From Cyclonatronum proteinivorum (GTDB lineage: Bacteria; Bacteroidota; Rhodothermia; Balneolales; Cyclonatronaceae): a stretch of 64,000 nucleotides of DNA. Location of the stretch: positions 2,314,501-2,378,500 of the forward strand of contig NZ_CP027806.1 of assembly GCF_003353065.1 (NCBI RefSeq), given 5' to 3'. The notes under the pieces are model-generated. The model did not search any database, was not told the origin of the DNA, and saw only the letters and a program-made list of their open reading frames with translations. Of the stretch, positions 1-64,000 are shown piece by piece (position 1 is the first letter of the stretch; every line of letters starts with the position of its first letter). The position numbers and the translations under genes are program-made.

Positions 1-1448
1 TCTGTTTCAAAGATGTGCTGCACATCACGCATATCAACCGCGCTGAATGCATGTGTTCTGAGAAGATTTCGGACGGAAGCCCACCAAATCTCATCACCAA
101 CCAGCTCGTGCAGCATGCCAAGCACCTGCCCGGCCTTGGCATAGGTATGGCGGTCGTACATGTCCTCGGGTTGCTGATACTCATTCCAGATGATGGGCCT
201 GCGATACCGCTGCGCTTCTTCAAAATAATCTTTTTGGTGCTGTAAGCTGTGATCCGTGCCGGTTTCATAGCCCATCCGGTCCCGCTTATACAGGATTTCA
301 AAATAGTTGGCAAAACCTTCATTAAAAGGCAGGTTGGCCCAGTCGCGGGTAGTAACAAGATTCCCGAACCACTGATGTACCAGCTCATGCACGATCAGAT
401 CCGTGTTATCCCGGTCAATGGCACCTCTGTCATCAAACTGTGCAAGATGATAGAGAAAGGTTGCCCCGGTGTTCTCCATCCCCCTCGCAATAAAATCCCG
501 GACGGAAACCTGACCGTAGGCTCCCCAGGGATACGGAAAATCAAAACGTTCTTCGAAGTAAGCCATAATGTCTTCGGTCCGGTCATAAATCATGTTTTTG
601 TAATCGTCATAGCGCGGCTCTGTGTAGTAGGTGTACAGGATGTCATTTTGCCAGATTTCCGTGCTTTTAAAAACGCCCGCCGCAAAAGCGAAAAGGTATG
701 GGGCGTGTGGCAGGTCCAGGCGCCAGTAATCGGTGCGCAGCCCGCTTTCCGGTTCACTCACAGAAGATATCAGGAAACCATTCGAAACAGTGCGCATAGA
801 ATCGGGTACGGTTATCCAAAACTCCTGCGTAGCCCGCTCCGCCGGATGATCAATGGTAGGCAGCCAAAAGCTGTTGTCTTCGGGCTGACCCAGCGTCCAA
901 ATCTGTGTGGGCCTTGTTGGATCCGTGCCGTCCGGATCGATAAAATACAGGCCCCGATTTGGGGGTTGTGACGTAAAATCCAGCACAACCCTAAGGGTGT
1001 CATCCTGCAGAAAATCCCGGCCGAGATCTATGGTTACGGTTGCGGAATCCTGCGCGAAACTCAAATTATGGGTTTCACCCGCAAGACGGATTTGATTAAA
1101 CGACATCGTTTTGGCATCAAGGGTTAGCTCCCGCGAAACAGATCGCAGGTTGACCAGTGTGAGCTCGGTTGTGCCGTTTACAGCGCGCCCGGAAAAATCA
1201 AACCCCATCTGTACAGCCTGATGGAGAAGGTTCCAGGTACGTGGTCTCAGAAACTGCGGTTCACCTTCCGGTATGATCCAGCCAGGCGCTTCAACGCTGT
1301 CAACCTCCTGCGAATCGTCCGGCTGATCACCTCTGATTTGAGCAATCAGGCCGCATCCTGCGAAAATCCATCCCATGAAAAATAGCCCCAAAACTAAAAA
1401 GGCGTGACGGTCGTTGGGACGAGCTGTTTGTTTTCGTGGATTTAGCAT
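1..1448 (-). CDS. M1 family zinc aminopeptidase, lipoprotein (3' end outside window)
   Basis: The reading frame runs leftward off the window edge, so the C-terminus is missing. About 482 codons are present. The N-terminus has a hydrophobic stretch ending in the lipobox FAGC, which predicts an envelope lipoprotein. Near residue 353 lies HELVHQWFGN, followed about 20 residues later by NEGFANYFE. This is the HExxH-x18-E zinc site of gluzincin aminopeptidases. An upstream GMENTG stretch matches the GAMEN substrate motif of the family. Its expected role is removing N-terminal residues from peptides, probably in the periplasm or at the outer membrane. An in-frame ATG at 1493 is possible, but 1448 gives a more normal signal-peptide N-region. 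It is divergent from the DUF2723 gene. Confidence 0.9.
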   Translation of the reverse strand, partial: MLNPRKQTARPNDRHAFLVLGLFFMGWIFAGCGLIAQIRGDQPDDSQEVDSVEAPGWIIPEGEPQFLRPRTWNLLHQAVQMGFDFSGRAVNGTTELTLVNLRSVSRELTLDAKTMSFNQIRLAGETHNLSFAQDSATVTIDLGRDFLQDDTLRVVLDFTSQPPNRGLYFIDPDGTDPTRPTQIWTLGQPEDNSFWLPTIDHPAERATQEFWITVPDSMRTVSNGFLISSVSEPESGLRTDYWRLDLPHAPYLFAFAAGVFKSTEIWQNDILYTYYTEPRYDDYKNMIYDRTEDIMAYFEERFDFPYPWGAYGQVSVRDFIARGMENTGATFLYHLAQFDDRGAIDRDNTDLIVHELVHQWFGNLVTTRDWANLPFNEGFANYFEILYKRDRMGYETGTDHSLQHQKDYFEEAQRYRRPIIWNEYQQPEDMYDRHTYAKAGQVLGMLHELVGDEIWWASVRNLLRTHAFSAVDMRDVQHIFET

Positions 1449-1603
1449 TCGTGAATACAGGTTAATCTCAATGATGATGGCTTGTAAGTCCATTAAGCTA
1501 TTCCTATTATTGGAAGCTTACAAGCTTCGGCCTGAAATGCCTGAAAAAATCTGTGTCAGCCGCCGCTGACATTTCCCTTATCCCTCATTTATCTCGCTTC
1601 TTG

Positions 1604-4600
1604 ATGCAAACGGACCACAAAACCCTTAACCGGATTTTTGCACTCGTCAGTTTTCTGTTCGCCTTCATTCTGTATTTGCTCACGCTTTCGCCAACGGCCG
1701 ACTTCTGGGATCCGGCTGAGCGGATAGCAACCGCATACGCCCTGCAGATACCGCATCCACCGGGAGCGCCGATGTATATGCTGTTGGGGCGCATGTTTTC
1801 GATGTTCATGCCGACCGAGTACGTAGCGTATTCTATAAATTTGATGAGCGCGATTTCTTCGGGTATCACCATCATGCTACTGTACCTGATTGTGGTCCGG
1901 CTGGTGCGCACCTTTACCCTTGGGCACCCCGATACCTGGGATGATACCGCTAAGATAGCGATGTACGGCGGCGCGCTGATCGGTGCCCTCACATTCGCAG
2001 CAACCGACAGCCTCTGGTTCATTTCCGTTGAAGCGGAAACCTATGCCATGTCCCTCACCTTCACCGCCCTGGTTTTCTGGCTCGCGCTTAAGTGGGCTTC
2101 TGTTGCGGATGAAAAAGGGAACGAGCGCTGGCTTGTCCTTATCGCGTATCTGGTGGGGATTGCATTCGGGATTCACCTCCTCAACCTGCTCGCCATTTTT
2201 GCCATTGCGCTCCTGATTTATTTCCGGAAATTTGAGTTCACCATTACCGGATTTCTTGCGGCTGCCGGTCTTTCCGTTGTTGCGTTTCTGGTGATTTTCC
2301 CGGGAACCATTATCTGGATGCCGAATCTTGCCAACAGCATCAGTCAGGCTACGGTTGGGCTGATCGGACCCGGACTGTTTATGCTTGGCGTGCTTTCCAT
2401 TCTCGGAGCGGGCATTTGGTACACGCATCAGAACAATATGAAGGTCGCTAACTATATAGTAGTTGCCTACACCGCCATTATGATCGGCTACTCGAGTTAC
2501 GCGGTGATTTTTATCCGCTCCATGAGCAATCCCGCGATTGACCAAAACAATCCTGATAACATCGAGCGGTTCACGAGTTTCATTAAGCGTGAACAATACG
2601 GCACCGCCCCCCTGCTGATGGGCAACAGTTTCAACAATCTTCAGATGGATGTTGACCGAAGCCGTGATGTCTTTTTCCCGCGCAGGCACTCAACCCAGCC
2701 GCAGCACCTTGCCGTTTACGCCAACTATTCCAGCGACCTCGATTTCTTTCTGCGGTATCAGCTGGGCCACATGTACTTCCGCTATTTTAATTTCAACTTC
2801 ATCGGCAGGCAGGCTGATATTCAGGACGCGCCCTCATACTGGGGCACCTTCAGCGCAGATGAGCGCTTCGCGGATAACCCGGCCAATCATTTCTACTGGT
2901 ATCTGCCTTTCCTGCTGGGACTCTTTGGCGGGATTTATCATTTTGTCAGGGACTGGAAACGGGCCCTTTCCGTACTTGCGCTTTTTGTGATGACCGGCAT
3001 TGCCATCGTCGTGTTTCTTAATCAGACGCCAATGCAGCCACGGGAACGGGATTATTCCTACGCCGGCTCCTTCTTTGCGTTTTCGATATGGATAGGTTTG
3101 GGGGCGACCGGGCTGCTGGATTTACTGCGAACAGCGGTCCGAAACAAATTCGCCCTTATAGGCGCAATCGTAGTGATGTATTTGCTGGTGCCCATGCGGG
3201 TCCTGTCGGAAAACTATCATGTAGGCGACCGAAGCCAGCGCTTTGTAGCGCCGGACTATGCGTTCAACCTCCTCAATTCTGTTGAGCCGCACAGTATTTT
3301 GTTCACAAACGGTGATAACGATACCTTCCCGCTTTGGTTTTTGCAGGAAGTGTACGGCATTCGAACCGATGTCCGAATTGTGTGTCTGAGTCTGCTCAAT
3401 ACCTCCTGGTACATCGATCAGGTAAAAAACCGCTGGAATCACGACGCGCCGCCGGTCAGACTTTCCTATACCGACCGGGAAATTCAGAATATTGAAGACA
3501 AGTTCCGTTTTGAGCGGGAATCTGACTTTCACCGCCCCGGCACCGTCCGCATTCCCTTTGATCGCGAACGCTTTGCAAGAATCATTTCTGACGAACGTCT
3601 TCCGGGACAGGTCACCATTGACGAGCATATTGAAGCGGGTGTAGCGGTTTGGCCGGATGACCTCCACAAACCTGAGTTCACCTTCCACGTCCCCCTTGAA
3701 GAGCTTGATGATGAAATCAGCTTTTTCCATCAGGGGATCGTACTCTTCTCCGATGGCGACAGGACCTTCCACTATACACGCATTCAGGATGATATCGTGC
3801 TCGACATCGTCAGGGAAAATCTGAATGAGCGCCCGATTTATTTTGCTATCACGGTTGCGGGTGACGCCATGCTTGGTATGGAAAACTACCTCCGCCTTGA
3901 AGGAAAAGCTTTCCGGGTGATTCCAAAGTTTCATGAAGAAGAGTTCGGACACCTCGATACCCGTATTCACGGTGAGCGTCTGAAGCAATTCAGGCTGCGC
4001 AATGTAAATCAGGAAGGCATTTACTTCGATCAGAACATCCGCAGAATGCTGGATAACTACCGCACGGTATTTACGCGTCAGGCAGACGCCTTTATCCGGA
4101 AAGGAGAGTACGATCAGGCCAACTACTGGCTCACATGGGGTGAAGACATCATGCCGTTTCATACCATCCAACCGGACCTTACGTCCCTCCTTACGTACGC
4201 GCTGCGATATGCGCAGGCGCAGAACGGAGTTGACGCTGTCCGCCTCGCGGATGATTTCTTACCCGATTTCATGCGGGAGCTCCGGCGCGCTGTCAATAAT
4301 ATGGACACGGTTGAAGACGAACTCACCATGCTCGAAGCCCGTCTGCGAGATCCGGCTGTTCGGGGCAATCCTGACCGCAGAAACCGGCTCATTGCACGCA
4401 CGCAGCATTTGGAAAATACGCTGCAACAGCACCATCGCAGGTATACGAGCAACCTCTCCCGCCTCATCGTAATGCAGCAAATCTACTTCCTCGCCAATGA
4501 AGACGAAACAGCTGCGGGCATTGCCGATATGATCAACGAAATTGTTGGCACAGATATCAATTTCCCGCGCGACCGCGAAGCCAACAACGAAGCCTTCAGC

Positions 4601-4615
4601 CGCATATTTATCTGA
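1604..4615 (+). CDS. DUF2723 family multi-pass membrane protein (PMT-like)
   Basis: A protein of about 1003 residues. The N-terminal half is a string of hydrophobic helices. It opens with LLTLSPTADFWDPAERI and then HPPGAP, the hallmark of DUF2723, a family related to protein O-mannosyltransferase-type membrane enzymes. A later segment, NGDNDTFPLWFLQEV, is also typical. The C-terminal 400 residues are soluble and rich in charged helices, with a long helical stretch near the end. The substrate is unknown; glycosyl transfer to exported proteins is a family-level inference. A GTG at 1553 would add 17 residues, but the ATG at 1604 (MQTDHKTLNRIF) leads directly into the first membrane helix and is preferred. 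A strong hairpin terminator follows. Confidence 0.85.
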   Translation: MQTDHKTLNRIFALVSFLFAFILYLLTLSPTADFWDPAERIATAYALQIPHPPGAPMYMLLGRMFSMFMPTEYVAYSINLMSAISSGITIMLLYLIVVRLVRTFTLGHPDTWDDTAKIAMYGGALIGALTFAATDSLWFISVEAETYAMSLTFTALVFWLALKWASVADEKGNERWLVLIAYLVGIAFGIHLLNLLAIFAIALLIYFRKFEFTITGFLAAAGLSVVAFLVIFPGTIIWMPNLANSISQATVGLIGPGLFMLGVLSILGAGIWYTHQNNMKVANYIVVAYTAIMIGYSSYAVIFIRSMSNPAIDQNNPDNIERFTSFIKREQYGTAPLLMGNSFNNLQMDVDRSRDVFFPRRHSTQPQHLAVYANYSSDLDFFLRYQLGHMYFRYFNFNFIGRQADIQDAPSYWGTFSADERFADNPANHFYWYLPFLLGLFGGIYHFVRDWKRALSVLALFVMTGIAIVVFLNQTPMQPRERDYSYAGSFFAFSIWIGLGATGLLDLLRTAVRNKFALIGAIVVMYLLVPMRVLSENYHVGDRSQRFVAPDYAFNLLNSVEPHSILFTNGDNDTFPLWFLQEVYGIRTDVRIVCLSLLNTSWYIDQVKNRWNHDAPPVRLSYTDREIQNIEDKFRFERESDFHRPGTVRIPFDRERFARIISDERLPGQVTIDEHIEAGVAVWPDDLHKPEFTFHVPLEELDDEISFFHQGIVLFSDGDRTFHYTRIQDDIVLDIVRENLNERPIYFAITVAGDAMLGMENYLRLEGKAFRVIPKFHEEEFGHLDTRIHGERLKQFRLRNVNQEGIYFDQNIRRMLDNYRTVFTRQADAFIRKGEYDQANYWLTWGEDIMPFHTIQPDLTSLLTYALRYAQAQNGVDAVRLADDFLPDFMRELRRAVNNMDTVEDELTMLEARLRDPAVRGNPDRRNRLIARTQHLENTLQQHHRRYTSNLSRLIVMQQIYFLANEDETAAGIADMINEIVGTDINFPRDREANNEAFSRIFI

Positions 4616-4616
4616 G

Positions 4617-4660
4617 AAAAGCGGTCTGACCGTGCAAAACACCATCAGACCGCTTTTGGT
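4617..4660 (+). terminator. Rho-independent terminator after the DUF2723 gene
   Basis: A perfect 13-bp inverted repeat (4617-4629 with 4645-4657, AAAAGCGGTCTGA) is followed by a T-rich stretch. It starts two bases after the DUF2723 stop codon. Confidence 0.85.
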
Positions 4661-4770
4661 TTTGGTAGCCAAGCCTGATTATATTAAAAAAATCAAACAC
4701 TAATTTAAATGCAGGGCAGGCTGTAAACAGCCAACTATTCCCGGCACCCATTTCTAAGCCGAACATTGAC

Positions 4771-5223
4771 ATGATACATACTTTTTCAGCTGAGCATATT
4801 GATGATGTGTCAAGCGTACTGGATTGTGGTTATAAAAAAATAGGTGAAGTGTACCGCTTCATCCTTTATTCAGACAATCAGCAACTAAAATCCGTCTTAG
4901 AAATAAATATGGGCGTGGAACACGAAGGGGAAATGGTCAATCTCGTATCTGTATATGCGCATAATGTTTTCCTGCAACTGCATAATTGTACAGGTTTTGT
5001 GGCAAGCGAAACCCTGCAACAGGTAACCTTTTTTGGTAAAACCGGCGGGCAAACAACTGGACTCATCATAGAAAAAAACGGTTCTGTAAATATGTACGGC
5101 AACGTTGATGACCGCCTCCTCACCGGTGATTTCACCAAACTTCCCCCTGAAATTATGATGGGGACTATCGCATTATCTTTAACAGAATCCCTCGATTTTG
5201 AAGGGTTTTCATTTGACGATTAA
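4771..5223 (+). CDS. Uncharacterised 150-residue protein upstream of ybeY
   Basis: I do not recognise this protein. It has no signal peptide or membrane segment and looks cytoplasmic, with mixed alpha/beta composition and an acidic C-terminus (SLDFEGFSFDD). It begins at an ATG 110 bases after the preceding terminator, so it probably opens the transcription unit that continues through ybeY, smg, the topoisomerase-like gene and the DUF445 gene. Its stop codon (5221-5223) overlaps the purine-rich AAGGGG that would serve as ribosome-binding site for ybeY, suggesting translational coupling. The tight packing and protein-like composition support a real gene. Confidence 0.7.
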   Translation: MIHTFSAEHIDDVSSVLDCGYKKIGEVYRFILYSDNQQLKSVLEINMGVEHEGEMVNLVSVYAHNVFLQLHNCTGFVASETLQQVTFFGKTGGQTTGLIIEKNGSVNMYGNVDDRLLTGDFTKLPPEIMMGTIALSLTESLDFEGFSFDD

Positions 5224-5237
5224 GGGGCGGGAAAATA
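5222..5237 (+). promoter_or_regulatory. Ribosome-binding site and apparent AUA start of ybeY
   Basis: AAGGGG at 5222-5227, a seven-base spacer, then ATA at 5235-5237. No ATG, GTG or TTG occurs in this frame between the upstream stop (5214-5216) and 5313. The site decides the start call for ybeY. Confidence 0.5.
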
Positions 5238-5666
5238 GATTCGTTTGAATTTTTTAACGAAACCGGACTGGACCTTCCAATAGAATCTTCCCGCGCCGCC
5301 GATATTACGCAATTGGTACTCAGTGCAGAAAAGCGTGCCTGGCGTCTGATTGAGCTTGTTTTTGTGGATGAAGCCGAAATACTACGGATAAACAACGAGC
5401 ATCTTCAGCACGACTATGTTACGGATATCATCACCTTCCCGTACCATGAAGGCGAAGAACCTGTTGAAGGGACCCTGTTCTGCTGCGCCCCTCAAATTTT
5501 TAAACAGGCCGAAGAACATGGTGCCGATCCCCTGCATGAATTTGCAAGAATTCTGATTCACGGATTGCTTCATCTGTGCGATTATGATGACAAAACGTCG
5601 TCAGATAAGCACCGCATGACGGAAAAAGAAAATTATTATTTATCGAAGCTTCAGTTTAATACATGA
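5235..5666 (+). CDS. ybeY: Endoribonuclease YbeY (rRNA maturation)
   Basis: YbeY is a zinc-dependent endoribonuclease of 16S rRNA maturation and 70S quality control. The signature here is HGLLHLCDYDDKT, where two histidines are present and the usual third (HxGYDH) position is Asp. The form HGxLHLxGYxDKT is common in Bacteroidota, so this is not degeneration. The family's N-terminal strand (FEFFNETGLDLP) is encoded upstream of any ATG, GTG or TTG. The frame is open from 5217. The first standard start is TTG 5313, which would delete that strand. An ATA at 5235, seven bases after AAGGGG, has ideal spacing and gives 143 residues, so I place the start there. The end overlaps smg by ATGA. Confidence 0.88.
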   Translation: MDSFEFFNETGLDLPIESSRAADITQLVLSAEKRAWRLIELVFVDEAEILRINNEHLQHDYVTDIITFPYHEGEEPVEGTLFCCAPQIFKQAEEHGADPLHEFARILIHGLLHLCDYDDKTSSDKHRMTEKENYYLSKLQFNT

Positions 5667-6112
5667 GAACATCCGTTATTGATCTTATTATTGAGATGAT
5701 CCGGCAAATCAGAGCCGGACAAAAACTAAAGGATATCGACATGAAATCCTTTGAAGGCTACAACAAATCCGAAACGGCTGCGGCTTATTCCTGGATCATG
5801 CACAAAAGCAACCTGGATAAGGTGAGCCGTGAATCAGGTGTCATCGACGCCCGCCGTAATATCCGCATTCTGCACTCCGCTGAGCGCATGATGTTAACAA
5901 CCGAAGCGCAGGGCTATCTTATTGAGCTGTTCAACATTGGCGTGATTGACAATTCCGATATGGAAAACATCATCGAACACTGCATGATGGCTTCACTTGA
6001 AAAGGTAGATCTCGAGAAAATGAAAGAGATCGTAGCAAGCCTCGTTTTCGGAACCGGCGAGAAAACGCTGCCTAACTCTGTTTTTCTGCGCGGTAACGAA
6101 ACCATCAACTAA
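5663..6112 (+). CDS. smg: Smg/DUF494 family protein
   Basis: A 149-residue soluble protein resembling the Smg (DUF494) family. The C-terminal half (RILHSAERMMLTTEAQGYLI and LVFGTG) aligns by eye with the Smg pattern of E. coli, where the gene lies near dprA and topA-like genes. The function is not established. The ATG overlaps the ybeY stop (ATGA), indicating translational coupling. A type IA topoisomerase-like gene follows after 17 bases, so the well-known smg-topA neighbourhood is kept here, though the topoisomerase is abnormal. Confidence 0.8.
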   Translation: MRTSVIDLIIEMIRQIRAGQKLKDIDMKSFEGYNKSETAAAYSWIMHKSNLDKVSRESGVIDARRNIRILHSAERMMLTTEAQGYLIELFNIGVIDNSDMENIIEHCMMASLEKVDLEKMKEIVASLVFGTGEKTLPNSVFLRGNETIN

Positions 6113-6129
6113 CCCCCGGAGCGGACGGA

Positions 6130-7533
6130 ATGCCTGAACACAGGCAGGAAATAATTTCCGGAACCCTCCTGATTGTTGAATCGCCGGTTATTGCAGAAAC
6201 CATAAATCGTCTTGGTTTGCCGCAGCTCGAAGCCATCGCCACACGCGGTTATGCATGGCTGCCCAAACTCACGCCAACCGGACAACTCGTAGCGCGGGCC
6301 AACCCGGACCTTCCGGAAGTCCGGAAAGAACTCCGGCACAAAGCGCCTGCATTCACACAAATTTGTATTGCCTGTGATGATGATCCGAGCGGCGCTTTCA
6401 TCGCCCGTGCAACGGCAAAATACCTGGGTAAACGCGGTGGGATTCGTTTTGGTAAATTAAAGGGGTTGACCAAAGAATCCCTGGAAGAAATGACTGCGAC
6501 CGCTGTGCCGGAACCGGCTGATCAAAGTGAACAGTTGAGACGACACTTTTTTATTCGTCAGGCCTTCAAAAGAATAACGACGATACAGCTCCCCCTGCAT
6601 ACACAGCTCGCTGTCGCAATACTTGCCCGCCCCTTCGAAACCAACAGCTTCGTAACCCTGGATGAATCGCGGGTTTTTCGTGCTGTTCGTCCGGTAAAAA
6701 CTGATTTTGCCGCGACTTTTATTGTATCTCGAAGTTCAACAAGCGGACTTTATACGGCTGTTCCGAAACCGCCTTCTACCGCTTTCCTGCCTTATGTTAC
6801 GGGGCAGTCCTTTGCCGGAACGCAGGAGCGGCTTAACCGGCTGTTTTGTTTTCAGGATGAAGCGCTTTCCCATAATCTGATCAGCTATCCGAGAACGCGG
6901 TCGAGCGCCTGGTATAATGAAAACTGGGAAATGCTTAGTGAACAGTTCCAGCGGAAATACCCGGAACAAATCTGCATCCCCAAGGCCATGCGAGCCGTCG
7001 CAGACAGCAAAAGCAACCATGACGCGCTGCACGTAACAAGGCTGGTGCATACGCCGCACAGTTTGCGCCCTTTTCTCAAATCAGACTTGCTTCATCTCTA
7101 TCAGAAACTTTACGCCCGAACGACCGAAGCCCTGGCGGTTCCGGATGAAATTCATCAGGACAAGGTTTGGATGGATGAATCCGGGGATTATTTTGAATCG
7201 GAGCCGGTAGCATCAGGCCGGTCAACAGAAACGCTAAAGCCCGTTTTTGCGCTGGAAAATTTCATGCAGGCGCTGCTCGAAACAGGATGGGTATCCCCCG
7301 GCAGTCTGGGATCAGCTTTGGATGGCGTGCTTAGGTCAGGACACATCATCCTAAAAAAACATCCTTTAACGCATCCTGAACTTGCTGTGCATGCAGCAAT
7401 CCAAAAACTTATTTCCGGCTGCAATCGTACCTTCGATCTCATGGAAACAGCCACAGCGCTTAAGAGCGATGAGTCTCTGAGTCCTGAACAGTTTAACCAC
7501 CGCTGTACCCAACTTCTCCGGGATGGAATCTGA
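6130..7533 (+). CDS. Short, divergent type IA topoisomerase-like protein
   Basis: 467 residues, against roughly 690-865 for bacterial TopA. Landmarks of the type IA fold appear in order. A TOPRIM strand LLIVESP contains Glu17. ACDDDPSG (residues 81-88) gives the DxD pair. The active-site-like LISYPRT has Tyr253 and Arg255. SNHDAL (295-300) matches the conserved AHEAI histidine region. GWVSPGSLGSALDGVLRSG (386-404) resembles the GIGRPSTYA segment. Differences are that the ESPAK lysine is replaced (ESPVI), the DREGE signature is reduced to DPSGA, and no zinc fingers are present. It could be a minimal relaxase, a decatenase, or a paralogue that has lost catalysis. It lies between smg and the DUF445 gene and overlaps the latter by 11 bases. 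Confidence 0.75.
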   Translation: MPEHRQEIISGTLLIVESPVIAETINRLGLPQLEAIATRGYAWLPKLTPTGQLVARANPDLPEVRKELRHKAPAFTQICIACDDDPSGAFIARATAKYLGKRGGIRFGKLKGLTKESLEEMTATAVPEPADQSEQLRRHFFIRQAFKRITTIQLPLHTQLAVAILARPFETNSFVTLDESRVFRAVRPVKTDFAATFIVSRSSTSGLYTAVPKPPSTAFLPYVTGQSFAGTQERLNRLFCFQDEALSHNLISYPRTRSSAWYNENWEMLSEQFQRKYPEQICIPKAMRAVADSKSNHDALHVTRLVHTPHSLRPFLKSDLLHLYQKLYARTTEALAVPDEIHQDKVWMDESGDYFESEPVASGRSTETLKPVFALENFMQALLETGWVSPGSLGSALDGVLRSGHIILKKHPLTHPELAVHAAIQKLISGCNRTFDLMETATALKSDESLSPEQFNHRCTQLLRDGI

Positions 7534-8608
7534 AAAACCTACCTTTGAATCCGTATTTCGCAAGCATCTCGCCGGGAAGCTTGCCGGTGACGGAAAATAC
7601 GCACCACCCAAACCGCAGCCTGAAAAAGTGCCACCAACGCCGGGCTTAAGAGTGCTGATGACCGTACCCTGGCTGTTGGGCATTCTGTTTCTGATTTCTT
7701 TTGTTTGGGATTTTGAAGGTGTCCGGTTAAGCACGGATTTTGTAAATCTACAGTTTGAAGGGTTGCTCCGGATTTTGAGCGTGAGCGGGCTGATTGGCTT
7801 CCTGACCAACTGGATTGCGATCAGCATGCTGTTTTATCCGAGAAAACGAAGACCGCTGCTGGGTCAGGGGCTCATCCCCGCCCAAAAAGACCGCATTGCG
7901 AAGCGGCTTTCGGCGGCGGTCGAGCGGGAGCTGATAAACCCGGAACTGGTTAAGCGGGAATTTGTGGCTTCGGGCCTGCTCAACCGCTACACGGATTTGC
8001 TCATCTGGGATGTGAAATCGCTGATGGATAATCCGGAATTTCGGGACGATGTGTCGAAACTAATGCATCACTACATTCAGGAAGCTTTTGCCGACCCTGC
8101 CATGAAAGCGCGGATTGTGGATGAAGCGGAACAGGCTGTGATGGAAAGCGTGAAGGGCCGAAAAGTGGAGCAAACGGCCCTTAAAATGTACCTGATCATG
8201 CGCGGCAAAACCCTCCGGGAATTTCTGATGGATGCTACAGAGAAGCTTCCCGCCAAAATGGCGCGCGCCACAGAGCCGATCGACGAATTGCTGAACACCA
8301 TCCCCGCCCGCATGCGCAAAGACCGGGCGCAGCTGCAAAACCTGTTTCTGATGGTCATCAACGGCATCGTCGATAAAATCGAAGTGCAGAAAATCATAGA
8401 GACCAACATCAACAGCTATGATGAAGGCAAGCTCGAAGCCATCATCCGGGGCGCATCGGATACACAGCTGCGGTACATCAAATACCTCGGGGCCGTAATC
8501 GGTTTCGGCGGCGGTTTCGTAATCTGGCAACCCGTTTTGAGCCTCGCAGTTTTAATCACCGCGGGATTGTTGATCTGGCTCGCGGATCGGATTTTGGGCG
8601 GGACGTGA
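7523..8608 (+). CDS. DUF445 family membrane protein
   Basis: 361 residues. A proline-rich N-terminus precedes a first hydrophobic helix (VPWLLGILFLISFVWDF). Then comes the family signature GLIGFLTNWIAISMLFYP and KRRPLLGQGLIPAQKDRIA. A long amphipathic helical region follows, and the C-terminus has one or two hydrophobic helices (KYLGAVIGFGGGFVIW and a second). The family (YheB/YjiN-like) has no firmly assigned biochemical role and is probably anchored in the inner membrane with a large coiled-coil-like domain. The start overlaps the topoisomerase-like gene by 11 bases, placing it at the end of the same operon. Confidence 0.88.
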   Translation: MESEKPTFESVFRKHLAGKLAGDGKYAPPKPQPEKVPPTPGLRVLMTVPWLLGILFLISFVWDFEGVRLSTDFVNLQFEGLLRILSVSGLIGFLTNWIAISMLFYPRKRRPLLGQGLIPAQKDRIAKRLSAAVERELINPELVKREFVASGLLNRYTDLLIWDVKSLMDNPEFRDDVSKLMHHYIQEAFADPAMKARIVDEAEQAVMESVKGRKVEQTALKMYLIMRGKTLREFLMDATEKLPAKMARATEPIDELLNTIPARMRKDRAQLQNLFLMVINGIVDKIEVQKIIETNINSYDEGKLEAIIRGASDTQLRYIKYLGAVIGFGGGFVIWQPVLSLAVLITAGLLIWLADRILGGT

Positions 8609-8653
8609 TTGTTTTCGCACCGGTCGTATTAGCCAATAATCCGGATTTCAAAA

Positions 8654-8889
8654 CCTGACAACCCTGAAAGGGAGATATACCAAAGCCCGGGGTGCTAACC
8701 CCGGGTCAGGACCGACCAATAATATTGAGCCCTGAAGGGGCGGCATAACTCGGATGTTGAGCAACAGCACGATGGTATATTCGGGCATCTCAGATATGTC
8801 GCCCTTGCAGGGCTTTTTTTTGTTGTGGCACGCTTACACAGGGTTGTCACCCTGTGCTATGATATGCCGCCCCGTTGGGGCTTTTTTTT
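8654..8889. repeat. REP-like palindromic repeat, copy 1 (full length)
   Basis: A unit built from two inverted modules. The left arm carries CCCTGAAAGGGAGATATACC then CCCGGGGTGCTAACCCCGGG. The centre pairs AGCCCTGAAGGGGCGGCAT with ATGTCGCCCTTGCAGGGCT around a loop. The right arm carries CACAGGGTTGTCACCCTGTG and GCCCCGTTGGGGC followed by eight T. It is one of five related units bracketing the IS200-like transposase gene. Confidence 0.85.
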
Positions 8890-8973
8890 ATTCAGTAAGT
8901 CGCGCGTGATCAAGAAAAAGTGGTATTAAAAGCAGATAAAACTCGTGGTAAGTTAAAATCTCGAATTTCAAAA

Positions 8974-9142
8974 CCTGACAACCCTGAAAGGGCGAAATAC
9001 CAAAGCCCGGGGTGCTAACCCCGGATCAGGATCGACCAAAAATATTGAGCCCTGAAGGGGCGGCATATCTCGGGGGGTTGCAATTCGGCACGGTGGTATG
9101 TTCCGGCATCTGAGATATGCCACCCCGTTGAGGCTTTTTTTT
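8974..9142. repeat. REP-like palindromic repeat, copy 2 (shortened)
   Basis: Same left arm and centre as copy 1 (CCCGGGGTGCTAACCCCGG, AGCCCTGAAGGGGCGGCATA). The right-hand CACAGGG/CCCTGTG module is missing; the unit jumps from GAGATATGCC to CACCCCGTTGAGGC and a T-run. It lies directly downstream of the transposase stop codon. Confidence 0.8.
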
Positions 9143-9158
9143 GGATTAAAATATTGTG

Positions 9159-9611
9159 CTAATCCCAAATATACCTGTGGTCATATTCAACATTGTATTT
9201 CTTCAGAATTTTCAGGTATTCTTCTTTGAAGGACCTCTTCTTATGATGCTCTTCCTGATTTAAAATATATTTTGATATAACATCTACCTGCTGCGGATTG
9301 ACAGAAAATGCACCATATCCACTTTGCCATGCAAATGATTGACTTGAAACCCCTTTAGTTTTTACCCATTTCGATGAGTTTGCTTTGAGAGCTTGGATTA
9401 GCTTAGACAAAGATAGCTGTTTAGACATCCGGCACAGAATATGAACATGATCATTTGTTCCGCCAATTTTTATTGGAATACAGCCATTTTCCTTGCAAAT
9501 ACCGCCCAAATAAGAATGAAGCTCTTCCCGAATATCATCGGAAATCATTGGGGCTCTGTTCTTTGTGCTAAATACAATGTGAGCATAAAATAAAATCAGC
9601 GATTGACCCAT
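9159..9611 (-). CDS. IS200/IS605-type Y1 transposase, RAYT-like
   Basis: A 150-residue HUH single-strand transposase. Key features are the N-terminal HIVFSTKNR, the HUH motif DHVHIL near residue 55, and the C-terminal helix YILNQEEHH with the candidate nucleophilic tyrosine. The size is right for TnpA of IS200, which cuts and joins single-stranded hairpin ends. No TnpB partner is present. Instead the gene sits alone inside five copies of a palindromic repeat, the arrangement of REP-associated tyrosine transposases, which are usually single-copy domesticated genes. The gene is more AT-rich than its neighbours, which may reflect transfer. An IS200 element of the ordinary kind is the alternative. 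Confidence 0.88.
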   Translation of the reverse strand: MGQSLILFYAHIVFSTKNRAPMISDDIREELHSYLGGICKENGCIPIKIGGTNDHVHILCRMSKQLSLSKLIQALKANSSKWVKTKGVSSQSFAWQSGYGAFSVNPQQVDVISKYILNQEEHHKKRSFKEEYLKILKKYNVEYDHRYIWD

Positions 9612-9695
9612 AGCGGTAGTTGTTTGGAATAATTGATTATAAATTTACTAATACCAAAATAAAGAAACATAATATAGCTTTTTATACAAATTGTT

Positions 9696-9857
9696 AAACC
9701 CTAAAGGGGCGGCATATCTCGAATGTTGAAAATCAGCACGGTGGTATGTTCGGGCATCTCAGATATGTCGCCCTTCAGGGCTTGATTTTGTTGTGGCACG
9801 CAGACACAGGGTTGGCACCCTGTGCTATGGTATGTCGCCCCTTTGGGGCTTTTTTTA
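9696..9857. repeat. REP-like palindromic repeat, copy 3 (lacks left arm)
   Basis: Centre and right arm only: CCCTAAAGGGGCGGCATATC pairs with GAGATATGTCGCCCTTCAGG, then CACAGGGTTGGCACCCTGTG and GCCCCTTTGGGGC with a T-run. It lies just upstream of the transposase gene, so copies flank it on both sides. Confidence 0.8.
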
Positions 9858-9935
9858 ATTAAACTTCCCGAATATGATAAAAAATCAATAAACAAACCAA
9901 ATATGTTTGTCATAGAATAAGCCCGATTCTTAAAA

Positions 9936-10170
9936 TCCGACACCCCTGAAAGGGCGACATACCAAAGCCCGGGGTGCCAACCCCGGGTCAGGATCGACCA
10001 ATAATATTGAGTCCTGAAAGGGCGGCATAACTCGGATGTTAAAAATCGACGAGGTTGTATCTTCCGGCATTTGAGATATGTCGCCCTTTCAGGGCTTTAT
10101 TTTGTTGTGATATGCCTACACAGGGTTGTCACCCTGTGCTATGATATGCCGCCCCGTTGGGGCTTTTTTT
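9936..10170. repeat. REP-like palindromic repeat, copy 4 (full length)
   Basis: Full architecture as copy 1, in the same orientation. Its right end and the following spacer are identical to those of copy 1 over 127 bases (10117-10243 against 8835-8961), so the two share a recent origin. Confidence 0.85.
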
Positions 10171-10255
10171 TATTCAGTAAGTCGCGCGTGATCAAGAAAA
10201 AGTGGTATTAAAAGCAGATAAAACTCGTGGTAAGTTAAAATCTAGAATTTCATAA

Positions 10256-10425
10256 CCTGACAGCCCTGAAAGGGCGACATACCAAAGCCCGGGGTGCTAA
10301 CCCTGGGTTAGTTAGGACCGACCAATAATATTGAGCCCTGAAGGGGCGGCATATCTCTGATGTTTAGAAACAGCACAAAGCATTGTTTCTATATCTGAAG
10401 TATGTCGCCGCGTGAGCGCTTTTTT
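10256..10425. repeat. REP-like palindromic repeat, copy 5 (degenerate right end)
   Basis: Left arm and centre are recognisable (CCCTGAAAGGGCGACATACC, CCCGGGGTGCTAACCC, GCCCTGAAGGGGCGGCATAT). The right side is decayed: GTATGTCGCCGCGTGAGCGC then a T-run. It marks the outer limit of the array. Confidence 0.75.
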
Positions 10426-10465
10426 GTTGGTTGATAGTTTGGAGAAGGTATGCAGCCCCAGCATC

Positions 10466-10550
10466 AAAAAGCAAGGCGCCCTGAGACCGATTTGGGATGC
10501 CGGAAACCAGTACCGCAGACCGTGATGCTCTCGGTGTTTCCCCCAAAAAC
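10466..10550 (+). repeat. Dispersed short repeat family X, copy A
   Basis: Starts with AAAAAGCAAGGCGCC, then GATTTGGGATGCC, and ends TGATGCTCTCGG then CCCCCAAAAA. Related copies lie at 26036-26122, 43751-43834 and, in part, 13838-13870 on the other strand. Function unknown. Confidence 0.65.
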
Positions 10551-10611
10551 AATACAGCCTGAATTACCAGGCAGGCCGGGCTCAGGCTGATGATTTACTT
10601 GCTAAAACCAC

Positions 10612-11943
10612 TCAATTTGGGGTTTTTACCATGTTTTCGGCTTCGGGGAGGCTGTAGGCGGTGAGGGTGCCGGCCAGCATGATGAGGGCGAAGAAGCCGA
10701 TGAGCCAGGGGGTGCCGAAGAGGTCGGCGATGAAGCCGAGGACAGCCGAGCTGAGGGTGATGAGGCCGATCAGGGTGTTGCTGACGGCGACGTAAAGCGG
10801 CCGCTCTTTGGCGGGCGCGGCATCAACGAGGTAGGTTTTGCGGCCCAGGCGGGTGCCGGCCTGCGCGAGGCCGCCGATGAAGAAGACCAGCGAGAATGCC
10901 CACGGATTTTGCCAGCTTTCGGGCAGCATCAGAAAAGTGAGGGCGAGCGCGCAGCCTGCGATGCCGACGACGCCACCGGCAGCCATCACGAGACGGCTCG
11001 AGCGGTCGGCGAAGCGGCCCCAGATGTAGCTGCTCAGCACCATCGCGAGGCTGCTCGTGATGACAAAAATCCCCAAACTGCTCACGGCTGTGCCGGTGAC
11101 TTCCCGGGCGAGCAGGGCGTAAAACGGGATGACAAGCATCACGCTGAGCAGGAGTCCGCGTGCGATGACAAGCCGGGCGAACATGGGCTGCTCTTTCAAA
11201 ACCTGCCAGCCGGCGCGGGCTTCCTGCAGGGCGTGACGGGCGCCATCGGTCGCGCCTTTTTCTTCGCGCATGAAGGCGAACAGCAGGGCCGCGGTCAGCC
11301 ACAAACCTGCTGCGATGAGCAGCAGCCACACGTAGAGTCCGATGCTTTCCCCTTCTCCAACAAAACGGTGCAGCACAAATCCCGCGCCCAGGGAGAGTGC
11401 GCCGCCTGCCGTTGCGCGAATCGAGAGCAGAGTGCCGCGCTTGCCTTTGGGGATGGTTTTCGCCATCACATCCTTGAAGCTGACGGAGCCGACGCCGCTT
11501 CCTACGCTGAAAATGAGCAGCAGCGTTAGCACGGCTATGCCGCCGTAGAGGCCGTCAAGCAACAAGGCTGATGCCGCCATGAGTAGCAGGGCGATACCCT
11601 GCACCGTGCCCGCACCGACCCAGAACCATTTCCGCAGGGCGAACTGACGGATTTGTCCGGATACCGCAAGCTGCGGAATGAGCGATCCGCCTTTGTACAG
11701 GGGCACCAGAAAACCGCTCAGGCTCGGCGGTGCGCCCATCGCGCCGAGCAGCCAGGGCAGCACAAGCGAAGGACTCGCAATTTGCTCCGCCAGCTTGGTC
11801 GAGGCGCCGTTGAGGGCGTTGAGCATGAAATTACCCGGTACTTCCTTACAAGCGCTTTCAGGTATCGCCTCGCAGGTACGCTGATCATCTTCCGTGAGGA
11901 TTTCATACACGCGCTCTACCCGCTCATTTCGATGAATACTCAT
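10612..11943 (-). CDS. MFS family transporter
   Basis: 443 residues with about ten to twelve hydrophobic helices and a 45-residue hydrophilic N-terminus (MSIHRNERVERVYEIL). The central cytoplasmic loop (REEKGATDGARHALQEARAG) splits the helices into two halves as in the major facilitator superfamily. GRFADRSSR resembles the family's loop 2/8 motif. The substrate cannot be read from sequence. The gene lies upstream of the REP array and downstream of adenine deaminase on the same strand with a 60-base gap, so both may be co-transcribed. A purine-related substrate is possible but only by context. Confidence 0.85.
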   Translation of the reverse strand: MSIHRNERVERVYEILTEDDQRTCEAIPESACKEVPGNFMLNALNGASTKLAEQIASPSLVLPWLLGAMGAPPSLSGFLVPLYKGGSLIPQLAVSGQIRQFALRKWFWVGAGTVQGIALLLMAASALLLDGLYGGIAVLTLLLIFSVGSGVGSVSFKDVMAKTIPKGKRGTLLSIRATAGGALSLGAGFVLHRFVGEGESIGLYVWLLLIAAGLWLTAALLFAFMREEKGATDGARHALQEARAGWQVLKEQPMFARLVIARGLLLSVMLVIPFYALLAREVTGTAVSSLGIFVITSSLAMVLSSYIWGRFADRSSRLVMAAGGVVGIAGCALALTFLMLPESWQNPWAFSLVFFIGGLAQAGTRLGRKTYLVDAAPAKERPLYVAVSNTLIGLITLSSAVLGFIADLFGTPWLIGFFALIMLAGTLTAYSLPEAENMVKTPN

Positions 11944-12003
11944 AAATTTAGTTGAATCAAATGGTTACAATTGCTGTCAGGCAAAATTATCAAAGCTAAA
12001 AAA

Positions 12004-13620
12004 TTACCAATCCACAAAGGTGAAACTATCCCCGTCGAACAGGCCCTTGTCGCTGAGTTTGAGGGAGGGAATTACGAGCAGCGCCATGAAGGAAATCAGC
12101 ATGTAGGGTGCTTTGAGGGTGCTGCCCATGTCGCGTGCGATGCGGGTGAGGCGCTCGTAGGCTTCGCCCACATCTTCGCCCGGCGCGTTGGTCATGATGC
12201 CCGCGACCGGCAGCGGCAACAGGTCTTCCTGTTCCCCGTGAACCGCCGCGATGCCGCCTTTGGCTTCCATCACGAGATTGACGACCCGCGCGAGATCTTC
12301 GTCGGAAGTGCCCACTGCGATGATGTTGTGACAATCATGCCCGACCGATGAGGCAATCGCCCCGTTTTTGATCCCGAAATTTTGAATAAACGCGACTGCC
12401 GGTTTCGCTTTTTGGTAGCGGTTGACCACCGTCATTTTCAGAATATCATTTTTCAGATCGGGCTGCACGAGATTCCCGAGTTTTGGCAGCACCCGCATTT
12501 CTTTCCGGGTGATGAGCTCGCCGTCGATGGCCTGAATGACCGGGAACAAGCTTCCTGCGCTTTCCTTCTCGAAATCTTCGGGCTTCACGGTATAGCTCAC
12601 GAAATTATTCAGGAGTCCGGCCTGCACCTTCGGAAACAGCACCTGCCCGTCCGCGAAAACCGGCTCGCCCTGAATCCAGGTTTCGGTCACCTTGAATATT
12701 TCAAGATTGTTGGTGATGATGAAATCGGCGGGATCGCCCGGCTGCAGCAGTCCCACAGGCAGCCCGTAATGCTGAACCGGCGCGACACAGGCCGCGTGCA
12801 GCACATCAAACAGCGGATATCCCAGAGCGACCGCCCGCGCCACCAGCGCGTTGATATGCCCCAGAACGAGGTCATCCGGGTGTTTGTCGTCGGAGCAGAA
12901 CATCAGCATTTCGGGATGGGTCTCAAACAGGCTGATGAGCGCGTCGAAGTTTTTGGCCGCGCTCCCCTCCCTGATTAGGATTTTCATGCCCGCCGCAATT
13001 TTATCAAGGGCTTCCTCCCTGGTAAAGCACTCGTGATCGGTGCTCATGCCCGCTGCGGCATAGCTGCGCGCCTGATCGCCCCTGAGACCCGGCGCGTGCC
13101 CGTCAACCGGTTTGCCCAGCTCCCGGGCGGCCTCAATCTTGGCCATGACTTCCGGGTCCTTGCAGAGCACACCGGGCCAGTTCATCATTTCCGCAAGGTA
13201 GTAGATGTCAGGCTGCGCGAGCAGTTCCCGAACGGCAGCGGTATCGAGCACGGCGCCCGCAGTTTCAAAACCGGTCGCAGGCACGCAGGATGGCGCGCCG
13301 AAGCAAAATTTCAGGGGCACGGTTTTGCCGTCATCAATCATAAACTGCACGCCCGCCATGCCGCACACGTTCGCAATTTCGTGCGGGTCAGAGACCGTCG
13401 CCACTGTACCGTGCGTCACCGCGAGCCGCGCGAAAGCGGAAGGCACCAGCATGGAGCTTTCAATATGGATGTGTGCGTCCACAAATCCAGGCATGATAAA
13501 CCGCTGCGGCGCAATATCCTGCGGTATGATCTCAACAATTTTTCCACCCTCTGCGTGAATGGTGCCGGGGTACATCCGCTGGTTCACGACATCAACAATC
13601 TGCCCTGAAATTTTATGCAT
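12004..13620 (-). CDS. ade: Adenine deaminase
   Basis: 538 residues, the normal length of the Ade family (adenine to hypoxanthine plus ammonia; purine salvage, cytoplasmic). The amidohydrolase metal motif is PGFVDAHIHIESS near residue 45. Further family segments are GTVATVSDPHEIANVCG, PVDGHAPGL, STDHECFT and MFCSDDKHPDD, which supply His and Asp ligands. The C-terminal half carries the Ade-specific SVGHDCHNI and GGIAAVHG region. The ATG at 13620 is followed at once by the expected first strand (ISGQIVDVVNQR). A 420-base gap lies upstream. Confidence 0.95.
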   Translation of the reverse strand: MHKISGQIVDVVNQRMYPGTIHAEGGKIVEIIPQDIAPQRFIMPGFVDAHIHIESSMLVPSAFARLAVTHGTVATVSDPHEIANVCGMAGVQFMIDDGKTVPLKFCFGAPSCVPATGFETAGAVLDTAAVRELLAQPDIYYLAEMMNWPGVLCKDPEVMAKIEAARELGKPVDGHAPGLRGDQARSYAAAGMSTDHECFTREEALDKIAAGMKILIREGSAAKNFDALISLFETHPEMLMFCSDDKHPDDLVLGHINALVARAVALGYPLFDVLHAACVAPVQHYGLPVGLLQPGDPADFIITNNLEIFKVTETWIQGEPVFADGQVLFPKVQAGLLNNFVSYTVKPEDFEKESAGSLFPVIQAIDGELITRKEMRVLPKLGNLVQPDLKNDILKMTVVNRYQKAKPAVAFIQNFGIKNGAIASSVGHDCHNIIAVGTSDEDLARVVNLVMEAKGGIAAVHGEQEDLLPLPVAGIMTNAPGEDVGEAYERLTRIARDMGSTLKAPYMLISFMALLVIPSLKLSDKGLFDGDSFTFVDW

Positions 13621-14039
13621 AAAAATGCCCTGTTAAACGATCCTTAAAGTTTTGGATGTGAAGATAGCGAATGCCGTCCGATTTACATGATACTTTGCCA
13701 TTTTCCCGCTCCCACAAAAAGCCGCGGAACCAAGCCGGATAAAGTCAGTTTATCAACAAGTCGTTTCCTTATTGGAAAAGCATTTAATTCCGGCTTTTTC
13801 TCCCTGAGACCGGCTGCCGGTTTATTCCGCTTTTTTGTTTTTTTGGGGGAAAATTCCGTGAACATCACGGTCTTTCGTGATAATTCTGAGTTTGTAAACC
13901 TAAGATAAACCCCTTGCTTTTTGACGGTTACGCGCCCATATTAAATGCTGAAGTAAGTCCCTAAACCGGAGCTGTACATAATCCGGCTTTTTCTCACGGC
14001 CGCTTTCCTGAAACCAGAACTTTCCTTGCAGCTTACTAT
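13621..14039. other. Intergenic region between ade and the outer-membrane protein gene
   Basis: Divergent-promoter gap of 419 bases. It holds a partial inverted copy of dispersed repeat family X (13838-13870) and, at 13935-13946, the string GCCCATATTAAA, which also occurs 44 bases upstream of ettA. Short reading frames here overlap the repeat and look non-coding. Confidence 0.5.
13838..13870 (-). repeat. Dispersed short repeat family X, partial copy D
   Basis: Read on the minus strand, CCGTGATGTTCACGGAATTT followed by CCCCC and A-runs matches the 3' part of copy C (TGATGTTCACGAAGTTTTCC). The rest of the repeat is not clear. Confidence 0.45.
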
Positions 14040-14783
14040 ATGAAACTTCCCGAAATTTTTATGCTCACTTTTTTAGTCCTCGCGGCATTACTTCCGGAAA
14101 GCGCACAAGCACAGTCATCCTACGATAATAATCAAACGCTGCCGGGACTCGTGCAGGACCGCTACTTCATAGCCGGCGCAGCATTCGGACAGCAAACAGG
14201 CGAGGTCAGGTTTACCAATTTCATGGTGCTGCATAATCAGCTGTCGTATGGTTTGAATCGGCATGTGCAGCTGACAGGCAACTACACCTTGTTTTCAGCT
14301 TTACCCCGTTTTTTTAGGGATGAGCCGTACGAAAATCCGATCAGCCTTGGGGCGCAGCTTTCGGTGCCCGGTTTGCCGGACTGGATTCATTTATCCCTTT
14401 CACCGGAACTGACCTTTCTGACAGGAAGAAGCCCCAACCTCGACGGCTTTTCAGACCGGAGCAGTTTCAGCCTTACGGGTAAGATGACCGTGGGCAATTA
14501 CCGCCATCACGTTACACTGGGTTATTCGTCATTCTGGCGATCAGCAGAAACCGACATTCAGGACATACGAACGTATATTCTGCTGGCTGCCAGCACCCGG
14601 ATAGCCCGGAATGTACACCTCATCGGCGAATCCCGTTTTTTTCCTGACAACAACAATGAAGGCATCTACCTGCTTGGTTTCCGCTACCTGTTATACGGCC
14701 CCTTCAGCTTTACCCACGGCCTCGCCTGGGATGACCCAAGCACGGATCTTATTCCTTTTTTTGGCCTGCATTTTAAGTTTTGA
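14040..14783 (+). CDS. Predicted outer-membrane beta-barrel protein
   Basis: 247 residues with a Sec signal peptide (IFMLTFLVLAALLPESAQA then QSS). The mature part has alternating polar and hydrophobic strands and ends in an aromatic residue (GLHFKF), as outer-membrane barrels do. No family motif is recognised. It stands alone: a divergent gap of 419 bases lies upstream, and 245 bases separate it from the next gene. Role unknown; a small porin-like or structural barrel is plausible. Confidence 0.7.
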   Translation: MKLPEIFMLTFLVLAALLPESAQAQSSYDNNQTLPGLVQDRYFIAGAAFGQQTGEVRFTNFMVLHNQLSYGLNRHVQLTGNYTLFSALPRFFRDEPYENPISLGAQLSVPGLPDWIHLSLSPELTFLTGRSPNLDGFSDRSSFSLTGKMTVGNYRHHVTLGYSSFWRSAETDIQDIRTYILLAASTRIARNVHLIGESRFFPDNNNEGIYLLGFRYLLYGPFSFTHGLAWDDPSTDLIPFFGLHFKF

Positions 14784-15028
14784 TGTAGGGGGTAATCAAA
14801 AAACAACTCCGCACATCCTATGATCTTACTTTGAAACATAAAATCGCTAACCGGTTAGAAATCAGCTTCAAACGTCTTTTATCAATTACGGGTTAAACAG
14901 GTATCTTGACCGCAAGAATCCGCAAGGCTTTGATAATCACCGGCTTTGCAGCTTTTGCTTACGGCAGTCTTTTTTTGGATTTTATAGGGGATGACAACCT
15001 GCCCGAACCTAAAATCTATGTTAGCGTT

Positions 15029-16423
15029 ATGATCAAGCAATTCTACTCAGGCTGGACATCTTCCATCCTGCTTTTTTTCTTTTTCCTGACTTCCCCCTCT
15101 CTCCTTTTCGCACAGGCCAACGGCGAAACCCTTGTTTTGCAGGATGTGGCTGTGCTGACCATGGCCACCGATCAGATTGAAGAAGGTCGGACCCTCATTA
15201 TCCGCGACGGTTTTATTGAGTGGATGGGACCGGCTGATTCAGCTGAAATACCGGAAGAGGCCACCATCATTGAGGGACCGCTTTTTGTGATGCCCGGTTT
15301 GGCTGAAATGCACGCGCATATTCCGCCGCGCATGCGTGGCCGGCAGCACATGGAGGACACGCTGGTGCTGTACCTCGCCAACGGCATTACGACCATTCGT
15401 GGGATGCTGGGTGAAGAAGCGCACCTCGAGCTACGCGAAAAAGCGGCCCATCATGAAATTGTGAGTCCGCGCATTTTTACATCTGGCCCGTCTTTCAATG
15501 GTAATTCCGTGACCTCGGAAGAACAAGGGCGCGAAATGGTGCGTCAGCAGCACGCCGCCGGATACGACCTCCTCAAATTTCACCCCGGTCTGAATGTGGC
15601 CTTTTTTGACGCGGTAACGGAGGAAGCAAACGCCCTCGGAATCGAATTCAGCGGACATATTTCCCATGCCGTAGGCCTTGAGCGAAGTCTCGCCGCGGGC
15701 AAAGGCTCCATTGATCACCTCGACCGCTACATGGAGTTTCTGGCCGGAAACCCTGCCGACCGCGAAGATCCGCCCATCATTTATTTCGGCTACGACCTCG
15801 CTTTTGATGCAGACCCATCCCGCATGCAGGAAGCCGCCCTCATCACCCGCGATGCCGGTGTTTGGAACGTGCCGACCAACACCCTGCTTGAAAACGTGTT
15901 CAATCCGGAGCTCACTCCCGAAATCATGATGCAGTGGCCGGGCATGGCGTTCATCTCAAAGCCAACCGCTGAAAACTGGGCCAACTTTGTGCGTCAGACC
16001 CGCGCGAGTGAGGTGTATGATGAAGAACAGGCGCGTCAGTTTTTAAACCTCCGGCTACAGCTCACCCGCACGCTGCATCTTGAAGGCGCCGGACTCTTGC
16101 TTGGTGCGGATGCCCCGCAAATCTTCAACCCGCCGGGATTCTCCGTTCACCGCGAGCTTGGCCTTTTGGCGCAAGCAGGCCTCTCCCCTTTTGAAGCCCT
16201 CGAAACCGGGACCGTAAACGTAGCAGAATATCTTGGTGAAAGCGAAATAGCCGGTCGCATTGCGCCCGGTTTTCGGGCCGATCTCGTGCTGCTTCGCGCC
16301 AATCCGCTGCAAACCTTTCCCTTCGGCGATCAGATTGAAGCCGTAATCCGTGAAGGCCATCACTTCAGCCGGGAAACGCTTGATGAGCTGCTCGAAGGCA
16401 TTCGCGAGCGGGCGGGGAATTAA
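15029..16423 (+). CDS. Exported amidohydrolase, imidazolonepropionase-like
   Basis: 464 residues from the ATG at 15029, which begins a clean signal peptide (SILLFFFFLTSPSLLFAQA). A TTG at 14906 is in frame but would bury the signal. The amidohydrolase fold motifs are PGLAEMHAHIP (HxH metal pair), a lysine in LLKFHPG, FSGHISHA (His), IDHLDRY and LLLGADAPQ (final Asp). It ends with the typical GFRADLVLLRANPL. The family hydrolyses C-N bonds in rings or dipeptides; many exported members are prolidase-like. Substrate unknown. Likely periplasmic. Confidence 0.85.
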   Translation: MIKQFYSGWTSSILLFFFFLTSPSLLFAQANGETLVLQDVAVLTMATDQIEEGRTLIIRDGFIEWMGPADSAEIPEEATIIEGPLFVMPGLAEMHAHIPPRMRGRQHMEDTLVLYLANGITTIRGMLGEEAHLELREKAAHHEIVSPRIFTSGPSFNGNSVTSEEQGREMVRQQHAAGYDLLKFHPGLNVAFFDAVTEEANALGIEFSGHISHAVGLERSLAAGKGSIDHLDRYMEFLAGNPADREDPPIIYFGYDLAFDADPSRMQEAALITRDAGVWNVPTNTLLENVFNPELTPEIMMQWPGMAFISKPTAENWANFVRQTRASEVYDEEQARQFLNLRLQLTRTLHLEGAGLLLGADAPQIFNPPGFSVHRELGLLAQAGLSPFEALETGTVNVAEYLGESEIAGRIAPGFRADLVLLRANPLQTFPFGDQIEAVIREGHHFSRETLDELLEGIRERAGN

Positions 16424-16461
16424 ACCGGTAACCTTTAATCTTACAGCGTCTCACTTTTTAA

Positions 16462-17136
16462 ATGACAGACGAAAACGTACAATCAACCCAAATCTCCTTC
16501 TCTTTCCGCAAACTTCCCGACCCGGAAATGCAGCAGCGCGCATCAGATTTCTACGAGCTGATGAGCCGCCGTCGCACGGTGCGGGATTTCGCGCCTGAGC
16601 CGATCCCGGAGGGTGTGCTTGAGCTGGCCATCCGAACTGCGGGAACAGCTCCGTCAGGCGCAAACAAACAGCCCTGGCATTTTTGTGTCGTTCAGGATGC
16701 AGAAGTACGCACAAAGCTTCGAACTGCAGTAGAGGCGGAAGAGAAGGAAAATTATGAGCGGCGTTTTTCGGGTGAAATGAAGGAAGACCTTGCGAGCCTT
16801 GAAACCAATTTTTCAAAACCGTATCTCACGAACGCCCCCGGACTGATTGTCGTGTTCAAGGAAAACTTCAGGCTTAAGGACGGCATCCGCCGCAAAAACT
16901 ACTACGTGAATGAGTCGGTTGGCATCGCCTGCGGGATGCTGATTGCCGCGCTGCACAACGCGGGGCTCATGACCGTAACGCACACCCCAAACCCCATGAA
17001 ATTTCTCAACGACATGCTCAACCGGCCCGCTAACGAGACCCCGGTCATGGTTCTTCCCGTAGGGTTCCCGGCTGCAACTTGTACGGTGCCCGACATCAAG
17101 CGGAAGGGGGTACAAGAAATTTTGAGTTATATTTAA
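16462..17136 (+). CDS. Nitroreductase-family flavoprotein resembling bacterial iodotyrosine deiodinase
   Basis: 224 residues. FMN-site motifs are SRRRTVRDF, TAPSGANKQPWHF and NYYVNESVGIACGMLIAALH, followed by LMTVTHTPNPMKFLND and VLPVGFPA. From memory these match the Haliscomenobacter iodotyrosine deiodinase rather than generic nitroreductases. The three residues that grip the substrate zwitterion in that enzyme appear conserved: Glu and Tyr in EEKENYERR and Lys in SKPYL. The expected activity is reductive dehalogenation of halotyrosines, with FMN, in the cytoplasm; the true substrate is not known. It lies 38 bases downstream of the amidohydrolase and just upstream of an SDR gene. Confidence 0.82.
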   Translation: MTDENVQSTQISFSFRKLPDPEMQQRASDFYELMSRRRTVRDFAPEPIPEGVLELAIRTAGTAPSGANKQPWHFCVVQDAEVRTKLRTAVEAEEKENYERRFSGEMKEDLASLETNFSKPYLTNAPGLIVVFKENFRLKDGIRRKNYYVNESVGIACGMLIAALHNAGLMTVTHTPNPMKFLNDMLNRPANETPVMVLPVGFPAATCTVPDIKRKGVQEILSYI

Positions 17137-17221
17137 AGTGCGACCATATGTAAAAGACGCTTTCCAAAGCTCACTGAAAAAAACCAAAATTCAACGTAAT
17201 CATCTAACAAACGGATTCATC

Positions 17222-17911
17222 ATGGCAAAAAAAGCACTTCTAATTGGCGCAACCGGCCTGATCGGCTCTCATTTACTCTCTTACTTACTCGACGCTGAAC
17301 AATATGACACCGTTGCCGTTGTCGGGCGTCGTAGTACCGGCGTAAAACATCCCAAACTTGTGGAACATATTTGTGACTTTGCGTCCATGAATCGTCACCC
17401 GGAAATTTTCGCCTGCGATGACTTCTACAACTGTATGGGCACAACTATCAAAAAAGCCGGTTCAAAAGACGCTTTTCGGGAAGTAGATTATACCTACCCG
17501 CTCGCAGCTGCCAATCTTGCACTCGCAGGCGGCGCAAAATCATGCTGGCTCGTCAGCTCAATTGGTGCCGATATAACTTCATCCATCTTTTACCTGAAAA
17601 CCAAAGGCGAGGTAGAAAAGGCCTTTGCGGAAGCAGGTTTCGACCGCACCATCATTTTTCGTCCCGCTGGTCTCTTAGGCAAGCGGAATGAGTTTCGACT
17701 CAAGGAAACCGTAGGCATTGGCTTCATGAAGCTCATTTCGCCCCTGCTCGTTGGCGGGCTCAAAAAGAACCGGCCCATCGAAGCACAGCATGTCGCCTAC
17801 GTAATGGCCCATCAGCCGGTCAATCACGTGAAAGGCAGCCGGGTTTTCGAAAGCCACGAAATCCAGCAAATCTACGACAGCATGATGATGGGCTGCCGGT
17901 ATATGGAGTAA
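17222..17911 (+). CDS. Atypical SDR / NAD(P)-binding protein (HTATIP2/YbjT-like)
   Basis: 229 residues from ATG 17222. The Rossmann motif is LLIGATGLIGSHLL (GxxGxxG), followed by VVGRR. Then come DFYNCMGTTIKKAGSK and LVSSIGADITSS, with YLKTK giving a YxxxK pair, and IIFRPAGLLG. This is the atypical SDR pattern of HTATIP2-like oxidoreductases. A TTG or GTG further upstream (17138) would add a basic leader that the family lacks. Reaction unknown. Its stop codon abuts the stop of the convergent barrel gene with no gap. Confidence 0.82.
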   Translation: MAKKALLIGATGLIGSHLLSYLLDAEQYDTVAVVGRRSTGVKHPKLVEHICDFASMNRHPEIFACDDFYNCMGTTIKKAGSKDAFREVDYTYPLAAANLALAGGAKSCWLVSSIGADITSSIFYLKTKGEVEKAFAEAGFDRTIIFRPAGLLGKRNEFRLKETVGIGFMKLISPLLVGGLKKNRPIEAQHVAYVMAHQPVNHVKGSRVFESHEIQQIYDSMMMGCRYME

Positions 17912-19441
17912 TCAGCTTTGAACGAGGAGGAAAAAACCACCAGTTGTTCTGTGCCGGGAAAACATCCTATTATTACTTCCAAAACCTGTTTGGTTCAATA
18001 CGCGAAATCCTAATCCTACCCGGCTTCTTCCAGAAATGAACCTGTAGCTTATACTCAATTGGTTAGAGATCACTGACTGCTCTAAAAAATTTTGATCTGC
18101 AGCAAATATCTGATCAATAACAATATTGGCATTTTTGAACAACAAGTCATTCTCCAGAGGAACAGAAAAGGAAGGCTGGTATACCAAATGAAGTTGGTCT
18201 CTGATGAGTGAAGCAGACAACAATCCGTCCAAAGCTAATCGTGAATGAAGCTGCTCCGATACCGATACACGGTCATTCATAGTGTATCGTAAAAAATGTA
18301 TTCCGAGTCCGATTTTTTGGCCGTTTTGTGTATTTAAGCGACTCCATTGCAGATTTGTTTCTGTAAACCATGCCTCCGTGTTTACGCCATTCAGTATTGG
18401 ATCAGTTCCTTCCCCCAAAATTACTGATCCCCGAAAACGCAGCTCATGCCTGGTATGAGACTGCAAAAATACGATCGCATTTGAAATAGCAAGATTTTGC
18501 TGTTGCCACAAACCGGCTTGAACAGGATTGCTGATACCCGTAACAGCGTCTTCTTCCAGGTATTCGTAACTTAGAGCAGCTGAAATTAAGAACCGTTCTT
18601 GAGTTCTGACCAGCTGAATTCCTCCCCCCGTTTCAAATGAGCTGTAAGTTCTGCTTGCCGAATTGAAAGATGTTTGACTAAAAGTCCCTATCCCACGCTT
18701 GAGTAAAACAAAAGTGTTTAGCTGGTTAAAAAAACCGATTTCATTTTCCTGTTTTCCTTCTCCCCAAAAAGCGTGAAATGCCGCTTCATTTCGGGGTGAG
18801 AGTTTATAAACAGAGCCCGCAGTAAATCGATAGCGACTATACTGAAACAAAGGCCGCTCTACGTTCTGCCTGGCGCCTTGCTTGACATCATACTCCGCAG
18901 AAAATCCGAAGGTAAACCTGTCATTTAGTAATGGGGAACCCACTGCTCCGCTCAGCCTGACCAGATTATTTGTCCAGTTCCCACCGGTTGTATCTGCCCA
19001 TTGGTAGGGATTAAAAGTAGGCACCGGTGCGCGACCAAAAAACTGAACGCCTTCGCTAATACCTCTGCTCAGATTTACCTTCCCGGATACGTACCATTCG
19101 TTCAGTTGCTGTGTACCCTCTGCATTGAAGGTACCGTAGATCAATCTGTTAGCCTGCTGAATCTGCCTGAAGCTTCCAGCCTCAACACCTGAGCCAATAT
19201 ATATCAGACTTTTTTCGCTTAATCCTGATTGACGGAGACCAGCCGGATTCCGCGCTTCTCTGAAAATTCCGGCCAGGGTATCAGCAGAAGCCTGCGTGAA
19301 AATAATTTTTCGAGCCGGATTCATTTCAATTAGCTGAAACTGAGCCGCAGCAGGTTGTACCATACAAAACATCAACCCCGCAAAAAGCAAAGGAAACAGG
19401 CAGCAAACAAGCTTATTAGGATCTGTATAGGAATACATCAT
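17912..19441 (-). CDS. Outer-membrane beta-barrel protein of the TonB/DUF4876 locus (DUF6850-like)
   Basis: 509 residues with a signal peptide (FPLLFAGLMFCMVQPAAAQ). The mature chain is dominated by short beta strands and turns rich in aromatic and polar residues, consistent with a large barrel. Segments include AEYDVKQGAR, AFHAFWGEG and ISYRFISGRSRVGLGFR. I assign it to a DUF6850-like group mostly by context, since barrels of that kind accompany DUF4876 lipoproteins in Bacteroidota. It is the last gene of a four-gene unit. A long hairpin lies between it and the DUF4876 gene, so it may be expressed at a different level from the rest. Function unknown. Confidence 0.7.
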   Translation of the reverse strand: MMYSYTDPNKLVCCLFPLLFAGLMFCMVQPAAAQFQLIEMNPARKIIFTQASADTLAGIFREARNPAGLRQSGLSEKSLIYIGSGVEAGSFRQIQQANRLIYGTFNAEGTQQLNEWYVSGKVNLSRGISEGVQFFGRAPVPTFNPYQWADTTGGNWTNNLVRLSGAVGSPLLNDRFTFGFSAEYDVKQGARQNVERPLFQYSRYRFTAGSVYKLSPRNEAAFHAFWGEGKQENEIGFFNQLNTFVLLKRGIGTFSQTSFNSASRTYSSFETGGGIQLVRTQERFLISAALSYEYLEEDAVTGISNPVQAGLWQQQNLAISNAIVFLQSHTRHELRFRGSVILGEGTDPILNGVNTEAWFTETNLQWSRLNTQNGQKIGLGIHFLRYTMNDRVSVSEQLHSRLALDGLLSASLIRDQLHLVYQPSFSVPLENDLLFKNANIVIDQIFAADQNFLEQSVISNQLSISYRFISGRSRVGLGFRVLNQTGFGSNNRMFSRHRTTGGFFLLVQS

Positions 19442-19449
19442 AAGGGCGA

Positions 19450-19489
19450 AAAAGCATCAGTTTATGGCAATATGAATTGCCATAAACTG
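19450..19489 (-). terminator. Intercistronic hairpin, possible attenuator
   Basis: A perfect 14-bp inverted repeat: CAGTTTATGGCAAT (19458-19471) pairs with 19476-19489 around a four-base loop. On the minus strand it is followed by ATGCTTTTTCG. It separates the DUF4876 gene from the barrel gene and could terminate part of the transcripts or protect the 3' end. Confidence 0.6.
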
Positions 19490-19512
19490 AAAAGTGAACT
19501 CAAAAATAACTC

Positions 19513-20730
19513 TTAATCAAAGCTGCGGGGCGTAGGTGTAGGAATAATTTCAAAATCTTCACCTGTGTCGCCGGTATTCCGGAGGATACGGCGCCCGTCA
19601 ATAATACGATCTGTTAGCCTTCTTGCACTTTCTGCGGTATAGGTACCGGATGCACTAACAAAACCGGGATTCAGCTGAAGTGGCAAACGCTTAAAATCAC
19701 CGCTTTGTGGATTTTGCAGTGCTTCAAAAGAATCAATCACTAACTCGATGGGCAATTTGACCCTTGGGGGAAATGCCGGGGAAGCGTCAGGTACCGGAAC
19801 AAGCTCAAGGGCATCAAAATCATCAACCCTGAAGATGACAAGTGCCGGACCGAAGACCGGAACGAGCCATGTAAAGCCGCCAGTGAAGTAAATCCGCTCC
19901 ATGTTCAGCACATTCGGGTTATCGATATCACGATCATCATCTCTTTGGTTGTAAGTTTCAAAGTCGGCGTCACCCAGGTTGACGGGGCTGTTAGGATTCA
20001 GATCGGGATTGTCGCGGTGATCTTGTGCCGTTTGGGCTATGATGAAACTTCCTCCGGGCTGAATCGGATGGTCGGTTCCGCTGCCAGGGACACGCCATAC
20101 ACTATTCAGGTACACATGATCCTGATCAAACTGAAAGGGCGTAGGCTGAGTTGTAGGATTGATCTGACCTGCGGGACCAAAGACGTCCGCAATGTACAGG
20201 CCATCCGCAAAAAGGACTTCTGTTGAATTGTTGAAGATCTCGTGAAACTGATCATTGAAGTAATTGCCGCCGGCTGGTGTTTTTGAACCGGTATAATAAA
20301 CTTCTTTAAACACAAAATTGCCAAGTACGGAACCCCGAAGCTGCAGCAAAATCGGATCAACATTACTTTCAATGAGGTTTTCATTGTTCAGAGAAACACT
20401 AAGCGTTATTTCTTCTGCTGTACCTGTCAGGTCAAAAGCCTGATCAGCTGTAAGGCTCAGCTCTGCCCGAATATCATAGCGGCCTGGTATGAGGTTACCG
20501 AAAACAGTAAAACCATTTTCATCCGTGGTTTGCACGGTGGTCTCATTTCTTTCGATACTGGTCAAACTTACTTCTGCATTTTCAGCAAAGGGTTCAGCAT
20601 AGAATTCAGGAAAAGCGACCTGAAATCTTACTTCTATACTGCTTACACCTGAGTTGGTATCACAGGAGGTTACGAAGAAGCCGGCAAAAGCTGCAATAAG
20701 CAGTACCAGACCGGCGGATAGTTTTTTCAT
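19513..20730 (-). CDS. DUF4876 family lipoprotein
   Basis: 405 residues. The signal peptide ends at the lipobox VTSC, so this is a lipoprotein. Residues 30-110 look like a carboxypeptidase-regulatory/CNA-type beta sandwich (TTDENGFTVFGNLIPGRYDI). The following region carries the DUF4876 pattern: FVFKEVYYTGSKTPAG, YFNDQFHEIFNNSTEVLFAD. In Bacteroidota such proteins sit next to TonB-dependent receptors and are thought to be surface or periplasmic partners. The ligand is unknown. The gene starts 27 bases after the receptor stop codon, so the two are almost certainly co-transcribed. Confidence 0.85.
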   Translation of the reverse strand: MKKLSAGLVLLIAAFAGFFVTSCDTNSGVSSIEVRFQVAFPEFYAEPFAENAEVSLTSIERNETTVQTTDENGFTVFGNLIPGRYDIRAELSLTADQAFDLTGTAEEITLSVSLNNENLIESNVDPILLQLRGSVLGNFVFKEVYYTGSKTPAGGNYFNDQFHEIFNNSTEVLFADGLYIADVFGPAGQINPTTQPTPFQFDQDHVYLNSVWRVPGSGTDHPIQPGGSFIIAQTAQDHRDNPDLNPNSPVNLGDADFETYNQRDDDRDIDNPNVLNMERIYFTGGFTWLVPVFGPALVIFRVDDFDALELVPVPDASPAFPPRVKLPIELVIDSFEALQNPQSGDFKRLPLQLNPGFVSASGTYTAESARRLTDRIIDGRRILRNTGDTGEDFEIIPTPTPRSFD

Positions 20731-20757
20731 GGTGGTGTTTTTTTTGGGTTTTACTCT

Positions 20758-23523
20758 TTATGGTCTGATTCTGACAGACAAATCAAAACCAAAGAAGAGT
20801 GGTGGGTTACGTCTGATTAAAGCACCTGTACGTCTGCTTTCAAAAAGCGGGCGGGATGCAAAAAAGTTATTTACAAAGAAAGAAGCTTCAGCTCCGCCCC
20901 TAAAGCTTTTGCTAAGTCTTAGGTTAAAAAGCCAGAGTTGAGGGGGTTGTTCCTCAATCAAAAACGAATCGCTTACAAGCAGCCTGATATCAGCAAATTC
21001 ATCACTGCCCTGCTCATTTTCGGGAATCATGACACGGTCTCCCCCTGCGGTAATGAAACCGACAGCATTGGGGTTGACATTGGTTCGGCGATCACGGTCA
21101 AGCCACACCGTCTGGGCAAGCAATGATATCACCAAACCGAGATCAGGAACATGGTGGATGCTTCTAAGGCTGGTCGAAAGGCGTGTTCTCTCGGTTTGCT
21201 CCCGGCTGTAAATTCCAATGCGGTCAGGTACCGCTGCACCAAAAAGCCTGTTTGTATCAATATTTAAGCCGTCATCGCCAGCTACTGTATTAATCAACGC
21301 TGCATTAAAGCTTAGTGACGAGAGTAGCATGAGGCGTGGATTAAAAAAAGACTCAAACTCCACCCCTCTGTTGTGGATAAATCGTGAATTTTGTGGTGCA
21401 TCAAAGGCCCCTAAGAAAGTTCTTGTTTCAACAGGTTCCGGATTCAGAACAGGGGGAGCACCTTCAGGAAATGAAACTGCTTCAAACCGATCAAAAACAA
21501 CGGGATGAACATCTCTGGTAAATCCAAATGCTCCGGTTGTTTTTTCATCAAAAACGGTAATAGAGAGGTATACTGCGCTACGATCATAAAATAAACCTGT
21601 CTCAAACTTGCGGCTTTGAAAGGAGCGCATTTGAGAATTATCAGGCTCAACAACCGATGTGGTTATGAGAATCAGCCTCTCATCGGGGTCAGTTGCGAAG
21701 TTGCTGAAGTTAACAACGTCAAAAAATCTCGGTCCCGGAAATAGCATGTTTAGCGGTGGAGCCTTAGCGGTAATGCCATATCCGGCCCTCAGGTTTATAC
21801 CATGGAAGAGCTCTGTTCCCGCGTTGATCCGAGGGGCAAGTACGGTTCCGAATCTACCGCGAGTAAGCGATTGAGGGACAACATTGTCATATCTCAGTCC
21901 GGCTTGTAAAGTATAAACACGATCTCCCCAGTATCCTGCCATTCTGTGCTCCGCATAAAATGACATTACATTGAGGGCGGGTATGTCATCAAACGAGCGC
22001 GGACGGTCACCAACTGAAAAGTTTTGACGAGGAGGCCGCAGAACATCGAACTGCCTGCCTTCACCACGGTTAGAATCGTGTTTCCACTCAAATCCGATTA
22101 CGGGAATATGCAGCGTATTTCCAGCCTGAAGTCGATTGGTATATTCCAGCCGCATATAAATATTTAGTGGATTTCCTTCAACTGTGGTTTCATTTCTGTA
22201 ATCTGTTGATCCAAAAGTACCGATGATGGTAGTGTCTGTAAGGGCATCGGAGAGTGGAAATAAGCCTACCCGTGTAATATTTTCAGCAAAGAAACCCCGT
22301 TGCTGTCTCAGGCTAAAATTGGTATCGAGAGAAATTCTGTGGGAGCGGTCTCTTCTGAAAGCATAGCTGTTATTGGTGGCAAATTGAAAAAAACGATCCT
22401 GCGACTCTCTTACCCGCTGACTGACCTCATCTTGCGGATCTCTTCTTCTTTCGTCAAGGAACTGACTCGCCTGAAAACGAAAATTCGTACGTAAAGCGCG
22501 ATTAGCAAACCATGCTCTTGAAATATTGGCCTGACCTGTTACACGGTTAAAAATATCGAGATTTTGTCGTGGGTCAGCTGATGATTGGGTAAGATTTCCG
22601 CTAAAACTGAGGCCTGTACTCGTAATGCCATCTCCTACACCACCACTAAAGCTGGCATCAATAAGGTTTGGATTAAACCTGAACCTCAACTGAGGTGTCA
22701 TTGCACCTGCTCTTGACTGCAGCAGGACGGCCCCTGTTGTGATATCTCCAAATCGCGCTGACGGGATGCCCTGTACCACTTCAAGGGACTCAATTAAGTC
22801 TGGCGGAATTTCCCGCAAGTCAACACCTCTTCCTGCTACAGATGCAAAAGGAGGAAGAGATCCTGGTGCTGCGTTCAGAATAGTAACATCGTCCTGCAAA
22901 TTGGCATTATTTGATATGGGAATACCGTCCATAAAAATCCCCGTACCAAGCGCATTTGCGCGCGCTGCCTCAGCTGTAGTTGGTACCTGTCGTAGCAAGC
23001 TCTGACGCGGCCCTGATAAGGCGGGTGTACCTGACAGTTGCCCCGGAAGCAGCTCAAACAGGTCAGCGAGGCTGGATGCCTGCGTATGTTCAATTGCTTC
23101 CCGACCAATACGCCGAACGGTACCGGGTTGCTCAAGACTGTGTACAGCCGTAGCTGTGACAGATATTTCCTCCATATTTAGAGCGCTAAAAGCCATACGC
23201 AGCTCAAGGACAACATCTTGCTCAGCCCTCGTATCGACCGTCAATTCGATAGGAACCATTCCAAGGTGGGTTACCCTAAGGGTGGTAATACCTGAGGGTA
23301 TCGTTACACAGAACTCTCCTTCCAAATCAGTTGTCGTAAAAATATCATGCTCCGGAAATAAGATTACGGCTGCCGGAAGGGGTTCAGAAGTTGCAAGTTC
23401 CGTTACGATACCGCAAATTCGTGCTTCTGTATAAGTGTCTGTCGATTTGGCATGAAGGGGCGATAATGCGGTCTGAGAGACAAGAAAGAAACAGCTAAAT
23501 ATGAAAACTATTAGCTTTGCCAT
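20758..23523 (-). CDS. TonB-dependent receptor
   Basis: 921 residues. After the signal peptide (LIVFIFSCFFLVSQTALSPLHA) comes a carboxypeptidase-regulatory-like domain (ARICGIVTELATSEPLPAAV to about residue 115). Next is a plug domain with MDGIPISNNA, IESLEVVQGIPSARFGD and TTGAVLLQSRAG, then a long 22-strand-type barrel to the C-terminus (FDLSVRIRP). Such receptors import bound substrates through the outer membrane using TonB-ExbBD energy. The substrate is not readable. I do not see a SusC-type signature or a SusD partner; the partner is DUF4876. It is preceded by a lipoprotein gene and a strong dyad operator candidate, which suggests metal or cofactor uptake, as an inference. Confidence 0.93.
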   Translation of the reverse strand: MAKLIVFIFSCFFLVSQTALSPLHAKSTDTYTEARICGIVTELATSEPLPAAVILFPEHDIFTTTDLEGEFCVTIPSGITTLRVTHLGMVPIELTVDTRAEQDVVLELRMAFSALNMEEISVTATAVHSLEQPGTVRRIGREAIEHTQASSLADLFELLPGQLSGTPALSGPRQSLLRQVPTTAEAARANALGTGIFMDGIPISNNANLQDDVTILNAAPGSLPPFASVAGRGVDLREIPPDLIESLEVVQGIPSARFGDITTGAVLLQSRAGAMTPQLRFRFNPNLIDASFSGGVGDGITSTGLSFSGNLTQSSADPRQNLDIFNRVTGQANISRAWFANRALRTNFRFQASQFLDERRRDPQDEVSQRVRESQDRFFQFATNNSYAFRRDRSHRISLDTNFSLRQQRGFFAENITRVGLFPLSDALTDTTIIGTFGSTDYRNETTVEGNPLNIYMRLEYTNRLQAGNTLHIPVIGFEWKHDSNRGEGRQFDVLRPPRQNFSVGDRPRSFDDIPALNVMSFYAEHRMAGYWGDRVYTLQAGLRYDNVVPQSLTRGRFGTVLAPRINAGTELFHGINLRAGYGITAKAPPLNMLFPGPRFFDVVNFSNFATDPDERLILITTSVVEPDNSQMRSFQSRKFETGLFYDRSAVYLSITVFDEKTTGAFGFTRDVHPVVFDRFEAVSFPEGAPPVLNPEPVETRTFLGAFDAPQNSRFIHNRGVEFESFFNPRLMLLSSLSFNAALINTVAGDDGLNIDTNRLFGAAVPDRIGIYSREQTERTRLSTSLRSIHHVPDLGLVISLLAQTVWLDRDRRTNVNPNAVGFITAGGDRVMIPENEQGSDEFADIRLLVSDSFLIEEQPPQLWLFNLRLSKSFRGGAEASFFVNNFFASRPLFESRRTGALIRRNPPLFFGFDLSVRIRP

Positions 23524-23579
23524 GAAATTGAGCGATCTGATAATACCGGGCGAATAACGTTCAAAATTGAGGGGCTATC

Positions 23580-24494
23580 CTACCAGCCTTTTTCTTCAAA
23601 TACTGCGCGCAGAAATCCCGAGGTATCAAACCGTCCGTATTCATCATACCACGCCTGAGAATGCTCAAGGAAGAAAGCAACATTTTCCTGAGCCCTGTTA
23701 TAAATGTCCTGATCTGCATCGTTTTTCTCATGCCCTCTGGGCACGGCATAAACAAACATGCCGGTTCTGCCGCTAACCACTGGCATCTGCATAAAATCGC
23801 GCTCAACAAACTCTCCTGTTTCAGCCTGGTGTGCAGCGGCGTCCACGAAAAAGTCCACAGCATGTTCCGGATAGCCGTAAAGCAAACCATATCCGCGAAA
23901 GCGGTCAAGGCGCTCTTCATATTCCATAACCTGAACAACTATTGCAGGGTCAGTACCTTCGGCAAAGGCCCAACGCGACCAAAACTCCGGAAAGGCGGCA
24001 AAGGACTGATCAAATGCATCTTGTCTTACAACCCTCATCTGCACGTATCTTTCACCGTCAAAAATATTTCTAAAGGGTGTTAAAATTGTTTTCAGAGGTC
24101 CGCAGGAAATAGCAGCTGCTATATGGTTAATCCGCACAAATTCATCTATAAACTGCAGTGCAGGATGAGCGTCTTCTTCTGTCCCCTCTATTTGCCATCT
24201 GAAACTGACAATGTCGCTCATTGGCTTGAGATCGGATATAAATGTATGAAGCCCGGTATTGCTCAGGCTACTGTAGAGCAGCGAGTCAACATAACCATGG
24301 TCTTCTGCACTTAGTACGTCAAAATTGAAGCACTCATCTGAAACGTTGGTAACTACAGCTTTTTCCTGCACGCTTATAGCTGGAGCTTCATCCTGAATAG
24401 CAGTCTGACCGACAGGTGTACAGGATAGCACGAGTAATAATGATGAAGTGAGCAGTGACAGGAGTATTGCTTTTATGCCGTATATTTTACTCAT
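23580..24494 (-). CDS. Uncharacterised lipoprotein, first gene of the TonB/DUF4876 locus
   Basis: 304 residues. The signal peptide ends in LVLSC, a clear lipobox. The mature protein is mixed alpha/beta, with the segment GYGLLYGYPEHAVDFF followed by RDFMQMPVVSGRTGMFVYAV. I do not recognise a family. Four cysteines follow the lipid-anchor cysteine region only sparsely (DECFNF, ISCGPL), so no haem or Fe-S motif is evident. It is the promoter-proximal gene of the unit and lies 56 bases upstream of the receptor, so it probably acts as the periplasmic or surface partner of that receptor. Confidence 0.75.
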   Translation of the reverse strand: MSKIYGIKAILLSLLTSSLLLVLSCTPVGQTAIQDEAPAISVQEKAVVTNVSDECFNFDVLSAEDHGYVDSLLYSSLSNTGLHTFISDLKPMSDIVSFRWQIEGTEEDAHPALQFIDEFVRINHIAAAISCGPLKTILTPFRNIFDGERYVQMRVVRQDAFDQSFAAFPEFWSRWAFAEGTDPAIVVQVMEYEERLDRFRGYGLLYGYPEHAVDFFVDAAAHQAETGEFVERDFMQMPVVSGRTGMFVYAVPRGHEKNDADQDIYNRAQENVAFFLEHSQAWYDEYGRFDTSGFLRAVFEEKGW

Positions 24495-24554
24495 AGGCTG
24501 AAATCAGGATAGTAACAAACTAATGGTCGATATTTCACAAGCAGTAGGCAGCTG

Positions 24555-24585
24555 TGTTATTGTATTGTCAGCAACAATGATAACA
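24555..24585. promoter_or_regulatory. Imperfect inverted repeat in the same upstream region
   Basis: TGTTAT...ATTGT pairs with ACAAT.ATAACA around CAGCA. It lies between the 23-bp dyad and the lipoprotein gene. It may be a second operator half-complex or a 5'-leader hairpin. Confidence 0.4.
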
Positions 24586-24597
24586 GGTTTGGAATAC

Positions 24598-24620
24598 CAT
24601 TTGCAACTATGTTGCAAATG
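24598..24620. promoter_or_regulatory. Perfect 23-bp dyad, candidate operator of the TonB/DUF4876 locus
   Basis: CATTTGCAAC, spacer TAT, GTTGCAAATG: a perfect 10-3-10 inverted repeat about 104 bases upstream of the lipoprotein start. The shape and length fit a dimeric repressor such as a Fur/Zur-family protein, but the sequence is not the classical Fur box. The assignment is inference. Confidence 0.6.
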
Positions 24621-24770
24621 TGATGGTCAAAAGAATCTACTCATTTCACACGAAAAAACACCAGCCTACTGCCAGGCCGCCAATCACTCCTATACCGGAG
24701 ACCCTAAATCTGTTCATTTACTACCTTTTGAACGAACAGCTTATTGTAAAATCAGCGCTTCTTTTTACGA

Positions 24771-25973
24771 TCACCTTTGAATGATTACCGTAAATGATTC
24801 ATCTGTCTCTACGAAAACCGGGGCGGGGAAGCCTTCCTGTCTGAGCTGACCAACCACAATTTTCCGGATGCCAAGCCCTTTGTGCTCCATGAGTCCGAGG
24901 TTTTGGGCGAATTGCACCAGAATGGGGTTGCGGGGGTAGCGCTGCCCCGCAATAATTTTTTCTACGGTGAGGGAATTGGGAAGCCGCCCCTGACTTTCGA
25001 TTTCGAAGCGGTCGCTGAAAATCCGGATTTCATTCATGCTCCTTCTGGTATAATCGCGGTGAACGAGGCTGTTCACGATAAGCTCGCGCAGAATGCCCTG
25101 CGGAATTTCCCACTTTCGCATGCGCGTAAGCCCGTCGTCTTCAATTAGAACACGGGACAGTTTTTCGGACAAGTGCTGCATGACGAGATCGCTGAGTCCG
25201 CTGCGCCTCAGTTCGCTGCCTGATTTCTGTCGCCCAATAGGCGCTTTAAACGGCTGATCCGAAATACTATCGAGTTCAGTATCCGTGCCTTTGTAGTGGA
25301 TAACGCGGATGCCATGCTGCGGCAGAAAACGACCGGGTTCTTTACCGAAAAGAATCAGCCCTGCAAGACTGCACAGCAAGTTTCCCGCGCTATTTTCATG
25401 AATCAGATCAAGCTGTCGAAGCCGAAGGGTCAGGTCGTCTTCATCTCCGATTTTCTCCCCCATGAGCTGCTCGTAATACTGAATAAACAGCTCCTGATCG
25501 ATGTCCGTTATTCTTGAACCTGACACGGGGACGGTTTCATAGTGGAAGTGTCCTGCCTCCTGACTCATCTGCACAATCTGATCCCGGTTCGCGATGCGGG
25601 AGGTGCTCCCCATGCGAATATAAATCGTTTCCTTACCATCGGAGCGAACGGCATACGGCTTCAGCGTACCCTGTTCAACAGAGATCACGGCAATTTTCCC
25701 TGCGGACGTGTTTATTTCTTCATAAACCGGAATGAGCGCTGGTGTGATATACTTTCCAAAAACGGTATCCATCACCCATGTTTCGAGATCAGGGCGCTTA
25801 ATTCCTTCAATTTCCCCGAAGTCGGATACGCCGACAAACACTCTGCCTCCCCGAAAATTTGCAAATGCGACAATATCTTTCGCCAGCTGTTCGGGCTCCG
25901 TCTGCTCATGCGCAAAAGAAACCGTTGAGTTTGGCGGCTGTGAAAATACTTCGATCAGGGACTCAATTTTCAT
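24771..25973 (-). CDS. AlbA_2 (Schlafen-type) / GHKL ATPase-like DNA-binding protein
   Basis: 400 residues from the ATG at 25973. The N-terminal 120 residues are an AlbA_2 domain (EQLAKDIVAFANFRGGRVFVGVSDFGEIEGI, read in two parts as AKDIVAFANFRGG and VGVSDFGEIEG) with PYAVRSDGKETIYIRMGS. The C-terminal part carries a helix-rich HATPase_c_4-like region (LRELIVNSLVHRDYTRR, IFSDRFEIESQGRLP, MEHKGLGIRKI). Such proteins are usually annotated as putative transcriptional regulators or ATP-binding proteins. An upstream start (26093) would run into the dispersed repeat at 26036-26122 and is rejected. Function not established. Confidence 0.85.
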   Translation of the reverse strand: MKIESLIEVFSQPPNSTVSFAHEQTEPEQLAKDIVAFANFRGGRVFVGVSDFGEIEGIKRPDLETWVMDTVFGKYITPALIPVYEEINTSAGKIAVISVEQGTLKPYAVRSDGKETIYIRMGSTSRIANRDQIVQMSQEAGHFHYETVPVSGSRITDIDQELFIQYYEQLMGEKIGDEDDLTLRLRQLDLIHENSAGNLLCSLAGLILFGKEPGRFLPQHGIRVIHYKGTDTELDSISDQPFKAPIGRQKSGSELRRSGLSDLVMQHLSEKLSRVLIEDDGLTRMRKWEIPQGILRELIVNSLVHRDYTRRSMNEIRIFSDRFEIESQGRLPNSLTVEKIIAGQRYPRNPILVQFAQNLGLMEHKGLGIRKIVVGQLRQEGFPAPVFVETDESFTVIIQR

Positions 25974-26035
25974 TTTACGCGAAGTTGAAAAGAGATGATG
26001 GTTCTCAAGCGGAATTTTGGGTGTAGCCCTCCAAC

Positions 26036-26122
26036 CAAAAAAGCAAGGCGCCACGAGACCGATTTGGGATGCCTGAACCAGTACGAAAGCCATTGATGCT
26101 CTCGGGATTCACCCCAAAAAAA
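26036..26122 (+). repeat. Dispersed short repeat family X, copy B
   Basis: AAAAAAGCAAGGCGCCACGA, GATTTGGGATGCCTG, CATTGATGCTCTCGG and ACCCCAAAAAAA match copy A at 10466 along nearly the whole length. It sits between the AlbA_2 gene and the 3' end of icmF. Confidence 0.65.
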
Positions 26123-26195
26123 TTACGGACGCCCGGATAAAAAGAAGGCCGGAATTTCAGCTTAGAAACTCCGGCCTGATGGTTGCAAATTGTGC

Positions 26196-29100
26196 CTACA
26201 TGTTGCGGCGGTATTGGCCGCCGACTTCGTACAAGGCCTGCGAGATTTGGCCGAGGGAACAGTATTTCACGGTTTCCATGAGCTCTTCGAAGAGGTTGCC
26301 GTTGGTTCGGGCGGTTTCTTTGAGGCGGTTCAGGTAGTGCGTGGACTGATCGGCATTGCGTGCTTTGAAGGCTTCGAGGTTGTGGATTTGCTGCTGTTTC
26401 TCGTCCTCGGTTGAGCGGATGAGCTCGATTTCCTGCGGCTCTTCATCAGATTTTTTGCCGAGGAAGGTGTTGACGCCAATGATCGGCAGCTCGCCGTTGT
26501 GTTTGAGGGTTTCGTAGTACAGGCTCTCGTCCTGAATTTTGCCCCGCTGATACATGGTCTCCATTGCGCCGAGAACGCCGCCGCGCTCGGTGATGCGGTC
26601 GAATTCGGTAAGGATGGCCTCTTCGACCAGATCCGTGAGCTCTTCGATGATGAAGGCACCCTGATTCGGGTTTTCGTTTTTTGCCATGCCCAGCTCTTTG
26701 TTGATGATGAGCTGAATGGCAAGTGCCCGGCGGACCGACTCCTCGGTCGGGGTTGTAATGGCCTCGTCGTAGGCGTTGGTGTGCAGGGAGTTGCAGTTGT
26801 CGTAAATCGCAAGCAACGCCTGAAGGGTCGTGCGGATGTCGTTGAACTGAATTTCCTGTGCGTGCAGCGAGCGGCCTGAGGTCTGAATGTGATACTTCAG
26901 TTTTTGGGAGCGGTCGTTGGCGCTGTACTTGTTTTTCATGGCAATCGCCCAAATCCGGCGGGCAACGCGGCCAATGACGGCGTACTCGGGATCAAGACCG
27001 TTGCTAAAGAAAAACGAAAGGTTGTGCGCAAAGTCGTCGATGCTGAGGCCGCGCGAGAGGTAGTACTCCACAAAAGTGAATCCGTTGGCAAGGGTGAAGG
27101 CCGCCTGTGTTACCGGATTTGCGCCGGCTTCGGCAATGTGATAACCTGAAATGGAGACCGAATAGTAATTTCTAACTTTATGGGTTGTGAAGTACTTTTG
27201 TATGTCTCCCATCATCTTAAGGGCAAACTCTGTAGAAAAAATACAGGTGTTTTGCGCCTGATCTTCTTTGAGGATGTCGGCCTGAACGGTGCCGCGCACG
27301 ACTTGCAGCGTTGCGGCTTTGATCTTCGCGTAGGTTTCGGGATCGACGAGCTTATCGCCCGAGACACCCAGGGTTTCCAGTCCGTAGCCGTCGGAGTTAC
27401 CCGGCAGACTCAGGCCGTATTCCGGTACCGGCATGCCTTTCTCTTCGAAAATCGCTCTGATCCGCGCCTTCGCTTCATCGAGCTTGCCCTGTTCGGTCAG
27501 CCAGGTTTCGACCTCCTGGTCGATGGCGGTGTTCATGAACATCGCGAGAATCATGGGCGCGGGACCGTTGATGGTCATCGAGACCGATGTGTTGGGCTGC
27601 GTAAGGCGGAAGCCGGAGTACAGCTTCTTCATGTCATCAAGGGTGCAAATGCTCACGCCGGAGTTGCCGATTTTGCCGTAAATATCAGGCCGCAGATCGG
27701 GGTCTTCTCCGTAAAGGGTCACCGAATCGAAGGCGGTCGAAAGCCGGTGCGCGGGCATGCCTTCGCTCACATAATGGAAGCGTTTGTTGGTCCGCTCCGG
27801 CGTGCCTTCACCGGCGAACATGCGCGCCGGGTCCTCGCCTTCGCGTTTGAACGGGAAAACGCCTGCCGTGTAAGGGAAAAATCCGGGCACGTTTTCTTTC
27901 AGGGCAAACCGCAGACGGTCGCCCCAGCCGCCAAACTGCGGCAGCGCAACCCGCGGAATTTTGAGCCCGCTCAGGGAAATGCGGTACATTTCATTGCGGA
28001 TTACGCGGTCGCGGACTTTCGTCTCCATCACGTTCTGACGGTATTGCTCCGCCATCTTGTCCCAGTTTTTCAGGATGTTAAGCGAAATCGGATCCAGCTT
28101 TGCGCGAATGTGCTCGCGCATTTCTTCCATCCTGACCATGATCTGATCTTTGTCAGCCGGATTCCAGTTTTCGAGCTGTGTGATCGTGCCCTCGATCTCA
28201 TTCAGGCGCGCGGCGGCTTCGGCCTGTTTCGCGGCCCAAACGTGATACTCGCGCACGCTTTCGGAAATCTCCGACAAATAGCGTACCCGGTTTCCGGGGA
28301 TAATCGCCTGTTTGTGCAGGTCTTCCGCCGGTGCCGGATTGGCGTAGAGCGCGGCCTTCCAGTCGAGCCCGTAGTGCCGGTTAATCAGGTTCACGAGCGC
28401 GCTGAACAGGCGGTTGACGCCCTCATCGTTGAACTGCGCCGCAATCGTAGGATACACCGGCAGGCTCGACTCCTCGGCATGCCACAGGTTGTGATTCCGC
28501 TTGTACTGTTTGCGGATGTCACGCAGGGCGTCCTGTGCGCCTTTTTTCTCAAATTTGTTGAGTACGATCAAATCAGCGAGATCGAGCATGTTGATTTTCT
28601 CGAGCTGTGTTGCCGCGCCATATTCGCTCGTCATCACGTACAGACTAAGATCGGTGATGTCCACGATCTCCGATTCACTCTGCCCGATACCGCTTGTTTC
28701 TACAACAATTAAATCGAAAGCCGCGGCCTTGCACAGTTCGATGGCGCCCAAAATAGCGTCGCTTGTCGCGCGGTTGGAAGCCCGTGTTGCGAGGCTGCGC
28801 ATGTAAATCCGGTCGTTGTACACGGCATTCATCCGGATGCGGTCGCCCAGAAGCGCCCCGCCGGTTTTGCGCTTGGACGGATCAATGGAGATAATTGCCA
28901 TCGTCTTGTCCTCAAACCCGGTCAGGAAGCGGCGCACCAATTCATCGGTCAGCGAGCTCTTTCCCGCCCCGCCTGTTCCGGTGATCCCCACCACAGGAAT
29001 CGTTTTTCCGTTTTTGGATTGCAGCACTTCTTTCCCGCCATTGTACAGCAGCATTTCATCCTTGTACTGCAAAATATCCTTCGCTTTGTTCTCAATCGCG

Positions 29101-29666
29101 CTGATACAGCGCCCCAGGACGCGCTTGTCCTTGTTTTTGATTTGCAGCACGTCCACCTCTTCCAGCGAAGTCGTCTCGTAATCGCATTCCTGCATCATCA
29201 GGTTGATCATGCCTTGCAGGCCAATTTTCCGGCCATCCTCCGGACTAAAAATACGCGCAACGCCATAGTCGTGCAGCTCGCGGATTTCGCGGTCCACAAT
29301 CACCCCACCACCGCCGCCGTACACGCGGATGTGCCCCGCGCCTTTCTCGCGCAGCAAATCGACCATATACTTGAAATACTCGATATGTCCGCCCTGATAC
29401 GAGCTCACGGCAATCCCCTGCGCGTCCTCCTGAATGGCGCAATCTACAATCTCGCCCACGCTGCGGTTATGCCCGAGATGGATCACTTCCGCGCCGGTTG
29501 ACTGTAAAATGCGACGCATAATATTGATGGAGGCGTCGTGCCCGTCGAACAGGCTCGTAGCCGTCACAAACCGGATTTTGTGCGTCGGCTGATAGCGTTC
29601 GGGCTGCTGCCACTCGGTAACAGCGGTTTGGGTTTGGTCCTGCGTCGTCGGGCTGTTTGTGCTCAT
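26196..29666 (-). CDS. icmF: Fused isobutyryl-CoA mutase (IcmF)
   Basis: 1156 residues in the IcmF order. A B12-binding domain ([14 protein letters not shown], residues about 40-170) comes first. Next is a MeaI-type G-protein chaperone ([13 protein letters not shown]-loop near 228; VLNKF). A linker follows, then the mutase TIM barrel ([30 protein letters not shown]). The Phe in AGVFPFK replaces the Tyr of methylmalonyl-CoA mutase, supporting an isobutyryl-CoA/n-butyryl-CoA type substrate. The reaction uses adenosylcobalamin; the G domain guards cofactor loading. It acts in branched-chain or short-chain acyl-CoA metabolism in the cytoplasm. No partner acyl-CoA genes are adjacent. Confidence 0.93.
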
Positions 29667-29830
29667 AATGCTGATAAATTCCTGATGTGTTTAGCTTTAG
29701 ATTCGAAAATTGGAAGCGCTTTTGTGGCGCAAAAATACGGCTTTTTAGCCGCCCTACCGTGTTAAAGTAGGTATTATTTAAGTTGGATTTTTTCGGATGA
29801 TGTGCTCCCAAATGGTCCAAATATCCGGGC

Positions 29831-31588
29831 TTAAGGCTCGCTTGGGCCGCTTTCCCCGGCTTCCGATTCACCGGGGCGTACATCACCATCTTCGGGCTCG
29901 CCTCCGGACTCGATTGGCTCCTCGTTTGGGTCAGCCTCCGGATCATCCGTTCTGCCGGGCAAATGCGGATATTCGAGATCGAGCTCCCCTTCCATCCGTC
30001 CGTGCACCTCAACATTGCGCTGCGCGAGAAACGGCTCCGGCGCCCGAAAGGGCTCCACATCACCACGGAACCAGCGGCCATCGCCGTCATCATCCCGAAA
30101 CGCAAGCACCGTATATCGCCCCTGAGGCAGGTTTTCTACCGTGAGTTCATCTTCCGTTATTCCTTCAAAAACCACCGCTCCGTCGCGGTCCAGCACGCTG
30201 ATGTGATGGTTCACGCCTTCCAGCCGGTGACCTTCTGCAATCCGGATATGCAGGGACCCGAGTTCACCCCGCGGCAAAATCCGCGTTTGGATGTTGCGCC
30301 GCGTACCGGCCCGTTCATCATAAATCCGGATGGTGTAATCGCTTGCCTCATCCCAGACATCCGGCGGAAACAAAAATAGAAGGTTGTCCTGCACTTCAAG
30401 CGGCTCCCAGGCTTCGTAGATGACTTCATCCTGCACCACCTCCAGCGAGTCCACCACGCTTGTGCCGGCAAGCAGGGTCGAAAACTCAAATATCATAGGT
30501 TCACTTCCCCTCACCCCTCTTTCCGTGAGGTGACGCGTCATCCGCACGTGCGTGGTATCGGGGTCGGATGATCCGGTGAAGATGCGGTCTGAGGTCCGTG
30601 GCTCATTTCCGCGCAAATCCGTCACGCCCTGGCTGCGCAGGGTAAAGGTCTGATTTTCAGGCAGCGGACGCAGGGCTTGTGCGAATACGACATCAGCCTG
30701 CTGCTTGTCCGCAAAGAGCGGTACCGCCTGCGTAAATGCTGTACCAAGTGAGTCCAGAATAGTGATTTCGGCTTCCGGCTGAATCATCATATCACGGCTG
30801 TAACGAAGCCGCAGACGCGTGGACGAAAACAGGCCGATTCCCTGCAGGGTTGGCCGCGTTGTGTCCGGCTCATTGACGAAAAGGGTGCCGAGACCTGCGG
30901 GTTGCCCATCTTGAACGCGAACTGTTTCACGGTAAAAAGGCCGGGCTACCTCATTTGCACGATCCCAACGCCGGTTTCGGTTCCTGTCATCTACCCAAAT
31001 CGCGCGATACACCCCCTCTGCCAAATGCGTGAACGCAACACGTCCTGCCGTGTCGGTTTCAGCTACATAACTCGCACGCGCTTCCAAATCGAACGGGAAG
31101 CGGTACAAAAATACGAAGGCATCCCGCTTACCCCTGCCGGTACGCGCGTCAATAATCCGGCCTTCGATTTCGCCTTCATCAATCGTATCACCCGTTGATA
31201 GCGCCAGCACAAAGGGATTGTCAAGCCGGTTCCGGTTGTGATCGCTCAGCTCGGTACCAAGGGTGAAAATCACGGTCGTTGAATCCGGCAGCGGCTGCTC
31301 GAACCGCACCCGAACGGAGCGTCCGCGCCAGTTTACATCGTAGCGAACCCCCGCGATGGGATCAATTCGAAACGCATTCCCGAAAGACTGACGGTTCATG
31401 TACTTGTCAAAATCAAAACGGATTTCATTTCCGCTAAAATTGACGGTACCATTTTGCGGATAGGTGCTGATGATACGGGGTGGCGTGGTATCCGGCGGGC
31501 CACCGGTCGGCTGCGTGGGCGTCGCGCAGTACGTCAGGGAAAGTCCGGCGATCAGACAAAGAAACAAAAAACCAAAAATACGGGTCAT
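29831..31588 (-). CDS. Ig-like (Big_5) domain lipoprotein
   Basis: 585 residues. The signal peptide ends at the lipobox LTYC, followed by a Pro/Thr-rich linker (TQPTGGPPDTTPPRI). Residues about 35-135 form a bacterial Ig-like (Big_5) domain: IISTYPQNGTVNFSG, IRFDFDKYMN. Later segments (GRVAFTHLAEGVYRAIWVDD and ENLPQGRYTVLAFRDDDGDG) look like CNA-type or carboxypeptidase-regulatory folds. The last 50 residues are a highly acidic Pro/Gly/Glu tail. It is probably an outer-surface lipoprotein of unknown role, common in Bacteroidota. It is preceded by a small membrane-protein gene 28 bases upstream. Confidence 0.85.
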   Translation of the reverse strand: MTRIFGFLFLCLIAGLSLTYCATPTQPTGGPPDTTPPRIISTYPQNGTVNFSGNEIRFDFDKYMNRQSFGNAFRIDPIAGVRYDVNWRGRSVRVRFEQPLPDSTTVIFTLGTELSDHNRNRLDNPFVLALSTGDTIDEGEIEGRIIDARTGRGKRDAFVFLYRFPFDLEARASYVAETDTAGRVAFTHLAEGVYRAIWVDDRNRNRRWDRANEVARPFYRETVRVQDGQPAGLGTLFVNEPDTTRPTLQGIGLFSSTRLRLRYSRDMMIQPEAEITILDSLGTAFTQAVPLFADKQQADVVFAQALRPLPENQTFTLRSQGVTDLRGNEPRTSDRIFTGSSDPDTTHVRMTRHLTERGVRGSEPMIFEFSTLLAGTSVVDSLEVVQDEVIYEAWEPLEVQDNLLFLFPPDVWDEASDYTIRIYDERAGTRRNIQTRILPRGELGSLHIRIAEGHRLEGVNHHISVLDRDGAVVFEGITEDELTVENLPQGRYTVLAFRDDDGDGRWFRGDVEPFRAPEPFLAQRNVEVHGRMEGELDLEYPHLPGRTDDPEADPNEEPIESGGEPEDGDVRPGESEAGESGPSEP

Positions 31589-31616
31589 CTGAAAAATGGT
31601 GGGAAGTCCAAATAAA

Positions 31617-32201
31617 TCAGCTGCTTCGGATATTGAACAGCAAATAAACGGTCACGCCGGTCGCTGCGGCAATGATGGCCGGCTGACCCCATTCGCGCCA
31701 GCGGTTGCGCTGTTGCAGGGCCTCGGTTTCATGAAAACGCGTTGCGGGCCAGTCGCTGATCAGCGCCTCGTGATTTTCAAAAGGGATGGTGTCGCTGTAA
31801 CGGAAGCTGAGGGTCTCGGTATCGGTCAGGTTCCGGGAGGCATCGGTCAGGAAAAGCTGCACCTCCCCCGAAATAAGTCGCTCGGCCTCGTTTGGGTTAA
31901 GCTGACGCAGGCTGTTTCGCGGGTACACCATCACCTGAAGCTGCATCCCGTCTGAATCCAGCCGCACCTGCTTGCCCAGCCGCATCAGCTCGTTGAACAG
32001 CAACTGACGGTTGCGCTCCGGCAGGTTACTCTGCACACCTACAGACGCACTCAGTTCCGTAAGTATCCGGCTTTCTGATAGTACGCTGAGCGCTTCCTGC
32101 ATTAACAGCGCCTCATTTGAGGAATGCTGACGTGCTTCTGCATCCTCCAAAAAGCTGCTGAGCAAAAGCGAAAAAACAAAAAGAAATGGCAGAAGACGCA
32201 T
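31617..32201 (-). CDS. Uncharacterised exported protein with C-terminal membrane helix
   Basis: 194 residues with a signal peptide (LLPFLFVFSLLLSSFLEDAEA) and a hydrophobic C-terminal helix (PAIIAAATGVTVYLLFNI). The central part is mixed alpha/beta, without a recognised motif. It probably forms an operon with the Ig-like lipoprotein 28 bases downstream. The last helix could anchor it to the inner membrane. Function unknown. Confidence 0.7.
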   Translation of the reverse strand: MRLLPFLFVFSLLLSSFLEDAEARQHSSNEALLMQEALSVLSESRILTELSASVGVQSNLPERNRQLLFNELMRLGKQVRLDSDGMQLQVMVYPRNSLRQLNPNEAERLISGEVQLFLTDASRNLTDTETLSFRYSDTIPFENHEALISDWPATRFHETEALQQRNRWREWGQPAIIAAATGVTVYLLFNIRSS

Positions 32202-32318
32202 CAGGAGTTATGAAAACTGTTCATTAAAAACGATATTCGAAAACAAGCAACTTGAGGATGACATTCATCCTCAAAAAATGAACTTCAAAGGTAAACAATC
32301 CTGCACTCCAATTAAACC

Positions 32319-33686
32319 ATGAACCACCCGACAGCGGCGATAAACGGTCTTTATACTGATTTTTATGAGCTTAGTATGGCGCAGGCGCTGTTCATGGAAG
32401 GGCGGCACGAAGAACCGGCCTGCTTCGATTATTTTTTCCGGAATTACCCTTTCAGCGGCAACTATGTCATTTTTGCGGGCCTCCAAACCCTGGGACAGGC
32501 GCTGAAGTATTTTTTGTATGATGAAGACAGCTGTAAAGCCCTGCACGAACTTGGTTTTGATCCGGCATTTATTGCTTGGCTATCAAACCATCCCCCAAGC
32601 ATCACGATTGAAGCGCCGCCGGAAGGCACCATCGTTTTTGCACAGACGCCCTACGTGCAGGTCCGGGGGCCTTTTGCGCACGTTTTGCTGGCCGAAACCC
32701 TGATTCTCAATATTCTCAATTTTGAGTCCCTGATCGCAACCAAAGCCTCGCGGATGAAAGACGCCCTGTTGCCCGGTCAGGTCCTGCTCGATTTTGGCCT
32801 GCGTCGTGCGCAGGGGTTTGCGGGATTTCATGCCTCGCGGGCGGCATACATCGGCGGATGCGACAGTTCTTCCAACGTGTGGTCTGCCGTGCAGTACGGG
32901 CATCCCGCTGGCGGTACACACGCCCACGCCTGGGTGCAGGCGTTTGAGGCCGAGGATGAAGCATTCCGCACCTTCGCCAAACATTTCACCGGAAAAACGG
33001 TCCTGCTCGTCGATACGCACGACAGTTTAAGGGAAGGCATCCCAAATGCCATCAAAATTGCCCGGGAAATGGAAGCTTCCGGCAAACAGCTGTTCGGCAT
33101 CCGCCTCGATAGCGGAGATTTCACCCGCCTTATCCCGCAGGCACGGCAACTGCTCGATGACGCCGGTTTGCGTCACGTCAAAATTGTGGTCTCAGATAAT
33201 CTGGATGAACACCGGATTCGGGCGCTCAACGCGCTGCCGGTAAAAGCCGACATTTTTGGGGTGGGAACCAAGCTGCTGGCAGCTGATGGCAGTCCGGCTC
33301 TGAACGGCGTGCTCAAGCTCGCTGAACTGAACGGACGGCCCGTGATGAAACGCTCTGACAACCCGGAAAAAATCACGCTCCCCGGGGAGAAGCAACTGTG
33401 GCGCATTTCGGATGATGGCGTTCCGGTCGGAGATTACGTCAGTCTGAGCTGGGAAGGGCGTCCGCCGGAAGACGGCCGGAAGTATGCAGCACTTCGCACG
33501 GAAAGCTTCCAAAGCGGATCATCTTTGCCCCGGACAGATTTGGATGTTGTCAGATCACGCGTTCAGACGCAAAAAGAGCTTTTCAGGACTTTCCTCAATA
33601 CATCGAATGAGCAAGCCGCATACCCTGTTACTATCAGCAATAACCTAAAAGACCTTCAGCACGAGCTGTTACAGAAAAAACAATAA
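32319..33686 (+). CDS. pncB: Nicotinate phosphoribosyltransferase
   Basis: 455 residues. Family landmarks are LYTDFYELSMAQALF at the N-terminus, FRNYPFSGNYVIFAGL, RRAQGF, GGTHAHAW (the phosphorylatable histidine region), LDSGDF and VGTKL. It converts nicotinate, PRPP and ATP to nicotinate mononucleotide in NAD salvage (Preiss-Handler). The next gene, pncA, supplies nicotinate. The gap between the two is 39 bases, so a common operon is likely. Confidence 0.94.
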   Translation: MNHPTAAINGLYTDFYELSMAQALFMEGRHEEPACFDYFFRNYPFSGNYVIFAGLQTLGQALKYFLYDEDSCKALHELGFDPAFIAWLSNHPPSITIEAPPEGTIVFAQTPYVQVRGPFAHVLLAETLILNILNFESLIATKASRMKDALLPGQVLLDFGLRRAQGFAGFHASRAAYIGGCDSSSNVWSAVQYGHPAGGTHAHAWVQAFEAEDEAFRTFAKHFTGKTVLLVDTHDSLREGIPNAIKIAREMEASGKQLFGIRLDSGDFTRLIPQARQLLDDAGLRHVKIVVSDNLDEHRIRALNALPVKADIFGVGTKLLAADGSPALNGVLKLAELNGRPVMKRSDNPEKITLPGEKQLWRISDDGVPVGDYVSLSWEGRPPEDGRKYAALRTESFQSGSSLPRTDLDVVRSRVQTQKELFRTFLNTSNEQAAYPVTISNNLKDLQHELLQKKQ

Positions 33687-33725
33687 ACCCTAACCTGACG
33701 ATTTCAAAACCCTTTACAGAGCTTC

Positions 33726-34271
33726 ATGAAAGCACTTTTAATCGTAGATCTTCAGAATGACTTTTGCCCCGGCGGTGCCCTGGGCGTAAAAGACGGACAC
33801 AAAATTGTGCCGGTCATAAACGAGCTTGCCAGGCAATTTGAGCTGGTCATTGCTTCCCGCGACTGGCATCCCGAAGAAACCGTTCACTTCGAAAAATGGC
33901 CGGTACATTGCGTAGCAAACACGGAAGGTGCTGCCTTTCATCCCGGGCTCAGCCTCCGGCCGGTTCAGCAGGTGTTTGACAAAGGCACAACCAATGCCGA
34001 CGACGGCTACTCCGCTTTTGAGGCAACCAATCTTGACCTTGCTGCATACCTGAAAGAGCGAAAAGTGGACGAAATCTATTTGTGCGGCCTAACAACGGAA
34101 TATTGTGTGAAGTCAACTGCCTTTGACGCACTTCGTGCGGGTTTCAAAACCTTTCTCTACACCGACGCAATTGCACCGGTAAATCTCACCCCTGGTGACG
34201 CCGAAAAGGCCTTAAACGACATGCAGGACGCTGGGGTAATCTTTTTGACGTCTAAAATCAGCCTGAGATAA
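33726..34271 (+). CDS. pncA: Nicotinamidase
   Basis: 181 residues. The isochorismatase-like fold is shown by LLIVDLQNDFCPGGAL (catalytic Asp), DWHPEETVHF (metal ligands), FDKGTTNADDGYSAF (catalytic Lys) and GLTTEYCVKST (nucleophilic Cys with its cis-peptide loop). It hydrolyses nicotinamide to nicotinate and feeds PncB just upstream. The second metal His of the DWHPxxHxSF pattern is shifted (HPEETVHF). The protein is slightly shorter than E. coli PncA (213) but complete. Confidence 0.93.
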   Translation: MKALLIVDLQNDFCPGGALGVKDGHKIVPVINELARQFELVIASRDWHPEETVHFEKWPVHCVANTEGAAFHPGLSLRPVQQVFDKGTTNADDGYSAFEATNLDLAAYLKERKVDEIYLCGLTTEYCVKSTAFDALRAGFKTFLYTDAIAPVNLTPGDAEKALNDMQDAGVIFLTSKISLR

Positions 34272-34275
34272 AAAT

Positions 34276-35370
34276 ATGTCTAAAAAAGCGGAAGTGCTGG
34301 TTGTTGGTGGCGGCCTTGCCGGAAGCTGTGCAGCACTTCAGATGGCTAAACAAGGGGCTCAGGTAACACTTGTGCATCAGAATCAGCTCACAGGTCATAC
34401 GGCGAGTATGGTACCCCTCGCACTCTACAACCCGGCCGCCGCCCTTCGTGCGAAAAAAGGCTGGCGTGCGCTTGAATGCCATCAGGCGCTGCATGAGTTA
34501 CTTGACGAAGTCGCCGAATTTCTTGGAAGTGATGGCTTTATCAGCCGAAACGGGCTTTTGCGACCTTGTCTGGATGAAGGGATGGCTGCCCATTTCCGCA
34601 AATCGGCTGAAACCGAAGGCTGGCCCGAAGGCTGGGTCAGGTGGCTTACACCAGAAGACCTGCGCGCACGCTTTCCCGAAAGCGAGCACAGGTGGGGCGG
34701 GCTTTGGGTTGCAGTAGGAATGACCGTTGAAACCCCGATTTTACTGCAGGGACTGCACGAAATGCTGCGGGATAAATATGGTTGCCTGGTGATGGAGAAA
34801 AAAGTGGCTGATGTTTCTGAACGTGAAACGGGAGCCATCATACGTTTTGAAGATGGCAGCCAAACAGATACTCCAAAAGTTCTGATAGCGGCAGGGGCAT
34901 TTGCCCGCGACCTTGCCGGAAACGAGAAGCTGAAGCTGCATGCTGTGAAAGGACAAACGGTGGAAGTAGCCCCCTTTCTTCGGACTGATTTCAAGCCATC
35001 GGTTTCATCAAAAGGCTACATTTCCTTACATAACAACCGCGTGGAGATTGGCAGCACCTATGAGCATCATTTTGATAATTTTAATCCTACAGACAAATCC
35101 AATTCTTATTTGCTGAAAAAGGTGCCGCGTAGCTTTCCCGATTACGACGCAGATGACCTGACTGTCAGGGGCAGTTGGACCGGCATACGCGTCACAACAC
35201 CTGACCGCATGCCGTTTACGGGTTTATTATCGGGCCGAAAGCACACCTACATTTCGACCGGATTTGGTTCAAAAGGGATGATATTTGCCCCTTACTGCGG
35301 CATTCTTACCGCACAGCATATCATCGCCGGAACTGAGCTTTCCCGCGAAATTTCTGCAAACCGGTGGTGA
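34276..35370 (+). CDS. FAD-dependent oxidoreductase (DAO family)
   Basis: 364 residues. The FAD Rossmann motif is VLVVGGGLAGSCAALQMAKQ. The C-terminal TPDRMPFTGLL and STGFGSKGMIFAPYCG are typical of D-amino-acid oxidase-like (DAO, PF01266-type) flavoproteins. KVLIAAGAFARDL supports this. The substrate is unknown; glycine or amine oxidation is typical of the family. The gene starts four bases after pncA, so it belongs to the NAD-salvage transcript. A role with nicotinamide derivatives would be speculation. Confidence 0.85.
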   Translation: MSKKAEVLVVGGGLAGSCAALQMAKQGAQVTLVHQNQLTGHTASMVPLALYNPAAALRAKKGWRALECHQALHELLDEVAEFLGSDGFISRNGLLRPCLDEGMAAHFRKSAETEGWPEGWVRWLTPEDLRARFPESEHRWGGLWVAVGMTVETPILLQGLHEMLRDKYGCLVMEKKVADVSERETGAIIRFEDGSQTDTPKVLIAAGAFARDLAGNEKLKLHAVKGQTVEVAPFLRTDFKPSVSSKGYISLHNNRVEIGSTYEHHFDNFNPTDKSNSYLLKKVPRSFPDYDADDLTVRGSWTGIRVTTPDRMPFTGLLSGRKHTYISTGFGSKGMIFAPYCGILTAQHIIAGTELSREISANRW

Positions 35371-35421
35371 TACTTGTTAAATATTTTTGTGAAACTGTTC
35401 GTGTGTATGTGTAAAATACCA

Positions 35422-35730
35422 TCAGGGTTCTGATGGCTGATCGTCATTCTCAGATGATGGTCTCTCAAAAAACTGAATTCCGGTATCCATATCACGAACA
35501 ATGCGGCCGTCAGGTGTAATACGTTCGCCATCGCGCGGCGGACGTTGCGGAAACTGATGAATATTTACGTTTCGGTCGTAGTCGTGCGGCACATAATGGT
35601 TATGATCCCCGTGAGGCACAATGAAATAGCCTGGGTCTTCCTTAAAAATATTGTTAGAAGTAAGAATAATCAGCACGGCAAATACCGTGGCGAATGAAAC
35701 AAAAAAGATTTTTCTTTTTTTTGAAGCCAT
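35422..35730 (-). CDS. Small membrane-anchored protein with a histidine-triad-like motif
   Basis: 102 residues. A basic N-terminus (ASKKRKIF) precedes one hydrophobic helix (FVSFATVFAVLIILTS). Then comes HGDHNHYVPHDYD, an HxxHxH pattern of the kind seen in streptococcal Pht histidine-triad proteins, where it binds zinc. A Pro/Arg-rich stretch (QRPPRDGERITPDGRIV) and an acidic tail follow. It is probably an exported or periplasm-facing peptide. No homologue is recognised with certainty. Upstream is a 337-base gap; downstream it converges on the FAD oxidoreductase. Confidence 0.65.
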   Translation of the reverse strand: MASKKRKIFFVSFATVFAVLIILTSNNIFKEDPGYFIVPHGDHNHYVPHDYDRNVNIHQFPQRPPRDGERITPDGRIVRDMDTGIQFFERPSSENDDQPSEP

Positions 35731-36067
35731 AAAGTTCAGGGTTTTGACGAAGTGATTAATTGTTTAAATTAAGAAGGGTAAGTTAAGCAGGTATGAAAAT
35801 AAGATTTGTTAATTATGTGTTCAGGTGAAGACATAAAATTTTAAATGCCTATAGTCAAGTTGCTTGCAAAGAGCAGTATGTTTTAGCTCGCACTATGTCT
35901 AATTGTGCTACCTTAGGATTCAATTTAAGTGAGTGTTGAACAGGTAGCCTTGATTATTCAATATGGTCTTTCATTCTGAATATAATTCTCAATTCAATTT
36001 TTAGCGGCAAAAAGAAAATAAGCCGAAGAATCGCACCTATATTCTAATTCGAACTTTTAAAATTAAT
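35731..36067. other. Intergenic region, AT-rich, nothing recognised
   Basis: A divergent gap of 337 bases between the histidine-triad-like gene and the saccharopine-dehydrogenase-like gene. It must contain both promoters. I see no hairpin, repeat or RNA gene with confidence. Confidence 0.4.
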
Positions 36068-37153
36068 ATGCAACCTACCGATAGCGGCAATGAAATTTTA
36101 GTATATGGCTCTTATGGCTATACAGGGAAATTAGTTGTTGAGGAATTCCAGCGCCGCGGTGTCAGCGTTACGCTTGGAGGAAGAAATGAAAATGAGCTGA
36201 AAGAGCAAGCTGCGAAAACAGGACTGCCTTACGCTTGTTTTGCGCTTGACGACGCCGAGTTATCCCTTCAAATTCAGGAATATAAAACCGTTCTGAATTG
36301 TGCAGGTCCCTTTCATAACACATCCGTCTACCTTACAAGAACGTGTGTAAACAGCGGGATCAACTATTTAAATATTACCGGAGAGTTTGACGTCATTGAA
36401 AGTTTAAGCCTTTATGATCGAAAGGCAAAAGCGAATCAGTGCATAGTTTTGCCTGGCGTTGGGTATGATGTAGCGCCAAGCGACTGTCTTATAGCGTATG
36501 CACAAAAGAAATTTCCGGGTGCAAGAACCATCCGGCTCTGCTTACATTTTGGAGGCAGACCTTCACAAGGTACCATGCGAACATCTCTTCAGCAGTTTAA
36601 AAAAGGTAATGTGGTTCGGTCGCGCGGGCTGATCGTACCGGTCAGGTTTGCCCATAAAAGTCACCGCATTGATTTTCGGGATAAGGTACGAACATGCGTT
36701 TCAATTCCCTGGGGTGACGTTTCATCTGCATTTTACTCGACTCAGGTACCAAATATTGAAGTGTATATGTCGATGTCTAACGGAGCTGCCCGTTTGGCCA
36801 AACTTGCCGGTTTCTTCCAGCCGGTGCTGAAGCGAAAGCTGTTTAGTAATATGATTTCTTCCTGGATTAGTAAGCAGCCCGAAGGCCCCGGTTTTGCGGA
36901 ACGGGAGAAAGGGCAAAGCCGGATTTATCTGACTGTTTATGACCTAACGACCCGTAAGAGTTTCTTGCTGAAAACGCCTGAAGCATATTCGCTCACGGCG
37001 CAAATTGCAGCTGAATCAGCGATTCGGGTTACGGCTGGAACCGTAACACCTGGCTTTCATACGCCTTCCACTGCGTTTGGGGCAAATTTTATTATGAAGT
37101 TTAAAGGGGTTGAGCGTCATGAGCTGGTTCGCGGAAATAAACAAAAGCTCTAA
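36068..37153 (+). CDS. Saccharopine dehydrogenase-like NAD(P)-binding protein
   Basis: 361 residues. The N-terminal Rossmann motif is ILVYGSYGYTGKLVVEEF (GxxGxxG), with GGRN after the second strand. VLNCAGPFHN and GINYLNITGE then follow, as in saccharopine-dehydrogenase-like and trans-acting enoyl reductase proteins. The C-terminal half (GQSRIYLTVYDL) is the usual catalytic-domain fold but gives no substrate. The ATG 36068 lies just before the first strand. Cytoplasmic. Reaction unknown. Confidence 0.8.
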   Translation: MQPTDSGNEILVYGSYGYTGKLVVEEFQRRGVSVTLGGRNENELKEQAAKTGLPYACFALDDAELSLQIQEYKTVLNCAGPFHNTSVYLTRTCVNSGINYLNITGEFDVIESLSLYDRKAKANQCIVLPGVGYDVAPSDCLIAYAQKKFPGARTIRLCLHFGGRPSQGTMRTSLQQFKKGNVVRSRGLIVPVRFAHKSHRIDFRDKVRTCVSIPWGDVSSAFYSTQVPNIEVYMSMSNGAARLAKLAGFFQPVLKRKLFSNMISSWISKQPEGPGFAEREKGQSRIYLTVYDLTTRKSFLLKTPEAYSLTAQIAAESAIRVTAGTVTPGFHTPSTAFGANFIMKFKGVERHELVRGNKQKL

Positions 37154-37164
37154 CGGCTACTAAT

Positions 37165-37521
37165 TTAAACATTGATCAGAGAACGGAAGTAGGCGTCTGT
37201 CTTTTCAGGCGCCTGCTCTCCGGTCTCAACTTCACTGACGCGCTGAATACTTGCCACCGGAATTGGCGCATAATAATGAGGAAAAAGCTCTCCCCTTCCT
37301 GTGGAATCTTCAAAAATAAGACAGGGGTCGGAAGCTGTAAGCCTAACTGTAAGGAGGAGTATATTGGGTTTCCCTTCAAAATATCGGCTGTAAACGCCTG
37401 TCAGCTGTTCTTTTTTGCACAAATGAACGAAGCCTTCCGAACTGAAAGCTGACGGGCGGTAGTATCCGTTCTCAACAGCTTCATAGACTGCGGTTTCCGC
37501 AAAGTGATAAAGGGTAAGCAT
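37165..37521 (-). CDS. DUF952 family protein
   Basis: 118 residues from the ATG at 37521 (MLTLYHFAET). A TTG at 37545 would add eight residues and overlap the sigma-factor stop. The family pattern is YHFAETAVYEA, GYYRPSAFSSEGFVHL, YFEGKPNILLLTVRL and LFPHYYAPI. DUF952 proteins are small cytoplasmic proteins with a predicted ADP-ribosyltransferase-like (glutathione-S-transferase-like in some annotations) fold and no proven role. It is directly downstream of the ECF sigma factor and likely co-transcribed. Confidence 0.82.
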   Translation of the reverse strand: MLTLYHFAETAVYEAVENGYYRPSAFSSEGFVHLCKKEQLTGVYSRYFEGKPNILLLTVRLTASDPCLIFEDSTGRGELFPHYYAPIPVASIQRVSEVETGEQAPEKTDAYFRSLINV

Positions 37522-37541
37522 TTGCCGGGAGTCGGCTGAGA

Positions 37542-38162
37542 TCAAAACTGCCCCCTTTTTTCAATGAGAAATTTGTTCAGGAGCTCCCTTGCTCTAAATA
37601 TGTGTGCTTTTACGGTGCCAAGCGGAAGCGTCATCATATCCGCAATTTCCTGATAGCTCTTATCATCTTCGTGACGCAGCTTAATAATGACCCGGTATTT
37701 ATCGGGCAGGCTGTCTATGGCTTCTTTGATGATTTTTGCCCGCTGCTTCCGAATCAGCTCAGCGTCCGTTTCACTGTCGTGATCCGGCAGCTCGACTTTC
37801 ATATCCCCGTCTTTACCCCGCACAGGTTCATCGATGGAGTAGGTCTTCATCTTCTTTTTGCGGAGGAAATCAATCGAATGGTTGGTAGCTATACGGTAGA
37901 GCCAGGTTGAAAAAGCATAGGTAGGGTCGAAGGTATGGATGTTATCAAAAGCTTTCAAAAATGCTTCCTGAACCAGGTCTTCCACAACGTCACGGTCACG
38001 CACAATTTTCTGGACATGGAAATGCAGCTGCACCTGATACTTTTCCATCAGGCGCGCGAATGCCTTTTGGTCATTCAGTTTAGCCTGATCAACCAGCGCA
38101 TAGTCTTCTTCCCTGTTTTTTAATGACCTGGCTTTTTTAACCGCTTCCGATTCAGCTGACAT
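37542..38162 (-). CDS. ECF-type RNA polymerase sigma factor
   Basis: 206 residues. Region 2 is DRDVVEDLVQEAFLKAF and FDPTYAFSTWLYRIATNHSID (with FLRKKK). Region 4 is SLPDKYRVIIKLRHEDDKSY, then IADMMTLPLGTVKAHIFRA, a helix-turn-helix. The lack of region 3 marks the ECF/sigma-E type. A 30-residue basic N-terminal extension is present. No anti-sigma gene is adjacent on either side, so control must come from elsewhere or from a different mechanism. The DUF952 gene follows with only 20 bases between. Confidence 0.92.
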   Translation of the reverse strand: MSAESEAVKKARSLKNREEDYALVDQAKLNDQKAFARLMEKYQVQLHFHVQKIVRDRDVVEDLVQEAFLKAFDNIHTFDPTYAFSTWLYRIATNHSIDFLRKKKMKTYSIDEPVRGKDGDMKVELPDHDSETDAELIRKQRAKIIKEAIDSLPDKYRVIIKLRHEDDKSYQEIADMMTLPLGTVKAHIFRARELLNKFLIEKRGQF

Positions 38163-38433
38163 TCTGATTGGTTTTAAATGAGCTACCGTAAGAACTTCAA
38201 TTTTGTAATATAATGAGTCAAGTTAACTAATCTGCGCTTTTAATTTGAACCTGAAATACTTTTTTCATCCGAAACCGACAGCCTTAGATTTACATTAAAA
38301 AAACGATAGTTCCGGCAGATCATGGGGATTTTGCCGGGGCAATTATGTTGTTCTTGGTCAACGGGGTAAGCCTGGCTTTCTTTGGGTATAGCTGGCACTC
38401 TATAATCAGTATTTCAGAGCTTAGCTGAAGGTG
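38163..38433. other. Intergenic region upstream of the sigma factor
   Basis: About 270 bases before the MITE-like repeat. It should hold the sigma-factor promoter. No clear gene, repeat or hairpin was seen. Confidence 0.4.
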
Positions 38434-38667
38434 TTAGCCCGCATTATTCACAATTAAACAGGATTTATTTGCTAAGTGTTAGTTTAAATTTGGCTTAGCA
38501 AAAAAACACCGGTAGCCCAAATTTGAGTGCGGTGTAAAAACTGCGAAATTTCCCCGCTGGCGGCGTTGAAGCTGAAAACTCATGCTCAGGGTACTTAGGT
38601 ACCCTTCCGCTGAGTTTTCAGCTTCGCCTTGCCAGCAGGAAAATTTCTTGGTGAATAATGCGGGTTA
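38434..38667. repeat. MITE-like foldback element, copy 1 (234 bp)
   Basis: Terminal inverted repeats TTAGCCCGCATTATTCAC and, reversed, GTGAATAATGCGGGTTA, with TTA on both sides. Inside are TTTGCTAAG/CTTAGCAAA and a long nested hairpin. The latter pairs GAAATTTCC, GCTGGC and GAAGCTGAAAACTCA with their complements around GGGTACTTAGGTACCC. No reading frame. A shorter copy lies at 47118-47275. Confidence 0.8.
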
Positions 38668-38732
38668 GATCCCGTCTCTGTCAGACGATAATCAAAATCA
38701 GTTAAAAGTACGGGTTCTAAGTGACAGACGAA

Positions 38733-38761
38733 TATCTTTGCGTATTTTAGGCCCATATTAA
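38733..38761 (+). promoter_or_regulatory. Possible promoter of ettA
   Basis: TATCTTTG at 38733-38740 matches the Bacteroidota -7 consensus TAnnTTTG; no good -33 TTG was found. The string GCCCATATTAAA follows at 38751. The start codon is at 38795. Confidence 0.3.
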
Positions 38762-38794
38762 AGCAAACCATTCATCTCAAAAAAATCTTTCATC

Positions 38795-40465
38795 GTGAGC
38801 GATCAAAAAATTATTTTTTCAATGGTTGGGGTCAGTAAAGTCCGAAAACCCAACAAGACTGTTCTCAAAGATATTTATCTCTCCTTTTTCTATGGCGCAA
38901 AAATTGGGGTACTTGGCTTAAACGGTGCCGGAAAAAGTACGCTGCTTCGCATTATTGCCGGTGAAGACAAAGACTATCTTGGCAACATAACTGTCCAAAA
39001 AGGGATTACCTTTGGTTATTTACCGCAGGAGCCTGAACTCGATCCGGAGCGTACTGTGCGTGAAATTGTGGAAGAAGGCGTGCAGGAAACCGTTGACCTG
39101 CTCAAGCAATTTGAAGCTGTAAATGCCGCTTTTGCCGAGCCGGACGCTGATTTTGAAGCCCTGATCGAAAAACAGGCCAAGCTACAGGATCGTATTGACG
39201 CGGCCGGTGCATGGGATCTTGACAGCAAGCTCGAACAGGCCATGGACGCCCTTCGTACGCCGTCCGGCGACCAGAAAGTCGGCACCCTTTCCGGTGGTGA
39301 AAAGCGCCGTGTTGCCCTCTGCCGCCTGCTGCTGAAAAAGCCGGATGTGCTCCTGCTCGATGAGCCGACCAACCACCTTGATGCCGAATCTGTCGGCTGG
39401 CTCGAACAGCACCTTGCCCGCTATGAGGGCACTGTAATCGCGGTAACCCACGACCGTTACTTCCTGGATAATGTTGCAGGCTGGATTTTGGAACTCGATC
39501 GTGGTGAGGGCATTCCGTTCAAAGGAAACTATACATCATGGCTTGAGCAAAAGTCAGAGCGACTCAAACAGGAAGAGCGCTCGGAATCGCAGCGGCAGAA
39601 AACGCTCCAAAAAGAGCTGGAGTGGATTCGCGAAAATCCCAAAGGACGCCGCACCAAGAGCAAAGCCCGTATTTCGGCCTACGAGCAAATGCTCTCCGAA
39701 GAACAGCAAAAGCGGCGCGAGGATATGGAAATATTCATTCCCGCGGGACCGCGCCTGGGGAACAAGGTGATTGTGGCCGACCAGCTGACGAAAGGTTTTG
39801 ATGACAAGCTGCTGTTTGGCGATCTTGATTTCAGTCTGCCACCAGGCGGCATTGTGGGCGTAATCGGGCCAAACGGTGCTGGTAAGAGTACGCTCTTCAA
39901 AATGATCATCGGGGAGGAAAACCCTGATTCCGGGAAGCTGGACCTGGGCGAAACGGTGAAGCTTGGCTACATCGATCAGAACCGTCCGCTGGATCCTGCT
40001 AAGTCTATCTGGGAGGAAATTTCCGGCGGGCAGGATTTAATCAAGCTCGGCAACCGGGAGGTAAACTCGCGTGCTTACGTGGCGCGGTTCAACTTTTCGG
40101 GGAGTGATCAGCAAAAGAAAGTTACGGAGCTGTCTGGCGGTGAGCGCAACCGTGTGCACCTGGCCAAAATGCTGAAGGAAGGCGCGAACGTGCTGTTGCT
40201 CGATGAGCCAACCAACGACCTTGATGTCAACACCCTGCGGGCGCTTGAAGAAGCCCTGCTCGAATTTGCAGGCTGTGCTGTTGTGATATCGCACGACAGG
40301 TGGTTCCTTGATCGTATTGCCACCCACATTCTGGCTTTTGAAGGCAACAGTGAGGTTTACTGGTTTGAAGGCAACTTTGCCGAATATGAGGAAAACAAGC
40401 GTAAGCGTCTGGGAATCAGCGAAGATCAGCCGACGCGCATTCAGTACAAAAAACTAATGAGGTAA
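38795..40465 (+). CDS. ettA: Energy-dependent translational throttle protein EttA (ABC-F)
   Basis: 556 residues, normal for EttA. Two ABC domains carry Walker A GLNGAGKST and GPNGAGKST, signature LSGGEKRRVAL and LSGGERNRVHL, and Walker B LLLDEPTNHLD and LLLDEPTNDLD. No membrane segments. The linker between them (PKGRRTKSKARISAYEQML) has the basic arm typical of ABC-F P-site tRNA interaction. EttA binds the ribosomal E site and gates elongation with the ATP/ADP ratio. The start is GTG (38795), directly followed by SDQKIIFSM as in family members. It opens a short unit with the DinB-like gene four bases downstream. Confidence 0.95.
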   Translation: MSDQKIIFSMVGVSKVRKPNKTVLKDIYLSFFYGAKIGVLGLNGAGKSTLLRIIAGEDKDYLGNITVQKGITFGYLPQEPELDPERTVREIVEEGVQETVDLLKQFEAVNAAFAEPDADFEALIEKQAKLQDRIDAAGAWDLDSKLEQAMDALRTPSGDQKVGTLSGGEKRRVALCRLLLKKPDVLLLDEPTNHLDAESVGWLEQHLARYEGTVIAVTHDRYFLDNVAGWILELDRGEGIPFKGNYTSWLEQKSERLKQEERSESQRQKTLQKELEWIRENPKGRRTKSKARISAYEQMLSEEQQKRREDMEIFIPAGPRLGNKVIVADQLTKGFDDKLLFGDLDFSLPPGGIVGVIGPNGAGKSTLFKMIIGEENPDSGKLDLGETVKLGYIDQNRPLDPAKSIWEEISGGQDLIKLGNREVNSRAYVARFNFSGSDQQKKVTELSGGERNRVHLAKMLKEGANVLLLDEPTNDLDVNTLRALEEALLEFAGCAVVISHDRWFLDRIATHILAFEGNSEVYWFEGNFAEYEENKRKRLGISEDQPTRIQYKKLMR

Positions 40466-40468
40466 TAC

Positions 40469-40912
40469 ATGACACTGCACGAACTCGCGCAACATATTGA
40501 TAAACTGCAGGCCGATACGCAGCCGCGGTGGGGCAAAATGACCGCTCAGCACATGGTCGAGCACCTGACTTCTACCCTGCTGCTTGCAACCGGAAAAAAT
40601 GATGTAAAGGTTTATACCCCGCAAAATCAGCTGGCGCAAATGCGGGCCTTTTTGATGAGCGACAAGCCCATTCCGCGGGGTGTTGTGAGTCCGGCTGTTG
40701 GCAGTGAGCTTCCTAAGCTGAGGAATGAGTCTTTCGAAGCTGCGGTATCGGAGTTTAAAGCGGAGCTATCCGATTTTGTGGCCTATTATGAAGCAAACCC
40801 CGAAGCCGTTCACATCAACCCTGCTTTCGGGGAGCTCAGCTTCCCGGAATGGGAACAATTTATGAAAAAGCACTTCACCCATCATTTCGAACAGTTTGGT
40901 TTGTTAGGGTGA
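40469..40912 (+). CDS. DUF1569 / DinB-like protein
   Basis: 147 residues. WGKMTAQHMVEHL near the N-terminus and KKHFTHHFEQFGL at the C-terminus give the spaced histidines of DinB-like four-helix bundles, which bind a divalent metal. Role unknown; some relatives are thiol transferases. It starts four bases after ettA and ends before a strong terminator, so it is the last gene of that unit. Confidence 0.8.
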   Translation: MTLHELAQHIDKLQADTQPRWGKMTAQHMVEHLTSTLLLATGKNDVKVYTPQNQLAQMRAFLMSDKPIPRGVVSPAVGSELPKLRNESFEAAVSEFKAELSDFVAYYEANPEAVHINPAFGELSFPEWEQFMKKHFTHHFEQFGLLG

Positions 40913-40928
40913 TGTTTTTTCAGGCCTG

Positions 40929-40966
40929 AAACGGCTTCCGTGTCTGTTCACGGAAGCCGTTTGTTT
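40929..40966 (+). terminator. Rho-independent terminator after the DinB-like gene
   Basis: A perfect 14-bp stem AAACGGCTTCCGTG (40929-40942) with 40949-40962, loop TCTGTT, then TTGTTT. It rules out the in-frame queG start at 40940. Confidence 0.85.
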
Positions 40967-40996
40967 GCCTGTGCGTTAATCTCAATGAATGTATCC

Positions 40997-41950
40997 ATGA
41001 ACAAGCAACAGCTAACAGCGGCCGTGAGAGCCGAGGCTAACCGGCTCGGGTTTGAAGGGTGCGGCTTTGCGAAAGCGGGTTTTCTGGAAGACGAAGCACG
41101 GCGTTTGGAGAAATGGCTGCTTGCCGGTAAGCACGGCAAAATGCATTGGATGGAAAATCACTTCGACAAGCGCGTTGATCCGACCAAGCTGGTACCCGGT
41201 GCTAAAAGTGTGATAAGTGTGCTTTGCAGCTACCATCAGCCGGAGCTGTTTCGGGAGCATGCGTCTGATGAGGCAAACCTTCGGATTTCAAAATATGCGC
41301 TGGGTGAGGATTATCACTTTGTGCTCAAAGACAAGCTGTATCAGCTGTTCGAATTCACCAAAAAGCTGAACGGCGGACTCGAAGGCCGGGTGTTTGTCGA
41401 TTCCGCACCGGTCATGGATAAAGCCTGGGCGGTAAAGTCCGGACTTGGCTGGATGGGCAAACATACCAATGTGATCAGCCGGAAAGCGGGTTCGTGTTTT
41501 TTTCTGGGCGAGATGATTGTTGACGCGGTTTTCGACTACGACAGCCCGACTACCGATCACTGTGGCAGCTGCACCCGCTGTATCGACGCCTGCCCTACCG
41601 ATGCCATCACCGAGCCTTATTCCGTTGACGGCTCAAAGTGTATCTCCTACTTTACCATAGAATTGCGGGATGAAATCCCGGCAGAATATCACGACAAGCT
41701 CGGCAACTGGATCTTTGGCTGTGATATTTGTCAGGATGTCTGCCCGTGGAACCGGAAAGCGTTGCCGGGCAGCGAGCCCCGCCTGATGGCGCGCGATGAA
41801 CTTTTGGGTAAAGATAAGGGGTACTGGGAAGAACTGAACCTGCAGGAGTTTCGCAGGCTGTTCAAAAAAAATCCGGTGAAGCGTACCAAGTTTGATGGCC
41901 TGAAGCGTAACATTGCAGCGGTGCGCGGTAACAAAAAAGGCAAAGACTGA
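40997..41950 (+). CDS. queG: Epoxyqueuosine reductase QueG
   Basis: 317 residues from ATG 40997 (MNKQQLTAAVRAEANRLGFE). An ATG at 40985 is also possible. It performs the last step of queuosine biosynthesis, reducing epoxyqueuosine in tRNA with cobalamin and two 4Fe-4S clusters. The cluster motifs are CGSCTRCIDACPTDAI and CDICQDVCPWN. The N-terminal part carries DKAWAVKSGLGWMGKHTN, a family hallmark. The last two codons and the stop lie in the 75-bp target duplication of the IS element; the left copy restores the gene intact. Confidence 0.94.
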   Translation: MNKQQLTAAVRAEANRLGFEGCGFAKAGFLEDEARRLEKWLLAGKHGKMHWMENHFDKRVDPTKLVPGAKSVISVLCSYHQPELFREHASDEANLRISKYALGEDYHFVLKDKLYQLFEFTKKLNGGLEGRVFVDSAPVMDKAWAVKSGLGWMGKHTNVISRKAGSCFFLGEMIVDAVFDYDSPTTDHCGSCTRCIDACPTDAITEPYSVDGSKCISYFTIELRDEIPAEYHDKLGNWIFGCDICQDVCPWNRKALPGSEPRLMARDELLGKDKGYWEELNLQEFRRLFKKNPVKRTKFDGLKRNIAAVRGNKKGKD

Positions 41951-42017
41951 GCATGCCGATTGCAGTTTAATGCGGCGTAATTCGTTTGTCCCGGAAGCTT
42001 GTAAGCGGGTTCGCGCA
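41943..42017. repeat. Target-site duplication of the IS1634-type element, left copy (75 bp)
   Basis: Begins AAGACTGAGCATGCC and ends GCGGGTTCGCGCA. It is identical base for base to 43672-43746. It covers the last two codons and the stop of queG. Confidence 0.93.
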
Positions 42018-43671
42018 CCTGTTTTGTGCAATGCATGACCCACATTTTCAGAATTGAAGGTTAAGAAGTCTTTGCTGTAGTGGGGTCGGTTTCAGGACCG
42101 TTTTTTTTACAGTTTTTGATTTCGGTAGGCAATAGGTCAATTGCTTGATCTCTTTTAATTCCTCTATTGCTTTCTGTGCCGATATACTGATGTTGTTAGT
42201 TTTGAGTAAGCGTTCAAGCTCCTTATAAATCATGTAGGCTGTAAAGCAAATGCATATATGTGCTTCAATACGGTTTTTGAGCCGATGATAGACCGGACGT
42301 ATTCGTAAGTCTGTCTTGGAAATACGGAATGCTTTCTCAATGTGCCATAGCTGCTTGTAATGCCTGCTTACCTGCTTTGGGGTTAACTCAGTATTGGTTA
42401 CATATCCTTTCAGTCCATCCCACACCTGGTCAGCCTCAAACCGCTGATAATCAATATTGATAGTGGTCTGACCTTGCAGGTTTAAATACTTATTATAGCC
42501 ACGGTTATTGATATGTTCCTTGGTCAGTTTACCGGAAGAAACCTTTTTTTCGAGCCGCTCCAGACCTTTTTGACGATTTGCCTTGTCTTTTTTTGCGCGT
42601 TTAGCCGAGTAGGTAATAATAAGTCGTCCGTTGCGATGAGGTAACTCGGCTGGTTTGTCCTGGGTAACCTTAAGCTTGAGGATGCGTTGCTTAAGATTTT
42701 CTGATTCATTTTTGAGCCTTGCTCCTAAGATATACTTGTAACTGTACTCATTAAGTTTGTTGATGTTTTTTTGCGACAACAATGCTGAATCCGCTACCAA
42801 AACAGGTTTTTGAAGATCAAAGCGTTCTTCAAACGCCTGCAGAACCTTAACCAGCGTCTTCGTCTCGGCTGTACTGCCCTCAAATAGCTGATATCCTACC
42901 GGATACCCTTGTTTAGTGACCAGCAATCCAATCAAAATCTGAGGATGGCTGTGCTTACCGTCTTTGGAGTAGCCACTGACTCTAAAATCATCTTCTCTGG
43001 AAGCCTCGAAATAAAGCGTTGTCATATCATAATATACCACAGTCACCTCACCACCGACTATGCGGGTAGTATGGGCAAAACTAAGGTCTTCGACATGTGT
43101 TTTAAGCTCTGACGATAATTCGTCCATGAACCGGTAAATGGTATGCACACTAATGTTCAAATTCATGTGCCGGCTAAAGTATTGCACTGCCCTAAGCTTA
43201 CTTCCCGGATATACTAAACGATATAAAACCAATGACTTAAAATACCGGTAAGAGCCGTCTTGCGGGTAACCAATATGCTGATAAATACGCCCTAAAACCT
43301 GTTCCGGTCCAACCTGCTGAAAGTCATCGACACTAAGTTCATTGACGAAATTCTCTACGACTAAATCATCAGATTCAACACACAGCTCCAAGCCCAATGT
43401 GCCTTTCATTTGCTCTATTTGAGTTTTGGCAAGCATCACCAAAAGATCTTCTTCCCGTTTAGTTTTGGCAATACCAACTGTTTTAATCACGCGATTGGAG
43501 CGATTGATCTTTTGGCAAATCTGGACACTGACCGAACCACTTCGGTTTTTATTTCTGCGGATAAACATATCTCAAATTTAGCCCGCATGACCCAAATTTG
43601 AAAATCCATTCTCCTAAACTATTGTTTCTTAATACCTCATTTTTGAAACAAAAAAGCGTGCACAAAACAGG
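42018..43671 (-). mobile_element. IS1634-type insertion sequence
   Basis: Left end CCTGTTTTGTGCA (42018-42030) and right end, reversed, CCTGTTTTGTGCA (43659-43671) form 13-bp perfect terminal inverted repeats. One transposase gene fills the 1654-bp element. The element is flanked by a perfect 75-bp direct repeat. Long, variable target duplications are a known trait of IS1634/IS1549 relatives. Confidence 0.92.
42048..43568 (-). CDS. DDE transposase, IS1634/IS4 type
   Basis: 506 residues. The N-terminal part has the pattern IRRNKNRSGSVSVQI typical of IS1634 proteins. The catalytic triad is Asp in VVYYDMTTLYFE, Asp in VLVADSALLS and Glu in HIEKAFRISKTDLRIRP, the last within the Y-(2)R-(3)E-(6)K signature of the IS4 superfamily. 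Intact, no frameshift. The codon usage is more AT-rich than the flanking genes, as expected for a newcomer. Confidence 0.95.
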   Translation of the reverse strand: MFIRRNKNRSGSVSVQICQKINRSNRVIKTVGIAKTKREEDLLVMLAKTQIEQMKGTLGLELCVESDDLVVENFVNELSVDDFQQVGPEQVLGRIYQHIGYPQDGSYRYFKSLVLYRLVYPGSKLRAVQYFSRHMNLNISVHTIYRFMDELSSELKTHVEDLSFAHTTRIVGGEVTVVYYDMTTLYFEASREDDFRVSGYSKDGKHSHPQILIGLLVTKQGYPVGYQLFEGSTAETKTLVKVLQAFEERFDLQKPVLVADSALLSQKNINKLNEYSYKYILGARLKNESENLKQRILKLKVTQDKPAELPHRNGRLIITYSAKRAKKDKANRQKGLERLEKKVSSGKLTKEHINNRGYNKYLNLQGQTTINIDYQRFEADQVWDGLKGYVTNTELTPKQVSRHYKQLWHIEKAFRISKTDLRIRPVYHRLKNRIEAHICICFTAYMIYKELERLLKTNNISISAQKAIEELKEIKQLTYCLPKSKTVKKTVLKPTPLQQRLLNLQF

Positions 43672-43746
43672 AAGACTGAGCATGCCGATTGCAGTTTAAT
43701 GCGGCGTAATTCGTTTGTCCCGGAAGCTTGTAAGCGGGTTCGCGCA
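43672..43746. repeat. Target-site duplication of the IS1634-type element, right copy (75 bp)
   Basis: Identical to 41943-42017. It is followed by GACC and dispersed repeat copy C, which were next to queG before the insertion. Confidence 0.93.
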
Positions 43747-43750
43747 GACC

Positions 43751-43834
43751 AAAAAGCAAGGAATTCATCTTTGATTTGGGATCTTTCAGTTTACCCGCCA
43801 AGCTCCTGATGTTCACGAAGTTTTCCCCAAAAAA
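43751..43834 (+). repeat. Dispersed short repeat family X, copy C (diverged)
   Basis: AAAAAGCAAGG, TTTGATTTGGGAT, CTGATGTTCACGAAGTTTTC and CCCAAAAAA align with copies A and B; the centre differs. Confidence 0.55.
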
Positions 43835-43911
43835 TATAAAAACAGGTTTCAGGAAGAAACCAGAAGTCAGGCTAAGATGTTGGTTTCGGGTACCCGCTGA
43901 GGTGGGCTACA

Positions 43912-44652
43912 TCACGAAGCGGGTTGCAGGCTTGAGTGGCCAAATACGCGGCGCAGGATATCGGTTGTGCGTTTTACGGGGTCTTCGCGGATGGCTTTTT
44001 CTTCCTGTTCGAGTAAGGTGAAAAGGCCTTCCGTTGCGCGGACGGTGGTGTAATCTACCAAATCTGTCTGAACCGGCTGCATGAAGGGAATGCGGTTGTA
44101 CTGCTGTACGATGTCGTTCCAGTAGCGGGTCGCGAGGGTGTTGTCGAGGGCCTGTGAAATGACGGGGCGAAAAAGGTTGTGCAGCTCTTCTGTTGTGGTG
44201 CGCCGGAAATAGTCTGTTGCCGCATTGTCTGCCCCGCGCAGAATTTCGAAGCCGTCCTGAATGGTCATCTGCTGCACGGCCTGACGAAAAACGGGGGCTG
44301 CCGAACGCGCGGCTTCTTCGGCAGAGCGGTTCAGGGTGGTCACGAAATCATCTACGAGACTGCCAAAGCCGAGGTCTCGTAGGGTGTTTTCTACACGCCG
44401 GGCTTCTTCGGGGAATGCGATGAAGAGGAGCTGATTGTTGGTGAAGCCGCCTTCCTGCGAAGCGGTGTCTGCGGCACGGGCTGCCCCTACTTCGAGGGCG
44501 TTTTTGAGACCGTTCACCACTTCCGTTTCCGTGAGGGGTAGCTCGCCGCCCCCGACGCCCGTCTGATCCATGAACTGCTGCAGCTCAGCGCAGGCACTTA
44601 GGAAAAAGAAAATGGAAAGAAGTGCTGCGATGGGTTTCAGATGACTGTTCAT
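43912..44652 (-). CDS. DUF4197 family lipoprotein
   Basis: 246 residues. The signal peptide ends at LSAC, a lipobox. The mature chain is helical, with the DUF4197 pattern LTETEVVNGLKNALEVGA, FPEEARRVENTLRDLGF and TTVRATEGLFTLLEQEEKAI. The family is common in Gram-negative bacteria and has no known activity. It starts ten bases after the Deg-type protease stop, so the two form an operon with recO. Confidence 0.85.
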   Translation of the reverse strand: MNSHLKPIAALLSIFFFLSACAELQQFMDQTGVGGGELPLTETEVVNGLKNALEVGAARAADTASQEGGFTNNQLLFIAFPEEARRVENTLRDLGFGSLVDDFVTTLNRSAEEAARSAAPVFRQAVQQMTIQDGFEILRGADNAATDYFRRTTTEELHNLFRPVISQALDNTLATRYWNDIVQQYNRIPFMQPVQTDLVDYTTVRATEGLFTLLEQEEKAIREDPVKRTTDILRRVFGHSSLQPAS

Positions 44653-44661
44653 TTTGGATTT

Positions 44662-46278
44662 TTATTGGATTTCAAGCTGAAGGATGGTTGCGCCGCGCAT
44701 GACCATGAGATCAACTTTGCTTCCGCCTGCGGCTTCCATCATTTGTTCAAACTGCGTTACTGTTTCTACCCGCAATCCGTTGATGGCCAATATAATATCA
44801 TTTGAGCGTAAACCAGCACGGCGGGCGTCAGAAAAACGGCGCACCTGCGTGACCATCACCTGAAGGCCGAGCTGCTGATGGGCTTCGATGTGGAGTTCTG
44901 TAACGCTGAATCCGCGGTCGAAAGTGGCGGAGGCCGGTTCGCGTTCTGCGTCTTCTTCGGTATTCTTCTCAGCTTCACAATCGGGAGACGGCTGACCTTC
45001 TTCTGCGTCGCCTTGACCGTCCGGTCCGGGCTGCAGGATATCCGGCAGCTCATCATGGAAGGGAATCTGCAGGTCGATTCGCTCGGGCTCCGGTGCTGTC
45101 CATTCGCTGATGGCCTGATTGTCGAGCCCTGCCAGCTGAATCATTTTAATTTCTTCTTCGCCGTTGCGCCATACGGATATTTCAACGGTTTCATTTGGTC
45201 TGAACAGCGCAATCTGTGCCTGTAGCTGATTGGGTTCGTTGACATCGCGCCGGTTTACCCGCGTGATGACATCGCCTTCGCGGAGTCCGGAGAGATCGGC
45301 AGCGCCACCGGAAACGAGGCCTGAAATTTCGACGCCTTTAATGCTTGGCATATCCAGCTGACGGGCTCTTCGCTGATCTACCGAGACAATGCTCACGCCC
45401 AGAAAGGCCCGCTGCACCTGACCAAATTCCATGAGGTCGCGGGCTATTTTGAAGGCCATGTTGATGGGTATGGCAAAGCCGTAGCCCTGATTCATCCCGT
45501 TTTCAGTGGCAATGGCCGTGTTTATGCCAATCAATTCTCCGGATGTGTTTACCAGCGCGCCGCCGCTGTTTCCGCGGTTAATGGCGGCGTCGGTTTGGAT
45601 GAAGCTTTCAATACGCATGCGGTCGTTGATGATTTGGACATCCCGGGATAGCGCACTCACAATTCCGGCAGTGATGGTTGAGCGGAGTCGCAGCGGGTTT
45701 CCTACCGCCATCACCCAGTCGCCAACCTGCACGTAGTCTGAGTCTCCGAGCACGATATGAGGTAAATCCCGACCTTCAATTTTGATGACCGCTAAATCAG
45801 TGGAGGGATCACGGCCAATTACGCGGGCCGGGAACTGCCGTTTGTCGTGCAGCGTAACGCGCAAATCGCGTCCGCCGGCAATGACGTGATTGTTCGTGAT
45901 AATGAAGCCGTCACCGGAAATCAGCACGCCTGAGCCGACCGCATTGGAGCGACCGCGGGGCACAAACCGCTCCCAGAATTCTTCTCCGAAATTGTGGGCG
46001 TCATCATCCGGCATGGCGCTGCGTGCGCTCACGCTGGTTTCGATGTACACGACTGTCGGAATAACCTGCTGTGCTACATCCCTTGCAGAAAAAGCGGGAA
46101 AGCCGTCCAACTGCGGCGTTACTTCCGTTGCTGCGGTGCTTCGCATAACTTCTGTTATCTCCACCTGTGTAGGTACGAAAGGGGAATGGTATCCCCTGAG
46201 CATCATATACCCCATGCCTAATACCATGCCGATCATCACAAGCAAAATGGCAGTGAGTGTGATTTGATGTAGTTTCAT
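44662..46278 (-). CDS. Deg/HtrA-type periplasmic serine protease with two PDZ domains
   Basis: 538 residues. One N-terminal hydrophobic helix (LTAILLVMIGMVLGMGYMM) anchors it or acts as a signal. The trypsin-like domain has His in NNHVIAG, Asp in DPSTDLAVIKI and Ser in NRGNSGGALV. PDZ1 contains FLGVSIVSVD. PDZ2 is at the end (GLRSNDIILAINGLRVE). Between the PDZ domains lies an unusual acidic linker (QGDAEEGQPSPDCEAEKN and more). The expected role is degradation or sensing of misfolded envelope proteins. It lies between recO and the DUF4197 gene. Confidence 0.93.
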   Translation of the reverse strand: MKLHQITLTAILLVMIGMVLGMGYMMLRGYHSPFVPTQVEITEVMRSTAATEVTPQLDGFPAFSARDVAQQVIPTVVYIETSVSARSAMPDDDAHNFGEEFWERFVPRGRSNAVGSGVLISGDGFIITNNHVIAGGRDLRVTLHDKRQFPARVIGRDPSTDLAVIKIEGRDLPHIVLGDSDYVQVGDWVMAVGNPLRLRSTITAGIVSALSRDVQIINDRMRIESFIQTDAAINRGNSGGALVNTSGELIGINTAIATENGMNQGYGFAIPINMAFKIARDLMEFGQVQRAFLGVSIVSVDQRRARQLDMPSIKGVEISGLVSGGAADLSGLREGDVITRVNRRDVNEPNQLQAQIALFRPNETVEISVWRNGEEEIKMIQLAGLDNQAISEWTAPEPERIDLQIPFHDELPDILQPGPDGQGDAEEGQPSPDCEAEKNTEEDAEREPASATFDRGFSVTELHIEAHQQLGLQVMVTQVRRFSDARRAGLRSNDIILAINGLRVETVTQFEQMMEAAGGSKVDLMVMRGATILQLEIQ

Positions 46279-46326
46279 AGTAGGATTATGGGCTTAGGCA
46301 GTCGTTGAAAATCGAATGTAGCAAAA

Positions 46327-47079
46327 TCACAAAATCTGGTCAAAAATTGCGTCAGATTTGCGATCCCTGACACCTTCTATATGGTGTTTAAGATAGACAT
46401 CTAAATGATAAACGAGGGGTTTTAATTCCTGCGCGGGCATTTCTGTGTGCGGTATTTGCGCAGATTTGCCATTTAAGGCAAGTCTGAAATAATGAATCTG
46501 CCTGGGTGTGAGCCTGAAGGAAAGGCCGTCGTCGGGCACATCCGACAAGCTGCCTGACAGTATGTTGAGGTAGAGCGCCTGCAGGCCTTCGGTTTTTATG
46601 CTTAGGTCGGGCCATTCTTCGGGGGGCTGCAAGCCAACACCCAAAATATCGGCTACGCGAATCTGCAGGTAAGGAAACAGGTTTCGGGGTTCAGCTTCGG
46701 CGGCAGACAGCCATTTCAGGAAGTTTTCACAAAAATCAAACAGCTCTTCATTGGGTTCGCCTTCCTGAATGACCTGAGAAACGAGTTCTAAAAACGCCAT
46801 TGACACCGCAACACGGTCAAAATGGTTTTGAATCCGCACCGTGCTGACGCGTGTTTCCGCTTCTTTTAGGGTTTGTACGCCCCGGCTGTCTTTGTAGTAA
46901 AAAACAGCGTCGATGACTGAACCAAAGGTCATGATACCTGCAAACCGGCTTTTCGCTTTCTTAAAGCCCCTTACGAGCACACCGGCTTTCCCGTAATCGC
47001 GGGTAAACAGGGTGATGATTTTGCTGCTTTCCTTAAAATCTACAGCTTTGAGTACAATGGCAGGGGATTCAGCAAGCAT
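46327..47079 (-). CDS. recO: DNA repair protein RecO
   Basis: 250 residues. The N-terminal OB fold (AIVLKAVDFKESSKIITLFT, DYGKAGVLVRGFKKAKSRFAG read in parts) and the helical C-terminal domain with LLFPYLQIR-like NLFPYLQIRVADILGV fit RecO. It loads RecA on SSB-coated DNA with RecR in the RecF pathway. The usual C-terminal zinc cysteines are absent, which is common outside Proteobacteria and some Firmicutes. It is followed by the Deg-type protease after 48 bases. Confidence 0.9.
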   Translation of the reverse strand: MLAESPAIVLKAVDFKESSKIITLFTRDYGKAGVLVRGFKKAKSRFAGIMTFGSVIDAVFYYKDSRGVQTLKEAETRVSTVRIQNHFDRVAVSMAFLELVSQVIQEGEPNEELFDFCENFLKWLSAAEAEPRNLFPYLQIRVADILGVGLQPPEEWPDLSIKTEGLQALYLNILSGSLSDVPDDGLSFRLTPRQIHYFRLALNGKSAQIPHTEMPAQELKPLVYHLDVYLKHHIEGVRDRKSDAIFDQIL

Positions 47080-47117
47080 AAGGGTTCCGGATGGAGGTCA
47101 GGATGTAGGTACCTGAC

Positions 47118-47275
47118 TTAACCCGCATTATTTACAATTAAACAGGATTTATTTGCTAAGTGTACGTTTAAATATGGCTTAGCTAAAAACATCGGTAGTC
47201 AAATTTGAGTGTGGTGTAAAGACTGCGAAATTTCCTTGCCAGCAAGAAAATTTCCTGGTGAATAATGCGGGTTAA
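47118..47275. repeat. MITE-like foldback element, copy 2 (158 bp)
   Basis: Ends TTAACCCGCATTATTTAC and GTGAATAATGCGGGTTAA (reversed TIR). The left half matches copy 1 at 38434 closely (CAATTAAACAGGATTTATTT). The right half lacks the 76-base hairpin arm, leaving GAAATTTCCTTGCCAGCAAG and then AAAATTTCCTGG. It supplies the stop codon of the RND gene. Confidence 0.8.
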
Positions 47276-49791
47276 TCGAATGTTATCCAGTTGCGGTCTT
47301 CCATGACCTGAATGAGTGCGGGCAGAAAGGTGAGGGCAGCAAGCAAGGTGAGGCCAATGCCGATAACCGCGAGTAAACCGATGGAGTATAGTCCCGGGTG
47401 CATGGTGAACAGGAGTCCTGCAAATCCCAGCATGGTGGTGAAGGAACCAATGCTGATGTGCTGTCCGGTACTTGAGAGTACGTTCCACATGCTTTTCGGA
47501 CCTTCTTCGCGGTAACGGCTGGCCAAGTGCACGCCGTTATCGTTGCCGATACCAAGTATGGCAGGCAGCGTGACAAGGTTATAAAAGTTGAAGCTGAGCC
47601 CGAAGATAATCATCACAAAAAACAGCCACGACAAGCCCACGACAAGGGGCAGCATGGAAATCAGGGTCCAGCGGAAAGAGCGGAAGGAGAAGTACATCAT
47701 CAGCATGATCATCAGGAAGGTAGCCGTAACCATGATGAAGCTTTCATCGGTCATCAGCATGAGCATGGAGGCGGCAACCAAGCTGGTACTTGCGCTGGTG
47801 AAGACGCGGCCGTCTGCAACTTCTATCTGACCGATTTCCTGCTTAAAGGCAATGGAGTTTCGGCCGTCTCCCAGACTGACGTTGGGATAAATCATCACAA
47901 ACTGACCGATTTCCCCGTCTCTTGTGACAAATCGTTGCGTGAGGAAATCGGGCAGGAGCGCAAAATCGAGAGGTTCGGTTGCCTGCGCGGCCCGTCGCAG
48001 GCGGTCGAGGCCTTCATCCTGCTGATCCCGTAAAAAGGGATCGTTGAGCAATTCCCTGACTTCCGCAAGTCTTGAAAGCTTGTGCTGCTCGGCCTGTTCA
48101 TTAATCGGGAAGCGCTCCTGAAGGGCTTCAAATTCGAGGATAAGGGTCTCTTCCCCGCTTTCGGCCCTGAGATTGCGCAGGGCACTTAAAATCAGGTCTA
48201 CATCTTCGTAGGAGTCAGCCACAACGTATGCGGGATTGCGCCGCTCCGATGAGGAGCCTTCGGCTTCACGACTAAGTTCGCGGAAAGCTTCAAACTCAGG
48301 GAAGGCCGGTTCAAGCTCGCTGAAGTTGTATTCAAAATTGAGCTTTTCGGTATTAAACAGCACGAAAATGATGATAATCGCGCCAACGGCAACCGTTGTA
48401 CGCGCAAAGGGATAGCGCTTAGGCGCCTTGCGGACGATGGGCTCAGGCGCCGTGTTGGAATTGATCAGAATCCAGTTGAAGCGCTCAAAGAGCACGATAA
48501 AGGCAGGGAGCAAATACATCATGCTCAGGTACGCAAGCACAATGCCCAGTCCTGAAATAAAACCGAATTCGGAAAACCCGCGGAAATCGGCATAGATCAG
48601 GACGAAGAGCGCGATGGCGGTTGTAATCGCGGAAGTCATGATGGCACGGCCGGATGAAGCATAGGTCGATTCCAGCGCTTCAACGACACTCTCGCCGGAA
48701 GTCCGTTTTTCCAGATAGCGGGCGTAAAAATGAATGCCGTAGTCTATTCCCAATCCGAACAGGATCACAAACAGAACCGATGTCATGGTATTCAGGCTTT
48801 CCAGCACCAGGGCCGTGATTCCAAACGTGACCAGCAAACTGATGATGAGCGGAACGCCGATGAGTGCTACCGGAACCGGTGCCCGTTTGACGTGCGAGAA
48901 AAAGCCTTTGCGGCGCTCAGATTCCGGTCCGCGCTTATAATTGATGAAGGTTTTCCAGAAAAAGTATATCAGCACCATGAGAAGCACACTGCCGATCCCG
49001 GTTGAAAAGCTGTTGATCACATCGTCCATTATGCTGTCAATTTCCATCAGGTGACGCTTCAGCCGCCCCCCTGCCATGACCTGCATTTCCGGATTAAAAC
49101 CCGCGGGGTTCATTTCGGCGATTAGTGCGTCGTACTCCCGAAACAAGCTGCGCAGAAAACTGAGATCGCTGCGTGAGCCGGTCGGAATAAAGCGTAACAG
49201 CATAGAAGTGCTGTCCGGACTGATCGGATAGCGGTCCGGAATCAGTTCGCTGTATAAATCTTCAAATGCCCGGCCGCGGCTTTCGTCTTCCTCATCGTCA
49301 TCCCAATCATCCTCAAAATCTACAAAAAAAGGATTGGCCTCGAGTTTGGCGTCTTCAATTTCGTCTTCCAAAAACCAAATCAGCTCATCAAGCTCAGCGT
49401 CGGTTGCCAGGTAAAGCGCATAATCTTTAAGTATGTCAACTTCTTTGATGAATTCATATCTCGAAAAGAAAGGCAGCCCGTTGCGCGGATCCGTCAGCTC
49501 CATGCTGCGCGGGATGATGGCTTCAGCAAACCGCAGATTGTCTTCAAAGCTGGGGGAATGTATGACAACCTGCATTTCCGTTTCACCCCCTACCCGCTCC
49601 TGCAGCGTTTCAAGTGCTACAACACTGGGATGTGTTGAAGGGAGCAAATTGGCGATATCCGTATCAACCTGCAGCCTTGTTGCAAAAAACACGGCAACAA
49701 TGGAAATTAAAATAGCCCAGGTGACTGTAAATTTAGGATGATTGTAATTGTAGCGGAGTACGGGCCGCAGAAAATTCAGGATGTAATCCAT
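47272..49791 (-). CDS. RND/MMPL family exporter (HAE3/HpnN-like)
   Basis: 839 residues, about 12 membrane helices in two halves of six, with large periplasmic loops after helices 1 and 7. The first helix is FTVTWAILISIVAVFFATRL. GLGIDYGIHFYARYLE and GIGNDNGVHLASRYRE are the two matching D/N-containing helix-4/10 motifs (GxGxDyxih) of the sterol-sensing/MMPL type. HpnN-like members move hopanoids or lipids; the cargo here is unknown. The stop codon TAA at 47272-47274 lies inside the terminal repeat of MITE copy 2. An acidic run (DFEDDWDDDEEDESRG) sits in the first loop. Confidence 0.88.
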   Translation of the reverse strand: MDYILNFLRPVLRYNYNHPKFTVTWAILISIVAVFFATRLQVDTDIANLLPSTHPSVVALETLQERVGGETEMQVVIHSPSFEDNLRFAEAIIPRSMELTDPRNGLPFFSRYEFIKEVDILKDYALYLATDAELDELIWFLEDEIEDAKLEANPFFVDFEDDWDDDEEDESRGRAFEDLYSELIPDRYPISPDSTSMLLRFIPTGSRSDLSFLRSLFREYDALIAEMNPAGFNPEMQVMAGGRLKRHLMEIDSIMDDVINSFSTGIGSVLLMVLIYFFWKTFINYKRGPESERRKGFFSHVKRAPVPVALIGVPLIISLLVTFGITALVLESLNTMTSVLFVILFGLGIDYGIHFYARYLEKRTSGESVVEALESTYASSGRAIMTSAITTAIALFVLIYADFRGFSEFGFISGLGIVLAYLSMMYLLPAFIVLFERFNWILINSNTAPEPIVRKAPKRYPFARTTVAVGAIIIIFVLFNTEKLNFEYNFSELEPAFPEFEAFRELSREAEGSSSERRNPAYVVADSYEDVDLILSALRNLRAESGEETLILEFEALQERFPINEQAEQHKLSRLAEVRELLNDPFLRDQQDEGLDRLRRAAQATEPLDFALLPDFLTQRFVTRDGEIGQFVMIYPNVSLGDGRNSIAFKQEIGQIEVADGRVFTSASTSLVAASMLMLMTDESFIMVTATFLMIMLMMYFSFRSFRWTLISMLPLVVGLSWLFFVMIIFGLSFNFYNLVTLPAILGIGNDNGVHLASRYREEGPKSMWNVLSSTGQHISIGSFTTMLGFAGLLFTMHPGLYSIGLLAVIGIGLTLLAALTFLPALIQVMEDRNWITFD

Positions 49792-50027
49792 ACATGAAAT
49801 TCAGGTACACGATACCTGCGTAATGGTTTGGACAGGGTGATGGGGAAATGGAATAAAAAAAGGTTGCGCAAATGAGCTTGAGAATGATGTAGCGGGATAA
49901 CACCTAAGCACACAAAATCATTTTGCAGGTCATTCCGGACTAAGCCGTGCCGGGATTTCGGATCGACTGACTGCCGAACGCATGAAGGTAAGAAACATTT
50001 CGCTGAATAGGGAAGTCCGGCTGCATG

Positions 50028-52007
50028 CTACAAAAAAGCTTCGGGGGCAGGATACAAATGATCAGCATTGCTTTTTTCAATTTGAAGCCTCGTTTTACGC
50101 AATTCCGTGAGTTTTCGGAAAAGGCTTGTTCGGTTGTCGTCATCGGCATAGTTGAGCTGCTGATTGACCTCTTCAATCTGATCTGCAAGGTACTGCAGAG
50201 CAAGGGCTTTAACGGAACCGCGGGCTGTGGCATAAGGATCTGTGTCGCGGCGGATACTGCGTTCCCGTTTTTCATTTCCCCGCTCGGAAACCATGTGCTG
50301 TTCTATAAAAACTTCGCTCACAAGTTTGGGAAAGGGCGGCTCCATGCCGGTAAAATACTCGATAGTGGCTGGGATTTCATTTTCATAGCATGTGGTGATG
50401 GCTTCATAAAACTGACGAAGCTCCCCGTCTGTAAAATAATCCGGACCGATCAGGTTTCCGACGTAGTAAATCATGTCGTCGCCGTGTTCTATCATCAGCC
50501 GGATGATTTCTTTTTCAGCTGCCGGTCGACGAACAGATCTCCTGCTTCCTGTTCGGGCTATGGGTGCTGCTGATGACGTTTGCACACCTTGGGATGTTGA
50601 TCCCGCTTCTGCCGGTGACTGTGTTTGTCCTGCATTTTCGCGCAGCTGCGCACGACGCTCCCGGTCAGCTGCCCGCGCATATTCCTGCGTAACTTCGGCT
50701 TTCAGATGCGAAAGCTCGGCATAAAGCGCCCGTTCACCGATCCCGGTTAGCCTGCGGAGATGACCTACCAGGGTTTCCCGAAGCACCTGATCGGTTACCC
50801 GCGCAACAGAGCCCAGAATCCGGCTTACAACCTGCTTGCGGCGCAGGGGATCGTCCCACTCCCCCTGGCGCTCAGCATGCTGCACCATGAAGCTGATAAA
50901 ATCTTTGGCTTCTTTTTTGGCATAGTTGATGAAAGATTCCGCGCCAAACTGCTGCACAAAAGAGTCGGGATCTTCGCCTTCCGGCAGGTGCATAAGCCGC
51001 ACGTGCAAACCTGCCTGCAGGGCGACATCCAGCCCGCGGAGCATGGCGTTCTGCCCGGCATTATCTGCGTCGTACACCATCAGAAGGTTCGATGAATAGT
51101 TGGCAAGCCGCCGCATTTGTTCCGGTGTTATGCTTGTGCCGCTTGTTGCAATCACATTGGGAACACCGTGCTGCCAAAGCGAAATAACATCCATGTACCC
51201 TTCCACTAAAATACTCTGATCGTGGCGTCTTATCTCATTGCGCGACAGGTGGATACCGTATATTACTTCACTTTTGTTATAGACTTTTGTTTGCGGTGAG
51301 TTGATATATTTGGGACCTTTTCCGCCCTCCATAATCCTTCCGCCAAACCCGATGACTTTGCCGGATGGGGAAAAGATGGGAAACATCAGCCGGCGCCGAA
51401 AGGTATCGTAGGGCTGCTGATTGTTCTCGCTGTATTTGATAAGGCCGGCTTCGTGCAGGTAGTTTTCGTTGATCCCGCTGCTGATAGCGTGCCGGTAAAA
51501 GTGGTCGAATCCCTCGGGGGCGTAGCCTATGCCCCACTTCCGTATGGTTGCCGCATTCAGGCCGCGCTGCCCCACATAATCACGCGCAGCGGCAGCTGTT
51601 TCTTCGCCGGTTAGGGTATGATGGTAGTACACCCCTGCAAAGCGCAGGGCATGATATACGCCTTCAATGAGCTGTGTCTGCGCGTCGGCGGAGTCGCTGC
51701 TTTCTTCTTCCGGAAGCTCAATATTGTAGCGGGCAGCAAGTGTGCGCATGGCTTCAACAAAGCCAACGCCTTCCATTTTCATCACGAAATTGAACACGTC
51801 ACCGCCTTCCCCGCAACCGAAGCACTTGAAAATGCCTAGCCTTGGGGTCACATAAAACGAAGGCGTTTTTTCATTGTGAAACGGGCAGAGTCCGGTAAAG
51901 GCAGCTCCGGCCTTTTTGAGCTTTACATAATCAGACACGACATCCACAATATCTGCAGTGTCTCTGATTTCTTCTTTTTTGTGATCGGTTATTCGCGCAG
52001 CTGCCAT
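50028..52007 (-). CDS. dnaG: DNA primase
   Basis: 659 residues. The N-terminal CHC2 zinc finger is CPFHNEKTPSF and FKCFGCGEGGD (Cys, His, Cys, Cys). The TOPRIM catalytic core has LVEGYMDVISLWQHG and LMVYDADNAGQNA (Glu and Asp metal ligands). The rest is the helicase-interaction region, which is variable. It makes RNA primers at replication forks. The ATG at 52007 is preceded by a 71-base divergent gap to the aminotransferase gene. The C-terminus is less conserved than the core. Confidence 0.95.
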   Translation of the reverse strand: MAAARITDHKKEEIRDTADIVDVVSDYVKLKKAGAAFTGLCPFHNEKTPSFYVTPRLGIFKCFGCGEGGDVFNFVMKMEGVGFVEAMRTLAARYNIELPEEESSDSADAQTQLIEGVYHALRFAGVYYHHTLTGEETAAAARDYVGQRGLNAATIRKWGIGYAPEGFDHFYRHAISSGINENYLHEAGLIKYSENNQQPYDTFRRRLMFPIFSPSGKVIGFGGRIMEGGKGPKYINSPQTKVYNKSEVIYGIHLSRNEIRRHDQSILVEGYMDVISLWQHGVPNVIATSGTSITPEQMRRLANYSSNLLMVYDADNAGQNAMLRGLDVALQAGLHVRLMHLPEGEDPDSFVQQFGAESFINYAKKEAKDFISFMVQHAERQGEWDDPLRRKQVVSRILGSVARVTDQVLRETLVGHLRRLTGIGERALYAELSHLKAEVTQEYARAADRERRAQLRENAGQTQSPAEAGSTSQGVQTSSAAPIARTGSRRSVRRPAAEKEIIRLMIEHGDDMIYYVGNLIGPDYFTDGELRQFYEAITTCYENEIPATIEYFTGMEPPFPKLVSEVFIEQHMVSERGNEKRERSIRRDTDPYATARGSVKALALQYLADQIEEVNQQLNYADDDNRTSLFRKLTELRKTRLQIEKSNADHLYPAPEAFL

Positions 52008-52078
52008 GATTTAAAATAGAAAGATTTGAAGGTGAACCGCTATTTTATTGGCCTTCATTCATTCAAAAAATATGACCC

Positions 52079-53245
52079 ATGTCAACCAGCGGATTTAATC
52101 CGGAGACGTACCGCAGGCATTTTCCGCACCTCCATGATGGCGGTATTTATTTTAATCACGCGGCCCTTTCTCCCCTGCCGAGTGCTACCGTTAAGGCTGT
52201 TACCCAAAGCCTTGAGCGCAGGCAGCACATGCCGGTGGATGACTTCATGGATACAGATTGGCCGGTGATGGCACAAACCCGGGAACAGCTCGCTGCACTT
52301 ACAGGGGCTTCCGGACCTGACCGGATTGCTTTTATGCCTAATACAAGCTTCGCGCTCAGTATTATTGCTAATGGCTTTGCTTTTGAAAAGGGGGATGAAG
52401 TTTTGGTTTTTCAGGACGAGTTCCCGAGCAATGTGTATCCCTGGCTGTTGCAGGAAGCACGCGGGGTGAAGGTGCGGTGTTTCAGCGGCACAAACGGCTG
52501 TTTTACACCTGATGATGTTGCTGTCGCCCTCACAAGCCATACCCGGATTTTTGCTGTCAGCGCCGTGCAGTTTCTCAGCGGCTTCCGGGCGGACCTCTCC
52601 TCAATTGCTAAGCTGTGCCGCGCCAACGGTACTTTTCTGGTCGTCGACGCCATTCAGGCGTTGGGACACAGTCCCGTTTCAGCGGAAGCGGATGGGATTG
52701 ACGCACTTTGTGCAGGCTGTCACAAATGGCTGATGACACCGCAGGGGCTCGGTTTTCTTTATCTGAGTGAAGCCTTTCAGGATCGTATTGCTGTCACGGC
52801 CAAAGGCTGGCTTTCGGTCGCTTCTGTCTGGGATCTTTTCGATACACATCAGCCGCTGAATGCCGGCATGTCGCGGTTTGAGCCCGGCACCTTCAATTTG
52901 CCGGCCATACACGGCCTTCACAAAAGCCTTGAGCTGCTGACCGAAACAGGTCCGGAGAACATCCGCAGACACGTGCTTGCGCTTGGCGCTGCATTACATA
53001 CGCAGCTCGAAGATACTCCCCTGAAGCGCTACGGTCCGGCTGAAGAAACAAAGCGCTCGGCCATTATCACTTTCCGTCTGCCCGAACATACAGACACCGC
53101 TATGTTCGGAAAACGCCTGGCAGAAAAAGGGCTTATTGGTTCGGTCAGGAATGGTTTGCTTCGCTTTTCGCCTTATTTTTACAATACCCAAGCCGAAGTC
53201 AGTAAAGCGGCTGATATCATCAAAGACGTCCTCCTCCAAAATTAA
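52079..53245 (+). CDS. Class V aminotransferase-like PLP enzyme
   Basis: 388 residues. The fold-type I pattern is FNHAALSPLP at the N-terminus and TLFVVDAIQALG-like FLVVDAIQALGHSPV (Asp binding the pyridine nitrogen). CAGCHKWLMTPQGLGFLY (Schiff-base Lys) and RFEPGTFNLPAIHGL complete it. This resembles cysteine desulfurase/isopenicillin-N epimerase-type class V enzymes, but no SufU or IscU partner gene lies nearby, so desulfurase activity is uncertain. It is divergent from dnaG and followed after 12 bases by the YihY gene. Confidence 0.88.
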   Translation: MSTSGFNPETYRRHFPHLHDGGIYFNHAALSPLPSATVKAVTQSLERRQHMPVDDFMDTDWPVMAQTREQLAALTGASGPDRIAFMPNTSFALSIIANGFAFEKGDEVLVFQDEFPSNVYPWLLQEARGVKVRCFSGTNGCFTPDDVAVALTSHTRIFAVSAVQFLSGFRADLSSIAKLCRANGTFLVVDAIQALGHSPVSAEADGIDALCAGCHKWLMTPQGLGFLYLSEAFQDRIAVTAKGWLSVASVWDLFDTHQPLNAGMSRFEPGTFNLPAIHGLHKSLELLTETGPENIRRHVLALGAALHTQLEDTPLKRYGPAEETKRSAIITFRLPEHTDTAMFGKRLAEKGLIGSVRNGLLRFSPYFYNTQAEVSKAADIIKDVLLQN

Positions 53246-53257
53246 CCAAGCCTGAAA

Positions 53258-54151
53258 ATGCCGCACGAAAAGCTGCTAAACCTGATGAAGGAAATCGGAA
53301 TTGTTGCCAAAATGACGGTCAAAGAGTGGCTTGATGACAACATGATGTTACACGCTGCCGGCCTGGCTTTCTACACGATTTTCAGCCTGGCACCGCTGCT
53401 TATTTTGGTGATTGCCTTCACAGGCTTCATTTTTGGTGAACAGGCCGCTTCCGGACAGTTGAGCCTGTACATGGAAGAAGTTATTGGTGCTGAACTGGCC
53501 AACACCGTGCAGAATTTCGTGAATGCCGTATCGCAGACCGGTCAGGGCACGTTTGCCACCATCACGAGTACTATTGTCTTGATTTTTGCCGCTACGACCG
53601 TGTTGACGCAGCTAAAGGAATCGCTCAACACCATTTGGGATGTGGATAAAAGCAAGCGACAGCCCATCAAAATGTTTTTCATCAACCGCCTGCTGGGTTT
53701 TCTGCTGATCATTATTTTTTCGCTGCTGCTTATTTCAACCTTCTTCATTTCAACGCTGGTCTCATTTATCAGCCCGTTTCTTGAAGAAATATTTCCCGCC
53801 GGCATACGGATTTATTTTATCATCAATGGCTTCATCTTTCTGTCGATCTCTACAATCCTGTTCTCGATCATTTACCGGCTGCTGCCTGATATTCAGGTAA
53901 GATGGTCTGATGTACTCCCCGGTGCTTTTATTACGTCCGTTCTCTTTTTGCTGGGGCGAACCGCTGTGAGCTTTTACCTGAGTAATGCCGCAATGGCCTC
54001 GACCTACGGTGCGGCTGGCTCTTTCGTTATTTTTCTGATTTGGGTGTATTACAACGTGATGGTGATTTTTCTCGGCGCAGAGTTCACACAGATCTGGACC
54101 AAACGCTACGGTTCGGATATTAAGCCGGGTATGTTTCTGAAAAAAGACTGA
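53258..54151 (+). CDS. YihY/BrkB family membrane protein
   Basis: 297 residues with about six helices. LAFYTIFSLAPLLILVIAF and a WSDVLPGAFITSVLFLLGR segment are the family signatures, together with TYGAAGSFVIFLIWVYYNV and LGAEFTQIW near the end. Formerly mis-assigned as RNase BN; the real role, perhaps a transporter or lipid-related protein, is unknown. Its start is 12 bases after the aminotransferase stop. Confidence 0.9.
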   Translation: MPHEKLLNLMKEIGIVAKMTVKEWLDDNMMLHAAGLAFYTIFSLAPLLILVIAFTGFIFGEQAASGQLSLYMEEVIGAELANTVQNFVNAVSQTGQGTFATITSTIVLIFAATTVLTQLKESLNTIWDVDKSKRQPIKMFFINRLLGFLLIIIFSLLLISTFFISTLVSFISPFLEEIFPAGIRIYFIINGFIFLSISTILFSIIYRLLPDIQVRWSDVLPGAFITSVLFLLGRTAVSFYLSNAAMASTYGAAGSFVIFLIWVYYNVMVIFLGAEFTQIWTKRYGSDIKPGMFLKKD

Positions 54152-54186
54152 AGGTCTGGAATTCGTATTAGCGGTGAGCGCAGGAT

Positions 54187-54552
54187 TTAGCCTGCCGCAA
54201 AAAGGGCCATGCTTGCAGCACTAAAAAGAAATCCGGCAATCATGGAAACTACGCCGTAGCTTTTGGGAACACGAAAATCTTCGAGCTCTTCCATGCTTTT
54301 GAACTGCCGTATCATCAACAGGCTGCTGATGAATCCGGCAGCTACATAGGCGACAAAAAAAGCGGGCATAAACAGGTAAATTCCATACAGCTCTTCAGTG
54401 AAAAGATAGACAAGACTGATTACCATCCACATCAGTTCTACGGCAGAAACAAAGTTTGAAAATCGGTTGGTTCTGCCTTCATCAATAAGAATTTTAAGGC
54501 CTTCAGCGGTAATCAGGGCGCCAACGAGAATGCTTACGGGGGTGTAAAGCAT
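54187..54552 (-). CDS. Small four-helix membrane protein, unknown
   Basis: 121 residues with four hydrophobic helices (SILVGALITAEGL, SAVELMWMVISLVYLFT, LFMPAFFVAYVAAGFI, SMIAGFLFSAASMALFAAG). No family is recognised. It starts 53 bases after the pdxH stop on the same strand and converges on the YihY gene. A third member of a dusB-pdxH operon is plausible. Confidence 0.65.
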   Translation of the reverse strand: MLYTPVSILVGALITAEGLKILIDEGRTNRFSNFVSAVELMWMVISLVYLFTEELYGIYLFMPAFFVAYVAAGFISSLLMIRQFKSMEELEDFRVPKSYGVVSMIAGFLFSAASMALFAAG

Positions 54553-54605
54553 GGAATGGGTTGCTCAAGTTATTAAAGTGTCAGAGAAATTCAGAATGGA
54601 TCAGC

Positions 54606-55307
54606 TTAGGGCGCAAGACGCTGTTTTTTCCAGACAGCGGGGTTTGTCTCATCCTGAATAAAAACAATGCGGTCGTGCAGACGTCCGGTTCGCCCCTGCC
54701 AGAATTCCCAGTAACGCGGTCTGATCCGGTAGCCTCCCCAGTTTTCCGGCCGCTTAAGGGTTTCACCCGTGTCTTGAAGGCTCGTTTTGAGTACATCCTG
54801 TTTCTGCTCCAGCCACTGCCGGCTTTCGACAACGCGGCTTTGGGGCGAAATGACCGCGCTGAGATTGCTTTCTGTCGGACGTGCATTGAAATAGGCGTCC
54901 GATTCTTTCCTACTTATGCGCTCGGCCTGTCCTTCCGCGCGAAGCTGCCGGAAAGATTCCGGCCAGTTGAAGGTGAGACTGACTTCGGGATTCGCTTCAA
55001 TCTGCCGCGCCTTATCGCTTTCATAATTGGTGTAAAACACCAGTCCGCGCTCATCGAAGCCTTTGAGCAATACAACGCGTCCATGCGGACGGTTGTCAGA
55101 GACCGTTGACAGCACAAAGGCATTGGCGTCGAACAGGCTTTGTTCGGCAGCTTCGGCATACCATTGTTCAAACAGCTGAAGCGGGTCATCGCCTGCGATT
55201 TCTTCGGTAAGCGGTTCGCCCGTGTACTCGCGACGCATGGCTGCGACTGCGGTTCGCCAGGATTGGACATCGCGTTTTGAAAACCAGTTTTTAATGGGCT
55301 TAAGCAA
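54606..55307 (-). CDS. pdxH: Pyridoxamine 5'-phosphate oxidase
   Basis: 233 residues. Signature segments are MRREYTGEPLTEE, DPLQLFEQWYAEA, GRVVLLKGFDERGLVFYTNY, SDKARQIEANPEVSLTFNWP, RVEGQAER-like RAEGQAERIS and the C-terminal WGGYRIRPRYWEFWQGR then RLHDRI. It oxidises PNP and PMP to pyridoxal phosphate with FMN. The N-terminal 23 residues before MRREY are slightly longer than usual, and an internal start at 55238 is possible. It is 47 bases after dusB on the same strand. Confidence 0.95.
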   Translation of the reverse strand: MLKPIKNWFSKRDVQSWRTAVAAMRREYTGEPLTEEIAGDDPLQLFEQWYAEAAEQSLFDANAFVLSTVSDNRPHGRVVLLKGFDERGLVFYTNYESDKARQIEANPEVSLTFNWPESFRQLRAEGQAERISRKESDAYFNARPTESNLSAVISPQSRVVESRQWLEQKQDVLKTSLQDTGETLKRPENWGGYRIRPRYWEFWQGRTGRLHDRIVFIQDETNPAVWKKQRLAP

Positions 55308-55354
55308 AATCGGGGTAAGGTAAGGTGAGAGAAAGTCTGAACATCCGTGTTTGC

Positions 55355-56341
55355 TTAGCCAAGCGCGTATAGTTCCTGATCGTTAAAGTTGAGTAGGGCT
55401 TCTATAATGGGCGCCGCGGTATCATGCTCCATCAGCTCGAGACGCAGTTTTTTGCCGTTACGAATGCCTTTGAGATAGTTGCCGTAGTGCTTTTTCATGG
55501 TGATGACACCATATTTTTCACCGTGATGAATAACCGAAGCCTTCAGCTGTTCAGCGCAGATTTCCATCCGCTCCTGCAGGCTGGGTTCGGGCAGCATTTC
55601 ACCGGTTGCGAGATAGACCTTCATTTGCCTGAAAATCCAGGGATTGCCGATTGCGGCCCGGCCAATCATCACGCCATCTACCCCTGTCGTGTCAAACACA
55701 TGCTTCGCTTCCTGCGGTGTTGTGATATCGCCATTGCCGATAATGGGAATGGTGAGACCGGGTGTATCTTTGAGAAGCTTCAGGTATTCCCAGCGGGCCG
55801 TTCCTTTGTAGCCTTGCGCGCGGGTTCGGCAGTGTACCGTGAGCGCCTTAACGCCCAGCCGCTGCAGCATAAGCGCAACCTCCTGAATCCGGATCGTCTC
55901 CTCATCCCATCCCAGTCGTGTTTTCACGGTGACGGGCAGCCCGGTAGCTTCGACAACTTTTTCCGTCATTCGCTCCATCAGACCCAGATCGCGCAAACAG
56001 GCAGAGCCGGCATTTTTCTTCACAATTTTATAAACCGGACAGCCGAAGTTTATATCAACAAGATCGGGCTTGCTCGCCTCCGCAATTTGCGCGGCGCCTT
56101 CCATGGCCTCTTCCCTGCCCCCGAAAATCTGAATGCCAAATGGGCGCTCCATCTCTTCGAACCGCATTTTGTGCATGGATTTATCAGAATCACGGATGAT
56201 GGCTTCAGAGCTGATGAATTCTGTGTACACCATATCAGCACCCAGCCGCTTGCACATCTGACGGAAGGGGGAGTCACTTACGTCCTCCATAGGTGCAAGA
56301 ATTACAGGTCTTTCGGGGAGATTGATCGGGCCAATTTGCAT
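55355..56341 (-). CDS. dusB: tRNA-dihydrouridine synthase
   Basis: 328 residues. The FMN barrel shows APMEDVSDSPFRQMCKRLG at the N-terminus. The catalytic Cys region is VDINFGCPVYKIVKKNAGS. Also present are VKTRLGWDE, LTVHCRTRAQG, PIIGNGDI and DGVMIGRAAIGNPWIF. It reduces uridine to dihydrouridine in tRNA. The size and the Cys-containing motif suit the DusB type. It heads a probable unit with pdxH and the four-helix protein. Confidence 0.94.
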   Translation of the reverse strand: MQIGPINLPERPVILAPMEDVSDSPFRQMCKRLGADMVYTEFISSEAIIRDSDKSMHKMRFEEMERPFGIQIFGGREEAMEGAAQIAEASKPDLVDINFGCPVYKIVKKNAGSACLRDLGLMERMTEKVVEATGLPVTVKTRLGWDEETIRIQEVALMLQRLGVKALTVHCRTRAQGYKGTARWEYLKLLKDTPGLTIPIIGNGDITTPQEAKHVFDTTGVDGVMIGRAAIGNPWIFRQMKVYLATGEMLPEPSLQERMEICAEQLKASVIHHGEKYGVITMKKHYGNYLKGIRNGKKLRLELMEHDTAAPIIEALLNFNDQELYALG

Positions 56342-56669
56342 ATCAAAAAAAACTAAACAGTAAACAGAAAGCCGGTTCAGTCGGGTGCTGATCCGGAAAA
56401 TGCATAATCACCTAAAATAAGCATTTTTAAGGGTGAATGCAGGCAAAGGCTTACCCGGATCACTGCACGAGCATGCCATCCAAAAAAGCGCTACGAACCA
56501 AAACAGGGTATTCGCGCACGGGATTCATCATCCTAAAAAACAATCACAAACAAAAACAAACCTAAAGCGCGCATTAAAATCTCATACACTCATTCAAATA
56601 TGAATTTCAAAAGCCTTATATTGAAGCGTTCCCATTGTTATGAAACAACCTTAGGAGGTTAATTAAAGA
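56342..56669. other. Intergenic region between dusB and the aldolase gene
   Basis: 328 bases containing both divergent promoters. The right end carries the strong ribosome-binding site of the aldolase gene; no other feature was recognised. Confidence 0.45.
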
Positions 56670-56672
56670 ATG
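56653..56672 (+). promoter_or_regulatory. Strong Shine-Dalgarno site of the aldolase gene
   Basis: AGGAGG (56653-56658) lies 11 bases before ATG 56670. A complete site is unusual in this window, where most genes lack one, and suggests high translation. Confidence 0.75.
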
Positions 56673-57746
56673 TCATTAACACTTTCGAAAATCGAAGAAT
56701 ATCTCGGAAACGAGACAGAAGCGTTACTCGGCCATGAGTGCAAGACCATTTCAAAAGACAGCCTGTACCTTCCGTCAGCTGATTTTGTAAGTCAGGTATG
56801 GTCACAGTCAGACCGTAACATCCGTGTACTGCGGAATATGCAGTCCATCTACAATACCGGCCGCCTCGCAGGCACCGGATATGTATCCATCCTTCCTGTA
56901 GATCAGGGTATTGAGCATTCCGGCGGTGCTTCATTTGCAAAAAACCCTGCCTACTTTGATCCTGAAAACATCGTTAAGCTGGCCATTGAAGGCGGCTGTA
57001 ACGCGGTTGCTTCAACCTACGGCGTACTCGGTGCGGTTGCGCGCAAGTACGCGCACAAAATTCCGTTTGTGGTAAAAATCAACCACAATGAGCTGATGAC
57101 CTATCCGAACACATTTGATCAGATCATGTTCGGTACGATTGATCAGGCTTATGACATGGGTGCCGCAGCTATCGGCGCGACCATTTATTTCGGCTCCGAC
57201 GAATCTGCCCGTCAGATTGTAGAAGTTGCGCAGGCATTTGCCTATGCACACGAGCTCGGCATGGCAACCATCCTGTGGTGCTACACCCGTAACAATGCCT
57301 TCAAAAAAGACGGCGTGGACTATCACGTAGCGGCCGATCTTACCGGTCAGGCCAACCATCTTGGTGTTACGATTGAAGCCGACATCATCAAGCAAAAGCT
57401 TCCTGAAGTTAACGGTGGCTTCAAAGCGCTGAACACCGGTTCTTCTTCTTACGGAAAACTTGATGAGCGCATTTACAGTGAGCTTACAAGCGATAACCCG
57501 ATTGACCTCACCCGCTATCAGCTGGCCAACTGCTACATGGGCCGCGCGGGTCTGATCAACTCCGGTGGCGCTTCCGGTGACAACGATTTTGCGGACGCCG
57601 TTAAAACCGCGGTTATCAACAAACGCGCCGGTGGTTCAGGTCTCATTAGTGGTCGTAAAGCTTTCCAGCGTCCGATGGACGAAGGTGCCAAGCTTCTCCA
57701 AACCATTCAGGATGTATATCTGAACGAAGAAGTAACCATCGCGTAA
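56670..57746 (+). CDS. fbaB: Class I fructose-bisphosphate aldolase (DhnA/FbaB type)
   Basis: 358 residues. It is the archaeal-type class I aldolase, which uses a Schiff-base lysine and no metal. Characteristic segments are [57 protein letters not shown] and [18 protein letters not shown]. The exact Schiff-base lysine cannot be fixed by eye. It cleaves or condenses fructose 1,6-bisphosphate in glycolysis and gluconeogenesis. It has the best ribosome-binding site in the window and its own terminator, so it is a strong monocistronic gene. Confidence 0.93.
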
Positions 57747-57770
57747 CTTCTTTTTTATCAGCAATTCAGG

Positions 57771-57804
57771 CGGAACCGGATCACCATCCGGTTCCGTTTT
57801 TTTT
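57771..57804 (+). terminator. Rho-independent terminator after the aldolase gene
   Basis: Perfect 11-bp stem CGGAACCGGAT (57771-57781) with 57786-57796, loop CACC, then eight T. Confidence 0.92.
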
Positions 57805-57824
57805 AGCCCTAATCCCCGTTTACT

Positions 57825-58772
57825 ATGCGCAGCAACCGAATTTGTAAACTCTTTGGGATTCGCTATCCCATCATTCAGGCCGGTATGGTGTGGTGCTCCG
57901 GCTGGAAACTTGCGGCTGCCGTTTCCAAAAAAGGCGGACTTGGTATTATTGGTGCGGGTTCCATGTATCCGGAAGTGCTCAGGCAGCACATTCAGCGCCT
58001 GAGGGCCGCAACCGATAAACCCTTCGCGGTAAACGTACCCCTGCTCTACCCCGATATTGATCAGCACATGGCCGTGATTGAAGCGGAGCAAGTGCCGATT
58101 GTATTTACCTCTGCGGGTAACCCCGCGACCTGGACCGGATGGCTGAAAGAGCGGGGCATTGTAGTGGTTCACGTGGTGCCCAATGTGAGTCTCGCGCGCA
58201 AGTGTGAACAGCGCGGCGTGGACGCTGTGGTTTGTGAAGGTTTTGAAGCCGGCGGCCATAACGGCAAAGATGAAATCACAACCCTCTGCCTGATTCCGCA
58301 GGCGGCGGAGGCGCTGCAGATACCTGTTATTGCTGCCGGGGGAATTGGGGACGGACGTGCTGTGGCAGCGGCTTTTGCACTTGGGGCAGAAGCGGTTCAG
58401 ATCGGCTCCCGCTTTGCAGCAACGCTGGAAAGTTCAGCACACGAAAATTTTAAAGAGAAAATTGTGGAAGCGGATGACCGCGCAACGGTGCTCTGCATGA
58501 AAGACGTGGTGCCGGTTCGACTCATCAAAAACGCGTTTTACGAAAAAATACAGGCCGCAGAAAACCGCTGTGCACCTCCTGATGAAATTCGTGCTATATT
58601 AGGAAAACGACGCGCCAAAGCCGGCATATTCGAAGGTGACCTTGTTGAAGGGGAACTCGAAATAGGGCAAATTTCAGGATTAATCCGGGATATCCCCTCC
58701 GCTGCCGATTTGTTCGACCGTCTGCTTCAGGAGTATCAGCAAAGTGTAGCCGGGCTTCCCCCTCAGCTCTGA
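57825..58772 (+). CDS. Nitronate monooxygenase / 2-nitropropane dioxygenase-like flavoprotein
   Basis: 315 residues. The FMN-barrel pattern is RYPIIQAGMVWCSGWKLAAA, GGLGIIGAGSM, FAVNVPLLYPD, CEGFEAGGHNGKDE, PVIAAGGIGDGRAVAAAFALGAEAVQIGSRF (read in parts). These are shared by nitronate monooxygenase and FabK enoyl-ACP reductases. The SAGNP and EAGGHNG segments suit the monooxygenase side. The substrate is uncertain. It follows the aldolase terminator, so it is separately transcribed. The flippase-like gene begins 32 bases later. Confidence 0.87.
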   Translation: MRSNRICKLFGIRYPIIQAGMVWCSGWKLAAAVSKKGGLGIIGAGSMYPEVLRQHIQRLRAATDKPFAVNVPLLYPDIDQHMAVIEAEQVPIVFTSAGNPATWTGWLKERGIVVVHVVPNVSLARKCEQRGVDAVVCEGFEAGGHNGKDEITTLCLIPQAAEALQIPVIAAGGIGDGRAVAAAFALGAEAVQIGSRFAATLESSAHENFKEKIVEADDRATVLCMKDVVPVRLIKNAFYEKIQAAENRCAPPDEIRAILGKRRAKAGIFEGDLVEGELEIGQISGLIRDIPSAADLFDRLLQEYQQSVAGLPPQL

Positions 58773-58804
58773 CCGGGCCATTACCTTTTCACGATTTCAT
58801 CAGA

Positions 58805-59905
58805 TTGTCATCCCCCAATAAGCATATCGCAGGTTCACCACGGGATTTAATTTCCAATAAATACCTGTTTATCTCCATCTCGCTTAGCGTTGTGGCAACG
58901 GGGATTGTGCTCTATCTCACCTATACGCCGGAAGGTTTCGAGCATGTGCGGCTGAAGCGAATGCCGGGTCTGGTGATTGCGAGCGTGGTGATGTTTCTTA
59001 AGATTTGGTTTACTGCCGCAAAAATCAGATATCTGGCAGAGAAAAAGATCAGCTGGGCCGGAGCTTTCCGGATTGTGCTATCCTGGGATTTTGCTTCTGC
59101 AATTACGCCTTCCACCATTGGCGGTGCCCCTCTCGGCATTTACGCGATGACGCGCGAACACATCCCGCTGGGTCAGGCAAGCGCCATCACGTTTTACACC
59201 ATTCTGCTGGATCAGATTTTTTATCTGATGGTGATTCCCATCCTGATTATCGGCGGAATCTATATGGAAGTCATTCCGCAGGCCTTTGGGGTCATTGGCA
59301 AATCGGCTATGGGGTTTGTTTATCTCAGCCTGCTCGGATACGGGGCCGTGCTGGCGTACGGTGTGCTCATCAATCCGCTATATCTGAAGAAAATGGTACA
59401 AGCCCTTTTCAGGCTCCCATTCCTCCGAAAATATGCGGATAGCGTTGATAAGGAGCTCGACAATCTGGTTAAAACATCCGGTGTGCTAAGCCGGAAACCG
59501 TTTAGTTTTTTGGCCAAAGCTTACGGACTCGCAGCCCTGGCCTGGATGGCGCGTGCCGCCCTGCCGGCCATCGTGGTGCTGAGTTTCCTGCCCGCTGAAG
59601 AAGTGCTGTTGTTCTTCCGAAGCTTTGCCATGTCGCTCGCAACGCTGTTCATGCCAACCCCCGGCGGTAGCGGCGGGGTTGAAGCGCTGTTTGTGATTTT
59701 TCTTGGTCCCCTGTTTGACCGTGAAATCTTTATCGGAATTGCTACTTTTATGTGGCGCTTTATTACGTTTTACTCCATCATCGGCATTGGCATTATGGTG
59801 ATGAGCTGGTACCTGAACAACGCCGTCGTCAAAAGTTTTAGCGACAGCCGGAACAAAGAAGAAGATCGGAATACCGAACAGGACGATAAGCCTGCGGGCA
59901 CATAA
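58805..59905 (+). CDS. Lysylphosphatidylglycerol synthase TM-region / flippase-like membrane protein
   Basis: 366 residues with about seven to eight helices. KIRYLAEKKISWAGAFRIVL, SAITPSTIGGAPLGIYAM and TLFMPTPGGSGGVEALFVIF are hallmarks of the LPG_synthase_TM (UPF0104, AglD-like) family. The catalytic synthase domain is missing, so this is a stand-alone membrane module, probably lipid-related. The start is TTG (58805), since no ATG precedes the first helix (YLFISISLSVVATGIVLYL). The C-terminus is hydrophilic and charged. Confidence 0.85.
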   Translation: MSSPNKHIAGSPRDLISNKYLFISISLSVVATGIVLYLTYTPEGFEHVRLKRMPGLVIASVVMFLKIWFTAAKIRYLAEKKISWAGAFRIVLSWDFASAITPSTIGGAPLGIYAMTREHIPLGQASAITFYTILLDQIFYLMVIPILIIGGIYMEVIPQAFGVIGKSAMGFVYLSLLGYGAVLAYGVLINPLYLKKMVQALFRLPFLRKYADSVDKELDNLVKTSGVLSRKPFSFLAKAYGLAALAWMARAALPAIVVLSFLPAEEVLLFFRSFAMSLATLFMPTPGGSGGVEALFVIFLGPLFDREIFIGIATFMWRFITFYSIIGIGIMVMSWYLNNAVVKSFSDSRNKEEDRNTEQDDKPAGT

Positions 59906-59911
59906 GGTTCC

Positions 59912-61393
59912 TTACTCTGACTTTCCTTCAAGCAAATCAAACTGCTGTTCTGCGTCAGCCGGTGGCTGCGTAAGTAAGCTGACGATAACCGTGATGAGGA
60001 GACCCGCGATAAATCCCGGGATTAGTTCATAGGAGATGGCCCTGAGCGAATCGGTAAGCCGCCAGACAATGGTTACCGTGGCGCCGCTCAGCATGCCTGC
60101 CACTACGCCGGCTCCGGTGGTACGCTTCCAGTAAAGGGCAAGCACGGAAGTCGGGCCAATGGCAGCACCGAGACCAGCCCATGCAAAAAGGACGAGCCAA
60201 AATACCAGATCCTGTGCAACCCATGCGAAAAACAGGCTCACCAAGACGAGCACGACAACGACCGTTCGGCTCAGACGCACAAGCCGCTCCTGCGGGATGT
60301 GCTGCCCCTTGCCGAGCATTTTTTCAGTGACATCGCGCACCAGACTTGATGCCGCAACAAGAAGCTGGGAATCAGCCGATGACATGATTGCCGCAAATAC
60401 AGAAGCCATGATGACGCCAAAAAACACCGGATGTAACAGGGTTTGGGCGATGTGGGGGAACAGGTTCTCGGTATCTCCTTCGGGCAGCATGGAAAGCTCA
60501 GGAAAGAGCACACGACCTGCGAGACCGGTAAACAGTGCGCCCCAGGCCATGAGCACATTCCAGAGTGTACCTACCATGCAGGCCGTTTTAAGCTGCGCCT
60601 CATTTTCGATGGAAAGATAGCGCGATATGATGTGCGGATTACCCGGAGAACCAAGACCGATTGCGAGTCCGCCAATGGCGGCGCCGAGACCCAGTGCGTA
60701 AGGATCGAGCATGAGCGGATCAAAAGCCGCAAGCTGACCCGCGACAAATGCCCATCCGCCCAGGTGCACAATCAGCAACAGGGGAAGCAAAACAAGGGAA
60801 AAGAGCATGAGAAAGCCCTGCAGCACATCCGTAAGGCTAACGGCCAGAAAACCGCCCACTACCGTGTAGGTTAGTACAATCAGGGCTGTGATAGCAATTC
60901 CCCAAAAAGGATCGATGCCGAAACCGGATACAAAAGTTTTCCCTCCTGCTACAAACTGTGCCGAAACATAACCTGTCATAAAAATCAGGATGATAGCCAC
61001 CAGTACAATCCGGATGAGCTTTTCGTGGGCAGGAAAGCGTTCAGCAAAAAAATCGGGTATGGTGATCACATTCCGGACTTCAGCAAACCGCCGCAAACGA
61101 CGGGCGTAATACAAAAACAGCCAGATTTCCACGATAATGTAGCCCATCACAGACCACACCGCCTGAACACCAACACTCCAGGCCATGCCGGTAACGCCGA
61201 GCAACAACCACGCACTTCTTCCCGAGACCACGGCAGAAAGTGCGACCACGAAACGGTTCATCCGCCTCCCTCCCACAAAGTACTCGCTGATGCCCTGCGA
61301 AGAAAAGCGGGAAGCATACACGCCAATCAGGATGATAAGAATGAGATAGGCGATGAAGGAGACAATAGCAAGGGGTTCAGCTGTAACCGTCAT
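59912..61393 (-). CDS. Sodium:solute symporter (SSS family, PutP-like)
   Basis: 493 residues with about 13 helices. ISEYFVGGRRMNRF, ALSAVVSGRSAWLLLG, DFFAERFP, GLGSPGNPHIISRYLS and the signature MASVFAAIMSSADSQLLVA place it in the SSS family near PutP/PanF. The substrate is probably an amino or organic acid with Na+; it cannot be fixed from sequence. Its ATG overlaps the TGA of a 33-codon gene (61390-61491), so the two are translationally coupled. Confidence 0.93.
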   Translation of the reverse strand: MTVTAEPLAIVSFIAYLILIILIGVYASRFSSQGISEYFVGGRRMNRFVVALSAVVSGRSAWLLLGVTGMAWSVGVQAVWSVMGYIIVEIWLFLYYARRLRRFAEVRNVITIPDFFAERFPAHEKLIRIVLVAIILIFMTGYVSAQFVAGGKTFVSGFGIDPFWGIAITALIVLTYTVVGGFLAVSLTDVLQGFLMLFSLVLLPLLLIVHLGGWAFVAGQLAAFDPLMLDPYALGLGAAIGGLAIGLGSPGNPHIISRYLSIENEAQLKTACMVGTLWNVLMAWGALFTGLAGRVLFPELSMLPEGDTENLFPHIAQTLLHPVFFGVIMASVFAAIMSSADSQLLVAASSLVRDVTEKMLGKGQHIPQERLVRLSRTVVVVLVLVSLFFAWVAQDLVFWLVLFAWAGLGAAIGPTSVLALYWKRTTGAGVVAGMLSGATVTIVWRLTDSLRAISYELIPGFIAGLLITVIVSLLTQPPADAEQQFDLLEGKSE

Positions 61394-61491
61394 TTCACAC
61401 GCTCCCTGAAGCTTTCAAACCAGACTCCGAACCCTGCAAGCGCAATGATGATCAGCGGTAGTGCAAATAAGAAGAAATGGTACGCAGACAT
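61390..61491 (-). CDS. Small partner protein of the symporter (33 residues)
   Basis: A short gene of 33 codons. The sequence starts MSAYHFFLFALPLIII and ends ESFRERVK: one hydrophobic helix (FFLFALPLIIIALAGFGVWF) with a short basic tail. The TGA stop overlaps the symporter ATG in ATGA, which is strong evidence that it is translated. Tiny accessory subunits of this size are known for several sodium:solute symporters. The exact family was not verified. Confidence 0.75.
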   Translation of the reverse strand: MSAYHFFLFALPLIIIALAGFGVWFESFRERVK

Positions 61492-61535
61492 ATCAGGATA
61501 GGGTTTATTGGTGAGCGGCTTGATGCGGAAAATAA

Positions 61536-61570
61536 AAAACCCCGATGGTATTTTCACCAGCGGGGTTTAA
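61536..61570 (-). terminator. Rho-independent terminator after uppP
   Basis: On the minus strand, AAACCCCG...CGGGGTTT with a 16-base loop, followed by a T-run. It lies 17 bases past the uppP stop (61587) and separates uppP from the symporter unit. Confidence 0.7.
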
Positions 61571-61586
61571 AAAGGCGTCTTGGAGT

Positions 61587-62414
61587 TTAGTTTCCTAAGA
61601 GTCCAAAGTAAATCAAACCAAAAATACCGATGGCCCAGCAATACCAGGCAAAGTAAAAGATACCTTTTGATTTGAACAGAATGATCAGATACTTCAGCGC
61701 ATAATATCCGGATACGAGCGCAACGAAAAAGCCTACGATAAGTGGCAGGACCATATCATCGGCAAGACCTGTCGTCTGAAGCTTGAGTAAATCAACAAGG
61801 GTTGCTCCGGCAAGGACAGGAATCATCATAATAAACGTGAAATTCGCGATGTCTTCCCGTTTGATGCCCAAATATACCGCCATGGAAATGGTTGCCCCCG
61901 AGCGGCTGATACCCGGCAATAGCGCCAAAGCCTGTGCCAAACCAACAATGAACGTATTTTTAAGGGTAAGACCTTTGGTCCCCTCTCCATAAAATTTAGT
62001 GGCATAAAGCATGAAACCCGTGACCATAAACATGGAAGAAATGCCAACCGGATTCGCAAAAACCGTCTCCACCTGATCCCGAATGGTAAAGCCTGCAATT
62101 CCGGCGGGAATCATACTTACCAAAATGAAGGTGTTAAAGCGCAGGTCATAATCATTGTCCCAGTTACGGAAACAACTCACAGGGCTTTTCAGAATTCTGA
62201 AAACAGAAAAGAGTAGCTCCGTGAGTTTCTGCCGAAAGTAGATGAAAACGCTAAACAGGGTTCCGAAGTGAACAATCAGATCAAAAAGAAGATCGGTATC
62301 AAGTTCCTGCCCCAGAAGTGCACCTGCAATACGCAAATGTCCTGAGCTTGAAATGGGAAGAAATTCGGTTACCCCCTGCACAAGCGCCAGGATAATTGCT
62401 TCCAGTAAATCCAT
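61587..62414 (-). CDS. uppP: Undecaprenyl-diphosphatase
   Basis: 275 residues with about eight helices. QGVTEFLPISSSGHL near the N-terminus and ALLPGISRSGATIS in the middle are the two conserved motifs of the UppP/BacA family. It recycles the C55 carrier for peptidoglycan and other envelope polymers and, when overproduced, gives bacitracin resistance in other bacteria. A terminator follows on the minus strand. Confidence 0.95.
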   Translation of the reverse strand: MDLLEAIILALVQGVTEFLPISSSGHLRIAGALLGQELDTDLLFDLIVHFGTLFSVFIYFRQKLTELLFSVFRILKSPVSCFRNWDNDYDLRFNTFILVSMIPAGIAGFTIRDQVETVFANPVGISSMFMVTGFMLYATKFYGEGTKGLTLKNTFIVGLAQALALLPGISRSGATISMAVYLGIKREDIANFTFIMMIPVLAGATLVDLLKLQTTGLADDMVLPLIVGFFVALVSGYYALKYLIILFKSKGIFYFAWYCWAIGIFGLIYFGLLGN

Positions 62415-62559
62415 GTATAATTTGAAGTTAGTTTAAAAATATTATTGTACGCTTAAAAGCACTTTGCGCAGAGTAAAGGTCTCGTATCTGACTGTCTCAT
62501 TTTGAATCGCGTACTTTCATAGAGCGGCTAATAATAAGGTTTTTTACGGTGTTTTTAAT

Positions 62560-62600
62560 ACAGAAAAGCCGCCTTCTGAAACTTCAAAAGGCGGCTTTAA
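62560..62600 (-). terminator. Rho-independent terminator after the DUF3127 gene
   Basis: Perfect 11-bp stem AAAGCCGCCTT (62565-62575) with 62588-62598, read on the minus strand, followed by TTTT. It lies 20 bases past the DUF3127 stop. Confidence 0.85.
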
Positions 62601-62618
62601 AGCTTGATTACAGATGTT

Positions 62619-62996
62619 TTAGAACGGAAGGTCGCTGTCTTCATCAATTGAAGGCAAATCCTTGTCGTCCAGCGGGGGGATATCTTCGGAGTAGGATTGT
62701 CCGGGAGCCGGGGCTCCGCCGCCGTCAGCCGGCATAACTTTCCATGCCTTGCAATCGGTGTACCAGCGGCCGTTGTATTCGCGGGATTCAACATCGAAAG
62801 CTACATTTAGATGCTGTCCCTGAGAAAAGTTTTGCAGTACGTTTGCTTTATCCCCCCACATGGTGAAGCATACTTTCTTGGGATACTGTCCTGGGGTTTC
62901 AACCACAAAATCCTGCTTTTGCCAGGGGCCGTTTCTGCCCTGTCCGGATTGAACGGGTAAAATCTGAATCAGTGTACCATTTAATTCGAGTGACAT
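62619..62996 (-). CDS. DUF3127 family protein with SSB-like acidic tail
   Basis: 125 residues. The N-terminal 90 residues match the DUF3127 pattern (SLELNGTLIQILPVQSGQGRNGPWQKQDFVVET in parts, GDKANVLQNFSQGQHL, YTDCKAWKV), predicted OB-fold. A Gly/Pro/Ala linker leads to SIDEDSDLPF, which closely resembles the DDDIPF tip of single-stranded DNA-binding proteins that recruits repair enzymes. The function is not known; it could bind single-stranded nucleic acid or act as a phage-derived SSB accessory. Cytoplasmic. The terminator follows. Confidence 0.85.
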   Translation of the reverse strand: MSLELNGTLIQILPVQSGQGRNGPWQKQDFVVETPGQYPKKVCFTMWGDKANVLQNFSQGQHLNVAFDVESREYNGRWYTDCKAWKVMPADGGGAPAPGQSYSEDIPPLDDKDLPSIDEDSDLPF

Positions 62997-63031
62997 ACTT
63001 TAAATAAATCTGATTGGGGTGAGTAATGAAT

Positions 63032-63070
63032 AAAAAACGCTGCTTCGCTTTTTGGCAGAAACAGCGCTTT
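63032..63070 (-). terminator. Rho-independent terminator after the DUF4837 gene
   Basis: On the minus strand, CGCTGTTTC pairs with GAAGCAGCG (one G-T pair) and is followed by a run of T. It lies about 20 bases past the stop codon at 63089. Confidence 0.75.
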
Positions 63071-63088
63071 AAGGTTTATGTTCTGTAT

Positions 63089-64000
63089 TTAGGAATCTCT
63101 TTCCACGATGGCTTCCGGATTGGATACAAATGTACGGGCCATGGCCTCAAACTGATAGAGAAAACGACGCTGATCCCAGCGCGGGGAGAATTGTCCGAAC
63201 TCCATCATAAATAAGCGGTTGTTTTCCTGATCGAACATGGTGTAATTGATGAACGGACCACCCATCAGGTCGTTTTCCATGCGCCAGATGCCGCGGGATT
63301 CGTAGGCTTCCATGCCGGCAATACTCATAAAACGCTGCTCGTAGGGCCGGTTAAAATCAGTTCTGACAAATTTGCCTTCTGATCCGCCCTGAATGTACTT
63401 CCGGTTAATGTCTTCCCGCTTGTTTGTAATCCATTCACGGTCTATTGAATCAAAATCATCGAAATCATCCTCCCACCAGACCCAGATCCAGCGGTCATTA
63501 TCGGGCAGGAATCTGCGCAGGGTAAGTACGTTGAGCGTATCCACACCCAGCCGGTAATCATGCTGAATCCGGAATGACCAGCCATGGGTTTCGAGAATAT
63601 CTCGTGACAGATCAGTTTGTTCTGCACGGCGGTACACATACCTGTGCCAGCGCTCGAGCTCAATATCGTGCAGCTCGGTCACGAGCCTGCGCTCATTTTG
63701 CAGAATTCTGTTGGAAAGGGTTTCAATATCGGGACCACTCAGAATCTTGACCGCCTGATTTCTTGACCACACATTTCTGAGTAAGTAATTAAAACTCTGA
63801 TTCTGTCGTATGCTTTCCCTGACATTTTCACCCAGCAATGACCTGATAAAGGTTGAGACATTCGTTTGGTCATCTATGGGTCCTGCAATGATCACATTCT
63901 TATGCCGGTGAACAATATCCATATCAACGTTGGTGCGTAAGTCCCGGAAAATGAGATCAAACCGGGGCTCTTCTCTTGGCATGGTCATAATCAGCGCACC
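63089..64000 (-). CDS. DUF4837 family protein (5' end outside window)
   Basis: The frame is open to the right edge, and the residues before the first ATG in the window (ALIMTMPREEPRFDLIF) continue the domain, so the true start is outside. About 303 residues are present. HRHKNVIIAGPIDD, NVWSRNQAVKIL, WVWWEDDFDD and MSIAGMEAYESRGIWRMEND fit DUF4837, a Bacteroidota family that is usually a lipoprotein with a signal peptide, expected here outside the window. Function unknown. A terminator lies downstream. Confidence 0.8.
   Translation of the reverse strand, partial: GALIMTMPREEPRFDLIFRDLRTNVDMDIVHRHKNVIIAGPIDDQTNVSTFIRSLLGENVRESIRQNQSFNYLLRNVWSRNQAVKILSGPDIETLSNRILQNERRLVTELHDIELERWHRYVYRRAEQTDLSRDILETHGWSFRIQHDYRLGVDTLNVLTLRRFLPDNDRWIWVWWEDDFDDFDSIDREWITNKREDINRKYIQGGSEGKFVRTDFNRPYEQRFMSIAGMEAYESRGIWRMENDLMGGPFINYTMFDQENNRLFMMEFGQFSPRWDQRRFLYQFEAMARTFVSNPEAIVERDS

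Follow-up and report, generated by a model that had tools for sequence, protein, structure and literature searches.

Here we describe a four-gene locus on the minus strand of the Cyclonatronum proteinivorum genome, lying in a 64,000-nucleotide stretch of contig NZ_CP027806.1, hereafter the window, whose first letter is position 1. The genes follow one another in the same direction, from a lipoprotein through a TonB receptor and a DUF4876 lipoprotein to a DUF6850 barrel, with intergenic gaps of 56, 27 and 71 bases, and a palindrome stands ahead of them:

24598..24620, minus strand: perfect 10-3-10 dyad CATTTGCAACATAGTTGCAAATG, 103 bases ahead of the first-gene ATG
24602-24616, minus strand: 15-bp Fur-superfamily-like core TGCAACATAGTTGCA within the dyad, conserved at orthologous loci
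24577..24606, minus strand: candidate promoter TTGCAA-18-TATCAT, its first hexamer TTGCAA inside the dyad; a consensus match only, unenriched against shuffles
23580..24494, minus strand: lipoprotein of an apparently undescribed family, 304 aa, lipobox ...LLLVLSC at C25, motif YGYPxxAVDFF...RDF
20758..23523, minus strand: TonB-dependent receptor, 921 aa, CarbopepD_reg_2 (PF13715, 45.7 bits) and Plug (PF07715, 41.2 bits)
19513..20730, minus strand: DUF4876 lipoprotein, PF16215 at 95.2 bits against a cut-off of 27.9, related to the solved structure 4q1z
19457..19490, minus strand: terminator-like hairpin (-21.7 kcal/mol, z -7.3) with a stem of 15 bp, in the gap that separates the DUF4876 gene from DUF6850
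17912..19441, minus strand: DUF6850 outer-membrane barrel, PF21012, 210 bits

Gene calls and Pfam matches confirm the initial annotation, which had described four genes in one direction behind a perfect 10-3-10 dyad; its statement that DUF4876 proteins lack a defined ligand still holds. The locus counts as a DUF4876/DUF6850 TonB locus, as its DUF4876 protein scores above the curated cut-off and adjoins both a TonB receptor and a DUF6850 barrel. The structure model of the DUF4876 protein (pLDDT 49.5) was unusable, and the receptor gave no match to the ZnuD model. The terminator-like hairpin lies inside the apparent operon and, being strong and placed ahead of the barrel gene, may reduce expression of this fourth gene relative to the others. 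A Rfam scan upstream of the operon found no RNA element. Elsewhere in the window, between 8837 and 10307, five matches to the Acido-Lenti-1 RNA (RF01687) in both orientations surround an IS200-like transposase gene (9159-9611, 150 aa, PF01797 at 98.8 bits), an arrangement reminiscent of a REP-associated transposase flanked by REP-type repeats.

Perfect 10-3-10 palindromes are rare, two being present in the window against about 0.06 expected (64000/4^10). The full 23-mer ahead of the operon is unique in the genome even when 3 mismatches are allowed, and an upstream alignment of the window with eight relatives keeps TGCAA-N5-TTGCA and little else. Since the outer flanks are not kept at orthologous loci and only the 15-bp core recurs, the 23-mer was rejected as the functional unit and the core is taken as such. 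Non-conservation at orthologous loci had been named beforehand as a possible refutation, and with the core conserved the reading as a repressed metal system withstood this check. Moreover, the core TGCAAYNNNRTTGCA has 7 copies in the 4.29-Mb genome, against 0 for a reversed control, and across 31 genomes the exact form TGCAACNNNGTTGCA has 60 sites against 3 for controls. Per genome, the exact core occurs about 2.4 times in the window's family and about 0.24 times in distantly related members of the phylum, which is what chance alone would give. The palindromic box upstream of the operon fits the 7-1-7 geometry of the Fur family, which is that of Zur boxes (PMC6103462). At the distant family loci L201, L206 and L198, the half-sites read TGCAAA/TTTGCA with the 15-bp length unchanged, as if the specificity of the putative regulator had drifted by one base pair.

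The suggestion that the same dyad might stand upstream of other metal genes was followed up, and the box was found at such genes in the same genome and also at a Fur-family regulator gene, where it lies 21 bases before the start and a MerC gene follows. It also precedes a COG0523 GTPase (551.4 bits to the zinc chaperone ZigA, NF038288, cut-off 600) and lies between a receptor best matched by ZnuD and a facing MntR-like/ZnuA/ABC operon; this receptor and the AztC-matched binding protein there both fall to zinc models, both below cut-off. Further sites in this genome precede BrnQ, a CHRD protein and an apparent S46 peptidase (read by eye). Among relatives, 57 box sites sorted by script comprise 17 at this same Fur-family regulator gene, 12 at COG0523 genes, 6 at the operon's first lipoprotein, 3 at permeases for amino acids, 4 at genes for receptors, ABC proteins or His-rich lipoproteins, and 15 that the script left unassigned, 6 of which proved to be further regulator genes once reading frames were re-read. 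The box at the regulator's own gene, a pattern of autoregulation, is repeated in about 20 relatives. Second only to the regulator as a co-target comes the ZigA-like COG0523 gene, whose family is known to be tied to Zur in other phyla (PMC2770081). At the box sites examined, no gene could be recognised as a zinc-free ribosomal-protein paralogue. Since the box is common to the regulator gene, COG0523 and other metal genes, the four-gene operon is, by the evidence of its sequence, a member of a small, putatively autoregulated Fur-family regulon of zinc type.

Several other genes accompany the box. It stands upstream of small cytidylyltransferase-like genes at L119:4119-4514 (PF01467 confirmed), L123 and L130, for which we know of no zinc link. 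An FAD/NAD-binding protein adjoins the boxed COG0523 gene at L036:4066-5370 (PF13454), L104, L112 and L129, and in several genomes an ABC-2 type cassette follows the COG0523 or lipoprotein gene (L036:443-2602, with a DUF3526 permease; L203:10474-14035).

The Fur-family regulator is a 147-aa protein encoded away from the operon, at G000:C1:2286098-2286478; the one other Fur-family gene in the genome, also elsewhere, is a canonical Fur. Against the Zur model (cut-off 167) the regulator reaches 41.9 bits, a little less than its 45.9 against a PerR model (cut-off 180). As it falls below the cut-off of every curated Zur model, it is named here Zur-like and not Zur, and the assignment to zinc rests on the content of the regulon and on gene neighbours. 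Its ligand residues do not settle the metal. An EcZur-like cysteine, present in the regulator of the window's genome, was rejected as proof of zinc, being seemingly unconserved among orthologues (the columns are partly trimmed).

The first lipoprotein had been noted as matching no recognised family, and database searches bear this out: even at E=1 no Pfam family was found, no match exists among PDB sequences, and a Foldseek search with its confident AlphaFold model (pLDDT 86.8) returned no solved relative, the best fold match reaching E 0.057 and TM 0.19. Relatives exist in Balneolales, other Bacteroidota, Acidobacteriota, Armatimonadota and one planctomycete; judged by sequence comparison, the lipoprotein is a conserved family spanning several phyla, and it seems to be previously undescribed. 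In 394 genomes of the phylum, the lipoprotein occurs in 18 and DUF4876 in 36; 12 genomes hold both, where independence would give about 1.6. At loci lacking DUF4876, the lipoprotein adjoins COG0523 (L197, L203, L204, L205 and L207), has a ZnuA-like gene nearby (L146, Armatimonadota; PF01297, 90.7 bits) or is the gene after a TonB-type receptor (L148-L151).

The box and the lipoprotein go together. A DUF4876 locus counts here as lipoprotein-bearing when its contig also carries the lipoprotein. The box is present in 12 of 14 such loci, namely 11 detected by script (TGCAA[ACT]NNN[AGT]TTGCA upstream) plus L198, where TGCAAACCGTTTGCA was recognised by reading; L038 and L199 have no box. The corresponding figure for lipoprotein-free DUF4876 loci, whose surroundings differ (PepSY proteins, for example), is 0 of 11. 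Furthermore, in trees of the TonB receptor and of DUF4876 all lipoprotein-bearing rows fall on one side of a branch whose support is moderate (90/85 and 94/93), some rows being long. Two Balneolales genomes (G014 and G020) each hold both kinds of system. The best-known DUF4876 loci, PG1019-1022 of Porphyromonas gingivalis and BT3625-3633 of Bacteroides thetaiotaomicron, combine DUF4876 with TonB and are induced under iron limitation, by 20-214 fold and 38-128 fold (PMC10434189). The trees were built with the fetched lipoprotein-free loci as stand-ins for these sequences themselves; from neighbours such as the PepSY and ABC genes of L208, we infer that the two loci belong to the lipoprotein-free group. 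Given that the known DUF4876 loci are iron-induced, the lipoprotein-bearing ones look like a second branch, of zinc type.

The initial annotation had proposed import or surface binding, possibly of a metal, under a dimeric repressor, a proposal supported by the conservation of the dyad, the shared box and the iron induction of distant DUF4876 loci. As the palindrome is part of a zinc-starvation-type gene set, both in its own genome and in relatives, the operon most likely aids zinc scavenging, which sharpens the earlier, general guess of a metal. We consider it probable that the operon is an outer-membrane uptake system induced by zinc starvation. When zinc is replete, a Zur-like Fur-family dimer would bind its operator, TGCAAC-NNN-GTTGCA, at the promoter and keep the operon off, repression being exerted from a site that overlaps the candidate promoter; when zinc is poor, the dimer would release the operator. 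Capturing or presenting a zinc complex at the cell surface would then be the task of the DUF4876 lipoprotein and of the barrel, transport through the outer membrane that of the TonB receptor, and the first lipoprotein would receive or process the complex before it is taken up over the inner membrane and passed to the ZigA-like GTPase. What the sequences show directly is the content and order of the genes, the conservation of the box, its presence at metal genes and at the regulator gene, and the separate DUF4876 branch; zinc as the metal, the repression and the part played by each protein are proposals built on these.

As for the ligand, an L-type amino-acid permease stands beside the operon at seven of nine Balneolales loci and at L202, which hints at an amino-acid-like ligand. 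The dyad also lies upstream of L-type amino-acid permeases in three genomes and, in the window's genome, of BrnQ; no L-type permease is near the operon there, and the closest homologue in that genome is only 28% identical. That the branch imports zinc on an amino-acid-like ligand, a zincophore bound or processed by the lipoprotein without recognised fold, is a tentative idea, which we hold with more doubt than conviction.

Other explanations can be set against the zinc reading. An iron or heme uptake locus would be the natural expectation from PG1019-1022 and BT3625-3633, which are among the most iron-induced genes, and from a P. gingivalis DUF4876 gene that changes with hemin (PMC10470040). 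However, the lipoprotein-free loci are outside the branch, lack the dyad and keep other neighbours (PepSY), the canonical Fur is a separate protein, and the other targets of the dyad are zinc-type genes, so that iron appears unlikely here. Manganese or another divalent metal, sensed by a Mur-like or broader divalent regulator serving both regulon and operon, is made possible by the one box that has a TonB receptor on one side and, on the other, an operon in which an MntR-like gene leads a ZnuA/TroA-type transporter; yet the best matches of that receptor (ZnuD) and binding protein (AztC) are zinc proteins, albeit below cut-off, and the prominence of ZigA-like COG0523 among the co-targets also speaks for zinc, leaving this alternative with a slim chance.

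Two further readings fare worse. Lipoproteins adjoining a TonB receptor that carries CarbopepD_reg_2 recall the SusCD/RagAB pair and, with it, carbohydrate or peptide import; but the receptor reaches 39 bits where the SusC/RagA model TIGR04056 has a cut-off of 368, the operon has no SusD domain, carbohydrate-active genes are absent among the flanking genes scanned, and the box is one shared with metal genes, all of which makes such a role very improbable. Finally, the dyad could fold as an RNA hairpin and act as such or as a terminator rather than as an operator, although its fold z-score is only -1.3, it has no T-tract, and conservation concerns the 15-bp sequence as such, which stands ahead of several genes unrelated to one another; we give this option hardly any credence.

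In this light, DUF4876 receptor systems would fall into two sets, a group of iron type and a branch of zinc-type appearance. A candidate Zur-like box is named for Balneolales and some other Bacteroidota, with no prior description found in the literature searched, where nothing relevant turned up on the box or on Zur regulons of Bacteroidota that include COG0523. A conserved lipoprotein family without recognised fold joins the few candidates for zinc scavenging at the outer membrane.

The closest known systems share some of these traits. In PG1019-1022 and BT3625-3633, a TonB receptor with a DUF4876 partner is likewise strongly metal-responsive (PMC10434189); they differ in being induced by iron, and their lipoprotein-free stand-ins lie outside the branch and lack the dyad. 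The Xus xenosiderophore system (BT2063-2065), also from Bacteroidota, similarly joins a TonB receptor to a surface lipoprotein for a metal complex, but its partners are DUF4374 and PepSY and its metal is iron. ZepA is a Zur-controlled zinc exoprotein, proposed to hand zinc over to a TonB receptor and sporadic in distant phyla (PMC10957091), and thus resembles the lipoprotein as an exported protein with a TonB receptor and a scattered distribution. However, on reading its sequence against that report, the lipoprotein has neither the H-X2-9-H-F/Y-H zinc motif nor a PEP-CTERM tail, carrying a lipobox instead, and homology with ZepA was rejected. The Zur regulons of Caulobacter crescentus (PMC4176598) and of Neisseria ZnuD share with the present one a Fur-family regulator, a palindromic box before a TonB receptor and a COG0523 co-target, the likeness of the boxes being one of palindromic layout. 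They differ in that their receptor belongs to another family, the regulator here is below the Zur cut-off, and the DUF4876, DUF6850 and lipoprotein partners are additions of the operon described here.
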